64,000 nt of DNA from Turicibacter faecis (GCF_037076425.1 NZ_AP028127.1:1208001-1272000); one strand, 5' to 3'; positions 1-64,000 are shown, numbered from the stretch's first letter. Notes: generated from the sequence alone by a model not told the origin. Numbers and translations are program-made.

Positions 1-26
1 CAATTATCCAAAGTAAATGTTGCCAT
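1..26 (-). CDS. 5' end of an unidentified gene (partial)
   Basis: An ATG at 24-26 on the minus strand is preceded by a good ribosome binding site (AAGGGAG, about 8 bases upstream). Only eight codons (M-A-T-F-T-L-D-N) lie inside the window, so the product cannot be identified. It would be transcribed leftwards, in the same direction as the recombinase gene to its right. Confidence 0.5.
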
Positions 27-347
27 AGTTTCTCTCCCTTTCATTGAGTCTTCTATCTTATTTATACGCTCCCGCCATCTGAGGTGTGATCCCTCTTGTT
101 TAACATTTTATAGAAAATGAGCTTCCCTCCCTAGGCAAAAAAAGGACTTCACCCGCCGTAGGCCCCAAGCAATTCGTACACATGATTAAGCTAAAACAAA
201 AGTTATGAATAACCTTTAAAGGGGAGTCCCCCTAACTAAATATAACTGTTCGATTCATGGGGGCACAGTGAATTTTTCCATTTAAAAATGGCTCGCATGT
301 CTCCAATCACTCCTGGATCCATACCAGCCATACCATTCAGTTCACCA
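27..347. other. intergenic region, no clear gene
   Basis: This gap separates the recombinase stop from the next gene start. It holds a short G/C block (AGGGGAGTCCCCCT near 219-232) but no hairpin with a convincing U-tract. One 31-codon minus-strand reading frame (236-331) has no ribosome binding site and is not annotated. Confidence 0.5.
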
Positions 348-1328
348 TTAAAACTGAATTAAATCTCCCGCATTTTCTTTCAACTTATCCACGGAGTGAA
401 CGTATCGATTCGTTGTCGCAATGTTTTGATGGGCCGCAAAATCACGCACCTTCTCAATACTTGCCCCTCCACGAATCGCGAGAGTAATCGCCGTATGCCG
501 TGTCGAATGCACCTTCAAATGCTTTGAAATCCCCGCCCGTTGACACGCCGTCTTCATCATATAATTGAGCGAACTCGGATCTAATTTTTCATTGTTACGT
601 TTATTTCGTGAATGCCCCACAAACAAATAACTGGATGCATCCTTGTCATAATCACGCCCTGTTCGTGCCACATACTCATCAATCAACGCCTTCACCGGTG
701 CCTGCACCTTCACCATGTCCCGCTTATTTCCTTTTCGTACAACATGAATGACCTCGTATTCCCCATAAGTAGCAAGGTCCTTCAATCGAATATGAATCAA
801 TTCCGATTTACGTAGGGCGGTCGTCAGGGCTAAATAGATAATGGCCTTGTTTCTTAACTCGACCAATTTGGTTGTATCAAAAATCGCCAACAACTGCGTG
901 CACTCTTGTTCCGTTAAGAACTCGGTCTCTTTCGATGTCACTTTAGGCTTTTCTTCTTTTAAATTACCAAATGGATTAAACCGAAGCAACGCTGTTCCCG
1001 TCTTGTTATCCTGATATTTTAACAACCACTTATAAAGTGAACTTAACGAAGACACCTTTCGATTAATTGTCGCTGTTGCACATCCTTTTCCCCTCAAATC
1101 TAACAAGTAGTGCTCCACATCAAACATATTAACCGCAATAATTTGCTCAAGTGTAATCTGTTCTATTGTCTCGACTTGAAAGAAATCTAAAATATCCCGT
1201 TCATACGAGATCGCCGTATACCGACTATTGCTTGCTTTTAAATTCAAAAAATGTCGAATAAAGTGAACTTTTTTCTCTGGCCCAACCGCCCGATTTCGAC
1301 TTAATATTAATTCCACCATCATCACCAT
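348..1328 (-). CDS. tyrosine recombinase / site-specific integrase (XerC/D-like)
   Basis: A protein of about 326 residues with the two-domain layout of tyrosine recombinases: an N-terminal SAM-like DNA-binding domain (about residues 15-125) and a C-terminal catalytic domain. The catalytic set is visible: Arg in TALRKSEL, a Lys in the VVRKGNKRD hairpin, H-S-T-R-H, the later His in AAHQN, and the nucleophilic Tyr in NRYVH near the C terminus. The family cuts and rejoins DNA at specific sites. No phage or conjugation genes are visible beside it, so it could be a stand-alone chromosomal recombinase or the edge of an element lying to the left. The start is uncertain. The frame is open to 1388, but ATGs at 1328, 1322 and 1319 fit better, with an AGAG-type binding site and a TATGAT-like -10 just upstream. 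Confidence 0.85.
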   Translation of the reverse strand: MVMMVELILSRNRAVGPEKKVHFIRHFLNLKASNSRYTAISYERDILDFFQVETIEQITLEQIIAVNMFDVEHYLLDLRGKGCATATINRKVSSLSSLYKWLLKYQDNKTGTALLRFNPFGNLKEEKPKVTSKETEFLTEQECTQLLAIFDTTKLVELRNKAIIYLALTTALRKSELIHIRLKDLATYGEYEVIHVVRKGNKRDMVKVQAPVKALIDEYVARTGRDYDKDASSYLFVGHSRNKRNNEKLDPSSLNYMMKTACQRAGISKHLKVHSTRHTAITLAIRGGASIEKVRDFAAHQNIATTNRYVHSVDKLKENAGDLIQF

Positions 1329-1386
1329 CTCTACTTGAAATATTCTCATCATAGCATAATTTTGACGAATATAAAAGAATGAGATC

Positions 1387-1418
1387 AAAAAAAGGAACCA
1401 AATTGGGTTCCCTTTTTT
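1387..1418 (-). terminator. terminator of the DUF308 gene
   Basis: GGAACC (1394-1399) pairs with GGTTCC (1406-1411), flanked by A7 and T6 runs. On the minus strand the hairpin ends in a T-tract. It overlaps the end of the membrane protein gene and lies just upstream of the recombinase gene. Confidence 0.75.
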
Positions 1419-1926
1419 AACGGTATGTATTTTTTAGTTTAATTCCTAAATAAATTTCACCTAAAGCTGTAATGATAAGTGCCGTTCCAATAAAATATGG
1501 GGCAGAAATCAACGCCTTAAATGGTTGGAATACGACCAACGCCCCAAAAATAACAAAAATAACATTGGCCGCCGTATAAATATTGAGTCCAAAGTAACCG
1601 TTACGAATCGATAAAAACGTTAAATAGATTCCTCGGACTAACACCCAAATCCCATAAACTAACACCAGGACATCGAGCGTTGAAATTGGATAAAGCCATA
1701 GCGTTAATCCGAATAAAATATTAATTAATCCATTAAAAATATAAAAGAAACGTCCTTCACGACCCTTACTTCGTACAATCGTCATCACACCGATAACCAT
1801 AAACATTAACGCGATTAACGCACTCAGACTAATAATACTTTGAAGCGGGAAAATAAAAAAGAAGACGCCAATAATCGCGAAGGCAATTCCTTCTACAAGA
1901 AATAATTTCTCTAGATAACTTTGCAT
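1417..1926 (-). CDS. DUF308 (HdeD-like) membrane protein
   Basis: A hydrophobic protein of 169 residues with about six transmembrane segments in paired hairpins, the pattern of the DUF308/HdeD family. HdeD is tied to acid resistance in enterobacteria, but the molecular role in Firmicutes is not known. The start at 1926 (MQSYLEK) is set by AAGGAG 7-8 bases upstream; the longer frame to 1950 would put that site inside the coding region. It sits alone between two terminators and so is probably monocistronic. The family call rests on hydropathy pattern and size. Confidence 0.7.
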   Translation of the reverse strand: MQSYLEKLFLVEGIAFAIIGVFFFIFPLQSIISLSALIALMFMVIGVMTIVRSKGREGRFFYIFNGLINILFGLTLWLYPISTLDVLVLVYGIWVLVRGIYLTFLSIRNGYFGLNIYTAANVIFVIFGALVVFQPFKALISAPYFIGTALIITALGEIYLGIKLKNTYR

Positions 1927-1951
1927 CTTATCGCTCCTTTCAATGAGCATG

Positions 1952-1988
1952 AAAAAACAGTGTATTTTCCACTTGAAAACACACTGTT
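1952..1988 (-). terminator. terminator of the glycan operon
   Basis: On the minus strand AACAGTGT pairs with ACACTGTT around an inner TTTTC/GAAAA stem, followed by TTTTTT. It lies about 165 bases after the CapF-like stop and just before the DUF308 start. The bases between the stop and the hairpin hold no supported gene. Confidence 0.75.
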
Positions 1989-2153
1989 AGTATGTAACAA
2001 CATTTCTTATTTATAACCTCACCAAGGATGAATGAGCAAAAATCAAATTCACTTTCCTTATAAAATGGGGGAAAGCAACTATCAACACGGAAATTATTAA
2101 TCTTACTTGCCGAAGTCTTCATAAAAATGAACAATTCTAAACCCTTTGTCGCT

Positions 2154-3263
2154 TTAAACCTCCAAGGGATAGGTATCTGGGTGAGTTTCATCATAAGACT
2201 CGTTACACCAAATAATAACAATTAAATCCGTTTCCCCAGTATTTTCGATGTGATGAGTATATCCTGCAGGGATATCAATCACCTTTAGGTCCTCTCCATT
2301 GACTTCATACTCCAAAATTTCATGACTAAAAATGGAACGTAATCGCACACATCCATACCCACTCACGACCAGAAATTTTTCAATTTTGGTCTGATGCCAG
2401 TGGTTCCCTTTAGTGACACCCGGTTTACAACAGTTAATCGAAAATTGCCCTCGATTAGATGTTTTAATAAATTCAGTGAACGACCCACGTGTATCCTTAT
2501 GCATAATTAAGGGATAACTCAATTCATTTTCAGGTAAGTAACTAAGGTAGGTGCTATATAACTTTTTTACCAATAAGTTATCTGTTTGAATCACCTCTTT
2601 TGTTTGACGACTAGTTTTAAACCCCGTTAAGATGTTTGCTAATTCCCCTAGTGTCAAAGAATAAACTGGTGTGACAGTCAACAGGCCACTCTTTTTACGA
2701 CAATCCTCATGCAAGATTTCTAGAAACTGGTGTAAGACATCATCAATATACACTAAATTTAATAGGAGATTTGGATCTTTAATCCAGATAGGCTCATCCC
2801 TTGCTATTTGATAACAAAAGGTGGCGACAGCCGAATTATAGTGGGGCTGTGCCCATTTTCCAAAAACATTAGGTAACCGATAAATATATACTTTCGCTAA
2901 ATTCCTCTCAGCATAGCGTTGTAACGCCACTTCCGCGGATAACTTACTTTTTCCATAGGCAGTTTTATCACCAGCCTTAATGGATGAAGTAAACAAAATG
3001 GGAGTATTTTTCTCATGTGCCATTAAAACATTCGTTATTCGTTTCGTTAATTCCTCATTTCCTTCAAAAAACTCACTCTCATTTAATGGGCGATTGACCC
3101 CCGCCAAATGAAAGATAAAATCTGCCTGAAGTACCGCTTGATCTAATTCAGAAGGGGTCCCCCCCTTATCAATCTCAAGGATGTTATATTGTTGATAAGA
3201 TTTAAGAGTTGCCACAAGATTTTTTCCAATAAATCCGTTCGCCCCCGTTACAAGTACGTTCAT
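2154..3263 (-). CDS. CapF-like bifunctional reductase (SDR plus cupin)
   Basis: A protein of 369 residues with an N-terminal extended-SDR domain and a C-terminal cupin. The nucleotide-binding motif GANGFIGKN is at residues 7-15 and the catalytic Y-G-K-S-K lies in the middle. The cupin is marked by H-W-H-Q near residue 290 and P-A-G-Y-T-H-H further on. This is the architecture of CapF/WbjC, which in staphylococcal capsule synthesis acts on the CapE product to give UDP-2-acetamido-2,6-dideoxy-L-talose. The start codon overlaps the CapE-like stop by 4 bases, so the two are probably translationally coupled. The third enzyme of that pathway, the CapG/FnlC 2-epimerase that gives UDP-L-FucNAc, is not in the window. 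It is the last gene of the operon. Confidence 0.88.
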   Translation of the reverse strand: MNVLVTGANGFIGKNLVATLKSYQQYNILEIDKGGTPSELDQAVLQADFIFHLAGVNRPLNESEFFEGNEELTKRITNVLMAHEKNTPILFTSSIKAGDKTAYGKSKLSAEVALQRYAERNLAKVYIYRLPNVFGKWAQPHYNSAVATFCYQIARDEPIWIKDPNLLLNLVYIDDVLHQFLEILHEDCRKKSGLLTVTPVYSLTLGELANILTGFKTSRQTKEVIQTDNLLVKKLYSTYLSYLPENELSYPLIMHKDTRGSFTEFIKTSNRGQFSINCCKPGVTKGNHWHQTKIEKFLVVSGYGCVRLRSIFSHEILEYEVNGEDLKVIDIPAGYTHHIENTGETDLIVIIWCNESYDETHPDTYPLEV

Positions 3264-4306
3264 TTAAAATCATCCCCTCGATTAGTTTTTAATGCCTCCT
3301 GAATATAAGGAAGATTTAACAATTTTTCCTTTACCTCTTCTATAGTTAACCGATACGTATTATGCGACGTATAGGCTTGCTGTTCCACAAGCGATTTGGC
3401 CGTATTAACCGACGTATGATAGTTCAAATCCCTTTTATCGCATGGAATTTTATAATAGGAGTCATAATCCACGGCAACAAGCATATCCTCCGACGAAACT
3501 AAGGTCTCGTATAACTTTTCTCCGTGTCGCGTTCCTATTATGTCAATGAGAGGATCAACACCAAAAATCTCACATATAGCCTTAGCTAAACATTCGACCG
3601 TACACGCAGGGGACTTTTGAACAAAAATATCTCCTTGCTCCCCATTTTCAAACGCAAACATGACAAGCTTAACCGCCTCATCAAGACTCATCAAAAAACG
3701 TGTCATATGCGGGTCCGTCACTGTCACAGGATGCCCCTCTTTAATTTGATCAACAAACAATGGAATTACAGATCCACGGGAAGCCATAACGTTCCCATAT
3801 CTAGTTCCACAAATCACGGTCTGTCCCGCTTCAAGCAATCGGGCCTTGGCAATAAACGTCTTTTCCATAAGCGATTTGGACATCCCCATCGCATTGATAG
3901 GGTAAACAGCTTTATCAGTTGAAAGACAAATTACTTTTTTGACCCCACAGCTAATTGCTGCATTTAATACATTTTCGGTTCCTAAAATATTCGTTTTTAC
4001 TGCCTCAATGGGATAAAACTCACAGGATGGTACTTGTTTTAGGGCAGCCGCATGGAACACATAGTCAACTCCACGCATCACCTCTTTGACACGATCTGAA
4101 TCACGAACATCCCCTAAATAAAATTTCAATTTGGGATTGTGATACTTCTTCCGCATATCATCTTGTTTTTTCTCATCGCGAGAAAAAATACGAATTTCCT
4201 TTAATCCTTGATGAAGAAACGCCTTAACTACCGTATTTCCAAATGACCCCGTTCCTCCCGTAATCAATAATACTTTATCTTTAAACATCGATCTCACATC
4301 CCTCAT
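3260..4306 (-). CDS. UDP-N-acetylglucosamine 4,6-dehydratase (CapE/FnlA-like)
   Basis: About 348 residues. The NAD-binding motif G-G-T-G-S-F-G is close to the N terminus, with the RIFSRDEKKQ segment typical of the CapE/FlaA1/WbjB family after it. CapE enzymes are short (about 340 residues) and lack the membrane domain of CapD, as here. The reaction is 4,6-dehydration of UDP-GlcNAc with C5 inversion, the first step towards 2-acetamido-2,6-dideoxy-L-sugars. The frame is open to 4381, but an ATG at 4306 has AAAAGG about 8 bases upstream and avoids overlap with the preceding gene. MFKDKV at 4288 is an alternative start. Whether this enzyme inverts or retains at C5 cannot be read with certainty by eye. 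Confidence 0.87.
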   Translation of the reverse strand: MRDVRSMFKDKVLLITGGTGSFGNTVVKAFLHQGLKEIRIFSRDEKKQDDMRKKYHNPKLKFYLGDVRDSDRVKEVMRGVDYVFHAAALKQVPSCEFYPIEAVKTNILGTENVLNAAISCGVKKVICLSTDKAVYPINAMGMSKSLMEKTFIAKARLLEAGQTVICGTRYGNVMASRGSVIPLFVDQIKEGHPVTVTDPHMTRFLMSLDEAVKLVMFAFENGEQGDIFVQKSPACTVECLAKAICEIFGVDPLIDIIGTRHGEKLYETLVSSEDMLVAVDYDSYYKIPCDKRDLNYHTSVNTAKSLVEQQAYTSHNTYRLTIEEVKEKLLNLPYIQEALKTNRGDDFK

Positions 4307-4325
4307 TCGATCAACCTTTTCTTTT

Positions 4326-4994
4326 CTATTCCTCAAAAAAACCACGTTTAGAATAATCAACGTTGATCCCTTCCTTTTCAAGGAAAGGAATCACCTCACG
4401 CGCCCACTTTCCACGAACAATGCTAAATTTATTTTGATGGTAATTTCCAATATCTATAATCGGATTTCTCGTTGCATTAATGTAGTATTTTTTTGTTGTC
4501 GAAAAACGCATCAACTCCCATTGCCACGGATTTTGAGGAATTTTTAATTCATTAATGAGCTCTGTTCGCTTCCAAATTCCCGGTTGGCAACTATGTAAGT
4601 ATGGAGCCATTGGTGGCCGTAAATTAAATCCAGTTAAATCGGTTTTAATATTCGGACTATACTCTAACTCAAAGTTAAACATCACTGTATTTTCTCCAAA
4701 ATGATCGATGCAATACTGAATGCGTTCCTCATTCACCTGACTCCGAATAAAAAAGTCATCTAATAAAATAATTACATACTTGGTATCAAGTAATTCGAGC
4801 GTTTTCTTAATACGCGTTGTCCAAACAGGCTCATTTACACAAAGTGTTGGTATTTTATCATAGCTTTTTGTTTCCGTCGCTAAATAAATTGGAAATGTGC
4901 AGTTGGGCCAATATTTTTTGAAACAGTGATAAAAGATATCCCATAAATCATCATAGCAATCACAACTTAATACTAAAATACACGTTTGATTCAT
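4326..4994 (-). CDS. unrecognised protein, possible glycosyltransferase
   Basis: A protein of 222 residues that I do not recognise at family level. Features suggestive of a GT-A-like fold are an N-terminal strand with C-I-L-V-L-S-C-D, and V-I-I-L-L-D-D-F-F in the middle, where the Asp-Asp pair resembles a metal-binding DxD-type motif. There is no signal peptide or membrane segment, so it is probably cytoplasmic. The start at 4994 (MNQTC) is set by GGAGG, 7-8 bases upstream; the frame is open to 5024. Its position between two glycosyltransferase genes and the dehydratase gene supports a role in building the same glycan, but the donor and acceptor are unknown. Confidence 0.6.
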   Translation of the reverse strand: MNQTCILVLSCDCYDDLWDIFYHCFKKYWPNCTFPIYLATETKSYDKIPTLCVNEPVWTTRIKKTLELLDTKYVIILLDDFFIRSQVNEERIQYCIDHFGENTVMFNFELEYSPNIKTDLTGFNLRPPMAPYLHSCQPGIWKRTELINELKIPQNPWQWELMRFSTTKKYYINATRNPIIDIGNYHQNKFSIVRGKWAREVIPFLEKEGINVDYSKRGFFEE

Positions 4995-4996
4995 CT

Positions 4997-5860
4997 TCAC
5001 GCCTCCACATTCTCTCTCTTCCAATTTTCATATAATTGATTAAACGTTTCTTTTAATCGCGGGTTGCGTTTAACCTTTTGACGGACAGGAGACAGATGGA
5101 GTTCTGAAAAATGAAGGTATTGTGTACGGTATTGATCATAGAGTCCCTTCGCTTTTAAATCCAATCTCACTAAAGCTAACGATTCAAAAATTTCAAGACA
5201 ATGCTCATTTATCACATGGACAAGGCTATTTGGACGTTGATAATAATAATAATAGAGAGGTTCCTCTAACAACGTGATTTTTGGTCTAGCTAATAGTAAA
5301 CGCAACGTGATGATGACATCCTCCGAATAAGATAGTGGGGGAAAATTCAATCCCGTTCCCTTTAAATAAGTATGTTTCATAAATTTCGCCCAAACAGCAG
5401 GAGCAAGTTGCGCGTTTAGGAAACAGAAAATTGGATCTCGGTTTATCTCATCCTCAGAAGTAAAAAATATTCGTAGGGGATGATCGCGTCCACCCTCTTT
5501 TAAAAAGGCCTGATAAATGACCATATCCGCCTCAGTTTCTACTGCCTTTTGATAAAGGGTTTCACAGGCTTTAGGGTCCAACCAATCATCTGCATCTAAA
5601 AATAAAATATACTCGCCCGTAGATTGGGCAAGACCGACTTCACGTGCTTTAGACGATCCTTGATTTTCTTGATGAATCACTTTAATCGATGGATACATTT
5701 GTGCTAACTCATCACATAAATTAGCGGTTTTATCGGTCGAACCATCATTAACAAGAATAATTTCAATCTCCTGAAGTGTCTGTTTTAAGACTGATGAAAC
5801 ACTTCTAATCAGATAATCCTCTACCTGATAAGCCGGGATAATAACACTCACCTTAATCAC
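4997..5860 (-). CDS. family 2 glycosyltransferase
   Basis: A GT2 enzyme of 287 residues. It opens with V-S-V-I-I-P-A-Y, followed by V-N-D-G-S-T-D (nucleotide-sugar binding) and the metal-binding F-L-D-A-D-D-W-L motif. The start is GTG at 5860 with AAGGAGGG 8 bases upstream; it overlaps the stop of the preceding gene by 8 bases. The first 200 residues closely match the C-terminal domain of that gene, including the YQVE, SVSSVL, AREVG and LDADDWLD segments. The two therefore look like a duplication that later diverged. It probably adds one sugar to a lipid-linked glycan at the inner membrane face; the substrate is not known. Confidence 0.88.
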   Translation of the reverse strand: MIKVSVIIPAYQVEDYLIRSVSSVLKQTLQEIEIILVNDGSTDKTANLCDELAQMYPSIKVIHQENQGSSKAREVGLAQSTGEYILFLDADDWLDPKACETLYQKAVETEADMVIYQAFLKEGGRDHPLRIFFTSEDEINRDPIFCFLNAQLAPAVWAKFMKHTYLKGTGLNFPPLSYSEDVIITLRLLLARPKITLLEEPLYYYYYQRPNSLVHVINEHCLEIFESLALVRLDLKAKGLYDQYRTQYLHFSELHLSPVRQKVKRNPRLKETFNQLYENWKRENVEA

Positions 5861-8345
5861 TATCTATTCCCTCCTTCTGCTCGATAATAAACTTTCCATT
5901 CAAATATTTCTCATGCCAATGCTGATACTGCGAATCAAATGCCGCCTTTAATTCTTGATTTTCTAGACATACTTTTTTTACAGGTGATAAGTGTTGGAAT
6001 GCAAAGTTAATATATTCTTTTTCATAGCGATCATATAATTGACAACATTTTAAAACATTAGCCACTTCTTCTAAGGCCTTGAATATTTCTAAACGCGTTT
6101 CATTCACCGAATGAACTAAACTCCCTTCTCGTTGGTCATAATAATAAAATCGTTGATCACAAAAGCTAAGCTTAGGATGATATCGTAGTAAACGACTTGT
6201 TACAACAACATCTTCTGCATACGATATGTCGGGAAAATGAATCTGATGTTCATTCAAAAAACTTCGTTTAATAAATTTTGCACACATCGAAGGTTTAATT
6301 TTATCCTGTAGGAAATGAAGGACTGGTGTAGCTGCAATCTCTTCGGGACATCCACTAAAAATATTCAGTTCATACCCCTTATTTCCGATAACAAGTACCG
6401 CTTGAAAAAGGACAATATCCGCTTCTTCGAGCGTCGCTTGCGTATACAATTTCTCTAAGGCCTCCTTATCGAGCCAATCATCTGCATCAAGAAATAAAAG
6501 ATATTCCCCCTTCGCCATCTGAACCCCGACTTCACGCGCTTTCGCCGATCCTAAATTACTTTGATGAATAACTTGGATATTTTGATAGGCCTTCGCAATA
6601 TCATCACTTAGTTTAGCCGTTAAATCAGTCGACCCATCATCAACGATAATTATCTCTACGTCCTTGAATGTTTGCCGTAAAACCGATGACACTGATCTTA
6701 AGATATATTTCTCTACTTGATAAGCCGGAATAATAACACTCACTTTATATGGAGAATAATTCACTTGCTTCTTCCATTGAAAATCATCCACAATTGTTTG
6801 AAGAATATTTTCAAGTTGGGTGATCCCACGCTCAAAACTTAAAGACTGCGCTGTCTTTAATCCATTTTGAATGAGTCTCTCTCTTAACGCCGGATTCGTA
6901 AGTAACCGTGTTAACCCATCGGCCAATTCAGAGACTTGATGCGTTTGTGAAATAAGGGCATTTTTTTCATGTTGGGCGTATTGCATAATCCCTCCACAAT
7001 TGGTTGCCACCACACATACACCTGAAGCCATCGCTTCTAGTGGCGGCATAGCAGCTCCTTCATAATCAGAGCAACTAAGTAAAATATCCGCCTCTCGATA
7101 CACTTTTGCCAATTCTAGTTGAGAAACATTTACCTGATAATCAATCTCAAAAGGAACCGGACTAACTTCTGGTTTGACTTGACATGCCCACACTACTTTA
7201 AAACGTAATCCGCGATTCCAAACATTAACTAATACGGTTAAGGCTTTGACAAATCCTTTAAATTTTAGCACCGGATTTCCTACTAATAAGATAGTTAACT
7301 TTTCCTTTTCCTTTTTAACTTCCGGATAATAGAAAGACGTATCGATATAGATAGGAAAGATATATGAATTTTTTCCAAACCGAGTTTGAACAATATCATG
7401 CACGTATAACGAATTCGTCGCATAGTAAATGTCGTGTGAAAATTGTTTTTTTAATCTATTTCTTAGGATCACCTCAGATTGCAATGATTGAACATCACCA
7501 TATAACGCCTCATGCCCTTGCTCCCAATAAAATACAGGGATGCGGTCACTGACCAATTCTTCAAACTCTCCGGTAAAAGTCGCAAATATAATATCGGCTT
7601 CTAAATCATCAGTTAAGTAAGGTTCGTAAGGTCGACGAATAATCTCCTCATCCGGAACGAAATCCTCAACCCATGTTGGTACAATACGATCATAATCTCC
7701 ACGGATCATCAGTTTAATCCGGTATCCTAGTTTTTGTAAAAACTTCATTTGTTCGTATAAAATTTTAAGTCCTCCGGTTAACGATCGGTGAGTAATAACA
7801 TAAAGGATCGTTAATGGATTCCTTGATTTCATCATGGGTTGTAAGGGTTTCACCGCTTTAGAAGTAGCGGGATAAATTTTAATTAATTTCTGATTTAGTT
7901 TAGGTAATCGATAGAATGAAATATCAAAAGATTTAAAATCCGGTATTGTCCACGTTTGATCCAAATTATCGTCTTTAACTAGGGCATAAATTAAAGAAAC
8001 TCCACGTTGAATAAGCCAATGTAATAATGCTTCCCCCTCCTGTTTACTAAGCGTATTTAGCGCATCGGGAATAAGGACCACATCATACGCTTGATTCCAG
8101 TGCGTTTCATGCGTCCCCCCTAACGAGTGAAAAAAAATCTTTTCATAATAGCCTAAAACATTGGATGTCATCTCCCCACTATTTACAACACATAAATCAA
8201 TCTTTTTATTATCTAAAAGATTTACACACCCTAACACCGGAGTGAATAAGGGCGAGGAATGAGTCACCTCAAGGATTCTAATTCCTTCAGGTAGTTCTAA
8301 AAATGGGATGACTTCCAAGGCAGCTTCCAAATTTTTCGTTTCCAT
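5853..8345 (-). CDS. large multidomain glycosyltransferase (methyltransferase-like + GT4 + GT2)
   Basis: A protein of about 830 residues with three parts. Residues 1-165 resemble a degenerate class I methyltransferase fold (R-I-L-E-V-T near 23 and Y-D-V-V-L-I near 87), without a clear glycine-rich AdoMet loop. Residues 178-520 are a GT4/GT-B domain with the acceptor loop T-G-G-L-K and the late E-G-A-A-M-P-P-L-E motif (the E-x7-E signature). Residues 535-830 are a GT2 domain with I-I-P-A-Y, V-D-D-G-S-T-D and L-D-A-D-D-W-L. Two active sites in one chain suggest successive additions of two sugars. The start at 8345 (METKNLE) follows AGGAGGGG. This is the first gene of the operon; an insertion sequence ends upstream of it. 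Confidence 0.85.
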   Translation of the reverse strand: METKNLEAALEVIPFLELPEGIRILEVTHSSPLFTPVLGCVNLLDNKKIDLCVVNSGEMTSNVLGYYEKIFFHSLGGTHETHWNQAYDVVLIPDALNTLSKQEGEALLHWLIQRGVSLIYALVKDDNLDQTWTIPDFKSFDISFYRLPKLNQKLIKIYPATSKAVKPLQPMMKSRNPLTILYVITHRSLTGGLKILYEQMKFLQKLGYRIKLMIRGDYDRIVPTWVEDFVPDEEIIRRPYEPYLTDDLEADIIFATFTGEFEELVSDRIPVFYWEQGHEALYGDVQSLQSEVILRNRLKKQFSHDIYYATNSLYVHDIVQTRFGKNSYIFPIYIDTSFYYPEVKKEKEKLTILLVGNPVLKFKGFVKALTVLVNVWNRGLRFKVVWACQVKPEVSPVPFEIDYQVNVSQLELAKVYREADILLSCSDYEGAAMPPLEAMASGVCVVATNCGGIMQYAQHEKNALISQTHQVSELADGLTRLLTNPALRERLIQNGLKTAQSLSFERGITQLENILQTIVDDFQWKKQVNYSPYKVSVIIPAYQVEKYILRSVSSVLRQTFKDVEIIIVDDGSTDLTAKLSDDIAKAYQNIQVIHQSNLGSAKAREVGVQMAKGEYLLFLDADDWLDKEALEKLYTQATLEEADIVLFQAVLVIGNKGYELNIFSGCPEEIAATPVLHFLQDKIKPSMCAKFIKRSFLNEHQIHFPDISYAEDVVVTSRLLRYHPKLSFCDQRFYYYDQREGSLVHSVNETRLEIFKALEEVANVLKCCQLYDRYEKEYINFAFQHLSPVKKVCLENQELKAAFDSQYQHWHEKYLNGKFIIEQKEGIDSD

Positions 8346-8606
8346 TTTTCGCACTCCCCTCCTAACCTTCAATATATGACATTATATGAAAGTTCGCCAA
8401 AAAGTATCACTTTTTACCTCCAAATAAGCATCAATACTAGAACCCTTTCATAAACAAACATTATCAATAATAAACTGAATTTAGCGACCATTTCTCCTTC
8501 TCCCCTACAAGAGTTATCCAGACTCATGAGAATTAAACTCTTTCAAAAAACACCTAACCCTTCATGGAACGACCGCATTTTTCAATGAGAAATGTCGCTT
8601 TCATTT
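8346..8606. other. upstream region of the glycan operon
   Basis: About 260 bases between the first glycan gene and the insertion sequence. It must contain the operon promoter unless transcription comes from the insertion sequence. I see no strong consensus promoter, only A/T-rich stretches. Confidence 0.4.
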
Positions 8607-8614
8607 ATATAAAA
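8607..8614. repeat. 8-bp target site duplication, left copy
   Basis: ATATAAAA directly abuts the left end of the insertion sequence and is repeated exactly at 10135-10142 after the right end. Eight-base duplications are typical for the ISL3 family. Confidence 0.9.
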
Positions 8615-8750
8615 GGTTCTATAATTTTTGGTGTGGGTGGGATTACTCACACCTTTTTGATTGCCATAAATATTGAGACAAAAAAAGAGACATAGTCCCC
8701 AAAATCCTATACAATGTAATCGGCTAAAACAACACGAAAGGATTGGTTTT

Positions 8751-10067
8751 ATGTCTCACACTAATTGTATCTCAACTTTACTTGATTTAAAAGATAAAAA
8801 TATTACTTTTTCAAAAAATTGTATCCAAGAAACTCAGATTAAGAATGTTCGTTCTAAACTTATTTTGGGAACTCTTTCTTTTCAACCGACTCATTGCTAC
8901 CACTGTGGTCATTCTTTTGACTCAAATATCATTAAACACGGCTTCAAAACTTCACGTATTAAGCTAGTCAAAACTTCACGTATTAAGCTAGTCAAAATTT
9001 CCGGATTTGATGCTTATCTAGACTTAAAAAAACAACGTTATAAATGCCGTCATTGTGACCGAACATTTACCCTAGAAACATCTCTTGTTAACCCTAATTG
9101 TTTTATTTCCACTCCCGTAAAACAAGCCATCTTTTTAGAAGCTAGTCATAAGAAATCCGAAACAGATATTGCACGTGAGCTTAACGTTTCTCATTCAACC
9201 GTTAACCGCGTCATTCATTCTTCCTATGAAGAACAGCCGCTTCCCTTTAATTCTCTCCCAAAAGTTCTTTGTTTTGACGAGTTTAAGTCGGTTAAATCGG
9301 CCGAGGGAGCAATGTCCTTCATTTTTTGTGATGCGTCCAATGGAAAGCTAATTGATATCGTTGAAGACCGTCGCTTAAGTACACTAAGGACTTATTTTAT
9401 GCGATTTTCTAAAGCAGCTCGTGAAGGTGTAACCCACGTCGTCATTGACATGTACGCCCCTTATATGACACTCATTAAAGAGGTATTCCCTAAGGCTAAG
9501 ATTGTTTTAGATAAATTTCATATCGTTCAACTAGTCTCTCGTGCTCTTAATAAAACACGCATTCGTTTCATGAATCAAAATAAAGAGTTTTATAATAAAT
9601 TCAAACATTATTGGCGACTTCTCTTAAAAGCCCAAGAAGATCTTAATGCCACTCATTACTTCTATTCCAACTGCTTCAAAAAGATGATCTCTCAACAAGA
9701 AATTATTGACTTTTTATTAGCCCTAGACCCTGAACTAAAGGAGACTTATGATTTCTACCAAACTGTCCAACAGGCTATTAAACTTCGTAACCTTGAAATA
9801 TTTCATCATGCCATTCAACACCCCTCTGATCTGCTTTCACACGAAATGAAAACAGCTTTAAAAACACTCACTCATTATCAAGATTATGTCAAAAATACTA
9901 TCGAAACTCCTTATACAAATGGAGTACTCGAAGGAATTAACAATAACATTAAAGTCATTAAACGTATTGCCTTCGGATACCGTAGTTTCTACCATTTCAA
10001 AGCAAGAATTTTGATTATTCATAAATACACTTTTGAACAAAAAAAGAAGAGGAACCAAGCCGTCTAA
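8751..10067 (+). CDS. ISL3-family transposase
   Basis: A protein of 438 residues. Its N-terminal zinc-binding region has two Cys-x2-Cys pairs (CYHC and CRHC). A helix-turn-helix follows (DIARELNVSHSTVNR), then a DDE catalytic domain with F-D-E-F, a middle Asp in V-I-D-M-Y, and the final Glu in V-L-E-G-I-N-N-N. This is the ISL3/TnpA arrangement. The start at 8751 is chosen for GAAAGGA 8-9 bases upstream; the frame is open from 8673. Between the two zinc knuckles an eight-residue segment (KTSRIKLV) is present twice because of a 24-bp tandem duplication at 8944-8991. The frame is kept, but the spacing of the zinc-binding region is altered, so activity is uncertain. Confidence 0.93.
   Translation: MSHTNCISTLLDLKDKNITFSKNCIQETQIKNVRSKLILGTLSFQPTHCYHCGHSFDSNIIKHGFKTSRIKLVKTSRIKLVKISGFDAYLDLKKQRYKCRHCDRTFTLETSLVNPNCFISTPVKQAIFLEASHKKSETDIARELNVSHSTVNRVIHSSYEEQPLPFNSLPKVLCFDEFKSVKSAEGAMSFIFCDASNGKLIDIVEDRRLSTLRTYFMRFSKAAREGVTHVVIDMYAPYMTLIKEVFPKAKIVLDKFHIVQLVSRALNKTRIRFMNQNKEFYNKFKHYWRLLLKAQEDLNATHYFYSNCFKKMISQQEIIDFLLALDPELKETYDFYQTVQQAIKLRNLEIFHHAIQHPSDLLSHEMKTALKTLTHYQDYVKNTIETPYTNGVLEGINNNIKVIKRIAFGYRSFYHFKARILIIHKYTFEQKKKRNQAV
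8944..8991 (+). repeat. 24-bp perfect tandem duplication within the transposase gene
   Basis: Two exact copies of a 24-base unit (8944-8967 and 8968-8991) encode a repeated K-T-S-R-I-K-L-V in the zinc-binding region. The following bases begin a third, degenerate copy (TCAAAA). This is probably replication slippage. Confidence 0.9.
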
Positions 10068-10134
10068 AGAATGGCCTAATTCCTCTTGATTACATGTATA
10101 GATTTTATTCACCCACACGATTTGACAAAGAACC

Positions 10135-10142
10135 ATATAAAA
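10135..10142. repeat. 8-bp target site duplication, right copy
   Basis: ATATAAAA, identical to 8607-8614, directly follows the right end of the insertion sequence. Confidence 0.9.
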
Positions 10143-10173
10143 AAGCCCCTTAGTTTCATAGCTAAGAGGCTTT
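10142..10173 (-). terminator. terminator of the coiled-coil protein gene
   Basis: On the minus strand AAAGCC.CTTAG-type arms pair around an eight-base loop and are followed by TTTTTT. The insertion sequence target lies in this U-tract. Confidence 0.7.
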
Positions 10174-10190
10174 GTTTTATTCTTAGGTCA

Positions 10191-11741
10191 TTAAATATCT
10201 TCTAATTGTTTCGCAATCTCTTTGACAATAAGATCAACATTTGTCATACTCAACGATTTTTTCTTGATCTGAGGACAATGTTTATCTAGCTTTCGCGTCA
10301 TTCCATGATTTAAAATATTTGTTAACAAAATGGCTAATTTTACGCCATTAAAATATTGATCATTATATCGTTTATCAACCTCAAAATACTTACAATTTGG
10401 AAGAATCTTTTTTAATTTTTGAACCGTTGGAGTTGCGCCCCCGACAATCATCACCTCAGGGCAATTTATTTTCTCAATGTCGAGCGCCTCATCCACAACA
10501 ATCTCCGTCATGTGATTCACCGATGGAGACCCTTCCTTTATGGATAGCTTGAGTGTTGCATATTCTCCCTGTAAACTGATTAACTCCTGTTCCAGACGCT
10601 CCTTTTCTTTTAAGGTTGTTATGAGCGTCGATTCTAATTCCTTCATTTTTGTTTTATTAGCTTTTTCCAAAGCGTCTTTTTGCTTACCTAATAAAGATTT
10701 TAAATCGGTATTCATCTCTTTTACCCGTGTTAATTCGTGTTTAAGGCGGTTCACCTCTTTTTCTAATTGTTTAGAAATAGATGGATCCTTCGTATGGCAG
10801 GACTGTAAAAAAAACTCCCGATTTTTTTGCATAATATTACTTAGGACAAAGTACGGTAATAATTCATATAACGATTGTTCAAAAGCGACGAAAATAGGCA
10901 TCGGTAATACAAATTCACCTAACCGTACCGTCTGCTCCTCATCCGTTCCATACTCCTCATCTTCATCCGTGCAAAGTAGCAATGCCACCAACTGATAAAC
11001 GTCTGCTTGTGTTAAGCGATAATCCATCTTCTGTGTCCATAACCCTAAATCTTTTAACCATTGAATCACTTTATGAGATTCAGCTGATTGGAAAAACGAC
11101 TCCAGTTTGGCATTCAAAAAATCAACCACATTTTTCCCTAAATAGTCAGAGTATCCGCGACAAAAGCTTTTAATTCGCTTTGAGAAGAGCGAGTTGGATT
11201 TGACCAATTGATTTTTCAAGTAAAAATAACTTTCTTCCTCGAACTCAAAAAAGATTTGTTCCTTTTCTAATACACTCTTTTTTAATGTATTAAACGTGTT
11301 TTTTACCTCGTAGTTGACCCCCTGTTTTTCTAGAAAAAAATCAAGCACAGACAAATAAATTAAAAACTCCTGTTCATCAGGTTTTTCTTGATAGATAAAT
11401 TTTTTAAGCTCTACTTCCTTTAGCACAGGATGCTTTCCAAGCTTGTTTTTTATCTCTTTATAAAAACGCGGATTTTGTTTATATAATTCATCAAATAACG
11501 CATTGAAAATAGTCTGATCGTCGTTTGCTGCTTCAAACAAGCAATAGGCAAACTTCACTTTATATTCTTCCTTTAACAATGGCCTTTCCAAACACACATG
11601 ACGATAATACTTATACTTATCCCGGCGTTGCCAAACAAGTGGAAATCGATGATATAACCCTTCAATTGTTGAAAAATTATATCTTGCTAACACATAGGCC
11701 AAAAAGACTTCCCGATTTTCAACCAATCGAGTTCGTCTCAT
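10191..11741 (-). CDS. coiled-coil protein with a DUF2325-like C-terminal domain
   Basis: A protein of 516 residues without signal peptide or membrane segments. Residues 1-320 are mostly helical and unrecognised. Residues about 325-400 form a charged coiled coil. The C-terminal 90 residues begin P-E-V-M-I-V-G-G and continue with a K-L-K-K-I-L segment and a Y-F-E-V-D strand, resembling the DUF2325 domain found at the end of coiled-coil proteins. DUF2325 has no established function. The start at 11741 follows AAGGGGG, about 9 bases upstream. It is flanked by terminators on both sides, so probably monocistronic. Confidence 0.6.
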   Translation of the reverse strand: MRRTRLVENREVFLAYVLARYNFSTIEGLYHRFPLVWQRRDKYKYYRHVCLERPLLKEEYKVKFAYCLFEAANDDQTIFNALFDELYKQNPRFYKEIKNKLGKHPVLKEVELKKFIYQEKPDEQEFLIYLSVLDFFLEKQGVNYEVKNTFNTLKKSVLEKEQIFFEFEEESYFYLKNQLVKSNSLFSKRIKSFCRGYSDYLGKNVVDFLNAKLESFFQSAESHKVIQWLKDLGLWTQKMDYRLTQADVYQLVALLLCTDEDEEYGTDEEQTVRLGEFVLPMPIFVAFEQSLYELLPYFVLSNIMQKNREFFLQSCHTKDPSISKQLEKEVNRLKHELTRVKEMNTDLKSLLGKQKDALEKANKTKMKELESTLITTLKEKERLEQELISLQGEYATLKLSIKEGSPSVNHMTEIVVDEALDIEKINCPEVMIVGGATPTVQKLKKILPNCKYFEVDKRYNDQYFNGVKLAILLTNILNHGMTRKLDKHCPQIKKKSLSMTNVDLIVKEIAKQLEDI

Positions 11742-11842
11742 CCTCTCTATCCCCCTTTCTTTTTAACAGTATATGTGTATTCATCAGGTAAATATGCGTT
11801 AAATAGGCGCATTTTCCCACTTATTTCAACGGCTCGGTTACC

Positions 11843-11873
11843 AAAAAAGGACAGTATACGCGATACTGCCCTT
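11843..11873 (-). terminator. terminator of the nhaC gene
   Basis: GGACAGTAT (11849-11857) pairs with ATACTGCCC (11863-11871), with one G-U pair in RNA. The minus-strand transcript then runs into TTTTTT. Confidence 0.8.
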
Positions 11874-11880
11874 AAACGCT

Positions 11881-13173
11881 TTATTTTTTTAATTTTGGAA
11901 ATCCGAAAATAATCGCCAAAATTCCGAATACACCCATTAGCATTGGATAATGAACATATTTTACAATTTCCATCGGAGAAATAGCTGCAAGACCTGCCGC
12001 CCCTAAAATTTGCGCTCCATACGGAATAAGCCCTTGCCAACACGATGAAAAAATATCAAGTAAGCTTGCACTACGACGCGGATCAATTTCATACTCCTCA
12101 GCAATTTCCTTTGCCAATGGTCCTGCCATGACAATGGCAATCGTATTATTCGCTGTTGCTAAATCCATCACACTCACGAGCGTTGCAATACCAAATTCTG
12201 CTCCTTTTTTAGAGCGAACGCGTGATTTGATCAAATACAATAAATAATCAATTCCACCATGATGTTTAATGAGTTCTAACACACCACCTACAACTAAACA
12301 AAGTAAGGCTAACTCCTGCATCCCCGCCATTCCCTGTGAAATAGCGTCAATGAATTGTTGTAACGTCAAGGCATGTGTCATAAATCCAATCACCCCTGCG
12401 AGGGCCACTCCGCTTCCAAGTAAAATAAAGACATTGATTCCCATTAAAGCCCCAACTAAAATACATAAATATGGAACAACCTTTAACCACTCAATTTGAT
12501 ACACAGCATCCAGCGTAACCTCATACTGTGAGGTTAACGCCAGTAAAATAATCAGGGCTAAAATCGCAGCGGGTAAAACAATTAAAAAGTTAACTTTAAA
12601 CTTATCTCTTAATTCACACCCTTGCGTTCTCACCGCCGCAATTGTCGTATCTGAAATAATAGATAAATTATCTCCAAACATTCCACCACCGACGATGGCT
12701 CCAACGACAAGTGCAACATCAATTCCCGTTGCCTGCGCAACACCAAGTCCAACAGGCGTTAAAGCCGTGATCGTTCCAACCGATGTTCCCATAGAAACGG
12801 AGATAAATCCTGCAATAATGAATAGTCCAACCACCACTAAATGAGGTGGAAGCAACGATAAGCTTAATTGTACAGTCGCATCAACGCCCCCCATCGCTTT
12901 GGCCACACCGGAAAATGCGCCCGCCAATAAAAAAATCATGACCATCATCATAATACTTTCTTGGCCAGCACCCTTACAAAATATACCTACCTTTTCATGA
13001 AACGACTGTTGACGATTCATGACGAACGCGGCAATTGACGAGAATAAAAATGCTACAAGAACGGGCATCGAGTAGAAATCTCCTGTCATGATTCCGCTTC
13101 CAATGAATAAAATTAAAAAGAGACCAAGTGGCAATAACGCCCATGGATTTCCTTTCCTTTGATCTGATTTCAT
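11881..13173 (-). CDS. NhaC-family Na+/H+ antiporter-type transporter
   Basis: About 430 residues and 11-12 hydrophobic segments. The sequence has the NhaC family feel: a repeated G-x-x-x-G-D-N-L-S-I-I-S-D-T-T segment near residues 165-180 and a second half with an A-N-N-T-I-A-I-V motif near 340, both typical of conserved membrane-interior loops. Members exchange Na+ for H+ or move small organic anions or amino acids; the substrate here cannot be read from sequence. The ATG at 13173 follows AGGAGGAGG by six bases; a GTG one codon earlier is too close to that site. The gene has a strong promoter and a 220-base leader with two hairpins, so it is probably controlled after transcription starts. 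Confidence 0.85.
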   Translation of the reverse strand: MKSDQRKGNPWALLPLGLFLILFIGSGIMTGDFYSMPVLVAFLFSSIAAFVMNRQQSFHEKVGIFCKGAGQESIMMMVMIFLLAGAFSGVAKAMGGVDATVQLSLSLLPPHLVVVGLFIIAGFISVSMGTSVGTITALTPVGLGVAQATGIDVALVVGAIVGGGMFGDNLSIISDTTIAAVRTQGCELRDKFKVNFLIVLPAAILALIILLALTSQYEVTLDAVYQIEWLKVVPYLCILVGALMGINVFILLGSGVALAGVIGFMTHALTLQQFIDAISQGMAGMQELALLCLVVGGVLELIKHHGGIDYLLYLIKSRVRSKKGAEFGIATLVSVMDLATANNTIAIVMAGPLAKEIAEEYEIDPRRSASLLDIFSSCWQGLIPYGAQILGAAGLAAISPMEIVKYVHYPMLMGVFGILAIIFGFPKLKK

Positions 13174-13394
13174 CACTTTCCTCCTCCTAAGGTTCTAAAC
13201 CTTTCCTACCAATCTACGCTTCCTTTATCAGACAATGGAATATGAATTAAGAGTGAGAGACGTTTAAAAAAGGAATCTAAACCTGTTTACCTTGTAAACG
13301 ATTTAGCTAGACCATCCTTTGTCTTGCACATCCTCTATATCGAATCTTTCAGTTGCCATATGAAATGTAGAAAGCACTTCTGTTTATATGGTTT
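13174..13394 (-). promoter_or_regulatory. structured leader of the nhaC gene, attenuator-like
   Basis: Starting from the promoter at 13401-13429, the transcript would have about 220 untranslated bases. Near its 5' end CCATAT/ATATGG (13356-13361 with 13386-13391) closes a stem. Further on, CTAAA/TTTAG and GTTTAC/GTAAAC (13277-13306) form a nested hairpin, followed after five bases by TTTTTT (minus strand; 13266-13271). The A-U-A-G-A-G-G segment between them is reminiscent of a lysine riboswitch core, but the whole is too short for that class. I cannot assign it to a known riboswitch. Confidence 0.45.
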
Positions 13395-13400
13395 ATATAT

Positions 13401-13429
13401 AGTTTACTGATGAGTGTATTTTTTGTCAA
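13401..13429 (-). promoter_or_regulatory. sigma-A promoter of the nhaC gene
   Basis: On the minus strand a perfect -35 TTGACA (13424-13429) and -10 TAAACT (13401-13406) are separated by 17 bases. The expected start of transcription is near 13394. Confidence 0.7.
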
Positions 13430-13500
13430 CATTTGCACCTTAAGTTTCGAAGCGTTTGTCCCATATTTTAAAAACATATGAAGAAAGGAGTATCGATTTT

Positions 13501-14130
13501 ATGAGCATTAAACAAACTATCTTAGGTCGCCTTCATCAAGTGAATCGAGAGGGAATATACGAACTGATCCATTTTTTAACCCAAGAAAGTGATTATTTTA
13601 CGGCACCAGCGAGTGTCAAAGGACACGGTAACTATCCCCATGGACTTTCCATTCACTGTCATAACGTAGTAGAATTATTACTACAAAAAAATGAGATGTT
13701 TCATCTCGGACTTTCACGTGAAACCATCTATTTAGCCGGCTATCTCCATGATCTATGTAAGGTTAACGTCTTTCATCCGACACTCAAGCTTAAAACTAAT
13801 CAAAAGGGAGAGCGTGAATGTTATTTTACTTACGAGTATATCGACGAACTACCGCTTGGACACGGTGAAAAAAGCGTCATGATAGCCCAGCAATATATTC
13901 GACTCACAATTGAAGAAATCATGCTCATTCGATGGCACGCTGGACCGCATACGATATGTGACAACACTTACCGTTACGATCAAGTGCTTAAGCTTTATCC
14001 TAGCGTCAAAGCCATTTACACGGCCGATGAAGAAGCAGCAACATTTTTAGAGAAGGTAAAAGACGCCCCCACTTTTCAAATCAGCGTCTTCTATAATTGG
14101 AAGAAGAATGGCGTCCTCCCAAAAGTATAA
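13501..14130 (+). CDS. HD-domain protein (putative metal-dependent phosphohydrolase)
   Basis: A protein of 209 residues with an HD-type metal site: His residues in H-G-L-S-I-H-C-H near residues 42-50, L-H-D-L-C-K near 82, and later H-G-E-K and W-H-A-G. HD proteins hydrolyse phosphate esters of nucleotides and related compounds; the substrate here is unknown. The start at 13501 is an ATG with AAAGGAG 10-11 bases upstream; a TTG-initiated extension to 13456 would bury that site. It is transcribed divergently from nhaC and is one of the few plus-strand genes. A long perfect hairpin follows the stop. Confidence 0.75.
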   Translation: MSIKQTILGRLHQVNREGIYELIHFLTQESDYFTAPASVKGHGNYPHGLSIHCHNVVELLLQKNEMFHLGLSRETIYLAGYLHDLCKVNVFHPTLKLKTNQKGERECYFTYEYIDELPLGHGEKSVMIAQQYIRLTIEEIMLIRWHAGPHTICDNTYRYDQVLKLYPSVKAIYTADEEAATFLEKVKDAPTFQISVFYNWKKNGVLPKV

Positions 14131-14191
14131 GAAATTCTAAGGTAGAAGAAGAAGGCGTTTTAACGCGTTCATTTAACCGACTCGTTATATC

Positions 14192-14247
14192 TTTATAAAA
14201 TACTAAAAACCACTCGTCTGCGGGAGTGGTTTTTAGTATTTTATAAA
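14192..14247. terminator. bidirectional terminator with a 24-bp perfect stem
   Basis: Bases 14192-14215 are the exact reverse complement of 14224-14247, with an eight-base loop. T-runs exist on both strands. It serves the HD gene from the left and the ecfT gene from the right. Confidence 0.85.
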
Positions 14248-14296
14248 AATTAGTCCCCCTTCTAAGCGGAGGACAACATGACTTGAATAGATCAAC

Positions 14297-15127
14297 CTAA
14301 AGAAATGGATTATAAAAACGTGAACCATTAGAAAACGTAATCCATAAAAAGAGAATCATCAGCCCCCCCATTCCTAAAAGGGCAAATCCATCCTGTTTTC
14401 GAAACGGGCGTTCACTATAAAACGTCCGTTTTTTATACTTTCCAAATGAACGTAACTCCATGGCGTAACTAATCGTTTCTATTCGATCAAGGCTTGTTAA
14501 CACAAGAGGCATTAAAATAGCTCCCATATTTTTAAGACGCTTTAATAATTTTTCATTTCGTGATAAATCAATCCCGCGTGCTTGCTGGGCCTGTGAAATC
14601 TCAATAAAATCCCGTTGAATATCTGGAATATAACGCATAGCAATCGCAACGGAATACGCAATTTTGTAACTCACTCCAATCTTATTGAGGGAAGCCGCAA
14701 ACTCGCTTGGATGCGTCGTTGCTAAAAAAATCAACCCAATTGGAATAATTGTTAAGTACTTTAAGGTCATATTGAACTGATAAAACAACTGTTCCCACGT
14801 CAGCGTATACGGTCCGATTAGTTTTACCAGATCATGTCGGGTATGATAAATATGAACCCCCTCATAAGGAGAGAACAAAAAAACGGCTAGATTATTAATC
14901 ACTAAAAAAGCTAAAATAAAGTAAAACACAAAGGCAATCTCTTTAAAATCGATTCTTGAAATCTTAAACATTAAATAGCTTAAAAAAAGCATGACCATTA
15001 ACACACGCGTATCGTAACTTAACATCGCTGTCATCGACCACATTAGAAAACAAAGGAGTTTCGTACTTCCCGTCAACCGATGAATCCACGAGTCTTTCTC
15101 AATATAAGCGAGTAATTTTGGACTCAA
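14297..15127 (-). CDS. ecfT: ECF transporter transmembrane component EcfT
   Basis: A membrane protein of 276 residues with about five hydrophobic segments and the cytoplasmic coupling helices typical of EcfT: Q-A-Q-Q-A-R-G near residue 185 and A-M-E-L-R-S-F-G near 225. EcfT couples ATP hydrolysis by EcfA to the substrate-binding S component in energy-coupling-factor vitamin importers. It starts two bases after the stop of the fused ATPase gene, so the two are one operon. The likely S component is the UPF0397 protein encoded just upstream; the substrate is unknown. Confidence 0.9.
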   Translation of the reverse strand: MSPKLLAYIEKDSWIHRLTGSTKLLCFLMWSMTAMLSYDTRVLMVMLFLSYLMFKISRIDFKEIAFVFYFILAFLVINNLAVFLFSPYEGVHIYHTRHDLVKLIGPYTLTWEQLFYQFNMTLKYLTIIPIGLIFLATTHPSEFAASLNKIGVSYKIAYSVAIAMRYIPDIQRDFIEISQAQQARGIDLSRNEKLLKRLKNMGAILMPLVLTSLDRIETISYAMELRSFGKYKKRTFYSERPFRKQDGFALLGMGGLMILFLWITFSNGSRFYNPFL

Positions 15128-15129
15128 GC

Positions 15130-16827
15130 TTATCTCCCTCCTTTCTCATGGGTAATAAATTTATAAATAAAGGCTTCTGGATCGACACCAGTCGCGTTAG
15201 CCAATTCATAAAGAGAGGTTTGTTTTAAATGAGCCGCCTCTATTAACGCCGGATCACTCATCACCTGATAAGTGGGTGCATCACCAATTAAACGTCCCTC
15301 AGCCATCACAAGCGCACGGGTTGTATATTCAAGCATCAGATGCATATCATGTGTAATCATTAAAATCGTCATTCCACGCTCATTGAGCGTTTTTAAAAAT
15401 TCCATGATTTCAGTGTAATGCTTTAAGTCTTGCCCAGCAGTTGGTTCATCCAAAATTAAAATATCTGGATTTAAGACTAGAATTGCAGCAATACTAACCC
15501 GCTTCTTTTGTCCGAAACTCAAAGCGGAAATCGGCCAATTGCGGAAAGGATACAACCCACAAATTTTTAATGTCTCATAAACTCGACGCTTGATTTCCTC
15601 CTGATCAACGCCTCTTGCGACAAGTCCAAATGCCACCTCATCAAAAACCATGGTTTTTGAAATCATTTGTCCAGGGTTTTGCATCACCAGACCAATTTTA
15701 CTTGCACGTTCTTTAATCGTCGCCTGGGTTAAATCTTCGCCCTTAAACCAAATGTGACCGGATGATGGTTGGTAGAACCCACTAATAAGTTTAGAAAGGG
15801 TCGATTTCCCTGCTCCATTTCGCCCAACCAAACTGACCATTTCCCCACGGTGAATTTCAAATGAGACTTGATTTAGCACCTGATGGGTCGGTGAATAGCC
15901 AAAACTTACCTCATTAAAAGATAAAATAACGTCAGAATGCTCTCGCCCAATCGGTGCTGTTGTTGTTTCAAACCAATCTTTTAATCGATCGATACATCCC
16001 GTTAAATCCATGGTGGATAGAGACTGTGGATTCATCGATTCATGAATCTCACACCCTGCTTCTTTTAGCGCACTTATATAAAGCGGTTCTCGAATCATCA
16101 CCTCTTGAAGCAAAGGAGAAGCCAATAATTGATTAGGCGTTAAATCTCCTACAATTTCCCCATGATTCATCACAATAATACGATCAACCTTCTGCGAAAG
16201 AACATCTTCTAACCGGTGCTCAATCATGACAATGGTCTTATTTGTTCGTTGGTGGATTTCCTCAATAAGGGCCATCGTTTTCACTCCAGTTGCTGGATCT
16301 AGACTCGCTAACGGCTCATCAAATAATAAAATATCAATGTCATCGACCATCACACCAGCAAGCGTCACCCGTTGCTTTTGTCCTCCTGAAAGTTCATGAG
16401 GAGAGGCTGACAATTGAGTATCTACATCGACAAGCTCAGCAACTTGTTGAACCATTTGCTCCATTTGTTTCTTATTGACGTTTAAATTTTCTAATTTAAA
16501 CGCAATATCTTCTCCGACTGTCAACCCAATAAATTGGTCATCTGGATTTTGTAATACCGTTCCCACAACCATTGATCGTTCAAAAATGGATTGCGTAAGG
16601 GCATTTTGTCCTTTAATTTTAAAAGATCCCGTTGTTTCTCCACGGTATACATGAGGAATTAACCCATTAATGCAATGAGCCAACGTACTTTTTCCTGATC
16701 CCGATGGCCCAACGATCAGGACTTTTTCACCTTCATAAATCGTTAACTGAATATGCTTAAGGGTTGGACATGATTGGACATGGTACTGAAAGCTAAAATT
16801 TTCAAATTCAATCATCGGTTTTTTCAT
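15130..16827 (-). CDS. ECF transporter fused ATPase (EcfA-EcfA')
   Basis: About 565 residues with two complete ABC ATPase domains. The first has Walker A G-P-S-G-S-G-K-S at residues 40-47, signature L-S-G-G-Q-K-Q-R and Walker B I-L-L-F-D-E-P. The second has Walker A G-R-N-G-A-G-K-S, signature L-S-F-G-Q-K-K-R (variant) and Walker B I-L-I-L-D-E-P. Energy-coupling-factor systems usually encode EcfA1 and EcfA2 separately; here they are one chain, as in the ykoD-type fusions. The ATG at 16827 has AAAGG 9 bases upstream; an ATG at 16836 is too close to it. An extended -10 promoter lies at 16958-16966. Confidence 0.92.
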   Translation of the reverse strand: MKKPMIEFENFSFQYHVQSCPTLKHIQLTIYEGEKVLIVGPSGSGKSTLAHCINGLIPHVYRGETTGSFKIKGQNALTQSIFERSMVVGTVLQNPDDQFIGLTVGEDIAFKLENLNVNKKQMEQMVQQVAELVDVDTQLSASPHELSGGQKQRVTLAGVMVDDIDILLFDEPLASLDPATGVKTMALIEEIHQRTNKTIVMIEHRLEDVLSQKVDRIIVMNHGEIVGDLTPNQLLASPLLQEVMIREPLYISALKEAGCEIHESMNPQSLSTMDLTGCIDRLKDWFETTTAPIGREHSDVILSFNEVSFGYSPTHQVLNQVSFEIHRGEMVSLVGRNGAGKSTLSKLISGFYQPSSGHIWFKGEDLTQATIKERASKIGLVMQNPGQMISKTMVFDEVAFGLVARGVDQEEIKRRVYETLKICGLYPFRNWPISALSFGQKKRVSIAAILVLNPDILILDEPTAGQDLKHYTEIMEFLKTLNERGMTILMITHDMHLMLEYTTRALVMAEGRLIGDAPTYQVMSDPALIEAAHLKQTSLYELANATGVDPEAFIYKFITHEKGGR

Positions 16828-16957
16828 CCGTCCCATCCTTTCTCTCGACTCTAACAACTACATTTAACATCTCTATAAACCATAGATTTTTACCATAAAA
16901 GAATAAACGATACACTAAATCAAAAAGAACGCCCGTTTAATTAGCGTCAACCTTCAT

Positions 16958-16966
16958 ATTATAACA
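16958..16966 (-). promoter_or_regulatory. extended -10 promoter of ecfA-ecfT
   Basis: On the minus strand TGTTATAAT is an extended -10 element (TGn plus a perfect TATAAT). The -35 is poor. It would start the ecfA transcript near 16951. Confidence 0.5.
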
Positions 16967-17091
16967 CACCTTTGTCGAATAACACATAATTTTGTTCTTT
17001 AAATGCGTGAAACATGGATTTTAAAAAACCATGATAACTATCATCATGGCCAAATGCTTCCTCCTTTAATCACGATTTAACCTTTTAACAT

Positions 17092-17128
17092 AAAAAAAGT
17101 GATCCTTTCTTGAAGAATGAATCACTTT
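17092..17128 (-). terminator. terminator of the UPF0397 gene
   Basis: AAAGTGAT (17096-17103) pairs with ATCACTTT (17121-17128), with a T7 run on the minus strand after the stem. Confidence 0.8.
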
Positions 17129-17138
17129 GTACTGATGG

Positions 17139-17693
17139 CTAATCTTCCATCGTTAGACTTCCCTTTTTTACCCGCGTCTTCGCATAAGCATTCACTAAAA
17201 GCGAACCTAAAATTCCAACCGTTATCATATTCGCACATCCGGCTACCATCCCTTGTAGATAAACTTTATCCAAAGGTTCAGCATAAATAAGTACATCAAG
17301 CGTTGGGGCGACTAAAAACCACCCAACAATATTAGCCATAATTTGCGCCCCATTAAAAAGGATTAGCTCTTTTAACCCAAAATAACCATCCTCAATTTTG
17401 AGCAAACGGGATGCCAATCCAAGAACTAGGCCAATCATCGCTGAGGCGATAATCCAACTGAACCAAGGGGACCCAAAAATAAGAACATCCTTTAAAAAAT
17501 GGCCGATGAATCCCGTCGCAAAACCAGCAAGGGGACCATAAAGCACCGCAATCAATGCTAAAACAGCATAAGCTGTTTCTAAACTTGTATTTGGAATTCC
17601 TGAAGGGATGGATGCAAATCGAGAAAGCACAACAAAAATTGCCGCGCCAATCCCAATCGCAACCACGGTTTTAATGGAATGAGTTTTTTTCAT
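17139..17693 (-). CDS. UPF0397 family ECF transporter S component
   Basis: A membrane protein of 184 residues with five to six hydrophobic segments. The N-terminal [10 protein letters not shown] and following I-P-S-G-I-P-N-T are hallmark segments of UPF0397. These proteins are usually the substrate-binding S component encoded next to an EcfA-type ATPase and EcfT, as here. The specificity of the family is unsettled. The start at 17693 follows AAAAGGAG. A terminator separates it from the ATPase gene, so the two transcripts can be controlled independently. Confidence 0.88.
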
Positions 17694-17857
17694 ATTGGTA
17701 ACTCCTTTTAAACGACAAATTTCTCCATCTCTATATCAACATCACTATTATTCTACCTTTTAGCTAATCTATGATATAAGAAACTTTTTAAAACTTATCT
17801 TTAAGTATAGCTATCCCCTTTTGTTCTGTCAATGCTATCTCACCGAACTTAGGGTGT

Positions 17858-19081
17858 TTACTGTTCACTAATGGCCTTTGCCGCCAAATAGGCCATCGAC
17901 ATCGCTGCCTGAATATTATATCCACCAGTGTCACCGTCAATATCTAGCACTTCCCCGACAAAGTATAAATTGCTAATCTTTTTCGACTCCATCGTTTTTG
18001 GCTTAATTTCTTTAAGGGATACCCCTCCCGTTGTCACCATTGCCACATGGTACCCACCGAGTTCCTTAACTTCCATCTCATATTCGGTGAGTGTTGTCAA
18101 TAACTTTTGTCGCGTTGCTTTCGTTAACTCCGCACACTTCAGCTCTTCGCCTATTCCACATAATTCAAGAACTTTATCCGCAAAACGCTTCGTTAATGGA
18201 AGGTCACGTACCACGGTTTTTACGAGTGTCTTCTTTCCTTCACTTAATCGTTTCGTTAATTTGCTTCTAAACAACTCAATTGAATCGGCTCCAACAAAGT
18301 TACACTTAATCACATCCCCCGCTTGCATATAACGCGAGTAATTAATAATGCCTGGTCCTGAGACCCCTGAATGCGTCAATAAGAAGTCCCCTTGATAAGC
18401 TCCTAACTTCTTACCTCCACGCCAATGCGTGTATGATAACGCTTCAAACGACGTTCCTGACAAATCAGACCATTCATAATTCTTGACTTTAAGTGGCGTT
18501 AACGCCGGTTTCGTTGGAATGATTTTATGGCCAAATCGCTTCGCGAAGACATAACCATCTCCCGTTGAACCGGTATGCGGATAACTAAGCCCACCCGTTG
18601 CCACAACGACGACGCGACTCTCAAAGCACTCCTTTGAAGTCCTCACCATAAAAGTCTCATCGTTCTTTAACACCTCTTCGACAGCTTGCTCATAAAGAAT
18701 CTCAATCCCTCGTCGCTCACATTCAGAAAGCAAGACACGGAGCACATCTTGCGATTTCAATGATTTTGGAAAAACCTTTCCCTTGTCCGTCGTCACAAAT
18801 TCTAATCCTCTTTTTCTAAAGAAGGAGAGCAACTCCTCATTAGAAAAAGCGAGGAGCGCCTGCTTTAAAAAACGGGCGTTCTCACCATAACATGTTAAAA
18901 AATGAGCCATATCTCCTGCTTGTGTAATATTACATTTCCCAGCACCGGCCATCAACAGTTTTCGACCACATGATTTATTTTTTTCTAAAAGGGCAATTCG
19001 CTGACCTTTTTTAGCACATTCAATAGCGGTAAATAATCCAGCGGGTCCGCCACCTATCACGATCACATCATAATGTTTCAA
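17858..19081 (-). CDS. BaiN/HI0933-type FAD flavoprotein
   Basis: About 407 residues. An FAD-binding Rossmann motif (G-G-G-P-A-G) lies about 10 residues from the N terminus, followed by G-R-K-L-L-M-A-G-A-G-K-C-N-I-T, the signature of the HI0933/YhiN/BaiN family. The end reads G-E-V-L-D-I-D-G-D-T-G-G-Y-N-I-Q, a conserved FAD contact. BaiN was reported to reduce bile-acid intermediates in clostridia, but most family members have no proven substrate. I place the start at a TTG (19079-19081) because GGAGG lies 8 bases upstream. The upstream in-frame ATG (MSVEDR) has no binding site and would put that site inside the coding region. Confidence 0.85.
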   Translation of the reverse strand: MKHYDVIVIGGGPAGLFTAIECAKKGQRIALLEKNKSCGRKLLMAGAGKCNITQAGDMAHFLTCYGENARFLKQALLAFSNEELLSFFRKRGLEFVTTDKGKVFPKSLKSQDVLRVLLSECERRGIEILYEQAVEEVLKNDETFMVRTSKECFESRVVVVATGGLSYPHTGSTGDGYVFAKRFGHKIIPTKPALTPLKVKNYEWSDLSGTSFEALSYTHWRGGKKLGAYQGDFLLTHSGVSGPGIINYSRYMQAGDVIKCNFVGADSIELFRSKLTKRLSEGKKTLVKTVVRDLPLTKRFADKVLELCGIGEELKCAELTKATRQKLLTTLTEYEMEVKELGGYHVAMVTTGGVSLKEIKPKTMESKKISNLYFVGEVLDIDGDTGGYNIQAAMSMAYLAAKAISEQ

Positions 19082-19164
19082 GCATCTATCCTCCACCGAC
19101 ATTTGACTTTTTTTATCAACAAAATTTGATGAAATTAGTTTATCATGCACCATCCCTTTATGCA

Positions 19165-19199
19165 AGAAAAAAACCTAAGCGGGATACTTAGGTTTTTTC
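19165..19199 (-). terminator. terminator between the phospholipase-like gene and the flavoprotein gene
   Basis: CCTAAG and CTTAGG pair around a seven-base loop, flanked by A and T runs on both sides. The stop codon of the 19188 gene is within the hairpin. Confidence 0.8.
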
Positions 19200-19811
19200 A
19201 AAAAAGGTAACTAATTGGTCTAAAAGATCCTCGCAAACACGATGAACGTCATTCAAAGAAAGCACATCGAGCGCTTCTAGGTCTCGTTGATTGACTAAAT
19301 CCTGGGTTAAAACCTTATCCTTCCAACCCATTAGCTCCTGTGAAGTCAATAATGGCATCGCCCATTCGGCAGAATCGATTTCCATAAACCGTTGACGAAT
19401 TTCATCAATCCACGTTGCTTGAGATAAAACACGTCGATCCAACTGATCCATATCATGATAATAATGTTCATACAGCAGTGACTTTGGCATCTGATCTTTA
19501 TACGCATGAAAATAAGGGGCATAAACCTGATCACGCCATACATAGTCCGTGTACAAATGAATCAAATAACCCATTAAGAAATCAGCGGGCGAATCTTGAA
19601 GCAGTTGGCGGGCCTCCTGCAATGCATACTCATAACTCACGCTTGTCTCTTCATAAAAATGCGTTTTCGCCTTATCCGCCCATGTTTGTTTCAAACGTCT
19701 ATGAATCGCATCCGGACTAATCACACCAAGCACCAGAGCAGATGAAAGTGGCCGATTCATTAAGCGGCAAAGCTTTACTAATACATCCAAATGAATAATT
19801 GGGGATGGCAT
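19188..19811 (-). CDS. possible zinc-dependent phospholipase C-like protein
   Basis: A protein of 207 residues. The N terminus M-P-S-P-I-I-H, a G-V-I-S-P-D-A-I-H segment near residue 28, a T-H-F-Y near 50, and G-Y-L-I-H-L-Y-T-D near 85 give a His/Asp pattern like that of the zinc-dependent phospholipase C family (PF00882), many of whose bacterial members have no proven activity. There is no signal peptide. The start at 19811 is preceded by GAGG. It lies one base after the stop of the upstream gene, so the two are translationally coupled. The family call is tentative. Confidence 0.55.
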   Translation of the reverse strand: MPSPIIHLDVLVKLCRLMNRPLSSALVLGVISPDAIHRRLKQTWADKAKTHFYEETSVSYEYALQEARQLLQDSPADFLMGYLIHLYTDYVWRDQVYAPYFHAYKDQMPKSLLYEHYYHDMDQLDRRVLSQATWIDEIRQRFMEIDSAEWAMPLLTSQELMGWKDKVLTQDLVNQRDLEALDVLSLNDVHRVCEDLLDQLVTFFEKT

Positions 19812-19812
19812 C

Positions 19813-20823
19813 CTATCGCCTCTTTTCCTCACTTAATTCAATGGCCGTCACCACCGATACAAAATAATCCTCTAATGCCTGCGAAGTTTCTTTTGGATAT
19901 AACGTCATCCAATCATAATATAGGAGGGCCCGCTGACTTTTATGCGTTAAATAAGTAAGTGGTTCTTCTAACGCACCAAATTTTTCAGCAAGATATGCAC
20001 TAAAGGCTACTTTTAAACTATAAGCGACATACCCGTCCAACGTCCGATGGATTGATTTTACTAATTTATATTGTTTCGCAAGCTCTTTATTTTTTCTCAA
20101 CCTTCTTAGCAATGGTTTTAGCACAGGTTCTACCATGACTGGATTCATCCAACACTCAAGTAGGGAATGGATAAAGGCCGATTGATCAAGACGTAACGAC
20201 CCAACCACAACATCCCCGACTTTCACCACAAATGAATTGACATTAAAACTTAACAAATAAATGCGTTGCCCTGATAAAAAAGGCGTATGAAATTCCGCAT
20301 TGACTTTATCAAGCAGTGCCATGACATCCGTTCCTTGCTCATACGTTCGTATTTTATCATTAATTTGTGGCAGGCGCTTTTCAAGCCAAAAACGTTTAAA
20401 ATTAACGCGCTCTAGCTCAGCCACAATCATCATAAGAGCCCCTAGTAACTCCTGGGCATCCTTAGCCACAAATTTTTTATAGGCTTTTGGCGCCTTCGCA
20501 TAATCAGGTGATTTTTTATAAGAAGAAATTAAATAGCGATGCCCTTCTAATAACTCCGTCATTTGAAAATTCTCAAAATCTTGATCAGCTAAAATCAGCG
20601 GAAGAACAAGTTCAGATACCGTTTTATTTTTAGGCAAAACTTTCTGAATACGCTTAATCTCCTCTTTCGCATAATCGCTTAAACAGTCCTCAAAATAATG
20701 TAAACATACTTCATCTTCGTCTGTTGTCAATACCGATGGTGGACCCGCTAATAACTCTAAAAAATAGACGAGGTCTAATAAATACGATGGTATAATCTCT
20801 AACACCTTTGAATGCTCATTCAT
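19813..20823 (-). CDS. hypothetical protein, unrecognised
   Basis: A protein of 336 residues, predicted helical and soluble, with no signal peptide or membrane segment. I do not recognise it. Motifs of note are only an N-terminal acidic stretch (T-T-D-E-D-E) and a conserved-looking L-L-R-R-L-R-K-N-K basic patch near residue 238. The ATG at 20823 has GGGGGA about 8 bases upstream. It is coupled with the phospholipase-like gene, which suggests a shared process. A hairpin (20845-20851 with 20867-20873) sits just before the start. Confidence 0.6.
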   Translation of the reverse strand: MNEHSKVLEIIPSYLLDLVYFLELLAGPPSVLTTDEDEVCLHYFEDCLSDYAKEEIKRIQKVLPKNKTVSELVLPLILADQDFENFQMTELLEGHRYLISSYKKSPDYAKAPKAYKKFVAKDAQELLGALMMIVAELERVNFKRFWLEKRLPQINDKIRTYEQGTDVMALLDKVNAEFHTPFLSGQRIYLLSFNVNSFVVKVGDVVVGSLRLDQSAFIHSLLECWMNPVMVEPVLKPLLRRLRKNKELAKQYKLVKSIHRTLDGYVAYSLKVAFSAYLAEKFGALEEPLTYLTHKSQRALLYYDWMTLYPKETSQALEDYFVSVVTAIELSEEKRR

Positions 20824-21284
20824 GACGCCATCCCCCTAAAAAGTCTCTTATTTCTTCTATTTTATCATAAGAGGCCGTAAAAGGGGAACCTTTTAAATTA
20901 GTAAATCATTTTCAAAATGGCGTCTCTTGTCTTGAATGGTTTAACATTCTTTAACTAATTACATTTGATCACTTCTCATCCTTTCATTAAGAAAAGCTCT
21001 TATAAAACACCTTTAACTAATGACAAGAGACAAATCAGTCATCTCATTGCTTCTGTCTCTTAGGGGGAGGCCCCATCCAAATTCCTCATCTATCATGATC
21101 AATCCTATAGCAGATTCCTTTTTTACACAACTGATTGATCAATCCTATAGCAGATTCCTTTTTTACACAACTGATTGATCAAAGGGGAAGTCAGAAAAAG
21201 GATGATCCCATTTGTTGAGATTTGCCAATCCTCTCATCCATTATCTATTTTTTGGCATCTCTTGAAATAACGCCCTTCTACCTT
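20824..21284. other. gene-free region with nested inverted repeats and a tandem duplication
   Basis: No supported gene. Structures seen: a hairpin at 20845-20873 in front of the 20823 gene; a 10-bp inverted repeat GTCTCTTGTC (20922-20931) with GACAAGAGAC (21022-21031); a second arm pair AAGAGACA (21025-21032) with TGTCTCTT (21054-21061), sharing bases with the first; and a 40-bp tandem duplication at 21096-21175. Confidence 0.7.
21096..21175. repeat. two perfect tandem copies of a 40-bp unit
   Basis: Bases 21096-21135 and 21136-21175 are identical and are followed by the first six bases (TGATCA) of a third copy. Each unit begins with TGATCA. Non-coding. Confidence 0.9.
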
Positions 21285-23021
21285 TTATTTTCGTTGCCAA
21301 CGATCAAGGAGTTGAATCACTTGTAAATTCGGCTCTCCTCCTTGGGCGAAGTAAGTCATTAACTGCGCCTGAACTTGATCATGAGCTTGATATTTCGAAT
21401 AAATTTGAGCAAGTTCTAACCGTTGACTTAATGACAACATCGGATTAATCACTTGCTCTATTCGCAAAATCCACTCCATCTGAGAAAGGAGTAGCAATTC
21501 TTCAATCAGATATGTGATCGTTTTAAATTCCTCAGCCCCAAAGGATTCACTCCCTCTCCCCTGAAGACGATTATCAATTTCGTGATAAACCGGAGCATAT
21601 GGGAGAGTTTCCACGCTATAATCTAAGTGACCCGTAAATAAATACATTAAATAATAGTAACGTTCGACCGTATTAAAGCAATCTAATGCCATATATTTTT
21701 TAAAATATTGATCACTCTCCTCATAGTTTCCCAGGTAAAATTGATTTTTCCCATACAAATAAACTAATTGCGAGCTTTTTTCTAGCGGACGACTTTTCTT
21801 TAGGTAACCATTCGCAACTTCGAAACACTTTTGTTTCATTAACAAATCAATTAATAAGACTTGATAACTCGTTTGAACTTGCGGAAGGTAGGCCTCTAGC
21901 TGATGAGCCAAAGTTTCACCCGTTATCCCCATCCTATTTAAACACGATGCAATGGAGTATAAGATTTTATACTGACTCGAATCAATCATTAAATATTTTT
22001 TATAATGATCAATGGCCATTTCATAATCCCCATACCGTTCATAGAGAGTGGCCAGTTTTAAGTGCGGCCATAATCCCTCTGAAGCACTAGAGAACTCAAA
22101 TTGTGCCTCTGGTTTTCCAAGGGTCAAACAAGCTTCATAACTTCGAATAGCTTTCGTAGTAAATCCTAAGCGTTCTTCAAGAGTCCCTTTAATAAACATG
22201 AGATAAGTAAACCTTGGATAAATCTTAATCCCTTCATTTGCAGCTGCGAGGGCCTCTCTTTCTTGACCATTGGCAATAAGTGTATTGATTCTAAAAATCA
22301 TTAATTTGGGCATATAGCCTTGGCGAGGACTTGTGGAGCGGTAAGCCTTATTATAAAATTCAACAGCTTCATCATACTGATGGAGTTGGGCTAACTCATT
22401 GGCATAATTAAATTGATGAAAGGGACTATTTGGATTCTGCTTTAATAACTCCTCTAAAATCGCCTTATTTCGTAACGGTTTATTTTTAGCACTCACCACT
22501 TCTCTCAAGTACCCCGTGTGATAAAATCCTATTTCAGATAACTGTGAGTTAACCACTTGTTTGGTCACTAACTGTTCATGGATCGCCCCTGTATAATAAA
22601 ATCCTTTACTTCTTCGGAAAAGCCGATGATTTAAATTAATCACACAACTGTGAGAATTATTTTTTTGTGTAAAACTAAGGGTTTTGATATAGTAACTATC
22701 GACGTCTTTTTTTTCAAGTGCTTTCCGAAACAATTCACGATCACTTTCTCTTAAATACTCATCGGCATCTAACACAAGAATCCACTCTTGAGTTGCCAAA
22801 GACAACGAATAGTTCCGGGCCTTAGAAAAATCATTTTGCCACTTGTAAGTTTCCACCACAGCATGGTACTTTTGGGCAATTTCAATGGTGCCATCGGTCG
22901 AACCCGTATCGACAATAATAATTTCGCTCACCAAATCTTGCATACTCGCTAAGCATTTTTCCAAGCAGGATTCCTCATTTTTAACGATCATACATAAACT
23001 TACAGAGGGTTTATTTTCCAT
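21285..23021 (-). CDS. family 2 glycosyltransferase with TPR-like C-terminal region
   Basis: A protein of 578 residues. The first part (about 1-230) is a GT2 domain with L-C-M-I-V-K-N-E-E, I-I-I-V-D-T-G-S-T-D-G-T and L-V-L-D-A-D-E-Y (the metal-binding D-x-D). The rest (about 230-560) is built of helix pairs with spaced A/Y/L patterns characteristic of tetratricopeptide repeats. This GT2-TPR architecture is known in peptide and protein glycosyltransferases such as the SunS type, where the repeats bind the polypeptide. The start at 23021 follows GGAGG by 8 bases. It lies downstream of the 964-residue repeat protein gene on the same strand, separated by a terminator; that protein is a plausible substrate. 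Confidence 0.85.
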   Translation of the reverse strand: MENKPSVSLCMIVKNEESCLEKCLASMQDLVSEIIIVDTGSTDGTIEIAQKYHAVVETYKWQNDFSKARNYSLSLATQEWILVLDADEYLRESDRELFRKALEKKDVDSYYIKTLSFTQKNNSHSCVINLNHRLFRRSKGFYYTGAIHEQLVTKQVVNSQLSEIGFYHTGYLREVVSAKNKPLRNKAILEELLKQNPNSPFHQFNYANELAQLHQYDEAVEFYNKAYRSTSPRQGYMPKLMIFRINTLIANGQEREALAAANEGIKIYPRFTYLMFIKGTLEERLGFTTKAIRSYEACLTLGKPEAQFEFSSASEGLWPHLKLATLYERYGDYEMAIDHYKKYLMIDSSQYKILYSIASCLNRMGITGETLAHQLEAYLPQVQTSYQVLLIDLLMKQKCFEVANGYLKKSRPLEKSSQLVYLYGKNQFYLGNYEESDQYFKKYMALDCFNTVERYYYLMYLFTGHLDYSVETLPYAPVYHEIDNRLQGRGSESFGAEEFKTITYLIEELLLLSQMEWILRIEQVINPMLSLSQRLELAQIYSKYQAHDQVQAQLMTYFAQGGEPNLQVIQLLDRWQRK

Positions 23022-23245
23022 TTTAACACCTCCACGGTAAACTCCCCTCATTTTCGGGTGTGTTTTCTTCCCTTTATCATATGAAACGCCTTTAAAATTG
23101 TTCCTCTTAATCGCGCTTAATCACTGAATTTACCAGATGTTTCTTGCGGTTATCCTCACCATCTTCTTGGCGAATAGATGATGCATTCCCCATCAACAAG
23201 GAATCTTTGGTCATCTCTTCCCTTACAGAAATTTAAGGCCACAAT

Positions 23246-23270
23246 AAAAACTACCCTTCAGGTAGTTTTT
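23246..23270 (-). terminator. terminator after the repeat protein gene
   Basis: AAAAACTACC and GGTAGTTTTT pair around a five-base loop (cttca), leaving TTTTT on either strand. Confidence 0.75.
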
Positions 23271-23338
23271 ATCTTTAATTCAATGAAAGAATAGGTTCTT
23301 CATTTAAACAATATTTCCGTTGGTATCATCTATAGGCC

Positions 23339-23372
23339 ATGTTAAGGTTTCCTTAACCGAAAACCTTAACAT
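23339..23372. other. 12-bp perfect hairpin without a U-tract
   Basis: ATGTTAAGGTTT (23339-23350) pairs with AAACCTTAACAT (23361-23372). No T-run follows on either strand, so it may protect the 3' end of the repeat protein mRNA rather than terminate. Confidence 0.6.
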
Positions 23373-23449
23373 GACGCTCGTTAGAAAGTTTTATCTACTT
23401 CCTAAAGATGTTTTTTTAGATTTTTCTTAACCTTACTCATGCATCTTAA

Positions 23450-26344
23450 TTAGCCTCGTGTAATTGGTTCATGGGATTCAACCGTTACACGTGCACCTGT
23501 AAGAGCTGTTGTTCCTGGGTTACCCACCTGAACCCCTACTTTTGATGCAGGTGTCGTATTCGTAAAGGCGAAATTTGATGTTTTTTCAATTGGGTCTCCT
23601 AAAGCATAAGTTTCTGTCTCACCTTTTGGAACAACGATCGGTTGAATGGTTGCAGTTACCCCAGCTGGAAGTTTAACAAAAACAGTTTGATCAATCGAAT
23701 GTGCTGTATCGAATAAAGCTTGCTCACTTGAGTTTGGAGCAATTTCTGGTAAATCTGTCGATACACTATATAAACCATATGGACTAATTTTAACTGGTCC
23801 ATCAATTGTTACACTTGGTAAACCTGTGACACTAACTGATAACGGTGCATTTTCCGCTGTGGTTACGGTCATAATATCTGGAATTGTAATATCTAATCCT
23901 GTAACCGTTACCGGTCCATCAAGCGTTACACTTGGTAAACTTGCCACGCTTACTGATAATGGCGCATCTTCTGCTGTAGTTACCATCATGGTTTCTGGAA
24001 TTGTAATATCCAATCCTGTAATCGTTACTGGTCCATCAATGGTTACACTTGGTAAACCTGCCACACTTACTGATAATGGTGCATCTTCTGCTGTGGTTAC
24101 CATCATAGTTTCTGGAATTGTAATATCCAATCCTGTAATCGTTACTGGTCCATCAATGGTCACACTTGGTAAACCTGCCACACTTACTGATAATGGCGCG
24201 TCTTCCGCTGTAGTTACCGTCATGGCAGCTGGGAACTCAACATCGACACCTGTTACTGTCACCGCTCCATCAATGGTCACACTTGGTAAACCTGCCACAC
24301 TTACTGATAATGGCGCGTCTTCCGCTGTAGTTACCGTCATGGCAGCTGGGAACTCAACATCGACACCTGTTACTGTCACCGCTCCATCAATGGTCACACT
24401 TGGTAAACCTGCCACACTTACTGATAATGGCGCATCTTCCGCTGTAGTTACCGTCATGGCAGCTGGGAACTCAACATCGACACCTGTTACTGTCACCGCT
24501 CCATCAATGGTCACACTTGGTAAACCTGCCACACTTACTGATAATGGCGCATCTTCCGCTGTAGTTACCGTCATGGCAGCTGGGAACTCAACATCGACAC
24601 CTGTTACTGTCACCGCTCCATCAATGGTCACACTTGGTAAACCTGCCACACTTACTGATAATGGCGCATCTTCCGCTGTGGTCACCGTCATGACATCTGG
24701 GAACTCAACATCGACACCTGTTACTGTCACCGCTCCATCAATGGTCACACTTGGTAAACCTGCCACACTTACTGATAATGGCGCATCTTCCGCTGTAGTT
24801 ACCGTCATGGCAGCTGGGAACTCAACATCGACACCTGTTACTGTCACCGCTCCATCAATGGTCACACTTGGTAAACCTGCCACACTTACTGATAATGGCG
24901 CATCTTCCGCTGTGGTCACCGTCATGACATCTGGGAACTCAACTGAAACAAATCCGTCAATCGTCACACTTGGAACTCCTGTTACACTCACGGATAATGG
25001 AGTACCCTCAGGCGTTGTTACTTTCATTAAATCTGGTAAGTAAACATCAGCCCCAGTTACTGTAACAACTCCATCAATCGTTACAGTTGGAACCCCTACG
25101 ACACTTACTGATAGTGGCGCATCCTCCGGTGTAGTCACCGTCATGACGTCTGGGAACTCAACATCGATACCTGTTACTTCAACAACTCCTTCAACAGTTA
25201 CACTTGGAACCCCTACGACACTTACTGATAGTGGCGCATCCTCCGGTGTAGTCACCGTCATGACGTCTGGGAACTCAACATCGACACCTGTTACTTCAAC
25301 AACCCCTTCAACAGTTACACTTGGAACCCCCACGACACTTACTGATAATGGCGTGTCTTCTGCTGTGGTCACCGTCATGACGTCTGGGAAGGTCAATTCT
25401 AATCCGCTAATTTCGAGTCCACTAATTTCAATTCCAGCCACTTGAACCGGTCCATCAATCGTTACACTCGGAACTCCTGTTACGCTTACAGTTAACGCAT
25501 CATCAACCGCTGTGGTCACCGTCATGACGTCTGGAAACTCAACATTTACTCCTGTTACTTCTACTGCTCCATCAATGGTGACACTCGCCATTCCAACAAC
25601 ATCGACGGCTAACGCCTCTCCTTCTGTTCGAACAACGACTGGAGGAAGGGTTGCGACATTCACATCAATTGGGTATTCGGCAACAATTGTTAATGGGGTA
25701 TTCACAATGTTAACATCAATCACCTCAGGTTGTCGCTCACAAGTAATCACCGTACGTTGGGTTGCCCATCCACCTGATACATTCCAAACAATAATTTCAA
25801 ACGTATCTCTTTCAGGATCCTCACATCTTGATTGGTAAACCCATTCTCCTGTCTCGCGATCTAAATCTAATACCCCATGACGTGGTTTTTGACAGACATA
25901 GAAAAGGTTACGTGCCGGACAGTTACCATCGACATCAACTCGACCTCTAATTGGTTGTGAACAATCTCCTTTTACATAAACGGGACTTTCAACAATCAAT
26001 TTACAACACTCACAGTCTACCTCAGGAATTTCAACTACAATAGAGCGTTGTCCCATTTCGGGAATAAACGTAATCATCGTGTCCGTTTCCTTAACAACGG
26101 CCATCCCGTCCTTAATAGCCATTAAAACAGCTGCACGTGCATCTAATTCACGATAAAGGTCTCTAGGATAAATGACTTCCATGACCGTTAAACGTAATTT
26201 TGGCTTAGCAAATTCAGTTTGAACCGCTTTTATTTTAAAAACTGGGGACTCATCACGTCCATACTTAGCAAAAAGGTGGCTTCCGCGGGCATTCGAAATC
26301 ATAATCAAACTATTTATTTGATTATTTCCAAAATTGCTATTCAT
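23450..26344 (-). CDS. giant beta-repeat protein (about fifteen 39-residue repeats)
   Basis: A protein of 964 residues. Residues 1-105 are an unrecognised globular head. Residues 105-205 include six cysteines and a segment like the bacterial cadherin-like (tandem-95) fold: P-R-H-G-V-L-D-L-D, E-W-V-Y and D-T-F-E-I-I-V. Residues about 258-850 are some fifteen 39-residue repeats built on the words M-T-V-T-T-A-E-D-A-P-L-S-V-S-V and P-S-V-T-I-D-G. The last 110 residues are a different, Thr-rich C-terminal domain. No signal peptide, membrane segment or sorting signal is seen, so it is not an ordinary secreted wall protein; deposition from inside, as on spores, is one possibility. Seven central repeats are nearly identical at DNA level, a sign of recent expansion. 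The ATG at 26344 follows GAGGTG. Confidence 0.8.
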   Translation of the reverse strand: MNSNFGNNQINSLIMISNARGSHLFAKYGRDESPVFKIKAVQTEFAKPKLRLTVMEVIYPRDLYRELDARAAVLMAIKDGMAVVKETDTMITFIPEMGQRSIVVEIPEVDCECCKLIVESPVYVKGDCSQPIRGRVDVDGNCPARNLFYVCQKPRHGVLDLDRETGEWVYQSRCEDPERDTFEIIVWNVSGGWATQRTVITCERQPEVIDVNIVNTPLTIVAEYPIDVNVATLPPVVVRTEGEALAVDVVGMASVTIDGAVEVTGVNVEFPDVMTVTTAVDDALTVSVTGVPSVTIDGPVQVAGIEISGLEISGLELTFPDVMTVTTAEDTPLSVSVVGVPSVTVEGVVEVTGVDVEFPDVMTVTTPEDAPLSVSVVGVPSVTVEGVVEVTGIDVEFPDVMTVTTPEDAPLSVSVVGVPTVTIDGVVTVTGADVYLPDLMKVTTPEGTPLSVSVTGVPSVTIDGFVSVEFPDVMTVTTAEDAPLSVSVAGLPSVTIDGAVTVTGVDVEFPAAMTVTTAEDAPLSVSVAGLPSVTIDGAVTVTGVDVEFPDVMTVTTAEDAPLSVSVAGLPSVTIDGAVTVTGVDVEFPAAMTVTTAEDAPLSVSVAGLPSVTIDGAVTVTGVDVEFPAAMTVTTAEDAPLSVSVAGLPSVTIDGAVTVTGVDVEFPAAMTVTTAEDAPLSVSVAGLPSVTIDGAVTVTGVDVEFPAAMTVTTAEDAPLSVSVAGLPSVTIDGPVTITGLDITIPETMMVTTAEDAPLSVSVAGLPSVTIDGPVTITGLDITIPETMMVTTAEDAPLSVSVASLPSVTLDGPVTVTGLDITIPDIMTVTTAENAPLSVSVTGLPSVTIDGPVKISPYGLYSVSTDLPEIAPNSSEQALFDTAHSIDQTVFVKLPAGVTATIQPIVVPKGETETYALGDPIEKTSNFAFTNTTPASKVGVQVGNPGTTALTGARVTVESHEPITRG
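23795..25572 (-). repeat. array of 117-bp coding repeats
   Basis: About fifteen tandem units of 117 bp (39 codons). Units between about 24130 and 24960 differ at only a few bases. One variable site alternates between A-A-M and D-V-M codons at spacing 117 (for example 24225, 24342, 24459, 24576, 24693, 24810). One unit near 24930-24960 is shortened, and one near 25400-25450 carries a short internal duplication (ISGLEISGLE). Confidence 0.9.
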
Positions 26345-26371
26345 ATATTCACCTCATTTATAAATATTAAA

Positions 26372-26410
26372 ATTAATCTAGATTAATATGACCGACTAAC
26401 TAATCGGCCA
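26372..26410. promoter_or_regulatory. paired palindromes upstream of the repeat protein gene
   Basis: A perfect 16-bp palindrome, ATTAATCTAGATTAAT (26372-26387), is followed directly by an imperfect inverted repeat, TGACCGA with TCGGCCA (26389-26395, 26404-26410). They lie 28-66 bases ahead of the start codon, which fits operator sites for a dimeric regulator. Confidence 0.4.
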
Positions 26411-26699
26411 CATGATATTATATTAATCATTCTTTATTTCGGCACTACATTCGTTAATGCTACGCCATAAAATTTCTATTTTTAGGTAAATATACTTGGA
26501 AGGCGTTATGAGCCCCTTCAAAGCACCTCCCCTTATATAATACTAGGTACCCAATCCGTTGACATTTTTCACTTGAAATCATCTCGATAAATATACCCCA
26601 TGGAATAGAAAAATACGTTTAAACTGATGAAAGAAAGCTTCCTTTATAGATAAAATAAACAAATCCGAGTGAAAAAAACATAAAAAGTAACAGTAGAAA

Positions 26700-26747
26700 T
26701 AAAAAATCCTAGGATGTAGACACGTGTATCATCTACAGACTAGGATT
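26700..26747 (-). terminator. terminator of the pot operon
   Basis: AATCCTAG (26705-26712) pairs with CTAGGATT (26740-26747), with an inner TGTAGA/TCTACA stem. The minus strand continues into TTTTTT. Confidence 0.85.
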
Positions 26748-26779
26748 GTTCAAAACAATTTACTTTTTAGTGAAGCAAT

Positions 26780-27832
26780 TTATCTTCGATTCGGAGCGGC
26801 CAAAACCTGAGTCCATATATCATCGTACTGTTTAATAAATTCTCCAGGATCACGGAATGTTTCCATTGGTAATGAATCCAATAATTCCTCAGATGGACTA
26901 TAGGCGTCGTTTTGCGTCCACTCTTCCTCTTCCACCATTTTTAACGTCTCTGTATTTGGTGTTGAATACATCACATATTCCGTATTTAAAAGCGCAATAT
27001 CTGGACGTTGCATGAAATTTATAAACTCGTGAGCAAGTTCAACATTTTGTGCTGTTTTAGGAATAACCATCGCATCTACCCAAGTATTAGAACCCTCTTT
27101 TGGAATGACATACTCCATGTCTTCATTTTCATCCATAATATACGTCGCATCTCCCGAGTAAACAACCGCAAGTGCAGCATTTCCAGCAATCATATTATCA
27201 ATAACCTGATCGGTCACATAGGCATACACGAGCGGTCGTTGATCAATTAAAAGTTGCTTCGCCTCTTCTAACTCCCCAATACTTTGCGTATTCATCGAAT
27301 AACCAAGAAGCTTTAGTGCAACCATTAACGAGTCACGTTGACTGTCATACATAAAAAGGTTTCCTTTATACGCGTCATCCCATAACACAGACCATGAATC
27401 GACTGGTCCGTCAACAATTGTTTTATCATAGAGAACCCCCACTGTTCCCCAAAAATAAGGAACAGAGTATTTATTATCTGGATCATACGGAAGATACTTA
27501 TACTTATCATCAATATATTTAAAATTAGGAATCAAGTTATAATCTAATGGAATTAATAAATCCTCTTGAATCATTTTTTCAATCATGTAATCAGATGGAA
27601 AGGCAACATCATAATTCGTTCCACCCGCTTTTATTTTTTGATACATCGTCTCATTTGAATCATACAATTCATAAACAACCTTACAGTCAAATTCATCTTC
27701 AAAAATCTTTAATACTTCAGGGTCAATATACTCCCCTACATTATACACGTAAAGTTTCTCACGGTTATCCTTTGAACAGGCACTTAACACTAGTACAAGT
27801 GAGGCGACTACCATCATCAATCCTTTTTTCAT
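26780..27832 (-). CDS. potD: spermidine/putrescine ABC transporter substrate-binding lipoprotein PotD
   Basis: A protein of 350 residues with a lipoprotein signal peptide ending in the lipobox L-S-A-C (Cys at residue 19). After processing it would be anchored outside the membrane. The body has PotD/PotF-family features: Y-V-Y-N-V-G-E-Y-I, V-V-Y-E-L-Y-D-S-N-E and D-V-A-F-P-S-D-Y-M. It captures polyamines and hands them to PotBC. It is the last gene of the XRE-potABCD operon, 7 bases after the potC stop. Confidence 0.92.
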   Translation of the reverse strand: MKKGLMMVVASLVLVLSACSKDNREKLYVYNVGEYIDPEVLKIFEDEFDCKVVYELYDSNETMYQKIKAGGTNYDVAFPSDYMIEKMIQEDLLIPLDYNLIPNFKYIDDKYKYLPYDPDNKYSVPYFWGTVGVLYDKTIVDGPVDSWSVLWDDAYKGNLFMYDSQRDSLMVALKLLGYSMNTQSIGELEEAKQLLIDQRPLVYAYVTDQVIDNMIAGNAALAVVYSGDATYIMDENEDMEYVIPKEGSNTWVDAMVIPKTAQNVELAHEFINFMQRPDIALLNTEYVMYSTPNTETLKMVEEEEWTQNDAYSPSEELLDSLPMETFRDPGEFIKQYDDIWTQVLAAPNRR

Positions 27833-27839
27833 CAGATGA

Positions 27840-28619
27840 CTAAACCTCCCTTTTCTTTTTAATCGATAAATTATTTGAAATTAAAACCGAGACAAGAATG
27901 AAGCTAACCATAATAGTTGCCAACGCATTCACCGTCGGACGAATTCCACGTTTCGCCATTGAATAAACCTCAATTGATAAATTAGTAACACCATTACCTG
28001 CTGTAAAATAACTAATGACAAAATCATCAATCGACATCGTAAATGCCATTAATGCACCCGCCATAATTCCCGGTAAAATTTCAGGAATAACGACCTTTCG
28101 AATCGCTTGCATCGGTGTCGCACCTAAATCCATGGCTGCTTCTGCTAAATTAGGATTCATCGCGTAAAGGCGTGGGAGAACAGATAACACCACATACGGA
28201 ATACAGAACATAATGTGTGAAAGTAACATCGTCGTAAATCCAAACTTCATTTTAAGTGTTTTAAATAACATCATTAACGCAACGGCCAATACAATATCCG
28301 GACTAATAACAGGTAAATAGTTAATATTTAAAACAAAAGCTTTTGTTTTCTTCGTTAACTTAAAAATTCCGATTGATGTAAAGGTCCCAACAATTGTTGA
28401 AATTGCCGTCGCTAACACTGCAACAATCACAGTATAGAAAAGGGCTGTTTGCATTTGAGAGTCTTGAAGCAACTCCTCATACCATTGCAATGAAAATCCC
28501 GTCCATTTTCCACTTGACTTTGATTCATTAAATGAAAACACAATCAAAACAGCAATCGGTGCATATAAAAATAAAAACATAATCGCTAAGTAAAAGCGTG
28601 ATAACCATTTATTTACCAT
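27840..28619 (-). CDS. potC: spermidine/putrescine ABC transporter permease PotC
   Basis: A permease of 259 residues with six hydrophobic segments. The EAA-type cytoplasmic loop that contacts the ATPase is present as A-A-M-D-L-G-A-T-P near residue 163. The S-F-N-E-S-K segment after the first membrane span is characteristic of PotC/YdcV-type subunits. Its start overlaps the potB stop by seven bases. Confidence 0.92.
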   Translation of the reverse strand: MVNKWLSRFYLAIMFLFLYAPIAVLIVFSFNESKSSGKWTGFSLQWYEELLQDSQMQTALFYTVIVAVLATAISTIVGTFTSIGIFKLTKKTKAFVLNINYLPVISPDIVLAVALMMLFKTLKMKFGFTTMLLSHIMFCIPYVVLSVLPRLYAMNPNLAEAAMDLGATPMQAIRKVVIPEILPGIMAGALMAFTMSIDDFVISYFTAGNGVTNLSIEVYSMAKRGIRPTVNALATIMVSFILVSVLISNNLSIKKKREV

Positions 28620-29458
28620 GGAAGTGCACCCCCTGCTTGACCGTCTGAATCAAATCGTTTCATTAACCAAATCGACAATAAAATAAAAATCATTAAAATC
28701 ATCGATAACGCCGAACCAAAATACCAGTTTCCTGTTAATAAGAATTGCTTTTCAATCAAGTTACCAATCATCATAAATTGCCCTCCACCTAATAGCTGTG
28801 GAATCACAAACGTACTAACAGCAGGTAAAAAGACCATAATGATTCCCGTAATAATTCCAGGAAGCGTTAGTGGAAACACGACTTTAGAGAAAACTTGACG
28901 ATTATTCGCCCCTAAATCACGTGCCGCATCAATTAAATTTTTATCCACTTTTGTAATCGCTGTATGAATCGGCAATACCATAAATGGTAAAAAGTTATAG
29001 ACCATTCCTAAAATAATGGCAAAATCAGTATACATAATATCGACAGGCGCTAAATGAAAGAACTCCAAAATATTATTTAAGATTCCATTTTTCCCAAGAA
29101 TTGAAATCCAAGCATAAGTACGGAGTAACATATTAATCCACATTGGCATAATAAAAAGTAATAATAATGAGGATTGTCTTTTGGGATGACATTGAGCAAT
29201 CACCCAAGCTAAAGGGTACCCAAACAACAAGCACGCAAGGGTTGACCATAAAGCAATCCATAATGAACGAACAAGCGTCGAAATATAGATTGGACTAAAA
29301 AATTTCGTATAATTATTAATCGTAAAGCGAAAAGCCATTGGATTTCCATCGCTTGGATCAATGACACTGTATAAGAAAATTAATAACATTGGAATAATGA
29401 TAATAATAGAAATCCAGACAATGTATGGATAACTTAACCGTTTTGTTGATTCATGCAT
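28613..29458 (-). CDS. potB: spermidine/putrescine ABC transporter permease PotB
   Basis: A permease of 281 residues with six hydrophobic segments. The EAA loop reads A-A-R-D-L-G-A-N near residue 180. It forms the membrane channel with PotC. It begins two bases after the potA stop, consistent with one polycistronic message. Confidence 0.92.
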   Translation of the reverse strand: MHESTKRLSYPYIVWISIIIIIPMLLIFLYSVIDPSDGNPMAFRFTINNYTKFFSPIYISTLVRSLWIALWSTLACLLFGYPLAWVIAQCHPKRQSSLLLLFIMPMWINMLLRTYAWISILGKNGILNNILEFFHLAPVDIMYTDFAIILGMVYNFLPFMVLPIHTAITKVDKNLIDAARDLGANNRQVFSKVVFPLTLPGIITGIIMVFLPAVSTFVIPQLLGGGQFMMIGNLIEKQFLLTGNWYFGSALSMILMIFILLSIWLMKRFDSDGQAGGALPW

Positions 29459-29460
29459 AA

Positions 29461-30504
29461 TTAAATTCCTACCTCCATGACATGAATATCAGCCGGTGCA
29501 ACCATCATCCCAACCACTGATCCAACTTCAGCACTTTGTGTACTATGGACAATGTATTCTCGACCCTCTACCATGACGATAATTTCATAATGAACCCCTT
29601 TAAAGATGACACTATCAACCACCCCAGTAAAGGCTCCCTTCTCTTTATCAACAATTTGTAAATCTTCCGGACGAATAACAACTTCAACTGCTTCATTAGG
29701 ATTATATCCACGATCAACACATTCAAATATATGCCCTTCAAATTCTACTTTATAGTCCTCAATCATTGTCGCATTGACAATATTACTTTCACCAATGAAA
29801 TTAGCCACAAAGCGATTACGTGGTTCATTGTAGATATCCACTGGTGTCCCAATTTGTTGAATTAACCCATCGTTCAATACGACAATTGTATCTGACATCG
29901 TTAAAGCCTCTTCCTGGTCATGTGTAACGAAGATAAAGGTAATTCCCATCTCACGTTGAATCTCTTTTAATTCATATTGCATGTCTTGACGTAACTTTAA
30001 ATCTAGCGCACCAAGGGGTTCATCAAGTAATAAAACTTTAGGACGATTAACAAGTGCGCGAGCAATCGCAATACGTTGCTGTTGTCCTCCAGATAATGAG
30101 TCGATCCGACGATTCGCAAAATCTGTAAGTTTAATCATTTTTAACATTCGGTTTACACGTTCTGTAATTTCCTTTTCTGGAACATTTTTCATTCTTAAAC
30201 CAAACGCAATATTGTCAAACACATTTAAATGTGGAAATAACGCATACTTTTGAAAAACGGTATTTATTTCTCTCTTATAAGACGGTATTTGAATTAAGTC
30301 TTTTCCTTTAAAGATAACCTCCCCTGAAGTCGGTGTATCAAACCCACCAATAATTCGAAGTAACGTTGTTTTACCGCACCCAGACGGACCTAATAACGTT
30401 ACAAACTCATTTTCATGAATGGTTAAATCAATCCCCTTTAAGATAATATCCCCATCATATTCTTTCGTTAAATTTTTAATTTCAATTAACGGTGTTTTTG
30501 TCAC
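29461..30504 (-). CDS. potA: spermidine/putrescine ABC transporter ATPase PotA
   Basis: A protein of 347 residues: an ABC domain with Walker A G-P-S-G-C-G-K-T near residue 38, signature L-S-G-G-Q-Q-Q-R and Walker B V-L-L-L-D-E-P, followed by a C-terminal TOBE domain (from about residue 270, including V-V-I-R-P-E-D). It powers polyamine import. The start is GTG at 30504, six bases after AAGGAGGAG. The regulator gene lies 23 bases upstream. Confidence 0.94.
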
Positions 30505-30527
30505 ACGAAACTCCTCCTTAAATCAAA

Positions 30528-31070
30528 CTAAAATGTTGGTGGGGTTGACACCCAAAGAACAGATGCACATTTATCTGAATTATTCTTTAATTTATGATCC
30601 ACATCAGCTTTATAATAAAAACTTTCACCTTGTCGAACCTTATACCGTTCTGTGCCGAGTACCAACTCAACCTCACCTTCTAAAACATACCCAAACTCTT
30701 CACCGTGATGAGGCTCATCATCATAAGACATTCCGCCTGGTTGAAGATCAATAATAATAGGTTCCATCTCATTTTTTTGAGCATTAGGAATAATCCAACG
30801 AATGGTCATATCGTAATCCGGCTCTTCTTTTATAAAAACGTCCTCTTGTTGAAATACAATTTTTTCATCCTTTTTTTCGTCGGCAAAAAATTCGCCAAGT
30901 GTTGTTCCTAAAGCCTCTAAAATGTCAACCAGCGTTGCAATGGATGGGGAAGCCAAGTCGCGTTCTACTTGAGAAATATAACCCTTTGTCAGCTCTGTAC
31001 GATCAGCTAATTCCTCTTGGGTCAGTTGAAGTTCCATTCGTAAACGTCTTATTTTCCCTCCTATAATCAT
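30528..31070 (-). CDS. XRE-family regulator with cupin domain, polyamine operon
   Basis: A protein of 180 residues: an N-terminal helix-turn-helix of the XRE type (residues 5-60, with L-T-Q-E-E-L-A and G-Y-I-S-Q-V-E-R) and a C-terminal cupin (about 108-178, with H-H-G-E-E-F and the G-E-S-F-Y-Y turn). PuuR-like regulators of this form often precede pot genes and probably sense polyamines through the cupin. It is the first gene of the operon. The start at 31070 follows GAGG. A consensus promoter and an inverted repeat lie upstream, so it may regulate itself. Confidence 0.88.
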   Translation of the reverse strand: MIIGGKIRRLRMELQLTQEELADRTELTKGYISQVERDLASPSIATLVDILEALGTTLGEFFADEKKDEKIVFQQEDVFIKEEPDYDMTIRWIIPNAQKNEMEPIIIDLQPGGMSYDDEPHHGEEFGYVLEGEVELVLGTERYKVRQGESFYYKADVDHKLKNNSDKCASVLWVSTPPTF

Positions 31071-31101
31071 CTTAACACCTCGATCCCTCTCTAAACTATT
31101 T

Positions 31102-31118
31102 GTTTACTTTTAATAAAC
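31102..31118. promoter_or_regulatory. candidate operator of the pot operon
   Basis: GTTTA (31102-31106) and TAAAC (31114-31118) form an inverted repeat just downstream of the -10 element, a position where bound XRE regulator would block transcription. Confidence 0.4.
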
Positions 31119-31126
31119 CACATTTA

Positions 31127-31154
31127 ATTATAATGAGAATAAATTTTTTGTCAA
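31127..31154 (-). promoter_or_regulatory. sigma-A promoter of the pot operon
   Basis: Perfect TTGACA (31149-31154) and TATAAT (31127-31132) on the minus strand, 16 bases apart. The predicted start is about 50 bases ahead of the regulator ATG. Confidence 0.8.
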
Positions 31155-31266
31155 TATCTATCTAAAAAATATATTTTTTTCTTCCCCTTAAAAAGAGAAA
31201 TATTTGAATCTGCCGTTACATCTTCCATCCCCCTTTTTATTTTTTGGATTTCCCGTCATTCTATAC

Positions 31267-31302
31267 AAAAAAATCCTAGGAATAAAGTCCTAGGATTTTT
31301 TG
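31267..31302 (-). terminator. terminator of typA
   Basis: AAATCCTAGGA pairs with TCCTAGGATTT, with A and T runs on both sides. It directly follows the typA stop. Confidence 0.85.
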
Positions 31303-31304
31303 TC

Positions 31305-33131
31305 TTATTCAGCGTTACGCTTACGTTTATCGAATTTTTTACGCTCGTTTGTATCTAAAATTTTCTTACGTAAACGAACAGAAGTTGGTGTAATTTCTAC
31401 TAATTCATCTTCATTAATATATTCTAATGCATACTCTAATGTAATTAAACGTGGTTTTTTCAAGACAACCGTGTTATCTTTCCCCGCTGAACGGCAGTTT
31501 GTTAATTGTTTTGCACGTGTAACATTTACTGCTAAATCTAAATCTTTATTATTTTCTCCAACGATCATACCTTCATAAACAGCTGCTCCTGGCTCAATGA
31601 ACATGATTCCACGATCTTCAAGTCCCATTAATCCATAATTCGTCGATTTTCCATTTTCCATTGAGACTAACGCACCATTTTTACGCTCTCCAACAGATCC
31701 TTTTTCCATCGGACGGTAGTCTGAGAAGGTATGGTTAATAATTCCATATCCTTTAGTCAACGTTAAGAATTCTGTCATAAATCCGATTAATGCACGAGAT
31801 GGCACATCATAAATTAAACGTACTTGTCCGTTTTCATTATGAATCATGTTTTGCAATTGACCTTTACGGTATCCCATCGCCTCAATGACGCTACCTACGT
31901 GTTCCTCTGGCGTTTCAATTTGAACGTATTCATAGGGTTCACATAAAACACCATCAATTTCACGAATAATAACTTCAGGTTTTGAAACTTCTAATTCAAA
32001 TCCTTCGCGACGCATATTTTCAAGTAAGATTGATAAATGAAGTTCCCCACGTCCTGAAACAACCCATTCCTCTTTTGTTCCGACACGCTCAACTACTAAC
32101 GAAACATCTCGTTGTGTTTCACGATACAAGCGTTCATCAATTTTTGAAGCCGTTACATGTTTTCCTTCTTGTCCTGAGAATGGTGATGAATTCGTCGAGA
32201 ACGTCATTTTTAATGTTGGTTCATCGATGTGTAAAATAGGTAAAGCTTCTTCTTTTCCAATCTCACATACAGTTTCCCCAACGTTGATATCAGGTAACCC
32301 TGCGATAGCTACGATATCTCCAGCTTGTGCCGATTCAATTTCAACACGTTTTAATCCTAAAAAACCAAATAATTTCGTTACACGGAATTGTTGCACACTT
32401 CCGTCTAAGCGACAGATTGACACCATTTGATTAACATTCATTGTTCCACGTACGATACGCCCGATTCCAATACGTCCTACATAGTCATTATAGTCTAACA
32501 ACGCTGGTTGGAATTGTAATGTCCCATTTGGATCCATCCCTGGGTCTGGAATATTTTCTAAAATAGATTCAAAAATAGCTTCCATGTTTTCTTCTTGATC
32601 AGCAGGGTTAGAGCTTAAACTTGCTGTCCCATTTAACGCTGAACAATAAACGACTGGGAACTCTAATTGATCATCATCAGCACCTAATTCAATAAATAAT
32701 TCTAATACTTCATCTACAACTTCTTCTGGACGAGCTGCTGGACGGTCAATTTTATTGACAACAACAATCGGTGTTAATTTTTGCTCTAACGCTTTCTTTA
32801 AAACGAAACGAGTTTGTGGCATCGTCCCCTCATAAGCATCAACCACAAGTAAAACACCATCAACCATGTTCATAATACGCTCAACCTCACCGGCAAAATC
32901 GGCATGTCCTGGCGTATCTAAAATGTTAATTCGGTAGTCTTTATAATCAATGGCCGTATTTTTAGCTAAAATTGTAATTCCACGCTCACGCTCAAGATCA
33001 TTTGAATCCATTACGCGTTCAGCAACTGCCTCATTCTCACGGAACGTCCCCGCCTGACGTAATAATTGGTCCACTAACGTCGTTTTTCCGTGATCGACGT
33101 GGGCAATAATCGCAATGTTTTTAATATTCAT
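31305..33131 (-). CDS. typA: translational GTPase TypA/BipA
   Basis: A protein of 608 residues, the usual length for TypA. G1 is A-H-V-D-H-G-K-T-T near residue 10, G3 D-T-P-G-H-A-D and G4 V-V-N-K-I-D-R. Domains II, III and V and the family-specific C-terminal domain follow. TypA binds the 70S ribosome and helps in ribosome assembly and stress adaptation, especially in the cold. The ATG at 33131 has GAGGTG 5-8 bases upstream; the frame is open to 33185. The gene appears monocistronic. Confidence 0.95.
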
Positions 33132-33250
33132 ATAGTCACCTCTGACTGAGTATTTTTTAATTTGTCCTGAAATATTATACAACAAAACATACGATTCTGT
33201 ATCAAATTTTGACTTAAAAATATGAAAAAATTTTCAAAGCCTTTTCATTT

Positions 33251-34216
33251 TCACAGATTGAGAATAAATAACTCTAACGCTAGCTCCTTATCTAAGATCC
33301 CCGTTTTTATTTTATAATCCATATCCGCTAATTGAATTAAATATTTTTTTAAAACTTTAGGGTTAAAATGATGGGACTGACTGTGAATTAACTTCACACG
33401 ATAGGGATGAACGTTTAACGTCTTTGCAATATCAGCCTCACGATATCCCTGTTGACTTAACTCAATGACTTGTGACATTAAACGAAATTGATTCGCGATT
33501 AAGATTAATAGCTTTAATGGCTCTTCATTTTGTGTCATTAAATCCTCATAAATTAAAAACGCCTCTTCAATCTTGCGCTTCGCCAATGCATCCGTTAATA
33601 AGAACACATTATCCTCTAATTGTCTCGCTACAAGGACATGAATGACCTCTACTGTTAACACTTTAGAAGGAGCATCCATAAAATAAATGATAATCTTTTC
33701 AATTTCCTGCAACAGCGTATCAATCTTCGCATGCGTAAGCCTAATTAATAAGTCTAAAACCCCTGGTTCACATTCAACCCCTTCTTTTTCTAGCTTTTGC
33801 TTTGCCCACTCTTTTAATGAGGCCTCCGAATAAGTCTCAAACGTAAAGACCTCTGACTTTTTCTTAAGTAATTTAACTAATTTTTTACGATCATCTAACT
33901 TATCATACGGAGCATATATAATTAAAATATTATCCGTTTTAGGATGTTCTAACACGTCCATTAACACGTTTAGATCATGGGGTTGCTCCCCTTTTCCCTC
34001 TTTTGTTGTTAAGAAAACGGGGTTTTTAATAATAATTGCCTTTTTAGGACTTAAAAAGGCAACGGTCTGTAAATCAAAAATTGCCTTTTGAATCGTTGTT
34101 TCGCGCATATCGTAAGAAATTGCATCGAAAGAATTAATTTGATGCTTATCCAATAACTCGTGTATTTTTTTCTCACATAAAACAACCTGTTCGCCAATTA
34201 TCGTATAAATCGCCAT
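33251..34216 (-). CDS. holA: DNA polymerase III subunit delta
   Basis: A protein of 321 residues matching HolA in size and order: an N-terminal AAA+-like domain without Walker A, a Y-D-K-L-D-D-R-K-K-L-V-K-L-L segment near residue 115, and a C-terminal collar domain. The delta subunit opens the sliding clamp during clamp loading. In Bacillus holA follows the comE operon, as it does here in the direction of transcription, but the usual rpsT next to it is absent. Confidence 0.9.
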   Translation of the reverse strand: MAIYTIIGEQVVLCEKKIHELLDKHQINSFDAISYDMRETTIQKAIFDLQTVAFLSPKKAIIIKNPVFLTTKEGKGEQPHDLNVLMDVLEHPKTDNILIIYAPYDKLDDRKKLVKLLKKKSEVFTFETYSEASLKEWAKQKLEKEGVECEPGVLDLLIRLTHAKIDTLLQEIEKIIIYFMDAPSKVLTVEVIHVLVARQLEDNVFLLTDALAKRKIEEAFLIYEDLMTQNEEPLKLLILIANQFRLMSQVIELSQQGYREADIAKTLNVHPYRVKLIHSQSHHFNPKVLKKYLIQLADMDYKIKTGILDKELALELFILNL

Positions 34217-34525
34217 AGTGTCACCTCGAATTTATTTTAACATAAAAAAGAAAAGACCCTTGATTTATTTCCCTATTTTTATAGTTTTATTTTAAATTCA
34301 GTGAACGATATGGGGTGTTTTTTTATAAATAAAATTTTTAGAGAATTGTCTAATTTTTTATTTTTTATATTATTTCTCATTAGGGCGCTCATAAATTTGA
34401 CGATAAAAAAAACTAATGATGTGTTTTTCGCTTATCATTAGTTTTTATGTTGATAGTTTCCTCTCTTCGCTCATTCCTTTCATTCTAGCTAAATAATTAA
34501 TGTATTTTCTAATTATTTGATTTTA
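34217..34525. other. intergenic region between comEC and holA
   Basis: Very A/T-rich. Apart from the hairpin at 34405-34446 it holds nothing I can support. Confidence 0.5.
34405..34446 (-). terminator. terminator of the comEA-comEC operon
   Basis: AAAACTAATGAT and ATCATTAGTTTT pair around a loop of about 12 bases. Long A and T runs on either side allow termination in both directions. Confidence 0.8.
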
Positions 34526-36733
34526 TTATTCACGAATAGCTGTGTGTAAATTAGGCCTTCCGCTTCGAATTTTTACTTGGATACTTCCATGATCCTGTGT
34601 ATTTAACATCGGAATTTCTAACTGTTTATGTGTTTCTAATACCTCCGAACTTGGATGGCGATACCGGTTGTTTTTCCCACTAGAAATAATCGTTAGTTGC
34701 GGTTGAAGTCGTGTTAAAAAAGCGTGCGAATTAGATGTTTTAGAGCCATGATGTGCCGCCTTATAAATATCAGCCCTTAAATTAGGGTATTGCCTTAAAA
34801 TTTCCGCTTCAACCTGTGCACTTACATCCCCTGTAAATAAAAAGGTAACTTGATCGAGGGTTACTTTCATCACAAGTGACTTATCATTTTCATTGTCTTT
34901 AGGGGTATCCGGTTGTAAAAAGGTGATTTCCTGGTTCCCGCATCGCACTTTTTCTCCTTGCTCTGGCGATAAAAGCAAAACGCCTAGCCGTTTTGCAACT
35001 TGGGTAATCTCTCTTAGATGATCACTTGTAGTATTTTTGGGGATAACAAGATACTTTACCTCAAAACGCTCGAGTAGGGAGATTGCCTCACCGACATGAT
35101 CAAAATCACCATGGGTCAAAATCAAATAATCAATTTGACGAACCCCTTCTCCAAGTAAATAGGGTTCTAGTGTTCGCTCAAACAAAGCGATTTTTTCTCC
35201 CGTAAATGATACTTTTCCGCCTGTATCGATGACGGTGGTACACATTTGAAAAGGAGATTGCATCACCATACTATCGCCCTGTCCTACATCTACAAAAGTT
35301 ACTTGGCTATCTGTCTTTAAGATCCGCTCCCCTTCTAAAATTAAAACAACACCTAGTAAAATCAAACATACACTTTTCCGCTTCACTCTTGGCTTTTCTA
35401 ACAGCCACGCGACTAACACCAACAAGATAATAATGAACACAACAGATGTTAAATGAAGCTGCCCGATTATCCAGTTAAATTTTAAAAATTGTTCACTTAT
35501 TAGAATAATCTTCTCAAACAACGTTAATAAATACTCGATAATTGTAGCCAGTGGTGGAATCCATAAGGTTAAAAGGAGCAATGGAATTAATAGGCTACTA
35601 ACGATAGGGACTAAGCACAAGTTAGCCACGTACCCCGCTAAATTTATTTCATAACTGAGAAACAGTTGAATCGGTAACACCGCTAATTGGGCGATCAGCG
35701 GAACGAAGAGAAAAATAAATTTTCCACTGATTCGCTTCATCATTGATTGAGAGACGATTAAACAAAACGTGAGCCAATAAGAATAAATAAACCCAGTCTG
35801 ATAAACCTGAAGGGGAAATAAAATAAAATTAATAAGAAATATCAAAGAAAATAAATCTAACGATGAAAATCCCCATCCCATTCGTTGATTCAGACGTGCT
35901 AAAATGGCCATTCCACCAGCACGCACAATGGAAGGACTAGCTCCACTTAATATCATAAATCCAACTAATAGAATAATTATTAAACTATCGGCCAGCTCCA
36001 TCACGATGCCCACTCGTTTAAACATATATCCTACAATCCCTATAAGTAATCCCACATGAAGACCGCTTACAGCAAATAAATGTATAATTCCTAGATTAGA
36101 GTATCCTTCACTCATAGCCTCATCTAAGCCATCCCTTACTCCTAAAAACCAGGCTTGTATATAGGTGGCCGTTCGGGTAGGATAATGCTCCTCTACCCAG
36201 TTGGCTACTTGGCGCTGGTACTGCCTTGCACTCCATTCATGATCAATGACGCGCGTCTGATTTAAATAAACCGTTCCCCTCATCCCATTCGTGTATAAAT
36301 AATTTTTAAAATCGAACCCGTGAAAGACACGGGGAGGCTCAGCCATTGAAGCCTCCTGATTCACCTCAATCCAATCACCAGGTAAAAGTCGAGGTTGTTC
36401 TGCCTGAAGGGTTAAATAAAAATACCCCGATTTCGTCCAAATCTTTGCCGTCTGCTTATTAGAATCTTGCTTTTTCACCTCAATAACCTTAGCATGTTCA
36501 ATATGAAGAGGTTCAGTTGATCCATCTAAACTCTGAATTCCTGCCACTTCCATATAAATAACGGCTATTCCCCCTAGGAGGAAATAAATCCAGTATGTCT
36601 TAGGAAATCGTTTCAAATAGACAAAACACACCGGAAGAAGTAAAAAAACACCCTCCTTTATGAATAATGCGACAATAATAATCAATACAAAATAAATCAA
36701 ATGCTGTCGTAATTTAAAGTTCAAGATAATCAC
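34526..36733 (-). CDS. comEC: DNA internalization channel protein ComEC/Rec2
   Basis: A protein of 735 residues with the ComEC layout: N-terminal membrane segments and an OB-fold-like domain (about 70-170), the central competence domain with many membrane helices (about 195-460, including L-F-A-V-S-G-L-H-V-G), and a C-terminal metallo-beta-lactamase-like domain with T-H-G-D-F-D-H-V-G and A-A-H-H-G-S. It carries one strand of incoming DNA across the membrane during natural transformation. The first codon is probably GTG at 36733, overlapping comEA by 20 bases; the ribosome binding site is weak, so the start is uncertain. Confidence 0.92.
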   Translation of the reverse strand: MIILNFKLRQHLIYFVLIIIVALFIKEGVFLLLPVCFVYLKRFPKTYWIYFLLGGIAVIYMEVAGIQSLDGSTEPLHIEHAKVIEVKKQDSNKQTAKIWTKSGYFYLTLQAEQPRLLPGDWIEVNQEASMAEPPRVFHGFDFKNYLYTNGMRGTVYLNQTRVIDHEWSARQYQRQVANWVEEHYPTRTATYIQAWFLGVRDGLDEAMSEGYSNLGIIHLFAVSGLHVGLLIGIVGYMFKRVGIVMELADSLIIILLVGFMILSGASPSIVRAGGMAILARLNQRMGWGFSSLDLFSLIFLINFILFPLQVYQTGFIYSYWLTFCLIVSQSMMKRISGKFIFLFVPLIAQLAVLPIQLFLSYEINLAGYVANLCLVPIVSSLLIPLLLLTLWIPPLATIIEYLLTLFEKIILISEQFLKFNWIIGQLHLTSVVFIIILLVLVAWLLEKPRVKRKSVCLILLGVVLILEGERILKTDSQVTFVDVGQGDSMVMQSPFQMCTTVIDTGGKVSFTGEKIALFERTLEPYLLGEGVRQIDYLILTHGDFDHVGEAISLLERFEVKYLVIPKNTTSDHLREITQVAKRLGVLLLSPEQGEKVRCGNQEITFLQPDTPKDNENDKSLVMKVTLDQVTFLFTGDVSAQVEAEILRQYPNLRADIYKAAHHGSKTSNSHAFLTRLQPQLTIISSGKNNRYRHPSSEVLETHKQLEIPMLNTQDHGSIQVKIRSGRPNLHTAIRE

Positions 36734-37283
36734 GCAACTTTTCTAATGTTTTTTCCCCAATTCCTGTTACATTTATTAAGTCCTCAATCGACTTAAATGT
36801 TCCAAATTCTTCACGATAATCAATAATGGCACTCGCCTTCGCCGGACCAATGCCCGGAAGAGTTTGTAATTCAGCTAAACTTGCTCTATTTAACGAAACC
36901 TGTTGCTCCTTTTGGGCTCCAGCTTCTATTGGCGTCTCCTCCTCGTCAACATGCGGAATATAAATAACCATTTCATCTTTTACCTTCTCAGCTAAATTAA
37001 CGACATTGACATTGGCCGTCTCTAAAAAACCACCTGCTAATTCAATGACATCGTGCACACGACATGAGGGATCAATTTCATAAATTCCCGGTGCCTTTAC
37101 TTCACCCTTTAGGTCAACCGTATAAACAGAGGGTTCTAAACTAGAGGAATCACTCTCTATCTCTTTCTCAACGTCCTCATACGGCGTCAAAGGAAGCTCC
37201 TGCGTTTCTTCTGGTTGCTTAATAAAAATAAATAGGATGACGGCTAATAGGATACCCCCGATAATCATTAATTGTTTTTTCAT
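36714..37283 (-). CDS. comEA: competence protein ComEA, DNA receptor
   Basis: A protein of 189 residues: an N-terminal membrane anchor (residues 5-22), an SLBB domain (about 52-110) and a C-terminal double helix-hairpin-helix (about 128-188, with T-L-P-G-I-G-P-A-K-A and V-T-G-I-G-E-K-T) that binds double-stranded DNA. It delivers DNA to ComEC. It is the first gene of a two-gene operon; the comEB gene found between the two in Bacillus is missing here. Confidence 0.93.
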   Translation of the reverse strand: MKKQLMIIGGILLAVILFIFIKQPEETQELPLTPYEDVEKEIESDSSSLEPSVYTVDLKGEVKAPGIYEIDPSCRVHDVIELAGGFLETANVNVVNLAEKVKDEMVIYIPHVDEEETPIEAGAQKEQQVSLNRASLAELQTLPGIGPAKASAIIDYREEFGTFKSIEDLINVTGIGEKTLEKLRDYLEL

Positions 37284-37341
37284 TAAATCACCTCATCTTA
37301 AAATACGCTTAATTTATCTCATTTCCTTTTATAAAAATTAG

Positions 37342-37377
37342 AAAAAACACTATCCTCCCAAAAAGGAAGATAGTGTT
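37342..37377 (-). terminator. terminator of the collagen-like gene
   Basis: AACACTATC (37346-37354) and GATAGTGTT (37369-37377) pair; the minus strand ends in TTTTTT. Confidence 0.85.
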
Positions 37378-37386
37378 AGACATGGT

Positions 37387-40149
37387 TTATAGTAAAGGGG
37401 TTCCTGATAAACGAACAATTGAGAGATACCCAGCTGATCCAGCCTGTTGACTATTTACTACTCGAATTGCTCGTTGAGTCGTATTTTTAATTATGAAGTT
37501 AATTCCTTCATCCTCAACATAAAAGCAATAAAACACATTTAATACAGGGGTTGAATGCGTTCCACGTAGACAAGTGTAATCGCTATATGGTGCCGCTAAT
37601 GGACTTGGAAATCCACCAGGTCGAGTAAAGGTAAGTCCTAATCCATAAGTTGAAACACCCGCTGCTATTGGATATCCTGGATTTAACGGCCCACTTGGGT
37701 AAAGTTGGATAGTCGATGCTAGTAGATAAACCCCTGGCTGACTTATAGTGAAAGTCCCTGTATCCTCATTGTATCGAATCCAAGGAAATTCCCAAACACC
37801 ATTCCAAATAGGACCCCATCCATCAACCGGTGTTCCATTCGCAATTTCTTTTCCGCCAGATTCAAAATCCGGTTGATCTAGAACATACTGTGCAATACCT
37901 ACCGCACTTGGACCCGTTGGCCCCGTCGCTCCGGTTAACCCGCGTGGTCCTTCAGGTCCCGTCGGTCCGGTTGGTCCTCTTAATCCTCGAGGTCCTTGTT
38001 GACCCATTTGACCTGGTTGTCCCTGTGGCCCCTGTTGACCCACCGCTCCCTGTGGTCCTTGTTGACCCTCTGGCCCTTGTGGTCCTTGTTGACCCTCTGG
38101 TCCTTGTGGTCCGGTTGGCCCGGTTAATCCGCGTGGTCCTTCGGGTCCCGTTGGTCCTGTCGCCCCGGTTAACCCGCGGTCTCCTTCGGGTCCCGTTGGT
38201 CCTGTCGCTCCTCTTAAGCCACGCTCTCCTTCAGGTCCGGTTGGTCCCGTTGCTCCAGTTAATCCACGCTCTCCTTCGGGTCCCGTTGGTCCTGTCGCTC
38301 CTCTTAGTCCGCGTTGTCCTTCGGGTCCCGTTGGTCCTGTCGCTCCTCTTAACCCACGTTCTCCTTCAGGTCCCGTTGGCCCTGTCGCTCCGGTTAACCC
38401 ACGTTCTCCTTCTGGCCCTGTTGGCCCAGTCGATCCTCTTAACCCTTGTGGTCCTTCGGGTCCCGTTGGTCCCGTCGCTCCTCTTAATCCGATTCTTCCT
38501 TCTGGCCCCATTGGTCCCGTCGCCCCGGTTAATCCACGCTCTCCTTCAGGTCCTGTTGGCCCGGTTGGTCCGGTTAATCCACGTTCTCCTTCGGGTCCCG
38601 TTGGTCCTGTTGCTCCACTTAATCCCCGTTGCCCCTCAGGTCCCGTTGGTCCAGTTAACCCACGCGGTCCTTCTGGCCCGGTTGGCCCTGTTGGCCCGGT
38701 TGGTCCGGCTAAACCACGTTCTCCTTCTGGCCCGGTTGGCCCTGTTGGTCCAGTTAATCCACGCTCTCCTTCAGGTCCCGTTGGTCCTGTTGCTCCAGTT
38801 AATCCACGCTCTCCTTCGGGTCCCGTTAGTCCTGTCGCTCCTCTTAATCCACGCTCTCCTTCAGGTCCTGTTGGTCCTGTTGCTCCAGTTAATCCACGCT
38901 CTCCTTCGGGTCCCGTTGGTCCTGTCGCTCCTCTTAGTCCGCGTTGTCCTTCGGGTCCCGTTGGTCCTGTCGCTCCTCTTAATCCGCGCTCTCCTTCAGG
39001 TCCCGTTGGTCCTGTCGCCCCAGTTAATCCCGGTTCACCTTTCAAACCAAAATCACCTTTTGGTCCCATTGGTCCAGTTGGCCCCGTCGCCCCTCTTAGT
39101 CCGCGTTGTCCTTCGGGTCCCGTTGGTCCTGTTGCACCTCTTAATCCCGGTTCACCTTTTTCTCCGCATTCACCCTTAGGCCCTTGATCACCTTTTAAAC
39201 CAGATTCACCTTTAGGCCCCCTCGGTCCCGTTGGCCCTGTAGGTCCAGTTAATCCACGCTCTCCTTCGGGTCCCGTTGGTCCGGTTGCTCCGGTTAATCC
39301 ACGTTCCCCTTCAGGTCCTGTTGGTCCCGGTTCACCTTTTTCTCCGCATTCACCCTTAGGCCCTTGATCACCTTTTAAACCAGATTCACCTTTAGGCCCC
39401 CTTGGTCCCGTTGGCCCTGTAGGTCCAGTTAATCCACGTTCCCCTTCAGGTCCTGTTGGTCCGGTTGGCCCGGTCGCACCAGTTAATCCGCGTTCCCCTT
39501 CGGGTCCTGTCGGCCCTGTCGCTCCTCTTAATCCACGTTCCCCTTCGGGTCCTGTTGGTCCGGTTGCTCCCCTCAATCCACGTTCCCCTTCGGGTCCGGT
39601 TGGCCCAGTTGCCCCCCTTAATCCACGTTTTCCTTCTGGCCCTATCGGTCCGGTTGCTCCCCTTAATCCGCGTTCCCCTTCAGGTCCTGTCGGTCCAGTT
39701 AATCCACGTTTCCCTTCGGGTCCGGTTGGCCCGGTCACCCCAGTTAATCCGCGTTCCCCTTCAGGTCCTGTCGGTCCAGTTAATCCACGTTTCCCTTCGG
39801 GTCCGGTTGGCCCGGTCGCCCCCCTTAATCCGCGTTCCCCTTCAGGTCCTGTCGGTCCAGTTAATCCACGTTTTCCTTCGGGTCCTGTTGGCCCGGTCGC
39901 CCCAGTTAATCCACGTTCCCCTTCGGGTCCTGTTGGCCCGGTCGCTCCGGATAACCCACGTTCCCCTTCAGGTCCGGTTGGCCCGGTCGCCCCTCGTAAC
40001 CCTCGTTGTCCTTTTGGTCCCGTTGGCCCCATCGGTCCCTCACAACAACTATCGCAATGATTACATTGATCAGGACAACAGCCTTGCGATTCACAGCTAC
40101 AGTTACTTCTATAATCATTGCAATTACTATCTGGTATGTGTTTTATCAT
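37387..40149 (-). CDS. collagen-like (BclA-type) surface protein
   Basis: A protein of 920 residues in three parts. The 37-residue N-terminal region carries nine cysteines and no signal peptide. Next come 711 residues of uninterrupted G-X-Y, which is 237 triplets, dominated by G-P-T, G-A-T, G-P-E, G-E-R and G-L-T/R. The C-terminal 172 residues form a globular domain resembling the trimeric C1q/TNF-like heads of BclA, with [12 protein letters not shown] as a typical strand. Thr at the third position is the O-glycosylation site in exosporial BclA. The lack of an export signal suggests mother-cell assembly onto spores, but that is inference. The ATG at 40149 is preferred; AGGA lies 10 bases upstream, while a GTG at 40158 is too close to it. 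Confidence 0.9.
37906..40038 (-). repeat. collagen-like triplet repeat tract
   Basis: 2133 bp encode 237 G-X-Y triplets without a break. Larger units of 12-18 residues recur, and two blocks of about 130 bp (around 39140-39260 and 39330-39440) that encode [12 protein letters not shown] are nearly identical. Confidence 0.92.
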
Positions 40150-40515
40150 TTTCTTCACTTCCTGATCGAATTTATTAGGTGGATAAAATATCTATCCTCT
40201 CTAATATATTAAAAAAACCATTTATTTGTCACTGCCTACACCCTTCATCTTTAAATTAATAATTATTTCTACAAATATGAAAATTTACTCACTTAATTAC
40301 ATTAAATCTCAAAACTAATGAAGTTTCTCCCCACTTTATTTCTTGCTTAAAAAACTTTTTTCTTGACATCCCAAAAAAGAGACCCAGGTCCCAATCACAT
40401 AACCCTATTTTCCACTACAACAATATTAAAAAATTCAAAGTCTTTCTCATATTTTGCAAGAAAACCTTATTAAAAATGCCATACCGTATCAAATCAAATT
40501 TTAAAAACCTAAAAC

Positions 40516-40546
40516 AAAAATCCTAGTAACACAGTCACTAGGATTT
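40516..40546. terminator. hairpin terminator, probably bidirectional
   Basis: AAATCCTAGT (40518-40527) pairs with ACTAGGATTT (40537-40546). The stem word matches the terminators after potD and typA. Confidence 0.6.
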
Positions 40547-40587
40547 CAACTTCCTCTTTCATTGTAATAGGTTGCCATTTAAGTAGC

Positions 40588-40641
40588 AAAAACACATCCA
40601 ATACCATCTAAATTTACTTCGATAAGATATTGGATGTGTTT
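40588..40641 (-). terminator. terminator of the yqe operon
   Basis: AAACACATCCAATA (40590-40603) pairs exactly with TATTGGATGTGTTT (40628-40641); the minus strand continues into TTTTT. Confidence 0.8.
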
Positions 40642-40701
40642 AGTATATTAAGTATTATAGTAATGATTATCAATAATTGTCACCACTATTGATAACACCA
40701 A

Positions 40702-41427
40702 CTACTTTTGCGCTACGACAATAATACGCTCTGATTCCTCTGTAGGTGCCTCATCAAGAAAATCGGCAGAAATCTCTAAAATTTTAAAACCGATATCTTC
40801 TAACCACTGAACATACTCTTCAATAGCAAATGTTCGTTGATAGTGTGTTTCTTCAAAACGCTCGTATCGATCGCCTTCACGTTTAAAGAATGTTAACTCA
40901 TGTTCAATACTATATGGATATTTACCTTCGCAAACGTGCCAAATATACGTCAAATCCGGGTTGGTATCCGCAAAGAGATAATCTTGAAATATTTCTGTTA
41001 CCTTAAACAGTGAATGAACATCAAAGATTAATATCCCACCTTCTTTTATGCTTTCATAAAGGTGGCGAAATGTCTGAAAAACTTCTCTATCGTTTTTCAA
41101 ATAATTTAATGAGTCAACATAAATCACCGCGCCGTCAAAATCACTAAAACCTTCTAAACGTGACATATCTTGTTGAACATAGTGAATTCCAAGACCTTCT
41201 GTCAACGTTTTTTCATACGCTAAGGAAAGCATTTCTTCAGATAAATCAATTCCTGTTACATGATACCCTTCCTTTGCTAAAAGAATAGAGATGGTACCCG
41301 TTCCACAACCAACGTCTAAAATCGTACTTCCTTGGGGTAAATATTGCTTTGTTTTTGAAATCCACTTATGATAAGGAACATCCTGCATCAGGATATCATA
41401 GTAATATGAAAAAGCTTCATATGCCAT
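40702..41427 (-). CDS. yqeM: class I SAM-dependent methyltransferase, YqeM type
   Basis: A protein of 241 residues with AdoMet motif I V-G-C-G-T-G-T near residue 39 and an acidic D-L-S-E-E-M that follows, typical of class I methyltransferases. The position directly after rsfS is that of yqeM in Bacillus. Its substrate is not established. The start codon overlaps the rsfS stop (TAATG). Confidence 0.88.
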   Translation of the reverse strand: MAYEAFSYYYDILMQDVPYHKWISKTKQYLPQGSTILDVGCGTGTISILLAKEGYHVTGIDLSEEMLSLAYEKTLTEGLGIHYVQQDMSRLEGFSDFDGAVIYVDSLNYLKNDREVFQTFRHLYESIKEGGILIFDVHSLFKVTEIFQDYLFADTNPDLTYIWHVCEGKYPYSIEHELTFFKREGDRYERFEETHYQRTFAIEEYVQWLEDIGFKILEISADFLDEAPTEESERIIVVAQK

Positions 41428-41771
41428 TAGTTTAACATCCCTTCCAAATTAACGCGAGGAACATCTGCCCATAACTTTTCTAAATTATATTCTAAACGAG
41501 TTTCTGGGGTAAATACATGTACAATAATTGTTCCGAAATCGGCTAATACCCATTCTGCATGGTGTGCCCCTTCGATATGTTTTAAACTTAACTCACTAAT
41601 ACCTTCTAAGTCTTTTAGCTCACGAATAATACCTTGTGCTAAACGATCATTTTTTGCTGTTGTAATAATCATATAATCATAAATTGGGGAATGATTTTTC
41701 ATATCTAATACAACAATATCATCTGCATGCTTATCATCTAATGCTTTTACGAATTTCGCTAAAATTTCCAT
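41427..41771 (-). CDS. rsfS: ribosome silencing factor RsfS
   Basis: A protein of 114 residues, the usual size of RsfS/YbeB. Conserved features are the D-I-V-V-L-D strand, and D-Y-M-I-I-T-T-A, H-A-E-W-V-L-A-D-F and I-V-H-V-F. RsfS binds ribosomal protein uL14 and blocks subunit joining when nutrients run out. The ATG at 41771 is preferred because GGAG lies 9 bases upstream; the frame opens at 41786. Confidence 0.93.
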   Translation of the reverse strand: MEILAKFVKALDDKHADDIVVLDMKNHSPIYDYMIITTAKNDRLAQGIIRELKDLEGISELSLKHIEGAHHAEWVLADFGTIIVHVFTPETRLEYNLEKLWADVPRVNLEGMLN

Positions 41772-41785
41772 ATTAATCCACTCCA

Positions 41786-42346
41786 TTATAAATAATCATA
41801 ATAATATTCATAGGCAGCCATTGTATCCGGGTGAATATCCGCTGATGACTTTTGTTTTAAATACGCAATCGTATTGGCTAATGTTTTAGCAACAGCCCTA
41901 TTTAAATCCTGGCCAGACAAATTACGAATCTCATCTACCCCAGGTTGGATACGACCGGGTTCAATATAATCTGCTAAAAAAATAATTTTTTCAAGTGTCG
42001 ACATCGCTGGCCTTCCAGTCGTATGGTACTTAATCGCGTTTAAAACATCCTGATCAATAATCCCGTAAGACTTTTGGGCAACAATTGCCCCAACTGGAGC
42101 ATGCCATACCAACGGACTATAGTTTAAATACTCCATTTCATTTGCGGCGATTAACTTTTCTTCCAATTCATTATTTGGTAAATATTTCGCAATATCATGT
42201 AATAAGGCAGCTACCTGTGCGGATTCTAATAAAACATGATACTTTTCTGCTAATATTTCACTTGTTCTTACAACACCTAATGTATGTTCATAGCGTGTCG
42301 GCGGCAGTTGATTTTTAACTTTTTCTTGTAATTGTTTTAACTTCAT
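41786..42346 (-). CDS. yqeK: HD-domain Ap4A hydrolase YqeK
   Basis: A protein of 186 residues with the HD pattern R-Y-E-H-T-L-G-V near residue 18, L-L-H-D-I-A-K near 48, and W-H-A-P-V-G and K-Y-H-T further on. YqeK is a symmetrical diadenosine tetraphosphatase. It is 3 bases downstream of the yhbY stop and directly precedes rsfS, as in Bacillus apart from the absent nadD. Confidence 0.92.
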   Translation of the reverse strand: MKLKQLQEKVKNQLPPTRYEHTLGVVRTSEILAEKYHVLLESAQVAALLHDIAKYLPNNELEEKLIAANEMEYLNYSPLVWHAPVGAIVAQKSYGIIDQDVLNAIKYHTTGRPAMSTLEKIIFLADYIEPGRIQPGVDEIRNLSGQDLNRAVAKTLANTIAYLKQKSSADIHPDTMAAYEYYYDYL

Positions 42347-42349
42347 CGC

Positions 42350-42643
42350 TTATTTAGGTAAAACAATTTGTTTCTTTTTACTTGATTCTTTATAAAAAAC
42401 AATTGTTTTTCCAATCACTTGAATGATTTCAGCATCAATAACCGATGCAATCTCCGCCGCAATTGCCTTTGGTTCCTCAAAGCAGTTTTGTAAAATTGAA
42501 ACCTTAATTAATTCACGTGCCTCTAACGCATCATATACCGTTTTAATTAGTGGATCATTAACCCCATTTTTTCCTACTTGAATAATAGGTTGCATTGTAT
42601 GAGCGAGTCCCTTTAAGTAACTCTTTTGTTTTCCTGTCAACAT
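42350..42643 (-). CDS. yhbY: YhbY-type RNA-binding protein (CRM domain)
   Basis: A protein of 97 residues consisting of a single CRM domain with the conserved V-G-K-N-G-V loop near residue 25. Family members associate with the pre-50S ribosomal subunit. The ATG at 42643 has GAGGTG 6-8 bases upstream; the longer frame to 42769 has no such site. It is the yqeI position of the Bacillus cluster. Confidence 0.92.
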   Translation of the reverse strand: MLTGKQKSYLKGLAHTMQPIIQVGKNGVNDPLIKTVYDALEARELIKVSILQNCFEEPKAIAAEIASVIDAEIIQVIGKTIVFYKESSKKKQIVLPK

Positions 42644-42813
42644 TCTGTTCACCTCTTCATAGTTTCTTACTATTTTATCTACATAGTCTCCGATATTCTT
42701 TATAAAAAGAAGACTCGGCAATAATGAATAAACTATTTCTAATTGAGTAATCACCCTTAACGGGTTCATTATACCATCGTTTAAGACAATTGCGCCTTTT
42801 AGATGAACTTTTT

Positions 42814-43923
42814 TTAAATCAGTGAAGGTCTAACTAATACACCGACACCCTTTGGCGCATAGACCGTTATTTCCTGGCCTGCCCCCATTAAAGTTATCCA
42901 TCCTAGTCCTGAAATAACGAGGTCCGTTTTTTCTTTCCCGATATGGTACACATGTTTTTCCATCGCAGCAACACCGTTGGATGTTTCAACAATAGGTTTT
43001 AAGACATTTCCTGCCTGTGTTTGCCATAGGGAATCTGCTTTTTCTAATTTTGTACGATGAATATGCAAAGCATTTGAAAAATGAGTAATAAAAGAAGTAC
43101 GCTCGCCTTTAACAAAATCCATTCGGGCTAAGCCACCAATAAACAGTGTTTGTTTTGGATTTAATTGGTAAACACCTGCTTTGATTTCTTTTTTAGGAGT
43201 AATTTCCTTCAAAACTTTAGGTGAGACATAATGAGCTAATTGGTGTTCGTTAATAATCCCCGGAGTATCAATAATTGATGTTTTTTCATCCAGAGGAATT
43301 TCAATAATATCTAATGTTGTCCCTGGAAAATGGGATGTTGTTATAACATCGTCTCGCTCTTCCGTAAATCGTTTAATAATGCGATTCACAAGCGTTGACT
43401 TTCCAACATTTGTACACCCAACAATATAAACATCTCGTCCCTTACGATATTTTTCAATCATTTCCATTAACTCATCAATTCCTAGTCCTTTTGCAGCACT
43501 TACTAATGCAACGTCTAGTGGCTTTAATCCAATTTCCTTTAATGAGCGTCGCATCCAATGATTTAGTTTTGTTTTATTTACTGATTTAGGTAATAAATCA
43601 ACTTTATTTCCTACTAATAAGATATCATTTCCATTAATATGACGTGATATTCCTGCAACCATACTTCCTGAAAAATCAAAAATATCAACAATATTTATAA
43701 CAAGCGCATCTGATTCTCCGACTTTTTGTAAAATTTTCAAAAAGTCGTCGCTTGTTAATGAAACATCTTGTACTTCATTATAATGTTTTAATTTAAAACA
43801 GCGTTGACAGTAAATGAATTGCCGATCCATTTTCTCAATACTTGATTTAGGTGTATAGCCTATCTCCTTAGAATTTATTGTTTGAATGGTTGCTCCACAA
43901 CCAATACATTTTAATTCTTCCAT
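42814..43923 (-). CDS. yqeH: ribosome biogenesis GTPase YqeH
   Basis: A protein of 369 residues. An N-terminal zinc finger (C-I-G-C and C-Q-R-C, residues 6-41) precedes a circularly permuted GTPase domain in which G4 (N-K-V-D) comes before G1 (G-C-T-N-V-G-K-S-T near 170) and G3 (D-T-P-G). YqeH is needed for assembly of the 30S subunit. The start follows GAGGAGG. It lies 16 bases downstream of yqeG. Confidence 0.95.
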   Translation of the reverse strand: MEELKCIGCGATIQTINSKEIGYTPKSSIEKMDRQFIYCQRCFKLKHYNEVQDVSLTSDDFLKILQKVGESDALVINIVDIFDFSGSMVAGISRHINGNDILLVGNKVDLLPKSVNKTKLNHWMRRSLKEIGLKPLDVALVSAAKGLGIDELMEMIEKYRKGRDVYIVGCTNVGKSTLVNRIIKRFTEERDDVITTSHFPGTTLDIIEIPLDEKTSIIDTPGIINEHQLAHYVSPKVLKEITPKKEIKAGVYQLNPKQTLFIGGLARMDFVKGERTSFITHFSNALHIHRTKLEKADSLWQTQAGNVLKPIVETSNGVAAMEKHVYHIGKEKTDLVISGLGWITLMGAGQEITVYAPKGVGVLVRPSLI

Positions 43924-43939
43924 AAAATCCTCCTCGATA

Positions 43940-44461
43940 TTAGTCTAAATACGGTGGAGTTGGTAATTGACGTTTCTTTAGCCTTTTCACGACAAGCTTT
44001 TCGAGTTGACGATTTAGCTTCGTCGAACTTTCATCCGAATGTAGATGCACGGGTTCGACTAAAATCATATATAAACCAAGACGTTTAGCGACTAAGACAT
44101 CCGTCATCAATTGGTCTCCAATCATTACGACTTGTGAGCGATCGTATTGTTTTAAAATTCGGCTCAATTTAACTTTTAATGGTTTCAATGCCTTATGATG
44201 AGCAGCTTTAATTTTTAAATCTTTTGCAAAGTATGCGACACGATCTTTGTTATTATTCGATACAATTATAACCTCAAATCCTAACTGTTTTGCCTCATCA
44301 AAAAATTTCAAAATTTCAGGTGTTGGGGCTTTGACAGTTGCTCCTACTAATGTATTATCAAGATCCGTTAAGATAACACGCTTTCCATCTTCCTTTAATT
44401 TCATCAAATCTATTTGGAATATATTTTTTACATATTCATCTGCTACAAAATAACGAATCAA
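43940..44461 (-). CDS. yqeG: YqeG family HAD phosphatase
   Basis: A protein of 173 residues with the HAD motif D-L-D-N-T-L near residue 34, S-N-N near 68, and G-D-Q-L-M-T-D-V near 115. The substrate is unknown; YqeG heads the conserved ribosome-assembly cluster. The start is placed at TTG 44459-44461, because AAAGGGGAG lies 6 bases upstream and an ATG at 44479 would leave that site inside the gene. It is transcribed divergently from sigK. Confidence 0.88.
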   Translation of the reverse strand: MIRYFVADEYVKNIFQIDLMKLKEDGKRVILTDLDNTLVGATVKAPTPEILKFFDEAKQLGFEVIIVSNNNKDRVAYFAKDLKIKAAHHKALKPLKVKLSRILKQYDRSQVVMIGDQLMTDVLVAKRLGLYMILVEPVHLHSDESSTKLNRQLEKLVVKRLKKRQLPTPPYLD

Positions 44462-44566
44462 AAAAAACTCCCCTTTCATACTTCAATACTATTGACCACA
44501 AAATCGAATGACATTTTTCTACGTATTCATTTCATTTTATCATAAATTCACAATAGTTTTAAGTCT

Positions 44567-44591
44567 ATCGACAGAAAGTTACGCATATAAT
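44567..44591 (+). promoter_or_regulatory. possible sigma-E promoter of sigK
   Basis: CATATAAT (44584-44591) differs by one base from the sigma-E -10 consensus CATACAAT, and a partial -35 (GTCTATC) lies about 14 bases upstream. sigK is a sigma-E target in Bacillus. Confidence 0.4.
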
Positions 44592-44625
44592 CTACTAAGT
44601 CAATCCACGAGGGAGGTTCTTGCTT

Positions 44626-45315
44626 ATGTTTTTGTTTCAATTTATCGCCTCACTCTTCTCAAACCTTGTACCATTAGTTGGTGCGATTAATAACCAGGCC
44701 TTTCCTAGCCCATTAACAGCTGAGGAGGAAAAATATTATCTTGAACAAATGGCTAACGGAGACAAAGAGGCACGTGAGAAGTTAATCGAACATAACTTAA
44801 GACTAGTAGCTCACATTGTTAAAAAGTATCAAAATCAAAACGATGATAAAGAAGACCTTATTTCTATTGGTACCATTGGTCTTATTAAAGCCATTGACTC
44901 CTATTCACCTGATAAAGGAACAAAATTAGCCACTTATGCTGCACGTTGCATTGATAATGAGATTCTAATGCTATTTCGTTCATCCAAGAAATCAAGAAAC
45001 GATGTTTCATTATATGACCCGATTGGTTTTGATAAAGAAGGAAACGAAATTTGTCTCATTGACGTTGTCAAAGATAATGGTATGAGTATTAATGACGTTG
45101 TCATTCAACAAATGGATTTGGAAAAAATCGAAAAAAACTTAGATCAACTTACCGAACGTGAACGAGATATAATTGTTCGAAGATTTGGCCTTGGCCATCA
45201 TCAAGAAGAAACACAACAGGAAATTGCTAACTCCTACGGAATTTCCCGAAGTTATGTTTCACGAATTGAAAAGCGCGCACTTTTAAAACTGTACCGTGAA
45301 TTTATTAAAAACTAA
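44626..45315 (+). CDS. sigK: RNA polymerase sporulation sigma factor SigK
   Basis: A protein of 229 residues. The hydrophobic first 20 residues fit the pro-sequence removed during late sporulation. Region 2 has [13 protein letters not shown]; region 4 has [13 protein letters not shown] and a final helix-turn-helix ([16 protein letters not shown]). SigK directs late mother-cell genes for coat and exosporium. The gene is uninterrupted, unlike strains in which a skin element splits it. The ATG at 44626 follows GGGAGG by 9 bases. It is one of three clear plus-strand genes. Confidence 0.95.
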
Positions 45316-45319
45316 AGAC

Positions 45320-45350
45320 GGGAAAAGGGGATAAGTATCCCCTTTTTCCT
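45320..45350. terminator. bidirectional terminator between sigK and nadE
   Basis: GGAAAAGGGGAT (45321-45332) pairs with ATCCCCTTTTTCC (45337-45349), between convergent genes. Confidence 0.8.
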
Positions 45351-47271
45351 ATAGTCGACGACGATAGTCTGCATCTGATGGCATACGCCAATCCGTCCGT
45401 GGAGAAAGAGAAATATCTAATACTTTAGGTCCGTCCGGCATAGCTGAACGTTTAAATTGTTGAGAGTAAAAACGACGATAGAAAATCTGTAAATATTCTA
45501 ATAATTTTTCTTCAGAAAACTCGTCTTTAAATGCTTCTTTCATTAAGAGATAAATACGATCTTCTGTATCCCCGTTATTAAGCATATGATATAAAATAAA
45601 GTCATGAATTTCATATTTACCAATAATCTCTTCCGTATGTTGTGGCGTGTCAATTAATTCTGGTGAAATCGGAGTATCTAACACATCGGCCAATGTTTCT
45701 TGCAATAATTTTGCATCTTCTTCATTCATTGTTAATTCCTCTGATTGAAGGCACATAAACTGTTTAACCATAAACTTGACTAGTGTTTTAGGAATCCCTG
45801 CATTAATTGCATACATAGACATTTGGTCTCCATTATAAGTACACCACCCTAAGGCTAATTCGGACATATTTCCCGTTCCTAAAACTAAACCATTCATTTT
45901 ATTCGCTAAATTCATTAAAATATTAGTCCGTTCGCGAGCCTGTGCATTTTCGTAAGTAATATCAATTTCTTTAGGATCATGACCAATCGTTTCAAAATGA
46001 GATAGGACAGATTCTCTTAAATCAATATCATGATGTGTAACTCCTAACACTTTCATTAATTGGTTAGCATTTTGATTTGTTCGTTGAGATGTTCCGAATC
46101 CTCTAATAGTATAAGCCATAATATTTTTACGTGGTATCTCAAGGAGGTCAAATGTTTTAGCCGCCAATAATAAAGCAAGAGTTGAGTCTAACCCACCAGA
46201 TACACCAATTAAAACTTTATCCAATTTAGTGTGCTCAATTCGTTTAGCTAATCCTGCCATTTGAATATTCATCATCTCTTCAAATGCATCTTTTAAATCA
46301 TTTTTTGGAACAAATGGAGTAGGATCAATGGTTTGTTCAAATTTATAGTGTTTATTTTCAACAAGATTAAATGGAATGTGCTTTATATAATCCATATTAT
46401 CTTCTGCACTTTGTCTAAAAGAAGACGAGCGACGACGATCAAACTGAATATTAGAAATATCTAAATCAGCAAACATAACATTTAAATCTTCGCGTGAAAA
46501 CATGTCTGATTCAGCTAATAATGTTCCATTCTGGGAAATTAAACTATGGCCACCAAAGACCCCGTCCGTCGTTGACTCGTACACTCCAGATGAACAATAA
46601 ATATAACCTGCAGCAAGTTTTAAACTTTGAATACGAACTAAATCTTTACGAGTTTTACTTTTTAAGTAAACCTCATTACTCGTTGATAAATTTAAAATAA
46701 CGTCTGCTCCATTCAACGCTAAACGTTGACTTGGAGACGAGGGAACCCATAAATCTTGGCAAATTTCTACACCAAATGAAATTCCTGATTGATGATGATC
46801 AAAAATAAGTGATCCAAATGGAACTTTACGACCTAAAAACTCGATTTCATCATAATGTTTAACAATTTCATACCCGCGTGTAAACCAACGCTCTTCATAA
46901 AATTCCATGTCATTTGGAAGATAAAACTTTGGAATAATTCCTAAAATCTTATCCTTTTGGATGACAATAGCACAGTTATATAAATTTCTATGAATTGAAA
47001 TTGGTGCCCCGACCGCGCACACCCCTTCAAACGGATTATTTATTAATAAGTGTTCAATGGCCGTTTTAACATCTTGCAATAAATATTCTTGAAATAATAA
47101 GTCTTGGCAAGTATATCCGCAAATAGATAGCTCCGGAAATACTAAAATTCCTGCTTGGTGATCTTGGGCTACTTGTAACGCCCTTAACATCACATCTACA
47201 TTTGCCATCGGATCTCCTACTGAAACTTTCGGCGATGAAGTCGCCACTTTTAAAAATCCATGATAAAACAT
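45349..47271 (-). CDS. nadE: glutamine-dependent NAD+ synthase
   Basis: A protein of 640 residues, the long, glutamine-using form. An N-terminal nitrilase-like glutaminase domain has the Glu in F-P-E-L, a Lys near 120 and the nucleophilic Cys in V-E-I-C-Q-D-L. The C-terminal synthetase domain has the pyrophosphate loop G-V-S-G-G-L-D-S-T near 360. It makes NAD+ from nicotinic acid adenine dinucleotide, ATP and glutamine. nadD lies 3 bases upstream. Confidence 0.95.
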   Translation of the reverse strand: MFYHGFLKVATSSPKVSVGDPMANVDVMLRALQVAQDHQAGILVFPELSICGYTCQDLLFQEYLLQDVKTAIEHLLINNPFEGVCAVGAPISIHRNLYNCAIVIQKDKILGIIPKFYLPNDMEFYEERWFTRGYEIVKHYDEIEFLGRKVPFGSLIFDHHQSGISFGVEICQDLWVPSSPSQRLALNGADVILNLSTSNEVYLKSKTRKDLVRIQSLKLAAGYIYCSSGVYESTTDGVFGGHSLISQNGTLLAESDMFSREDLNVMFADLDISNIQFDRRRSSSFRQSAEDNMDYIKHIPFNLVENKHYKFEQTIDPTPFVPKNDLKDAFEEMMNIQMAGLAKRIEHTKLDKVLIGVSGGLDSTLALLLAAKTFDLLEIPRKNIMAYTIRGFGTSQRTNQNANQLMKVLGVTHHDIDLRESVLSHFETIGHDPKEIDITYENAQARERTNILMNLANKMNGLVLGTGNMSELALGWCTYNGDQMSMYAINAGIPKTLVKFMVKQFMCLQSEELTMNEEDAKLLQETLADVLDTPISPELIDTPQHTEEIIGKYEIHDFILYHMLNNGDTEDRIYLLMKEAFKDEFSEEKLLEYLQIFYRRFYSQQFKRSAMPDGPKVLDISLSPRTDWRMPSDADYRRRL

Positions 47272-47274
47272 GAA

Positions 47275-47856
47275 TTATTCACCTCTTCCATATAATTGAT
47301 GTCTTTTAATATAATCGTCGACTGATTCCAATACTAAATCGGTACGATTAGGGTTTTCTCGATACATCGTTGATGAGATATCACGTTGATGAAAAGCATC
47401 TAGAACTATAAAACGGTCTTTAAAAGATGGGAATTGATTACTAATCAGTTGATTTACCTCAATATCATCACGTTTAAAGACAATTAATTTAAATGTTTTC
47501 ATAAGTTGTTCATACTGAAACCAGTTCGGTAAATCTTTTAAATTATCTGCACCGATAATAAAGGCAATCTCCTCTTCTGGATATTTTTTTTGTAGTTGAC
47601 TTAATGTTTCATAGGTCGTCAACACTTTTTCCGACTGAACTTCGATTAAAGATACAGAAGCCTGTGGTAATTTTTCACACAACAATTCTAACATCGCAAC
47701 TCGATGCTTTGCCGTAATTAACCCTCTTTTAGGATAAGCGTCCCCCACCGGTAAAAAATAGAATTTTTTACAGAAGTTTTGTTTTAAAATGTGCATTGCT
47801 ATTTCATAATGTGCGATGGTGGGAGGATTAAAGGATCCGCCAAAAACAACAATCAT
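47275..47856 (-). CDS. nadD: nicotinate-nucleotide adenylyltransferase NadD
   Basis: A protein of 193 residues with the nucleotidyltransferase motif G-G-S-F-N-P-P-T-I-A-H at residues 6-16 and a C-terminal I-S-S-T-M-Y-R signature. It makes the NadE substrate. In Bacillus nadD sits between yhbY and yqeK; here it is paired with nadE instead, forming a two-gene NAD operon. Confidence 0.94.
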   Translation of the reverse strand: MIVVFGGSFNPPTIAHYEIAMHILKQNFCKKFYFLPVGDAYPKRGLITAKHRVAMLELLCEKLPQASVSLIEVQSEKVLTTYETLSQLQKKYPEEEIAFIIGADNLKDLPNWFQYEQLMKTFKLIVFKRDDIEVNQLISNQFPSFKDRFIVLDAFHQRDISSTMYRENPNRTDLVLESVDDYIKRHQLYGRGE

Positions 47857-47925
47857 TAATTATCACTCCTCTTTTCACTTCACTTTATTATGAACCAAAT
47901 ATTATTTTTCATCCAAGGAACTGAA

Positions 47926-47960
47926 AAGAAAACAATCGCATTTAAATGGCGATTGTTTCC
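47926..47960 (-). terminator. terminator of mtnN
   Basis: AAACAATCGC (47930-47939) pairs with GCGATTGTTT (47949-47958), with TTTTC following on the minus strand. Confidence 0.8.
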
Positions 47961-47966
47961 CCTAAT

Positions 47967-48656
47967 TTAAATCATTGATACAAGTTCAGATACCATCTCT
48001 GAAGATTCTTTCGCAGCTACTGTTAGAAACTCATTAAAAGAAATATGTGATTCTTTTCCGGCAATATCTGATAACGCACGAACAATTATAAAAGGTTTTT
48101 CATAATGATGGCAAACTTGTGCAACAGCTGCTGCCTCCATTTCAATTGCAATCACAGACGGGCAATTTTTTTTAATCAATTCCATTTGATCTAAACGATT
48201 AATAAAAGAATCACCTGTTCCAATTGTTCCTAACCAATAATTTTTCCCGATTTTATCCAGAATAGATTCCACTTTTTTCACTAATGAAACATTCGATTCA
48301 TAAATTGCGGGCATTCCCGGGACCTGCCCATAGGCATAATTAAATCCAGTGACATCTACATCATGATATAATGTTCCTGTTGAAATCACAACATCTCCTA
48401 TATTTGCTTCCTCATGTAACCCCCCCGCTGATCCTGTATTAATTACATAATCAATATTATAATGTTCAAATAGTAATGTTGTCGCAATGGCGACATTGAC
48501 TTTCCCTATACCACTTTTTAACAATACAACCTCACGATGATTTAATTTTCCTTTTGTAAATTCTACATGAGCAATTGTTCTAACCTCTTCAACTTCCATT
48601 GCATCACGTAATAATGCCACTTCTTCTTCCATTGCACCAATAATTGCAATTGTCAT
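47967..48656 (-). CDS. mtnN: 5'-methylthioadenosine/S-adenosylhomocysteine nucleosidase
   Basis: A protein of 229 residues with the phosphorylase-like fold: I-G-A-M-E-E-E at the N terminus, I-N-T-G-S-A-G-G near 75, A-I-E-M-E-A-A-A-V near 172 and the catalytic Asp in R-A-L-S-D-I-A-G. It splits methylthioadenosine and S-adenosylhomocysteine for AdoMet recycling. The ATG at 48656 has AAGGTGG 9 bases upstream; a TTG at 48665 is too close to it. Confidence 0.95.
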   Translation of the reverse strand: MTIAIIGAMEEEVALLRDAMEVEEVRTIAHVEFTKGKLNHREVVLLKSGIGKVNVAIATTLLFEHYNIDYVINTGSAGGLHEEANIGDVVISTGTLYHDVDVTGFNYAYGQVPGMPAIYESNVSLVKKVESILDKIGKNYWLGTIGTGDSFINRLDQMELIKKNCPSVIAIEMEAAAVAQVCHHYEKPFIIVRALSDIAGKESHISFNEFLTVAAKESSEMVSELVSMI

Positions 48657-48684
48657 GATTTTCAACCACCTTTTAAAATTTAAT

Positions 48685-48716
48685 AAAAAAGAGCTGCTTT
48701 GAGGCAGCTCGGGTTT
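48685..48716 (-). terminator. terminator of greA
   Basis: GAGCTGC and GCAGCTC pair around a 6-base loop, followed by TTTTTT on the minus strand. Confidence 0.85.
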
Positions 48717-49186
48717 TATCGGACATTTACGATTGCAATCGTTAAGACACCTTTAGGTGTAGAAACAACTGCCGTGTCACCTTGACGTTTTCCCATTAAT
48801 GCTTGTGCAATAGGTGATTCATTTGAAATTTTTAAATCAAATGGATTGGCCTCTGCACTACCTACGATTTTATATGTTACCTCTTCTTTTGTTGCATCAT
48901 CGCGGTATGTTACCGTTGACCCAATCGTAATAACGTCGCTTCCTTCATCCGATTCAATAACAACGGCATTCTTTAAAATATATTGTAATTCTTGAATGCG
49001 CTCGTAAACCATTGCTTGTTCTTCACGTGCAGCATCATACTCAGCATTTTCCGAAAGGTCCCCTTGAGCACGTGCTTCTTGTAACTTAACTTTAATTTCT
49101 TCCATTCGCACCTGCGTTAGGTGATCTAATTCATCTTGAAACTTTTTAATCCCCTCAAGGGTTAAATGTTGTTGTTTTTCTTTCAT
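48716..49186 (-). CDS. greA: transcription elongation factor GreA
   Basis: A protein of 156 residues with an N-terminal coiled coil (D-L-S-E-N-A-E-Y-D-A-A-R-E with the acidic tip) and a C-terminal FKBP-like domain (S-P-I-A-Q-A-L-M-G-K-R). GreA rescues backtracked RNA polymerase by stimulating transcript cleavage. It follows udk as in Bacillus. The start is preceded by GGAGG. Confidence 0.95.
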   Translation of the reverse strand: MKEKQQHLTLEGIKKFQDELDHLTQVRMEEIKVKLQEARAQGDLSENAEYDAAREEQAMVYERIQELQYILKNAVVIESDEGSDVITIGSTVTYRDDATKEEVTYKIVGSAEANPFDLKISNESPIAQALMGKRQGDTAVVSTPKGVLTIAIVNVR

Positions 49187-49397
49187 TAAAAATTCCTCCG
49201 AATCAATTGAAACCAGTAAGATTGATTATTTCAACTATATATTATACATGAACTTCATAATTTAGTAAATATTATACCATTAATCAAATTGAGGTGTACA
49301 ATTGTTAAGTTAATGTCTTATTTATTATTCCATTTTAAGGATAAATCATACTATTTTTTTCAATTTTAAAAAGTAGTTTATAATTTTTTCATTCTTT

Positions 49398-50018
49398 CTA
49401 TGCGCTTAAAATACTATTGATTTTTGTAATTAGTAAGTCTAAAGCTACTGCATTAGTTTTACCGTCAGGTACAATAATATCCGCATATTTTTTCGTAGGT
49501 TCAACAAATTCTTGGTGCATTGGTTTAACGGATTCTATATATTGAGCAATCACTGAGTCAATGGTACGTCCACGTTCTGTTGTATCTCTTAATAAACGTC
49601 GAATAAATCGGATATCATCATCACTTTCTACAAAGATTTTGATATCTAATAATTCACGGATTTTCACATCTTCTAAAACAAATAATCCTTCCACAATAAT
49701 AATTTTTGTTGGATCAATTTTTTCAGTCACGTCGCTACGTGTATGCTGAGTATAATCATAAACAGGTTTCTCAATTGAATAACCAAGCATTAACTTTTTT
49801 AAATGTGTGACAAGTAATTCATTGTCCATTGAAAGAGGATGATCATAGTTTGTCTTAATTCTTTCCTCCATGGTCATATGACTTTGATCATTATAATAAT
49901 CATCTTGTCGTAACAATGTAATCGTGCGATCTGAAAAAGCGTCATATAAAATACGTGAAACACTTGTTTTACCTGAAGCTGTTCCTCCAGCAACGCCAAT
50001 AATTAATGGTTTATTCAT
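49398..50018 (-). CDS. udk: uridine kinase
   Basis: A protein of 206 residues. The Walker A is G-V-A-G-G-T-A-S-G-K-T-S at residues 8-19; D-D-Y-Y near 41, Y-D-Y-T and I-I-V-E-G-L-F follow. It phosphorylates uridine and cytidine in pyrimidine salvage. GAGG lies upstream of the ATG at 50018. Confidence 0.95.
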   Translation of the reverse strand: MNKPLIIGVAGGTASGKTSVSRILYDAFSDRTITLLRQDDYYNDQSHMTMEERIKTNYDHPLSMDNELLVTHLKKLMLGYSIEKPVYDYTQHTRSDVTEKIDPTKIIIVEGLFVLEDVKIRELLDIKIFVESDDDIRFIRRLLRDTTERGRTIDSVIAQYIESVKPMHQEFVEPTKKYADIIVPDGKTNAVALDLLITKINSILSA

Positions 50019-50215
50019 CTTTCTCTACCTCATTTATAACAATATTTTTAAAAAAAGATTGGACCGATTTTCTAATCAGAGAATCAAATATCCTATCTTT
50101 TTTTTAGTATTTTCTATTCAACATCTTTCAATTCCAAATACGTAGTATACACTATCTTTTTTCAAAATTCAACAATATTTTTACCGAATTCTGTCTTTAA
50201 TCCTCGGAATATCTT

Positions 50216-50251
50216 GACAAAAAGCCATAGTTTTTAACTATGGCTTTTTTA
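50216..50251 (-). terminator. terminator of the trhP1-trhP2 genes
   Basis: AAAAGCCATAG and CTATGGCTTTT pair around an eight-base loop, with TTTTTT. Confidence 0.85.
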
Positions 50252-51517
50252 TTATTTAACGTGTTTTCTCATCATATCGTTTTTATAAACTTTAAAAGGC
50301 ACCTTGAATTTTAGCACTTGTTTTGGATGCCTAGCTACTTCTAACGCCTCACCACGTTCATCAAATAATTCTTCAATCGTCATAACCTGTGTCTTAATTT
50401 TAGGACCGAAAAATTCAACGACTTCACCTTTTTTAAAGTGATTTCGCTGTTGAAGTGTAACTTCTTGTGTTTGTTCATTATAATCAAGGACTAATCCAAT
50501 AAACTCTTGGGTTGGATGTTCATCTCTATTATTAAACATTTGCTCCTCATGAGACGGAATTCCTTCAAAAAAGGCCGGCGCAGTTTCGCGATTTGCACAT
50601 TTTGAGAGTTCCACTAATAAGTCTTCATCAAACACAAAATGATCCGGATCTTCACAGTATAAATCAATTAATTTACGGTAAGTACTTACTACGGTAGCAA
50701 CGTAATGGATCGACTTCATACGCCCTTCAATTTTTAAACTATCAATCCCTAGCTCGATCATCTCGGGAACTGAGCGTAATAAATTTAAATCTTTTGGACT
50801 CATGGCAAACTTAATCTCGTCCTCATTAAATAAATGTGTCATCTCATTACCTTCATTTTTTACAAGGTCGTATTCCCAACGGCAAGACTGACAACAACCT
50901 CCACGATTAGAATCACGGGCAGTCATATGATTAGATAGTGTGCAACGCCCTGAATAAGCTATACACATGGCACCATGAACAAATGCCTCAATTTCAACAT
51001 CTGTTTGATCCATAATCTCTTTAATTTCTTCCTTTGTCGTTTCACGAGCTAATACAACACGATGAAGTCCTTCCTGTTCCCAGAACTTAACTGCCATAAC
51101 ATTCATTGTTGATTGTTGCGTACTTAAATGAACCTCAACATTTGGTGCCACTCGTTTACATGTTTCAATAATTAATGGGTCCGCTACAATAATACCTGCC
51201 ACACCAATTTCTCCAAGTGCAGTTAAATACTCTTCTAGCCCCTCCATATTCTCATTATGAGCAATAATATTCGTTGTAATATAAATTTTAGCTCCATATG
51301 GCTTGGCAAATTCTACGCCCTCACGAATTTCTTCTAATGAAAAGTTTTGAGCGTTTGAACGTAGTCCGAATTCTCGCCCACCGATAAAAACAGCATCGGC
51401 CCCATATACAACTGCAATCTTAAGCTTTTCAAGGGAACCTGCTGGCGCGAGTAACTCCGGTTTCTTTACAATCACACGTTTTCCATCCACGATGGCTGAT
51501 ACCTTCTGTCTTGCCAT
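50252..51517 (-). CDS. trhP2: U32 family tRNA hydroxylation protein (TrhP2/YrrO)
   Basis: A protein of 421 residues. The U32 signature E-A-F-V-H-G-A-M-C, followed by a second Cys in the S-G-R-C segment, lies around residue 170; more cysteines (C-C-Q-S-C) follow. In Bacillus YrrO and YrrN help convert U34 of tRNAs to 5-hydroxyuridine, the precursor of 5-methoxyuridine. It starts 18 bases after the stop of the YrrN-like gene. Confidence 0.92.
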   Translation of the reverse strand: MARQKVSAIVDGKRVIVKKPELLAPAGSLEKLKIAVVYGADAVFIGGREFGLRSNAQNFSLEEIREGVEFAKPYGAKIYITTNIIAHNENMEGLEEYLTALGEIGVAGIIVADPLIIETCKRVAPNVEVHLSTQQSTMNVMAVKFWEQEGLHRVVLARETTKEEIKEIMDQTDVEIEAFVHGAMCIAYSGRCTLSNHMTARDSNRGGCCQSCRWEYDLVKNEGNEMTHLFNEDEIKFAMSPKDLNLLRSVPEMIELGIDSLKIEGRMKSIHYVATVVSTYRKLIDLYCEDPDHFVFDEDLLVELSKCANRETAPAFFEGIPSHEEQMFNNRDEHPTQEFIGLVLDYNEQTQEVTLQQRNHFKKGEVVEFFGPKIKTQVMTIEELFDERGEALEVARHPKQVLKFKVPFKVYKNDMMRKHVK

Positions 51518-51535
51518 AATTACGTACTCCTCTCT

Positions 51536-52471
51536 CTATTTATTTTTATAAATTGACGGTTTATAGAAAAAGCCACGATCAAGTAATCGAGATACCGGTT
51601 GAATTTCTTCCATTTTTTTATACAATGCGCGTCCCACTTGGTTATATTTTGCTGGGTCCTCACAAAATAAATCGATTGCAAAACGATAAGCTTGTGTCAC
51701 CGACAATAAATATTCACGAGATTTTAAAATTCCGTCCACTCTTAAAGCATCTACACCCGCTTCAATAAACTCAGCCAAGTCGTCGATCATACACACGTCA
51801 CTTCCATTGAAAATATGTGTACCTTGGCCATCCTCAAATACCGGATAATATAGTTGGCGCTCTGGATCAAAAAGTTGCAACCCTTGCTCACGTGACTGAA
51901 CCTTTTCAACGATTTGCCCTTGGAACTTCAAGTAATTTCCAACTAAATGGCGTCGCGATTGAAACATACAAATAGCACCATGTACTAAAATTTCAATCTC
52001 ACCTTTCGCATGATCTTTAGTTTCAATAACCGAATGCTTCATAATTTCAGGTGCTAAAATCGTGCGGTTTACTCCACGGTCATACCAGTAATTAACTGTA
52101 AAATAGTTTGTTCCAAGCGTTTCACTACTCCAGTGTAGTGTCATGTGAGGCATAATTTCCCTAGCAAGCATATATGCCCCAGGATCCGAAAAGCGTAAAG
52201 CATCAATCTCCCATTTTTTAAGCTCCTCAAGATAGATTCTCAATTCCTTCAATAGGGCATTGGTCATGATCGCATTAATAGCTACGTAAACCTTTTTATG
52301 ATGACGTTTAATTAATTGAACCGCTTCATATAATTCATCTTTATTAAAATAACCTGCTAAACGCAACCCAAACTTTTCATCACCGATAATAAACGCATCC
52401 GCACCGGCTTCGATTAAGGGTTCAATCTCATCAAAATGATGAGGCGTCACAACTAACTCTGGTTTTTTCAT
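51536..52471 (-). CDS. trhP1: U32 family tRNA hydroxylation protein (TrhP1/YrrN)
   Basis: A protein of 311 residues, the shorter YrrN type. Its U32 core is E-I-L-V-H-G-A-I-C-M, but the later Cys of the classic signature is replaced (S-R-R-H), as expected for the YrrN branch. It acts with YrrO in forming 5-hydroxyuridine at position 34 of tRNA. Confidence 0.9.
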   Translation of the reverse strand: MKKPELVVTPHHFDEIEPLIEAGADAFIIGDEKFGLRLAGYFNKDELYEAVQLIKRHHKKVYVAINAIMTNALLKELRIYLEELKKWEIDALRFSDPGAYMLAREIMPHMTLHWSSETLGTNYFTVNYWYDRGVNRTILAPEIMKHSVIETKDHAKGEIEILVHGAICMFQSRRHLVGNYLKFQGQIVEKVQSREQGLQLFDPERQLYYPVFEDGQGTHIFNGSDVCMIDDLAEFIEAGVDALRVDGILKSREYLLSVTQAYRFAIDLFCEDPAKYNQVGRALYKKMEEIQPVSRLLDRGFFYKPSIYKNK

Positions 52472-52623
52472 CTTATCAACTCACTTTATTATACTAACTT
52501 TCAACTTCATCTTTGTTTTCCATATCAGATCTTTCATGATGATTATAAGGGCAAAAGAACCTCTACCCCTTCCTTCTTTTAACATCATGAATCACACATC
52601 ATTAGGAACACAATTTTCTCCCG

Positions 52624-52671
52624 CATCTTACTTTTCAACATAAATTTGTTCTAAAACAAATGTGAGATGCA
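52624..52671. other. long hairpin upstream of trhP1
   Basis: Outer arms GCATCTTAC and GTGAGATGC, and inner ATTTGTT/AACAAAT around a four-base loop, make a 48-base hairpin in the 293-base gap between trmR and trhP1. No T-tract follows closely. Confidence 0.5.
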
Positions 52672-52748
52672 TATCTATGATTATAAACTACTTACTTTTT
52701 TTTTGCACTTATTTTGGCTTATTTTGTTTAGAATACTGACTTATTCAC

Positions 52749-52776
52749 TAAAAAACACCGCAAACTAGCAGTGTTC
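52749..52776 (-). terminator. terminator of trmR
   Basis: AACACCGC (52754-52761) pairs with GCAGTGTT (52768-52775) with one mismatch, followed by TTTTTT on the minus strand; the trmR stop is within the hairpin. Confidence 0.7.
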
Positions 52777-53433
52777 TTTCAAAATTTCTTTGTTTTTCTT
52801 CATGCTAATGGCAACGCCATCTCCAATTGGTAATAATAAGGTATCATACCCTTCATGTTGTGCTAACCACTCATTGTATCTATTAATCTTACGAACCAAC
52901 TGTTTCAAATTTCGACTTTGCTTTTGTTGATTATCAAAAATGTGACCGTGGAAGATTAAATTATCGCTAATAATCATTCCATCTTCTTTCAATAAAGGTT
53001 CATATTTTTCAAAAAACTTTTGATACTGCGCTTTAGCCGCATCAATAAAAATCACATCATATTGTAATATAGGAAGTTGATTATTTTCAATTTCTAGTGC
53101 ATCTGCCTCGATTAAAACTACCTGGTTTCCAATAGACGCGCGTTCATGATAAGACACTGCTTCTTGATAACGAACAGGATCTCGCTCAATACTAACAATT
53201 TTCGTATGTGGTAAATGTCTAGCCATCATAAGTGAGGAGTACCCAATGGCCGTTCCAATTTCTAAAATAGCTGACGGATTTTTAATTCTTAACAATTGAA
53301 GCATCAATTCAAGGCCTTGTTCCTGAATGATTGGTACGTGATGATCCTCAGCGTACTTTTTCATTTCAATTGAAAGATCATCATGAATAATGGTCTTAAA
53401 ACGACTCATAAGTTGTAATAATTGTTCATTCAT
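52765..53433 (-). CDS. trmR: tRNA 5-hydroxyuridine methyltransferase TrmR (YrrM)
   Basis: A protein of 222 residues of the O-methyltransferase family: L-E-I-G-T-A-I-G-Y-S (AdoMet loop) near 57, D-V-I-F-I-D-A-A-K near 125 and D-N-L-I-F-H-G near 152. YrrM methylates 5-hydroxyuridine 34 to 5-methoxyuridine. The ATG at 53433 has AAGGAG 9 bases or so upstream; the frame opens at 53481, inside the mltG end. Confidence 0.92.
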   Translation of the reverse strand: MNEQLLQLMSRFKTIIHDDLSIEMKKYAEDHHVPIIQEQGLELMLQLLRIKNPSAILEIGTAIGYSSLMMARHLPHTKIVSIERDPVRYQEAVSYHERASIGNQVVLIEADALEIENNQLPILQYDVIFIDAAKAQYQKFFEKYEPLLKEDGMIISDNLIFHGHIFDNQQKQSRNLKQLVRKINRYNEWLAQHEGYDTLLLPIGDGVAISMKKNKEILKEHC

Positions 53434-53446
53434 TACCTTCTTCTCC

Positions 53447-54544
53447 TTACTGCTGTCGACATACATTTGTCCCTGCCTCATATGAAGGGAGTAGATATGC
53501 GCGATAAAAATTCATGTGTTCCTCATAGGTTTCAAAGAAGTGGGTTTTCCCGTCCACACAACCAAACATATCCGCTATAAAGAATAAATAAGAATGACTT
53601 ACCGGTTGTAAGACAGCCTTAACGGCATCAATCGATGGATTGCTCACCGGTCCAATAGGTGCACCTGGCGTCACATATGTATTATACGGTGATTGCACAC
53701 GTGTCATTGCCTCTGTCACTCGTACCGCATGTTCATCTAATGCATATAAAACCGTCATATCGCTTTGTAAGTACATTCCCGAATTGATCCGATTAAAAAA
53801 GACACCCGCTACCATTGGCATTTCCTCCGTGTTTTGGGTCTCCCCCTCAACAACGGATGCTAAAGACATAACCTCATGTATACTTAAGGGGCTCGTTTCA
53901 AATAATTCACGGATAGGATCTAGTTTCTTTTGGGTCACATCAAGCATCTGACGTGTTAGTTCATCCACGGTATATGCTCCTTTTGAAAATGAGTAAGTAA
54001 TCGGATAAATATACCCCTCAAGTGGATATTTTATTCCGTCTTTTAAAATATCCTCGGTTAAAAACCAATAATCATTAATCAGCTGATTTATATACTCTGA
54101 ATTTTTCCACTCGGTTAATAAGTCTTCCGCAGTCAAGGAAACCAGTGGTGATACATTCGCTGCGACGTATTCTAAATCATACCCCTCAGGGATTGTCACT
54201 TTAACACTATCGGGTTCCACGACGAGCCCTTTTTCAAATTTTTGATACATTTGCTCAAGCGTCATTGATGGTGTTAACTCATACTCTCCCGCTTGGATAT
54301 GAGACCAATCATGAAGACGTACAAGTAAATCGGCCATTTTCGGATGTTTAATCAGCCCAAACGCTGCTAACTGTCGATTAACTTTCTTCGTTGTTGTTCC
54401 AGGCTCAATTGTATAATTAATCACTGTGTTATCTTGGGAATTGAAAGGTTTAACGGTTGCCTGGTATAAGTAACCTCCATATAAAACGGCAACCAATAAA
54501 ACGATACATACACCCCAAGTAAAAACACGTACAGCTTTTCCCAT
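53447..54544 (-). CDS. mltG: endolytic transglycosylase MltG
   Basis: A protein of 365 residues with one N-terminal membrane helix (about 7-27), a LysM-like region and the YceG domain with the catalytic Glu in S-V-V-E-G-E near residue 235. Other family words are Y-P-L-E-G-Y-I-Y-P and P-G-A-P-I-G-P-V-S-N-P-S. MltG cuts nascent peptidoglycan strands and sets their length. Confidence 0.94.
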   Translation of the reverse strand: MGKAVRVFTWGVCIVLLVAVLYGGYLYQATVKPFNSQDNTVINYTIEPGTTTKKVNRQLAAFGLIKHPKMADLLVRLHDWSHIQAGEYELTPSMTLEQMYQKFEKGLVVEPDSVKVTIPEGYDLEYVAANVSPLVSLTAEDLLTEWKNSEYINQLINDYWFLTEDILKDGIKYPLEGYIYPITYSFSKGAYTVDELTRQMLDVTQKKLDPIRELFETSPLSIHEVMSLASVVEGETQNTEEMPMVAGVFFNRINSGMYLQSDMTVLYALDEHAVRVTEAMTRVQSPYNTYVTPGAPIGPVSNPSIDAVKAVLQPVSHSYLFFIADMFGCVDGKTHFFETYEEHMNFYRAYLLPSYEAGTNVCRQQ

Positions 54545-54559
54545 TCGTTTTCACCTCTA

Positions 54560-54609
54560 AAATAAGCAGTGTAAGAGTGGAGGCATCCTCCATTCCTACA
54601 CTGCTTTTT
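54560..54609 (-). terminator. terminator of the alaS-ireB-ruvX operon
   Basis: AAGCAGTGTA (54564-54573) pairs with TACACTGCTT (54597-54606), with an inner TGGAGG/CCTCCA stem. Confidence 0.8.
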
Positions 54610-54614
54610 ATCAA

Positions 54615-54911
54615 TTATTCTGCACTTTCAGCCTCTTCGTCAGCTAAAAATGTATTAATTACTTCTTCAATCATATCCCATTCTGCATCTGTTTCTACAG
54701 GTAATAATTCTCCACCTTCGTTATTATTACTTGGAATATAAGCTGAAACATGTAAATCAACATTTCCATCAGCATCCTCGTGCTCTGCCCCTACTGGGTA
54801 GTAAACGACATATGATTTATTATAGTCATCTGAATCAAATGTAAATAAAATTTCACATAATAATTCATTTCCGTTTTCGTCAATAACTGTTAATTGATTT
54901 TCATCTAACAT
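54615..54911 (-). CDS. DUF1292 domain protein (YrzB family)
   Basis: An acidic protein of 98 residues with the DUF1292 pattern: a [15 protein letters not shown] start, Y-V-V-Y-Y-P, and an A-Y-I-P strand. The family is conserved in Firmicutes next to ruvX and ireB; its function is not established. The ATG at 54911 follows GAGGTG by six bases. Confidence 0.9.
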
Positions 54912-54934
54912 TGTTAACACCTCTTATTTTATTA

Positions 54935-55366
54935 TTACACGAATGAACGTGCCTGGCTTGAATCCAGATAGCTTTGTAAAATGATGGTTGCAGCCATTTT
55001 ATCAACAACTTTTTTACGTTTCCCACGACTTACATCCGCTTGGATTAATACGCGTTCAACTTGCATCGTCGTTAGCCGTTCATCCCATAAAATTACTGGA
55101 ACGCTTGTTGCCTCCTCAAGTTTTTTAGCAAACTCTTGTGTCGCCTGACCGCGCTCTCCGATTGAACCATTCATGTTTTTAGGCAGTCCTAAAACGATTT
55201 TTGAAACATGTTGTGTTTTTACTAATTGTTGAACGTGTAAAATTGCTTTTTTATAATGATTCTCTTCAAAACGGAACGTTTCGACCCCGTGGGCCATCAT
55301 ACCTAATGCATCACTAATCGCGATACCTAACGTACGTGTTCCTAAATCTAATCCAAGTGTTTTCAT
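54935..55366 (-). CDS. ruvX: Holliday junction resolvase RuvX/YqgF
   Basis: A protein of 143 residues with the RNase H-like motifs [11 protein letters not shown] at residues 5-15, V-L-G-L-P-K-N near 58, and D-E-R-L-T-T near 97. The family is linked to Holliday-junction cleavage and 16S rRNA maturation. It overlaps ireB by four bases. Confidence 0.93.
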
Positions 55367-55632
55367 TTTCTTGTTTCAACAAACTTTTCTAATAAAACTT
55401 CTAAGATTTCATCACGTTCAATTTGTTGGATTTTATTACGTGCTCCCTGATAACTTGAAATATATGCAGGGTCTCCTGAAATCAAGTATCCAACCACTTG
55501 ATTAATGGGGTTATATCCTTTTGTTTTTAATGCCTCAAAGACATCGACTAAAATTAACTCAACTGTTTCATTTTGATTTAATTTATCCTCAAGTGCCTCA
55601 TTTAGCATCATCGTATGATTTGAGATCATCAT
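55363..55632 (-). CDS. ireB: IreB family regulatory phosphoprotein
   Basis: A protein of 89 residues with the strongly conserved [20 protein letters not shown] core near 43-62. IreB is a substrate of the PASTA-kinase IreK and modulates cell-envelope resistance in enterococci. It lies between alaS and ruvX, as in Bacillus (yrzL). The ATG at 55632 has GGTGG 5 bases upstream. Confidence 0.92.
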
Positions 55633-55694
55633 ATTCACCACCCATAAATAGTCCTTAATCCTATTTTACAATATTGCATTGAGGATGAAAAGAA

Positions 55695-58316
55695 CTATAA
55701 GTTATTTTTTAACCATTCGTCAACGCTTAATAAGGCATCTGCAATTTTAGTGATATCTTTAGCTCCAGCTTGTGCCATATCTGGACGGCCACCACCACCA
55801 CCGCCGCAAACGCTTGCTACTTCCTTAACAATTTTACCAGCATGAACACCTTGTTTAACATAGTCTGCCGTTACCCCACAAGAAATAGCTACTTTTCCTT
55901 CTGAGGCACTTGCTAAAACGATAACGGCTGAATCTAATTGTTGTTTAAACTCATCCACCATTTGACGAAGATGATTCATATCTACGTCCATTAATTGCGC
56001 TGTTAAAACCGTTAATCCATTAACCTCATGTGTATTATGAACAATTTCTTTCATTTTTAAATGCGATAATTTAGATTTTAATGATTCATTCTCACGATGA
56101 AGCTCTTTTACTTCGTCTAAAACTCCCGCAACTCGTTCTTCAAGTAGCGCCGGTTTCGTTTTAAGCGTTTCTGATACGTTTGTAAATCGTGTAATAAAGT
56201 GATTCATATATTCATATGCCGCCTGAGAGGTTACCGCTTCAATTCGACGCGTTCCGGCACCAATTCCAGATTCAGAAATAATTTTAAACAACCCAATTTC
56301 TGAAGTATTTGTGACGTGACATCCACCGCACAATTCGATGCTATACTCCCCAGCTTTAACGACACGTACAACATCTCCATATTTTTCACTAAATAAGGCC
56401 ATTGCACCCATCGCCTTTGCCTCATCAATCGATTTTTCAAACACTTGAACTGGAAGTGAAGCCCAAATTTTTTCATTTACAATGGATTCGATACGTTGTA
56501 ACTCTTCAGCCGTTAGACCTTGCATATTTGTGAAATCAAAACGTAAACGTCCAGCTGATACTAATGACCCCGCTTGATTCACATGATCACCAATTACATC
56601 TTTTAGTGCTTGATGTAATAAATGTGTCGCTGTATGGTTTTTCGTTAAAGCTAAGCGGTCATTCACCGTAATTGAGGACTTAACACGGTCATTTAAAGAC
56701 AGGATTCCCTCAACGTTTATTGTGTGTAAGTGTTGACCATTCGGCGCCTTAATAACATCTTGCACTTCTACCGTTGCCTGTTGAGATACCATCGTTCCTC
56801 TATCAGCTACCTGCCCTCCACTTTCTGCGTAAAATGGCGTGCAATCTAAAATCACTTGACCTTGTCCCGATAATGACTCTACAACTTCACCATCTTTTAA
56901 TAATAAAATCACTTGACCTTCTGATGTATATTGATCATATCCAACAAACGTCGATGATGTTTTAAAATTCATAAGCGCCTCATTTTGAGATTGCATACTT
57001 GCTACCTCTTCGCGAGCGTTACGTGCACGGTCTCGTTGAGCCTGCATCTCTTGATCAAACCCATCTTTATCAACACTAAAACCTGACTCTTCCGCATACT
57101 CTAATGTTAATTCATACGGGAATCCATACGTATCGTAAAGCATAAAGGCATCTTTCCCTGAGATAATTTTTGTCTTACTTTTCGCCATTAAATCATTTAA
57201 GATTTTTTCTCCATCAGCAAGTGTTTGACGGAAACGATCCTCTTCAGACTTAATCACCTTTTGAACGAGTTCAATTTTATCTAACACGTATGGATAATAA
57301 TCTTTCATGATATCCGCTACAACAGGGACTAACTCATACATAAACGCACGATCAATTCCTAAATTTTTACCATAACGAACAGCGCGGCGAAGTAAACGAC
57401 GTAAGACGTAACCTCTTCCTTCGTTTGAGAGTAACGCCCCATCAGCCACCGCAAATGTTACGGTTCTTACATGATCGGCAATAACTTTAAAAGCAACAGC
57501 CGTTTCATTCGTGTATTTCACACCTGAAATTTGTTCTGTTTTTTTGATAATTGGCATAAATAAATCGGTATCGAAATTAGTTTCTACCCCTTGTAAGACG
57601 CAAGCCATACGTTCAAGCCCCATCCCGGTATCTATATTTTGATTCGGAAGCAACGGATACTCACTACGATCTAATCCTTCTTTAGAATTAAATTGTGAAA
57701 AAACAATATTCCAAATTTCAATGTAACGATCATTTTCAATATCTTCCTCCAATAAACGGAGTCCAATATTTTCTGGATCATATTTTGGACCACGATCAAA
57801 GAAAATCTCTGTATTAGGACCACATGGACCTTCTCCAATTTCCCAGAAATTATACTCTAATTTCACGATATGTTCTGGTTTAACTCCAAGTTTAATCCAT
57901 AAATCATACGTTTCTTTGTCACTTGGATACACCGTTACATAAAGTAAATCCTTATCAAAACCAAACCATTCTGGAGAAGTTAATAATTCCCATCCCCAAG
58001 TAACAGCCTCCTCACGGAAATAATCACCGATTGAAAAATTTCCCAACATTTCAAAGAATGTATGATGGCGCGCCGTTTTCCCTACATTTTCAATATCATT
58101 TGTACGAATTGATTTCTGTGCATTTGTAATTCGTGGGTTGTTTGGAATTTCACGCCCATCGAAGTACTTCTTTAACGCTGCGACCCCACTATTAATCCAT
58201 AATAAAGTTGGATCATTTGCCGGAACTAATGATGCCCCTGGCTCGATCATATGCCCTTTAGATTTAAAGAAATTTAAATACATTGAGCGAATTTCTGAAC
58301 CTGTCATATATTTCAT
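55695..58316 (-). CDS. alaS: alanyl-tRNA synthetase
   Basis: A protein of 873 residues with the class II catalytic core (motif 1 [11 protein letters not shown]; motif 2 [12 protein letters not shown]), the editing domain with H-T-A-T-H-L-L-H-Q and C-G-G-C-H-V, and a C-terminal glycine-rich region ([12 protein letters not shown]). It charges tRNA-Ala and removes misacylated Ser/Gly. A T-box leader regulates it. It lies just upstream of ireB and is probably in one operon with ireB, ruvX and the DUF1292 gene. Confidence 0.97.
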
Positions 58317-58342
58317 CGTTTATCACCTCTTAAAATGAGTAT

Positions 58343-58567
58343 AAAAAAAGCCCTTATAAATTAAGGACGATGTGAACGCGGTACCACCTTATTTTTGTTT
58401 TTATGAAAAAAACAACACTTAAAGGCGATAACGGTGCTAACCGATAGGTTTTACCTACACTCAAGAAGTAGCTTTCGAGTATTTTTCATTAGGGTTTATC
58501 TCAGCCTAGAAACCCCTCTCTGTGGAATTACAAATCTCTACTTTCTTCTATCAACATTTTGTTATTC
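58343..58567 (-). promoter_or_regulatory. T-box leader of alaS
   Basis: On the minus strand the T-box sequence AGGTGGTACCGCG (58375-58387) precedes a hairpin (CCTTA..TAAGG) followed by a T7 run, the classic antiterminator/terminator pair. Upstream, Stem I features GAAGAAAGTA (AG bulge) and a specifier-loop sequence G-A-A-A-GCT-A. The GCU triplet, at 58470-58472, encodes alanine and fits the gene. Uncharged tRNA-Ala would stabilise the antiterminator and allow alaS expression. Exact stem limits were not modelled. Confidence 0.9.
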
Positions 58568-58573
58568 GACTCT

Positions 58574-58602
58574 ATTTTATCGATTTTACGTCAGAGTTTC
58601 AA
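58574..58602 (-). promoter_or_regulatory. sigma-A promoter of the alaS T-box transcript
   Basis: TTGAAA (58597-58602) and TAAAAT (58574-58579) on the minus strand, 17 bases apart, directly ahead of the T-box leader. Confidence 0.75.
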
Positions 58603-58655
58603 GCTTTTTTTTATATTTCGTATAACTATCGATCAAAAAGTTTTTCATTTAATCT

Positions 58656-58686
58656 AAAAAGAGCCTCCCCTAAGGGAGGTTCTTTT
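58656..58686 (-). terminator. terminator of the 55-residue peptide gene
   Basis: AAAGAGCCTCCC pairs with GGGAGGTTCTTT around a four-base loop; the minus strand ends in TTTTT. It abuts the stop codon at 58685. Confidence 0.8.
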
Positions 58687-58852
58687 AAAATGGCATCATA
58701 TCATGAAAGTAATCTTGCCAACATCCAATATTTTTTCGATACTTTTTCATTTGACGTTGAAATTGTTTTTTATAATGACATGGGTCTTCTTGATAAGCTA
58801 CTGTCACAATAAACACTAAAATAAATAATACTAGTAGAACTGCTTTTTTCAC
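58685..58852 (-). CDS. 55-residue peptide with membrane/signal segment
   Basis: A short gene on the minus strand between recD2 and the alaS T-box. It starts with GTG at 58850-58852, 8 bases after GAGG, and stops at TAA 58685-58687, directly before a strong terminator. The product has a K-K pair, then about 17 hydrophobic residues (a signal anchor or signal peptide), then a charged, Cys-containing tail of about 35 residues (E-D-P-C and G-C-W) that would lie outside the membrane. No function is assigned. Start signal, reading frame, hydrophobic segment and immediate terminator together make it a real gene. Confidence 0.7.
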   Translation of the reverse strand: MKKAVLLVLFILVFIVTVAYQEDPCHYKKQFQRQMKKYRKNIGCWQDYFHDMMPF

Positions 58853-58933
58853 ACCATTCACCTCACTTCAACATGATAGTTTTAGTTTGGTTCATTTTAT
58901 TTTTTTTATGTTAATATTCAAAAAAAATTTATC

Positions 58934-61360
58934 CTACTCGTCCATAAAATCATAGGGCGTGACTCCTTCAAGTTCCACCTCATCCAAATATTCAAATGGA
59001 ATTCCATGTTCCTTAAAGTACTCCTCAAATGGATTTGTAATCGTTGTGTGTTCCTTTTGCATTTCAAAGCGTAATTTTAACGTTGTTTGCCGTTCATCTC
59101 CCTCATTTTTTACCCCTTTATCCAATGCCAAATACTCCCCAATAATAATGAGAGATTTTTTTGCCCGAGTGATAGCAGTATAAATTAATTTTTTTTGAAG
59201 CATCACGTGATAGGCATGAGTCATTGGAAGGATGACAATCGGATACTCTGAACCTTGAGATTTGTGAACAGAAACACAATAAGCATGGGTTAAATTTTGC
59301 AAATCACCTTTTTTATAACTTACCTCTTTTGAATCAAAACACGCGATAAGCCGGTCTTCCTTCTCTTCATTTTCATTCTTATAAGAAATCCCGATAACTT
59401 CACCAACGTCGCCATTCATAACCCCCGTTTCAGGTTGATTAGATAGTTGTAATACTTTGTCACCAATCCGAAAAATTCGTTGACCGAATACCATCTCCCT
59501 TTTATTTGAATCATCAGGGGGATTAAAGATTGCCTGCAACATTTCATTAATCGCGTCAATTCCACATTCTCCACGATACATCGGAACTAACACCTGAACG
59601 TCGTTTGCCGTATACCCTTTTGAAAGTGCATTTTCAACAATCTTCTTCAAGTAAAGCGGTATTTGTTGATGTGGTGATTCAACATATAAACGATCTGTTT
59701 TTTTTTCTCTTAAGTCGTTTGGTAGCCGATTATTCTTTACGGCATGAGCTAACGCAATAATCGATGAATCTTGCGCCTGTCGGTGTACTGTTGTCAAACG
59801 CGTTAATGGAATGGCCCCACTTTCAATTAAATCCTTTAAAACTTGCCCTGGACCTACCGATGGCAATTGATTATCGTCTCCTACTAAAATGACTTGAGCA
59901 CCCGTTTCAATACATTGAAACAGCTGAAAGGCAAGCAGTGTATCTAACATTGAACTCTCATCAATAATAATTAAATCATAATCTAATTGAGAAAACTCAT
60001 CATGTTGAAAAACACCGTCAACACCATATCCAAGTAACCGATGAATAGTTGAGGCCTTTAATGTCGTCGTTTCCGTCATCCGCTTAGCAGCGCGCCCCGT
60101 CGGGGCAGCTAACGCAATTGGAAATTTCTTTTCAGAGGTTGCGTATTGGCTAGGGTCAAGTGTGATTTTATGTAGTAAGGAATAAGCCTTTAAAATTCCT
60201 TGTACCACTGTAGTTTTTCCAGTTCCAGGTCCCCCCGTAATAATACTAACCGGATATTTTAGAGCCATTTGAATAGCCTCTTCTTGTTCCTTCGAATACG
60301 TGATTGACATCTCCTTGACCAACCGTTTCATTACTTCCTCTAGTTCCTTATCATTAATCGAATCTTTTGTCTGTAACCTTAAAATCGATTCAACGATTCC
60401 CTTTTCACTATTTACGAGTAACGGAATAAATAAGAATTCGCCTTCAATATAAATTTTTTTCTTCTGGATAAGTGATTGAATTTGTTGATCAATCTGAGAA
60501 AAATCAAGAAGTTGAGCAGACTTTTGATTTAAATACTGAAGAGCACTTTGTACGAGTTGCTTATGATAGACATACGTATGCCCTCTTTGAATAGCGATTT
60601 GATCTAGTACATATAGAAGTGCGGCACGAATTCGACGTGGATCATCCAATGAAATACCTAATCTTTTTGCCAGTTCGTCTGCCCGTAAAAATCCGACTCC
60701 TTCAATATCCTCAATAAGCCGATAGGGGTTCTCTTTAATTATTTCTAACGCCTGGTATTGATAGCGTTTAAAAATTTTCATGACAAGTTTCGGACTTAAA
60801 TCGTATCCATAAAGAGGAGCTAAAATTTGCTCAGTCCCCTGCTGATCAACCAACGTCGCATATAGCTTATCCGCCAATTTTTTTGATAGCTTAGGTACTT
60901 TCTCTAACGCTTCGCGATTGTTTAAAATCACATTAATCGCGTCGTCCCCAAGTGTTTCAACAATTTTTTCAGCCGTCTTTTGTCCGATCCCCTCAAAAAT
61001 ATCACTACTTAAGTAATGCACCAGAGAAGATTTCCCCCTAACCGCGATACTTTCGTAGGCATTCACCTGAAACTGCCACCCATACTTCGGATGTTTGATT
61101 AGATTCCCCTTAAATCGATACGTTTTGTTTTCTGTTAACTTAGGAAAATAACCCGATACCGTCACCTTGTAATAAGTTTTATTTTCCGTTAATCCAATCG
61201 CTTCACATACTTTTTCATCTACAACTTTGTACGCTAATTGAATTTGCTCCTCGGGACATTGGTGTTCGGTAACTATAATTGTCCCAATTGAGAAACCATT
61301 TTCTTCGTTAAAAAAGATTGAATCTAAAAATATACCTTGAATTGAGTTGACTTCTTCCAT
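58934..61360 (-). CDS. recD2: ATP-dependent RecD2-like DNA helicase
   Basis: A protein of 808 residues with the long N-terminal extension of RecD2 (including helix-hairpin-helix repeats near 100-200) and a superfamily 1 helicase core: Walker A G-G-P-G-T-G-K-T-T near 360, Walker B I-I-I-D-E-S-S-M and motif VI-type A-I-T-R-A-K. RecD2 is a 5'-3' helicase used in DNA repair and replication fork support outside RecBCD. It starts at ATG 61360; GAGAGGG lies upstream. It begins 16 bases after the mnmA stop. Confidence 0.95.
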   Translation of the reverse strand: MEEVNSIQGIFLDSIFFNEENGFSIGTIIVTEHQCPEEQIQLAYKVVDEKVCEAIGLTENKTYYKVTVSGYFPKLTENKTYRFKGNLIKHPKYGWQFQVNAYESIAVRGKSSLVHYLSSDIFEGIGQKTAEKIVETLGDDAINVILNNREALEKVPKLSKKLADKLYATLVDQQGTEQILAPLYGYDLSPKLVMKIFKRYQYQALEIIKENPYRLIEDIEGVGFLRADELAKRLGISLDDPRRIRAALLYVLDQIAIQRGHTYVYHKQLVQSALQYLNQKSAQLLDFSQIDQQIQSLIQKKKIYIEGEFLFIPLLVNSEKGIVESILRLQTKDSINDKELEEVMKRLVKEMSITYSKEQEEAIQMALKYPVSIITGGPGTGKTTVVQGILKAYSLLHKITLDPSQYATSEKKFPIALAAPTGRAAKRMTETTTLKASTIHRLLGYGVDGVFQHDEFSQLDYDLIIIDESSMLDTLLAFQLFQCIETGAQVILVGDDNQLPSVGPGQVLKDLIESGAIPLTRLTTVHRQAQDSSIIALAHAVKNNRLPNDLREKKTDRLYVESPHQQIPLYLKKIVENALSKGYTANDVQVLVPMYRGECGIDAINEMLQAIFNPPDDSNKREMVFGQRIFRIGDKVLQLSNQPETGVMNGDVGEVIGISYKNENEEKEDRLIACFDSKEVSYKKGDLQNLTHAYCVSVHKSQGSEYPIVILPMTHAYHVMLQKKLIYTAITRAKKSLIIIGEYLALDKGVKNEGDERQTTLKLRFEMQKEHTTITNPFEEYFKEHGIPFEYLDEVELEGVTPYDFMDE

Positions 61361-61375
61361 CAACGTCACCCTCTC

Positions 61376-62967
<1,592 letters not shown>

Positions 62968-63918
62968 TTAACGTTTCCCTTTATCGTATGGTTCTCCAGC
63001 TGCTTTTGGTCCAACTATATTACGACTAAAGACCATTAGAGCAACTAATGTCATCACGTAAGGTAACGCGTTATAAAATTCCATCGGAATTTCAAATGAC
63101 TTTAATGTATCATTAATAATCGCTAACTGACCTAATGTTTTCATAAATCCAAAGAAAAAAGACGCAAATAAAACTCCCCATGGATTCCATTTACCAAAGA
63201 TAAGAGCTGCAAGAGCCAAGAATCCAAGCCCAGCTACTGAACCATTGTATTCATTCGATGTCGTTACAATAATAATCGCACCTCCAAGTCCTGCTAAGAA
63301 ACCAGAGGCTAACACACCGATATAACGCATTTTATAGACGTTAATCCCCATCGAATCTGCCGCTTGTGGATGCTCCCCACATGCACGTAATCGTAAGCCG
63401 AATGAAGTTTTAAATATAATATACCACGCTAGCACCACTAATCCTAAAACAATAAAGGTTGTCGCATACATTTTACTAAAGAATAGAGGACCAATAACCG
63501 GAATTTTAGATAAAATAGGAACATCTAAACGTGAAACACCTTTAACAATACTTATATTCTGACTTCCTGTCAGTGTTCGCGCTAGGAAAATAGTTAACGC
63601 GGGAGCCAATAAGTTAATAGCTGTTCCGGAAATAACTTGATCGGCTTTTAAATTAATACTTGCATAAGCATGGAGCAATGAAAAGGCACAACCAGCCAAT
63701 CCACCGAGTAAAATACCAATCCAAATCGTTGCATCGCTTCCTGCATAATATTGATTAATAAATAATGCTGTCGTAAACCCACCAACAATCATTAATCCTT
63801 CAAGGCCGATATTGACAACCCCACTACGCTCACTAAATAGACCACCTAAAGCTGTCACTAACATTGGCGCTGTAAAGGCAAAGGCATACGGCATCATTGA
63901 AACAATAAAATCCCACAT
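62968..63918 (-). CDS. nucleoside ABC transporter permease, NupQ/YufQ-like
   Basis: A permease of 316 residues with about nine hydrophobic segments and the family motifs of the BmpA-type (purine nucleoside) transporter permeases: G-L-F-S-E-R-S-G-V-V-N-I-G-L-E-G near residues 26-41 and G-L-R-L-R-A-C-G-E-H-P-Q-A-A-D near 175. It starts by overlap with the stop of the upstream permease gene (TAATG). The transporter's ATPase and lipoprotein genes would lie beyond the window. It is the last gene of the operon. Confidence 0.9.
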   Translation of the reverse strand: MWDFIVSMMPYAFAFTAPMLVTALGGLFSERSGVVNIGLEGLMIVGGFTTALFINQYYAGSDATIWIGILLGGLAGCAFSLLHAYASINLKADQVISGTAINLLAPALTIFLARTLTGSQNISIVKGVSRLDVPILSKIPVIGPLFFSKMYATTFIVLGLVVLAWYIIFKTSFGLRLRACGEHPQAADSMGINVYKMRYIGVLASGFLAGLGGAIIIVTTSNEYNGSVAGLGFLALAALIFGKWNPWGVLFASFFFGFMKTLGQLAIINDTLKSFEIPMEFYNALPYVMTLVALMVFSRNIVGPKAAGEPYDKGKR

Positions 63919-64000
63919 TATTTAGCACCTCCGTCTTTTTTCTTAGAAGCTATTTTTTTAAAGAAGCTTTGGAGTAATAATGAAATGGCTGAGAAGTATA
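63918..64000 (-). CDS. C-terminal end of the partner permease (partial)
   Basis: The last 26 codons of a gene that runs off the right edge. The stop TAA at 63918-63920 overlaps the ATG of the next permease. The basic, short tail (F-F-K-K-I-A-S-K-K-K-D-G-G) would suit a NupP/YufP-type subunit, but too little is visible to be sure; the call comes mainly from its neighbour. Confidence 0.7.
   Translation of the reverse strand, partial: YFSAISLLLQSFFKKIASKKKDGGAK

Follow-up and report, generated by a model that had tools for sequence, protein, structure and literature searches.

A gene for a long, repetitive protein in Turicibacter faecis, a mouse gut bacterium, raises the question of where a protein with no recognisable export signal would act and how it would get there. 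Turicibacter is a common gut commensal that is linked to host bile acid and lipid metabolism and can form spores, and our limited literature search found no account of its spore surface, about which little seems to be recorded. Judging from its sequence and by analogy with known systems, we see about an even chance that this protein is a mother-cell-made, O-glycosylated, disulfide-anchored fibrous protein of the spore surface, working as BclA does with SgtA. If true, spore adhesion or host recognition would have a candidate determinant in this lineage-restricted fibre and its dedicated glycosyltransferase, and the two genes offer a handle that is direct and testable.

Domain organisation of the repeat protein

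The genome of T. faecis is a single contig of 2,431,147 bp, of which a 64-kb stretch, hereafter the window, was analysed. An uninterrupted ORF on the minus strand (23450..26344) codes for 964 residues, confirming the size and position given in the preliminary description, which had left the strand unstated. The predicted protein has a mass of ~99 kDa and a pI of ~4.05. A ribosome-binding site, GAGGTG (26350..26355, minus strand), precedes the ATG start codon and is conserved in Turicibacter sp. UBA7094. We found no hydrophobic N-terminal segment, in agreement with the earlier claim that the protein has no signal peptide, and inspection of the sequence revealed no membrane segment, no LPXTG motif and no other recognised anchor. 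Taken at face value, the missing signal peptide would suit a protein that stays in the cytoplasm, for example as a scaffold or for storage. However, a predicted cadherin/Rib-like domain with conserved cysteines, adhesin-like repeats and a partner glycosyltransferase speak against this explanation, which we consider very unlikely.

The protein consists of four parts: an orphan segment (residues 1-110), a cysteine-bearing segment (111-204), the repeats (236-849) and a C-terminal domain (858-964). The first two parts form the head. Residues 1-110 (26015..26344, minus strand), which start with MNSNF, had no Pfam match up to E=10 and were modelled as strands and two short helices with very low confidence (pLDDT <50). 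The second part (25733..26014, minus strand) is a predicted Ig/cadherin/Rib-like beta-sandwich. All eight cysteines of the protein fall within residues 111-202, and six of them (111, 113, 114, 128, 142 and 202, including a CxCC motif) are common to the heads of T. faecis and UBA7094. For residues 116-204, a two-row alignment yielded an Ig-like sandwich model of modest confidence (pLDDT ~52-76; ~42-76 over the whole of residues 111-204). Rib and cadherin domains were weak Foldseek matches of this model (E ~1e-3), and no profile match supporting a cadherin/Rib-like Ig fold was found. Hence, in the domain previously described as cysteine-containing and cadherin-like, the cysteines stand, whereas the cadherin- or Ig-like nature has just this modest model and the weak Foldseek matches behind it.

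The C-terminal domain (residues 858-964; 23453..23773, minus strand), absent from the preliminary description, is predicted with good confidence (pLDDT ~68-91) to adopt a jelly-roll/GOLD-like beta-sandwich. Its fold matches were all weak and included the GOLD domain of TMED1 (TMt 0.69) and the Ena2A fibre (TMt 0.46). A viral structure library gave C1q/collagen proteins and phage or viral C1q/tail proteins among its weak matches. Pfam returned no BclA-C or C1q-TNF match for this domain, and its structural similarities to jelly-roll, GOLD and C1q folds are weak.

The repeat array and its near-identical core

The array (residues 236-849; 23798..25639, minus strand) comprises 16 units, a copy number that is uncertain because the genome of strain TC023 was assembled from MinION reads with Flye (PMC11165905). 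The modal unit is 39 aa (117 bp), as reported before for an array then estimated at about fifteen repeats. The units correspond to MTVTTAEDAPLSVSVAGLPSVTIDGAVTVTGVDVEFPAA and open with words of the MTVTT/VVVRT type. Most are exactly 39 aa, the off-length units measure 38, 49 and 34 aa, and the last one continues into the C-terminal domain. Tandem Repeats Finder detected a period of 117 with 9.8 copies, 93% matches and a score of 1705, far above chance. Ser and Thr account for 23% of the array, Asp and Glu total 85 residues vs two for Lys and Arg, and the units contain neither cysteines nor Gly-X-Y collagen repeats. By its sequence, the repeat protein is not a collagen and is not homologous to BclA.

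Units 7-12 (24224..24925, minus strand) form a core with 97-100% DNA identity, differing by three silent codon positions and one AA/DV pair, and identity falls to 81-84% in the unit next to them. In the phase used here, this core holds six units instead of the seven nearly identical central units counted earlier. Because of this near-identity, the core likely arose by recent expansion or conversion.

AlphaFold placed ~4 short strands in each unit, in a model that is not confident (pLDDT ~35-40) and does not distinguish a solenoid from another beta fibre. One 39-residue unit is too short for a whole Ig domain. An internal two-fold repeat within the 39-mer was considered and rejected, as 23% of shuffles reached its score. 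The 39-residue repeat represents a new sequence type for the study of fibrous beta structure and of repeat-length evolution.

We also observed that units 2 and 6 (24926-25525, minus strand) differ by +10 and -5 residues within one and the same segment. Unit 2 contains an xISGL micro-repeat which, together with these length variants, hints at a five-residue structural step. Long antisense frames (405 and 100 aa) run across the array on the plus strand (23826-25445); these arise mechanically from the 117-bp periodicity and are not genes.

Family searches and distribution within Turicibacter

Sequence searches of Pfam, NCBIfam, PHROGs and PDB with the repeat protein produced no credible match, in line with the earlier remark that the unit fits no known repeat family; neither a known cytoplasmic family nor a phage tail family was among the matches. 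Pfam, searched to E=1 with the whole protein and to E=10 with its parts, gave no match to DUF3992 or DUF4183, and an Rfam search was likewise without a match. Above-threshold Pfam matches to Thioredoxin_3 (E 1e-10) and Cas_CXXC_CXXC (1e-7), both of them sums of weak matches and neither reflecting a contiguous CxxC-bearing domain, were rejected as annotation because they fall on repeats devoid of cysteines. Three PHROG scores, which were weak and summed over the repeats, were also set aside.

These summed scores would fit a fibre protein derived from a phage or a mobile element and left in the genome as a remnant, as would the weak structural resemblance between the C-terminal domain and C1q/tail proteins of phages and viruses, and a patchy distribution at a variable site, which in relatives carries a transposase, nothing or another glycosyltransferase. 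However, tblastn against 50,697 phage records found no relative, nor did IMG/VR contigs contain one; furthermore, no phage genes were observed next to the repeat gene, and not a single stretch of the PHROG matches was significant on its own. We therefore regard such an origin as highly improbable.

Profile searches with the head and the repeats covered 392 genomes of the phylum and a protein search with the C-terminal domain covered 295, a set apparently drawn from one class (Bacilli), with Clostridia covered by a pattern-based contig scan only. The head was additionally sought in GTDB contigs, IMG/VR and phage records. In these 392, 392 and 295 genomes, respectively, the head, the repeats and the C-terminal domain gave nothing credible beyond the genus. 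Among the genomes searched, UBA7094 was the only other one with an intact head and C-terminal domain, found at the same locus and sharing 70% identity across residues 1-265 and 62-63% identity, respectively. In this assembly, the head closes contig C127 while the C-terminal domain and the glycosyltransferase open contig C125, both contigs ending inside the array. Contig C127 starts with the same potABCD neighbours as in T. faecis, and C125 continues with the same glycosyltransferase and downstream genes. Since the flanking genes match on both contigs, the locus is syntenic in UBA7094 and the assembly break lies within the array. As far as our searches reached, the repeat protein appears to be limited to part of the genus Turicibacter.

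The complete genomes of T. bilis MMM721, T. sanguinis MOL361 and Turicibacter sp. TJ11 lack both the repeat gene and the glycosyltransferase gene at this locus, which is occupied by an unrelated glycosyltransferase gene in T. bilis, no gene of note in T. sanguinis and a transposase gene in TJ11. Furthermore, no orthologue of the glycosyltransferase was found anywhere in these three genomes. The gene pair is thus conserved in two species and jointly absent from three, a co-occurrence seen across five genomes in which the two carriers may share the pair by descent. Because the three genomes lacking the pair include that of the spore-former T. bilis, the pair is not needed for making spores.

A decayed paralogue of the repeat protein is encoded elsewhere in the T. 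faecis genome (C1 ~1,129,150-1,129,910; L002 1340-2097). It retains a short MNSSF start, a remnant of the repeats and the C-terminal domain, contains several stops and a frameshift and is missing the head; some of the breaks could be nanopore errors, but the missing head could hardly be one. At the same locus in T. bilis (L050 11940-13325), the opposite strand carries a different GT2/TPR gene that is preceded, ~250 bp upstream, by a perfect sigma-K-like box (ACCTTTTTTAATATATTGCATATATTA), and the locus seems to be a turnover site for GT2/TPR-type genes. In UBA7094 (L047 4744-7756), a two-component system, a small lipoprotein gene and a VanZ-like gene lie between potD and the repeat gene, all missing from that place in the T. 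faecis window.

The neighbouring glycosyltransferase

A glycosyltransferase gene with GT2 and TPR domains (21285..23021, minus strand) adjoins the repeat gene on the same strand. Its ORF is listed from 23051 (588 aa), and the likely start codon is the ATG at 23021, which is preceded by GGAGGTG. Pfam identified Glycos_transf_2 at residues 18-134 (E=2.7e-20) and several TPR families at ~200-450, so that a GT2 catalytic domain is followed by TPRs as in SgtA and GmaR. The best solved relatives of the enzyme are GmaR (1e-36) and SunS (4e-25), both of which are protein glycosyltransferases, and its orthologue in UBA7094 is 66% identical and located at the same position.

SgtA of C. difficile, which has this GT+TPR layout, adds beta-O-GlcNAc to Thr residues of the BclA3 repeats (PMC7157674). 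SgtA and Listeria GmaR, the latter being the best PDB match, both act on protein Ser/Thr (PMC7157674), and by analogy the T. faecis enzyme, whose gene also lies beside one for a Thr-rich repeat protein of predicted surface location, is predicted to target that protein. Unlike in these systems, the TPR region is longer here (588-aa ORF) and the gene has its own promoter, with a possible terminator separating the two genes. Flagellin, the target of GmaR, is an unlikely substrate because T. faecis TC023 is described as non-motile (PMC11165905) and flagellar genes are missing from the related strain H121 (PMC4807225). The enzyme may act on another protein, for example a collagen-like one that is also encoded in the window.

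Between the two genes lies a symmetric hairpin with a T-rich arm (23244..23272), not above shuffle expectation, that is a possible terminator and on account of which the two genes probably form separate transcripts.

Candidate sporulation-type promoters at the locus

T. faecis TC023 is described as spore-forming (PMC11165905), and its genome encodes sigK, SpoIVA and YabG, all above curated cut-offs. The sigK gene lies intact and uninterrupted in the window (44620-45315, plus strand). The missing signal peptide and anchor, this spore-forming background and the conserved partner glycosyltransferase with its sigma-K-type promoter partly support the earlier interpretation of a spore protein placed without a Sec signal. 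The region upstream of sigK is conserved over five Turicibacter species with CATATAATCTA.

The glycosyltransferase gene is preceded by a sigma-K-type promoter, AC-N16-CATATGATA (23075..23101, minus strand). No other intergenic site in the 64-kb window fits AC-N16/17-CATAnnnTA perfectly, a pattern with a chance rate of 0.043 per kb per strand. In UBA7094, AC-N16-CATACGATG occupies the same place with equal spacing and one mismatch. Upstream of yabG, CATATAATA is kept in five Turicibacter genomes, with AC located 16-17 bases upstream where readable. The glycosyltransferase box agrees with this AC-N16/17-CATATAATA arrangement and with the sigma-K promoter of C. difficile, AC / CATATAAT (PMC3789822), as expected of a member of the sigma-K regulon. 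Given this conserved promoter and the low background rate, the mother cell probably produces the glycosyltransferase. The neighbour of the repeat gene is probably a protein glycosyltransferase that is switched on in sporulation.

Comparison of the region upstream of the repeat gene with those of yabG, sigK and SpoIVA revealed only an imperfect sigma-K-like match and a TATAAT. The former, GC-N17-AATATAATA (26416..26443, minus strand), deviates at the first position of CATA, with A instead of C, and in T. faecis also at -35, with GC for AC; UBA7094 has AC-N17-AATATAATA. No perfect sigma-K or sigma-E promoter was found upstream of the repeat gene, and the AC-N16/17-CATAnnnTA pattern is absent there. 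The TATAAT, a perfect sigma-A-type element within that stretch and ~75-80 bases before the start codon, is conserved in UBA7094, and no acceptable -35 hexamer was listed for it. The leader is strongly conserved between T. faecis and UBA7094 and includes a perfect 16-bp palindrome, ATTAATCTAGATTAAT (26372..26387, minus strand), also conserved in UBA7094. This palindrome was rejected as a regulon marker since, with one mismatch allowed, T. faecis and UBA7094 contain a single copy each.

The conserved TATAAT and the operator-like position of the palindrome would be in keeping with a fibrous adhesin of vegetative cells, surface-bound or released, that leaves the cell by non-classical secretion or lysis and is glycosylated by the neighbouring enzyme. 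Furthermore, Gram-positive adhesins typically carry expandable repeats and Rib/cadherin-like domains, as this protein appears to. Unlike such adhesins, the protein has no signal peptide, LPXTG motif or other recognised anchor, and its 39-aa repeat reaches at most about half the length of an Ig domain. The TATAAT without an acceptable -35 hexamer and the sporulation-type promoter of the partner gene also argue against a vegetative adhesin, which we consider unlikely.

A candidate glycosylated fibre of the spore surface

A glycosylated spore-surface fibre is the simplest account because it covers the missing signal, the sporulating host, the pairing with a glycosyltransferase, the cysteine-bearing head and the expanding array. 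The presence of the glycosyltransferase neighbour suggests, without proving it, that the protein is a sugar-coated fibre of the spore surface; a major doubt comes from the promoter of the repeat gene itself. We propose that the mother cell would synthesise the repeat protein, which would bypass Sec export and be put onto the spore from outside. Its cysteine-bearing Ig-like head would dock in the outer spore layer and be cross-linked there through disulfides, while the very acidic Thr/Ser-rich beta-repeat array would form a stalk, with the copy number determining its length, and the jelly-roll-like C-terminal domain would act as the far-end tip or as an oligomerisation domain. The TPR glycosyltransferase would add an O-linked sugar, GlcNAc by analogy, to Thr and Ser residues of the stalk.

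A mother-cell protein of the inner layers, serving as a coat or interspace scaffold instead of a surface filament, would share the evidence for spore association, and the cysteine-rich head would suit a cross-linked coat layer. However, the long acidic Thr/Ser-rich array and the partner protein glycosyltransferase favour display, and lineage restriction and recent repeat expansion are better suited to a variable surface protein than to a core coat part. Such an inner location is, in our view, quite unlikely.

The proposed surface fibre shares several features with the BclA-type proteins (B. anthracis BclA and C. difficile BclA1-3): the absence of a Sec signal, expression in the mother cell (as proposed here), an extended Thr-rich repeat stalk whose length would vary, a C-terminal end predicted to be a beta-sandwich, and a partner glycosyltransferase gene. 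In contrast, its stalk is built of a 39-residue beta-type repeat and not of Gly-X-Y collagen, no BclA-C domain was found, and a big cysteine-bearing head takes the place of the short exosporium leader of BclA. The endospore appendages (S/L-ENA, DUF3992; F-ENA, DUF4183) likewise consist of beta-sandwich blocks and are Sec-free fibres of the spore surface, as is proposed here, and the Ena2A fibre is among the weak fold matches of the tip. However, the protein matches neither DUF, and ENA fibres polymerise from short subunits whereas here a single long chain carries many repeats. Tentatively, the protein could represent a new, non-collagen class of spore filament, with a disulfide-anchored Ig-like head, a length-variable stalk of 39-residue beta repeats of a new type that is O-glycosylated by a TPR transferase dedicated to it, and a tip of jelly-roll type; as part of this same doubtful reading, it would have arisen convergently as this gut commensal's equivalent of the BclA nap.

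The window also encodes a collagen-like (Gly-X-Y) protein of 923 aa (37387-40158, minus strand) with a cysteine-rich N-terminus and a globular C-terminus, a BclA-like layout. Upstream of its gene, at 40229, we observed AC-N17-AATATATTA, which is similar to the element of the repeat gene, a likeness that carries little weight because the pattern was chosen after both elements had been seen. The collagen-like protein has no evident signal peptide, and its gene is located 11 kb from the repeat gene and ~4.5 kb from sigK.
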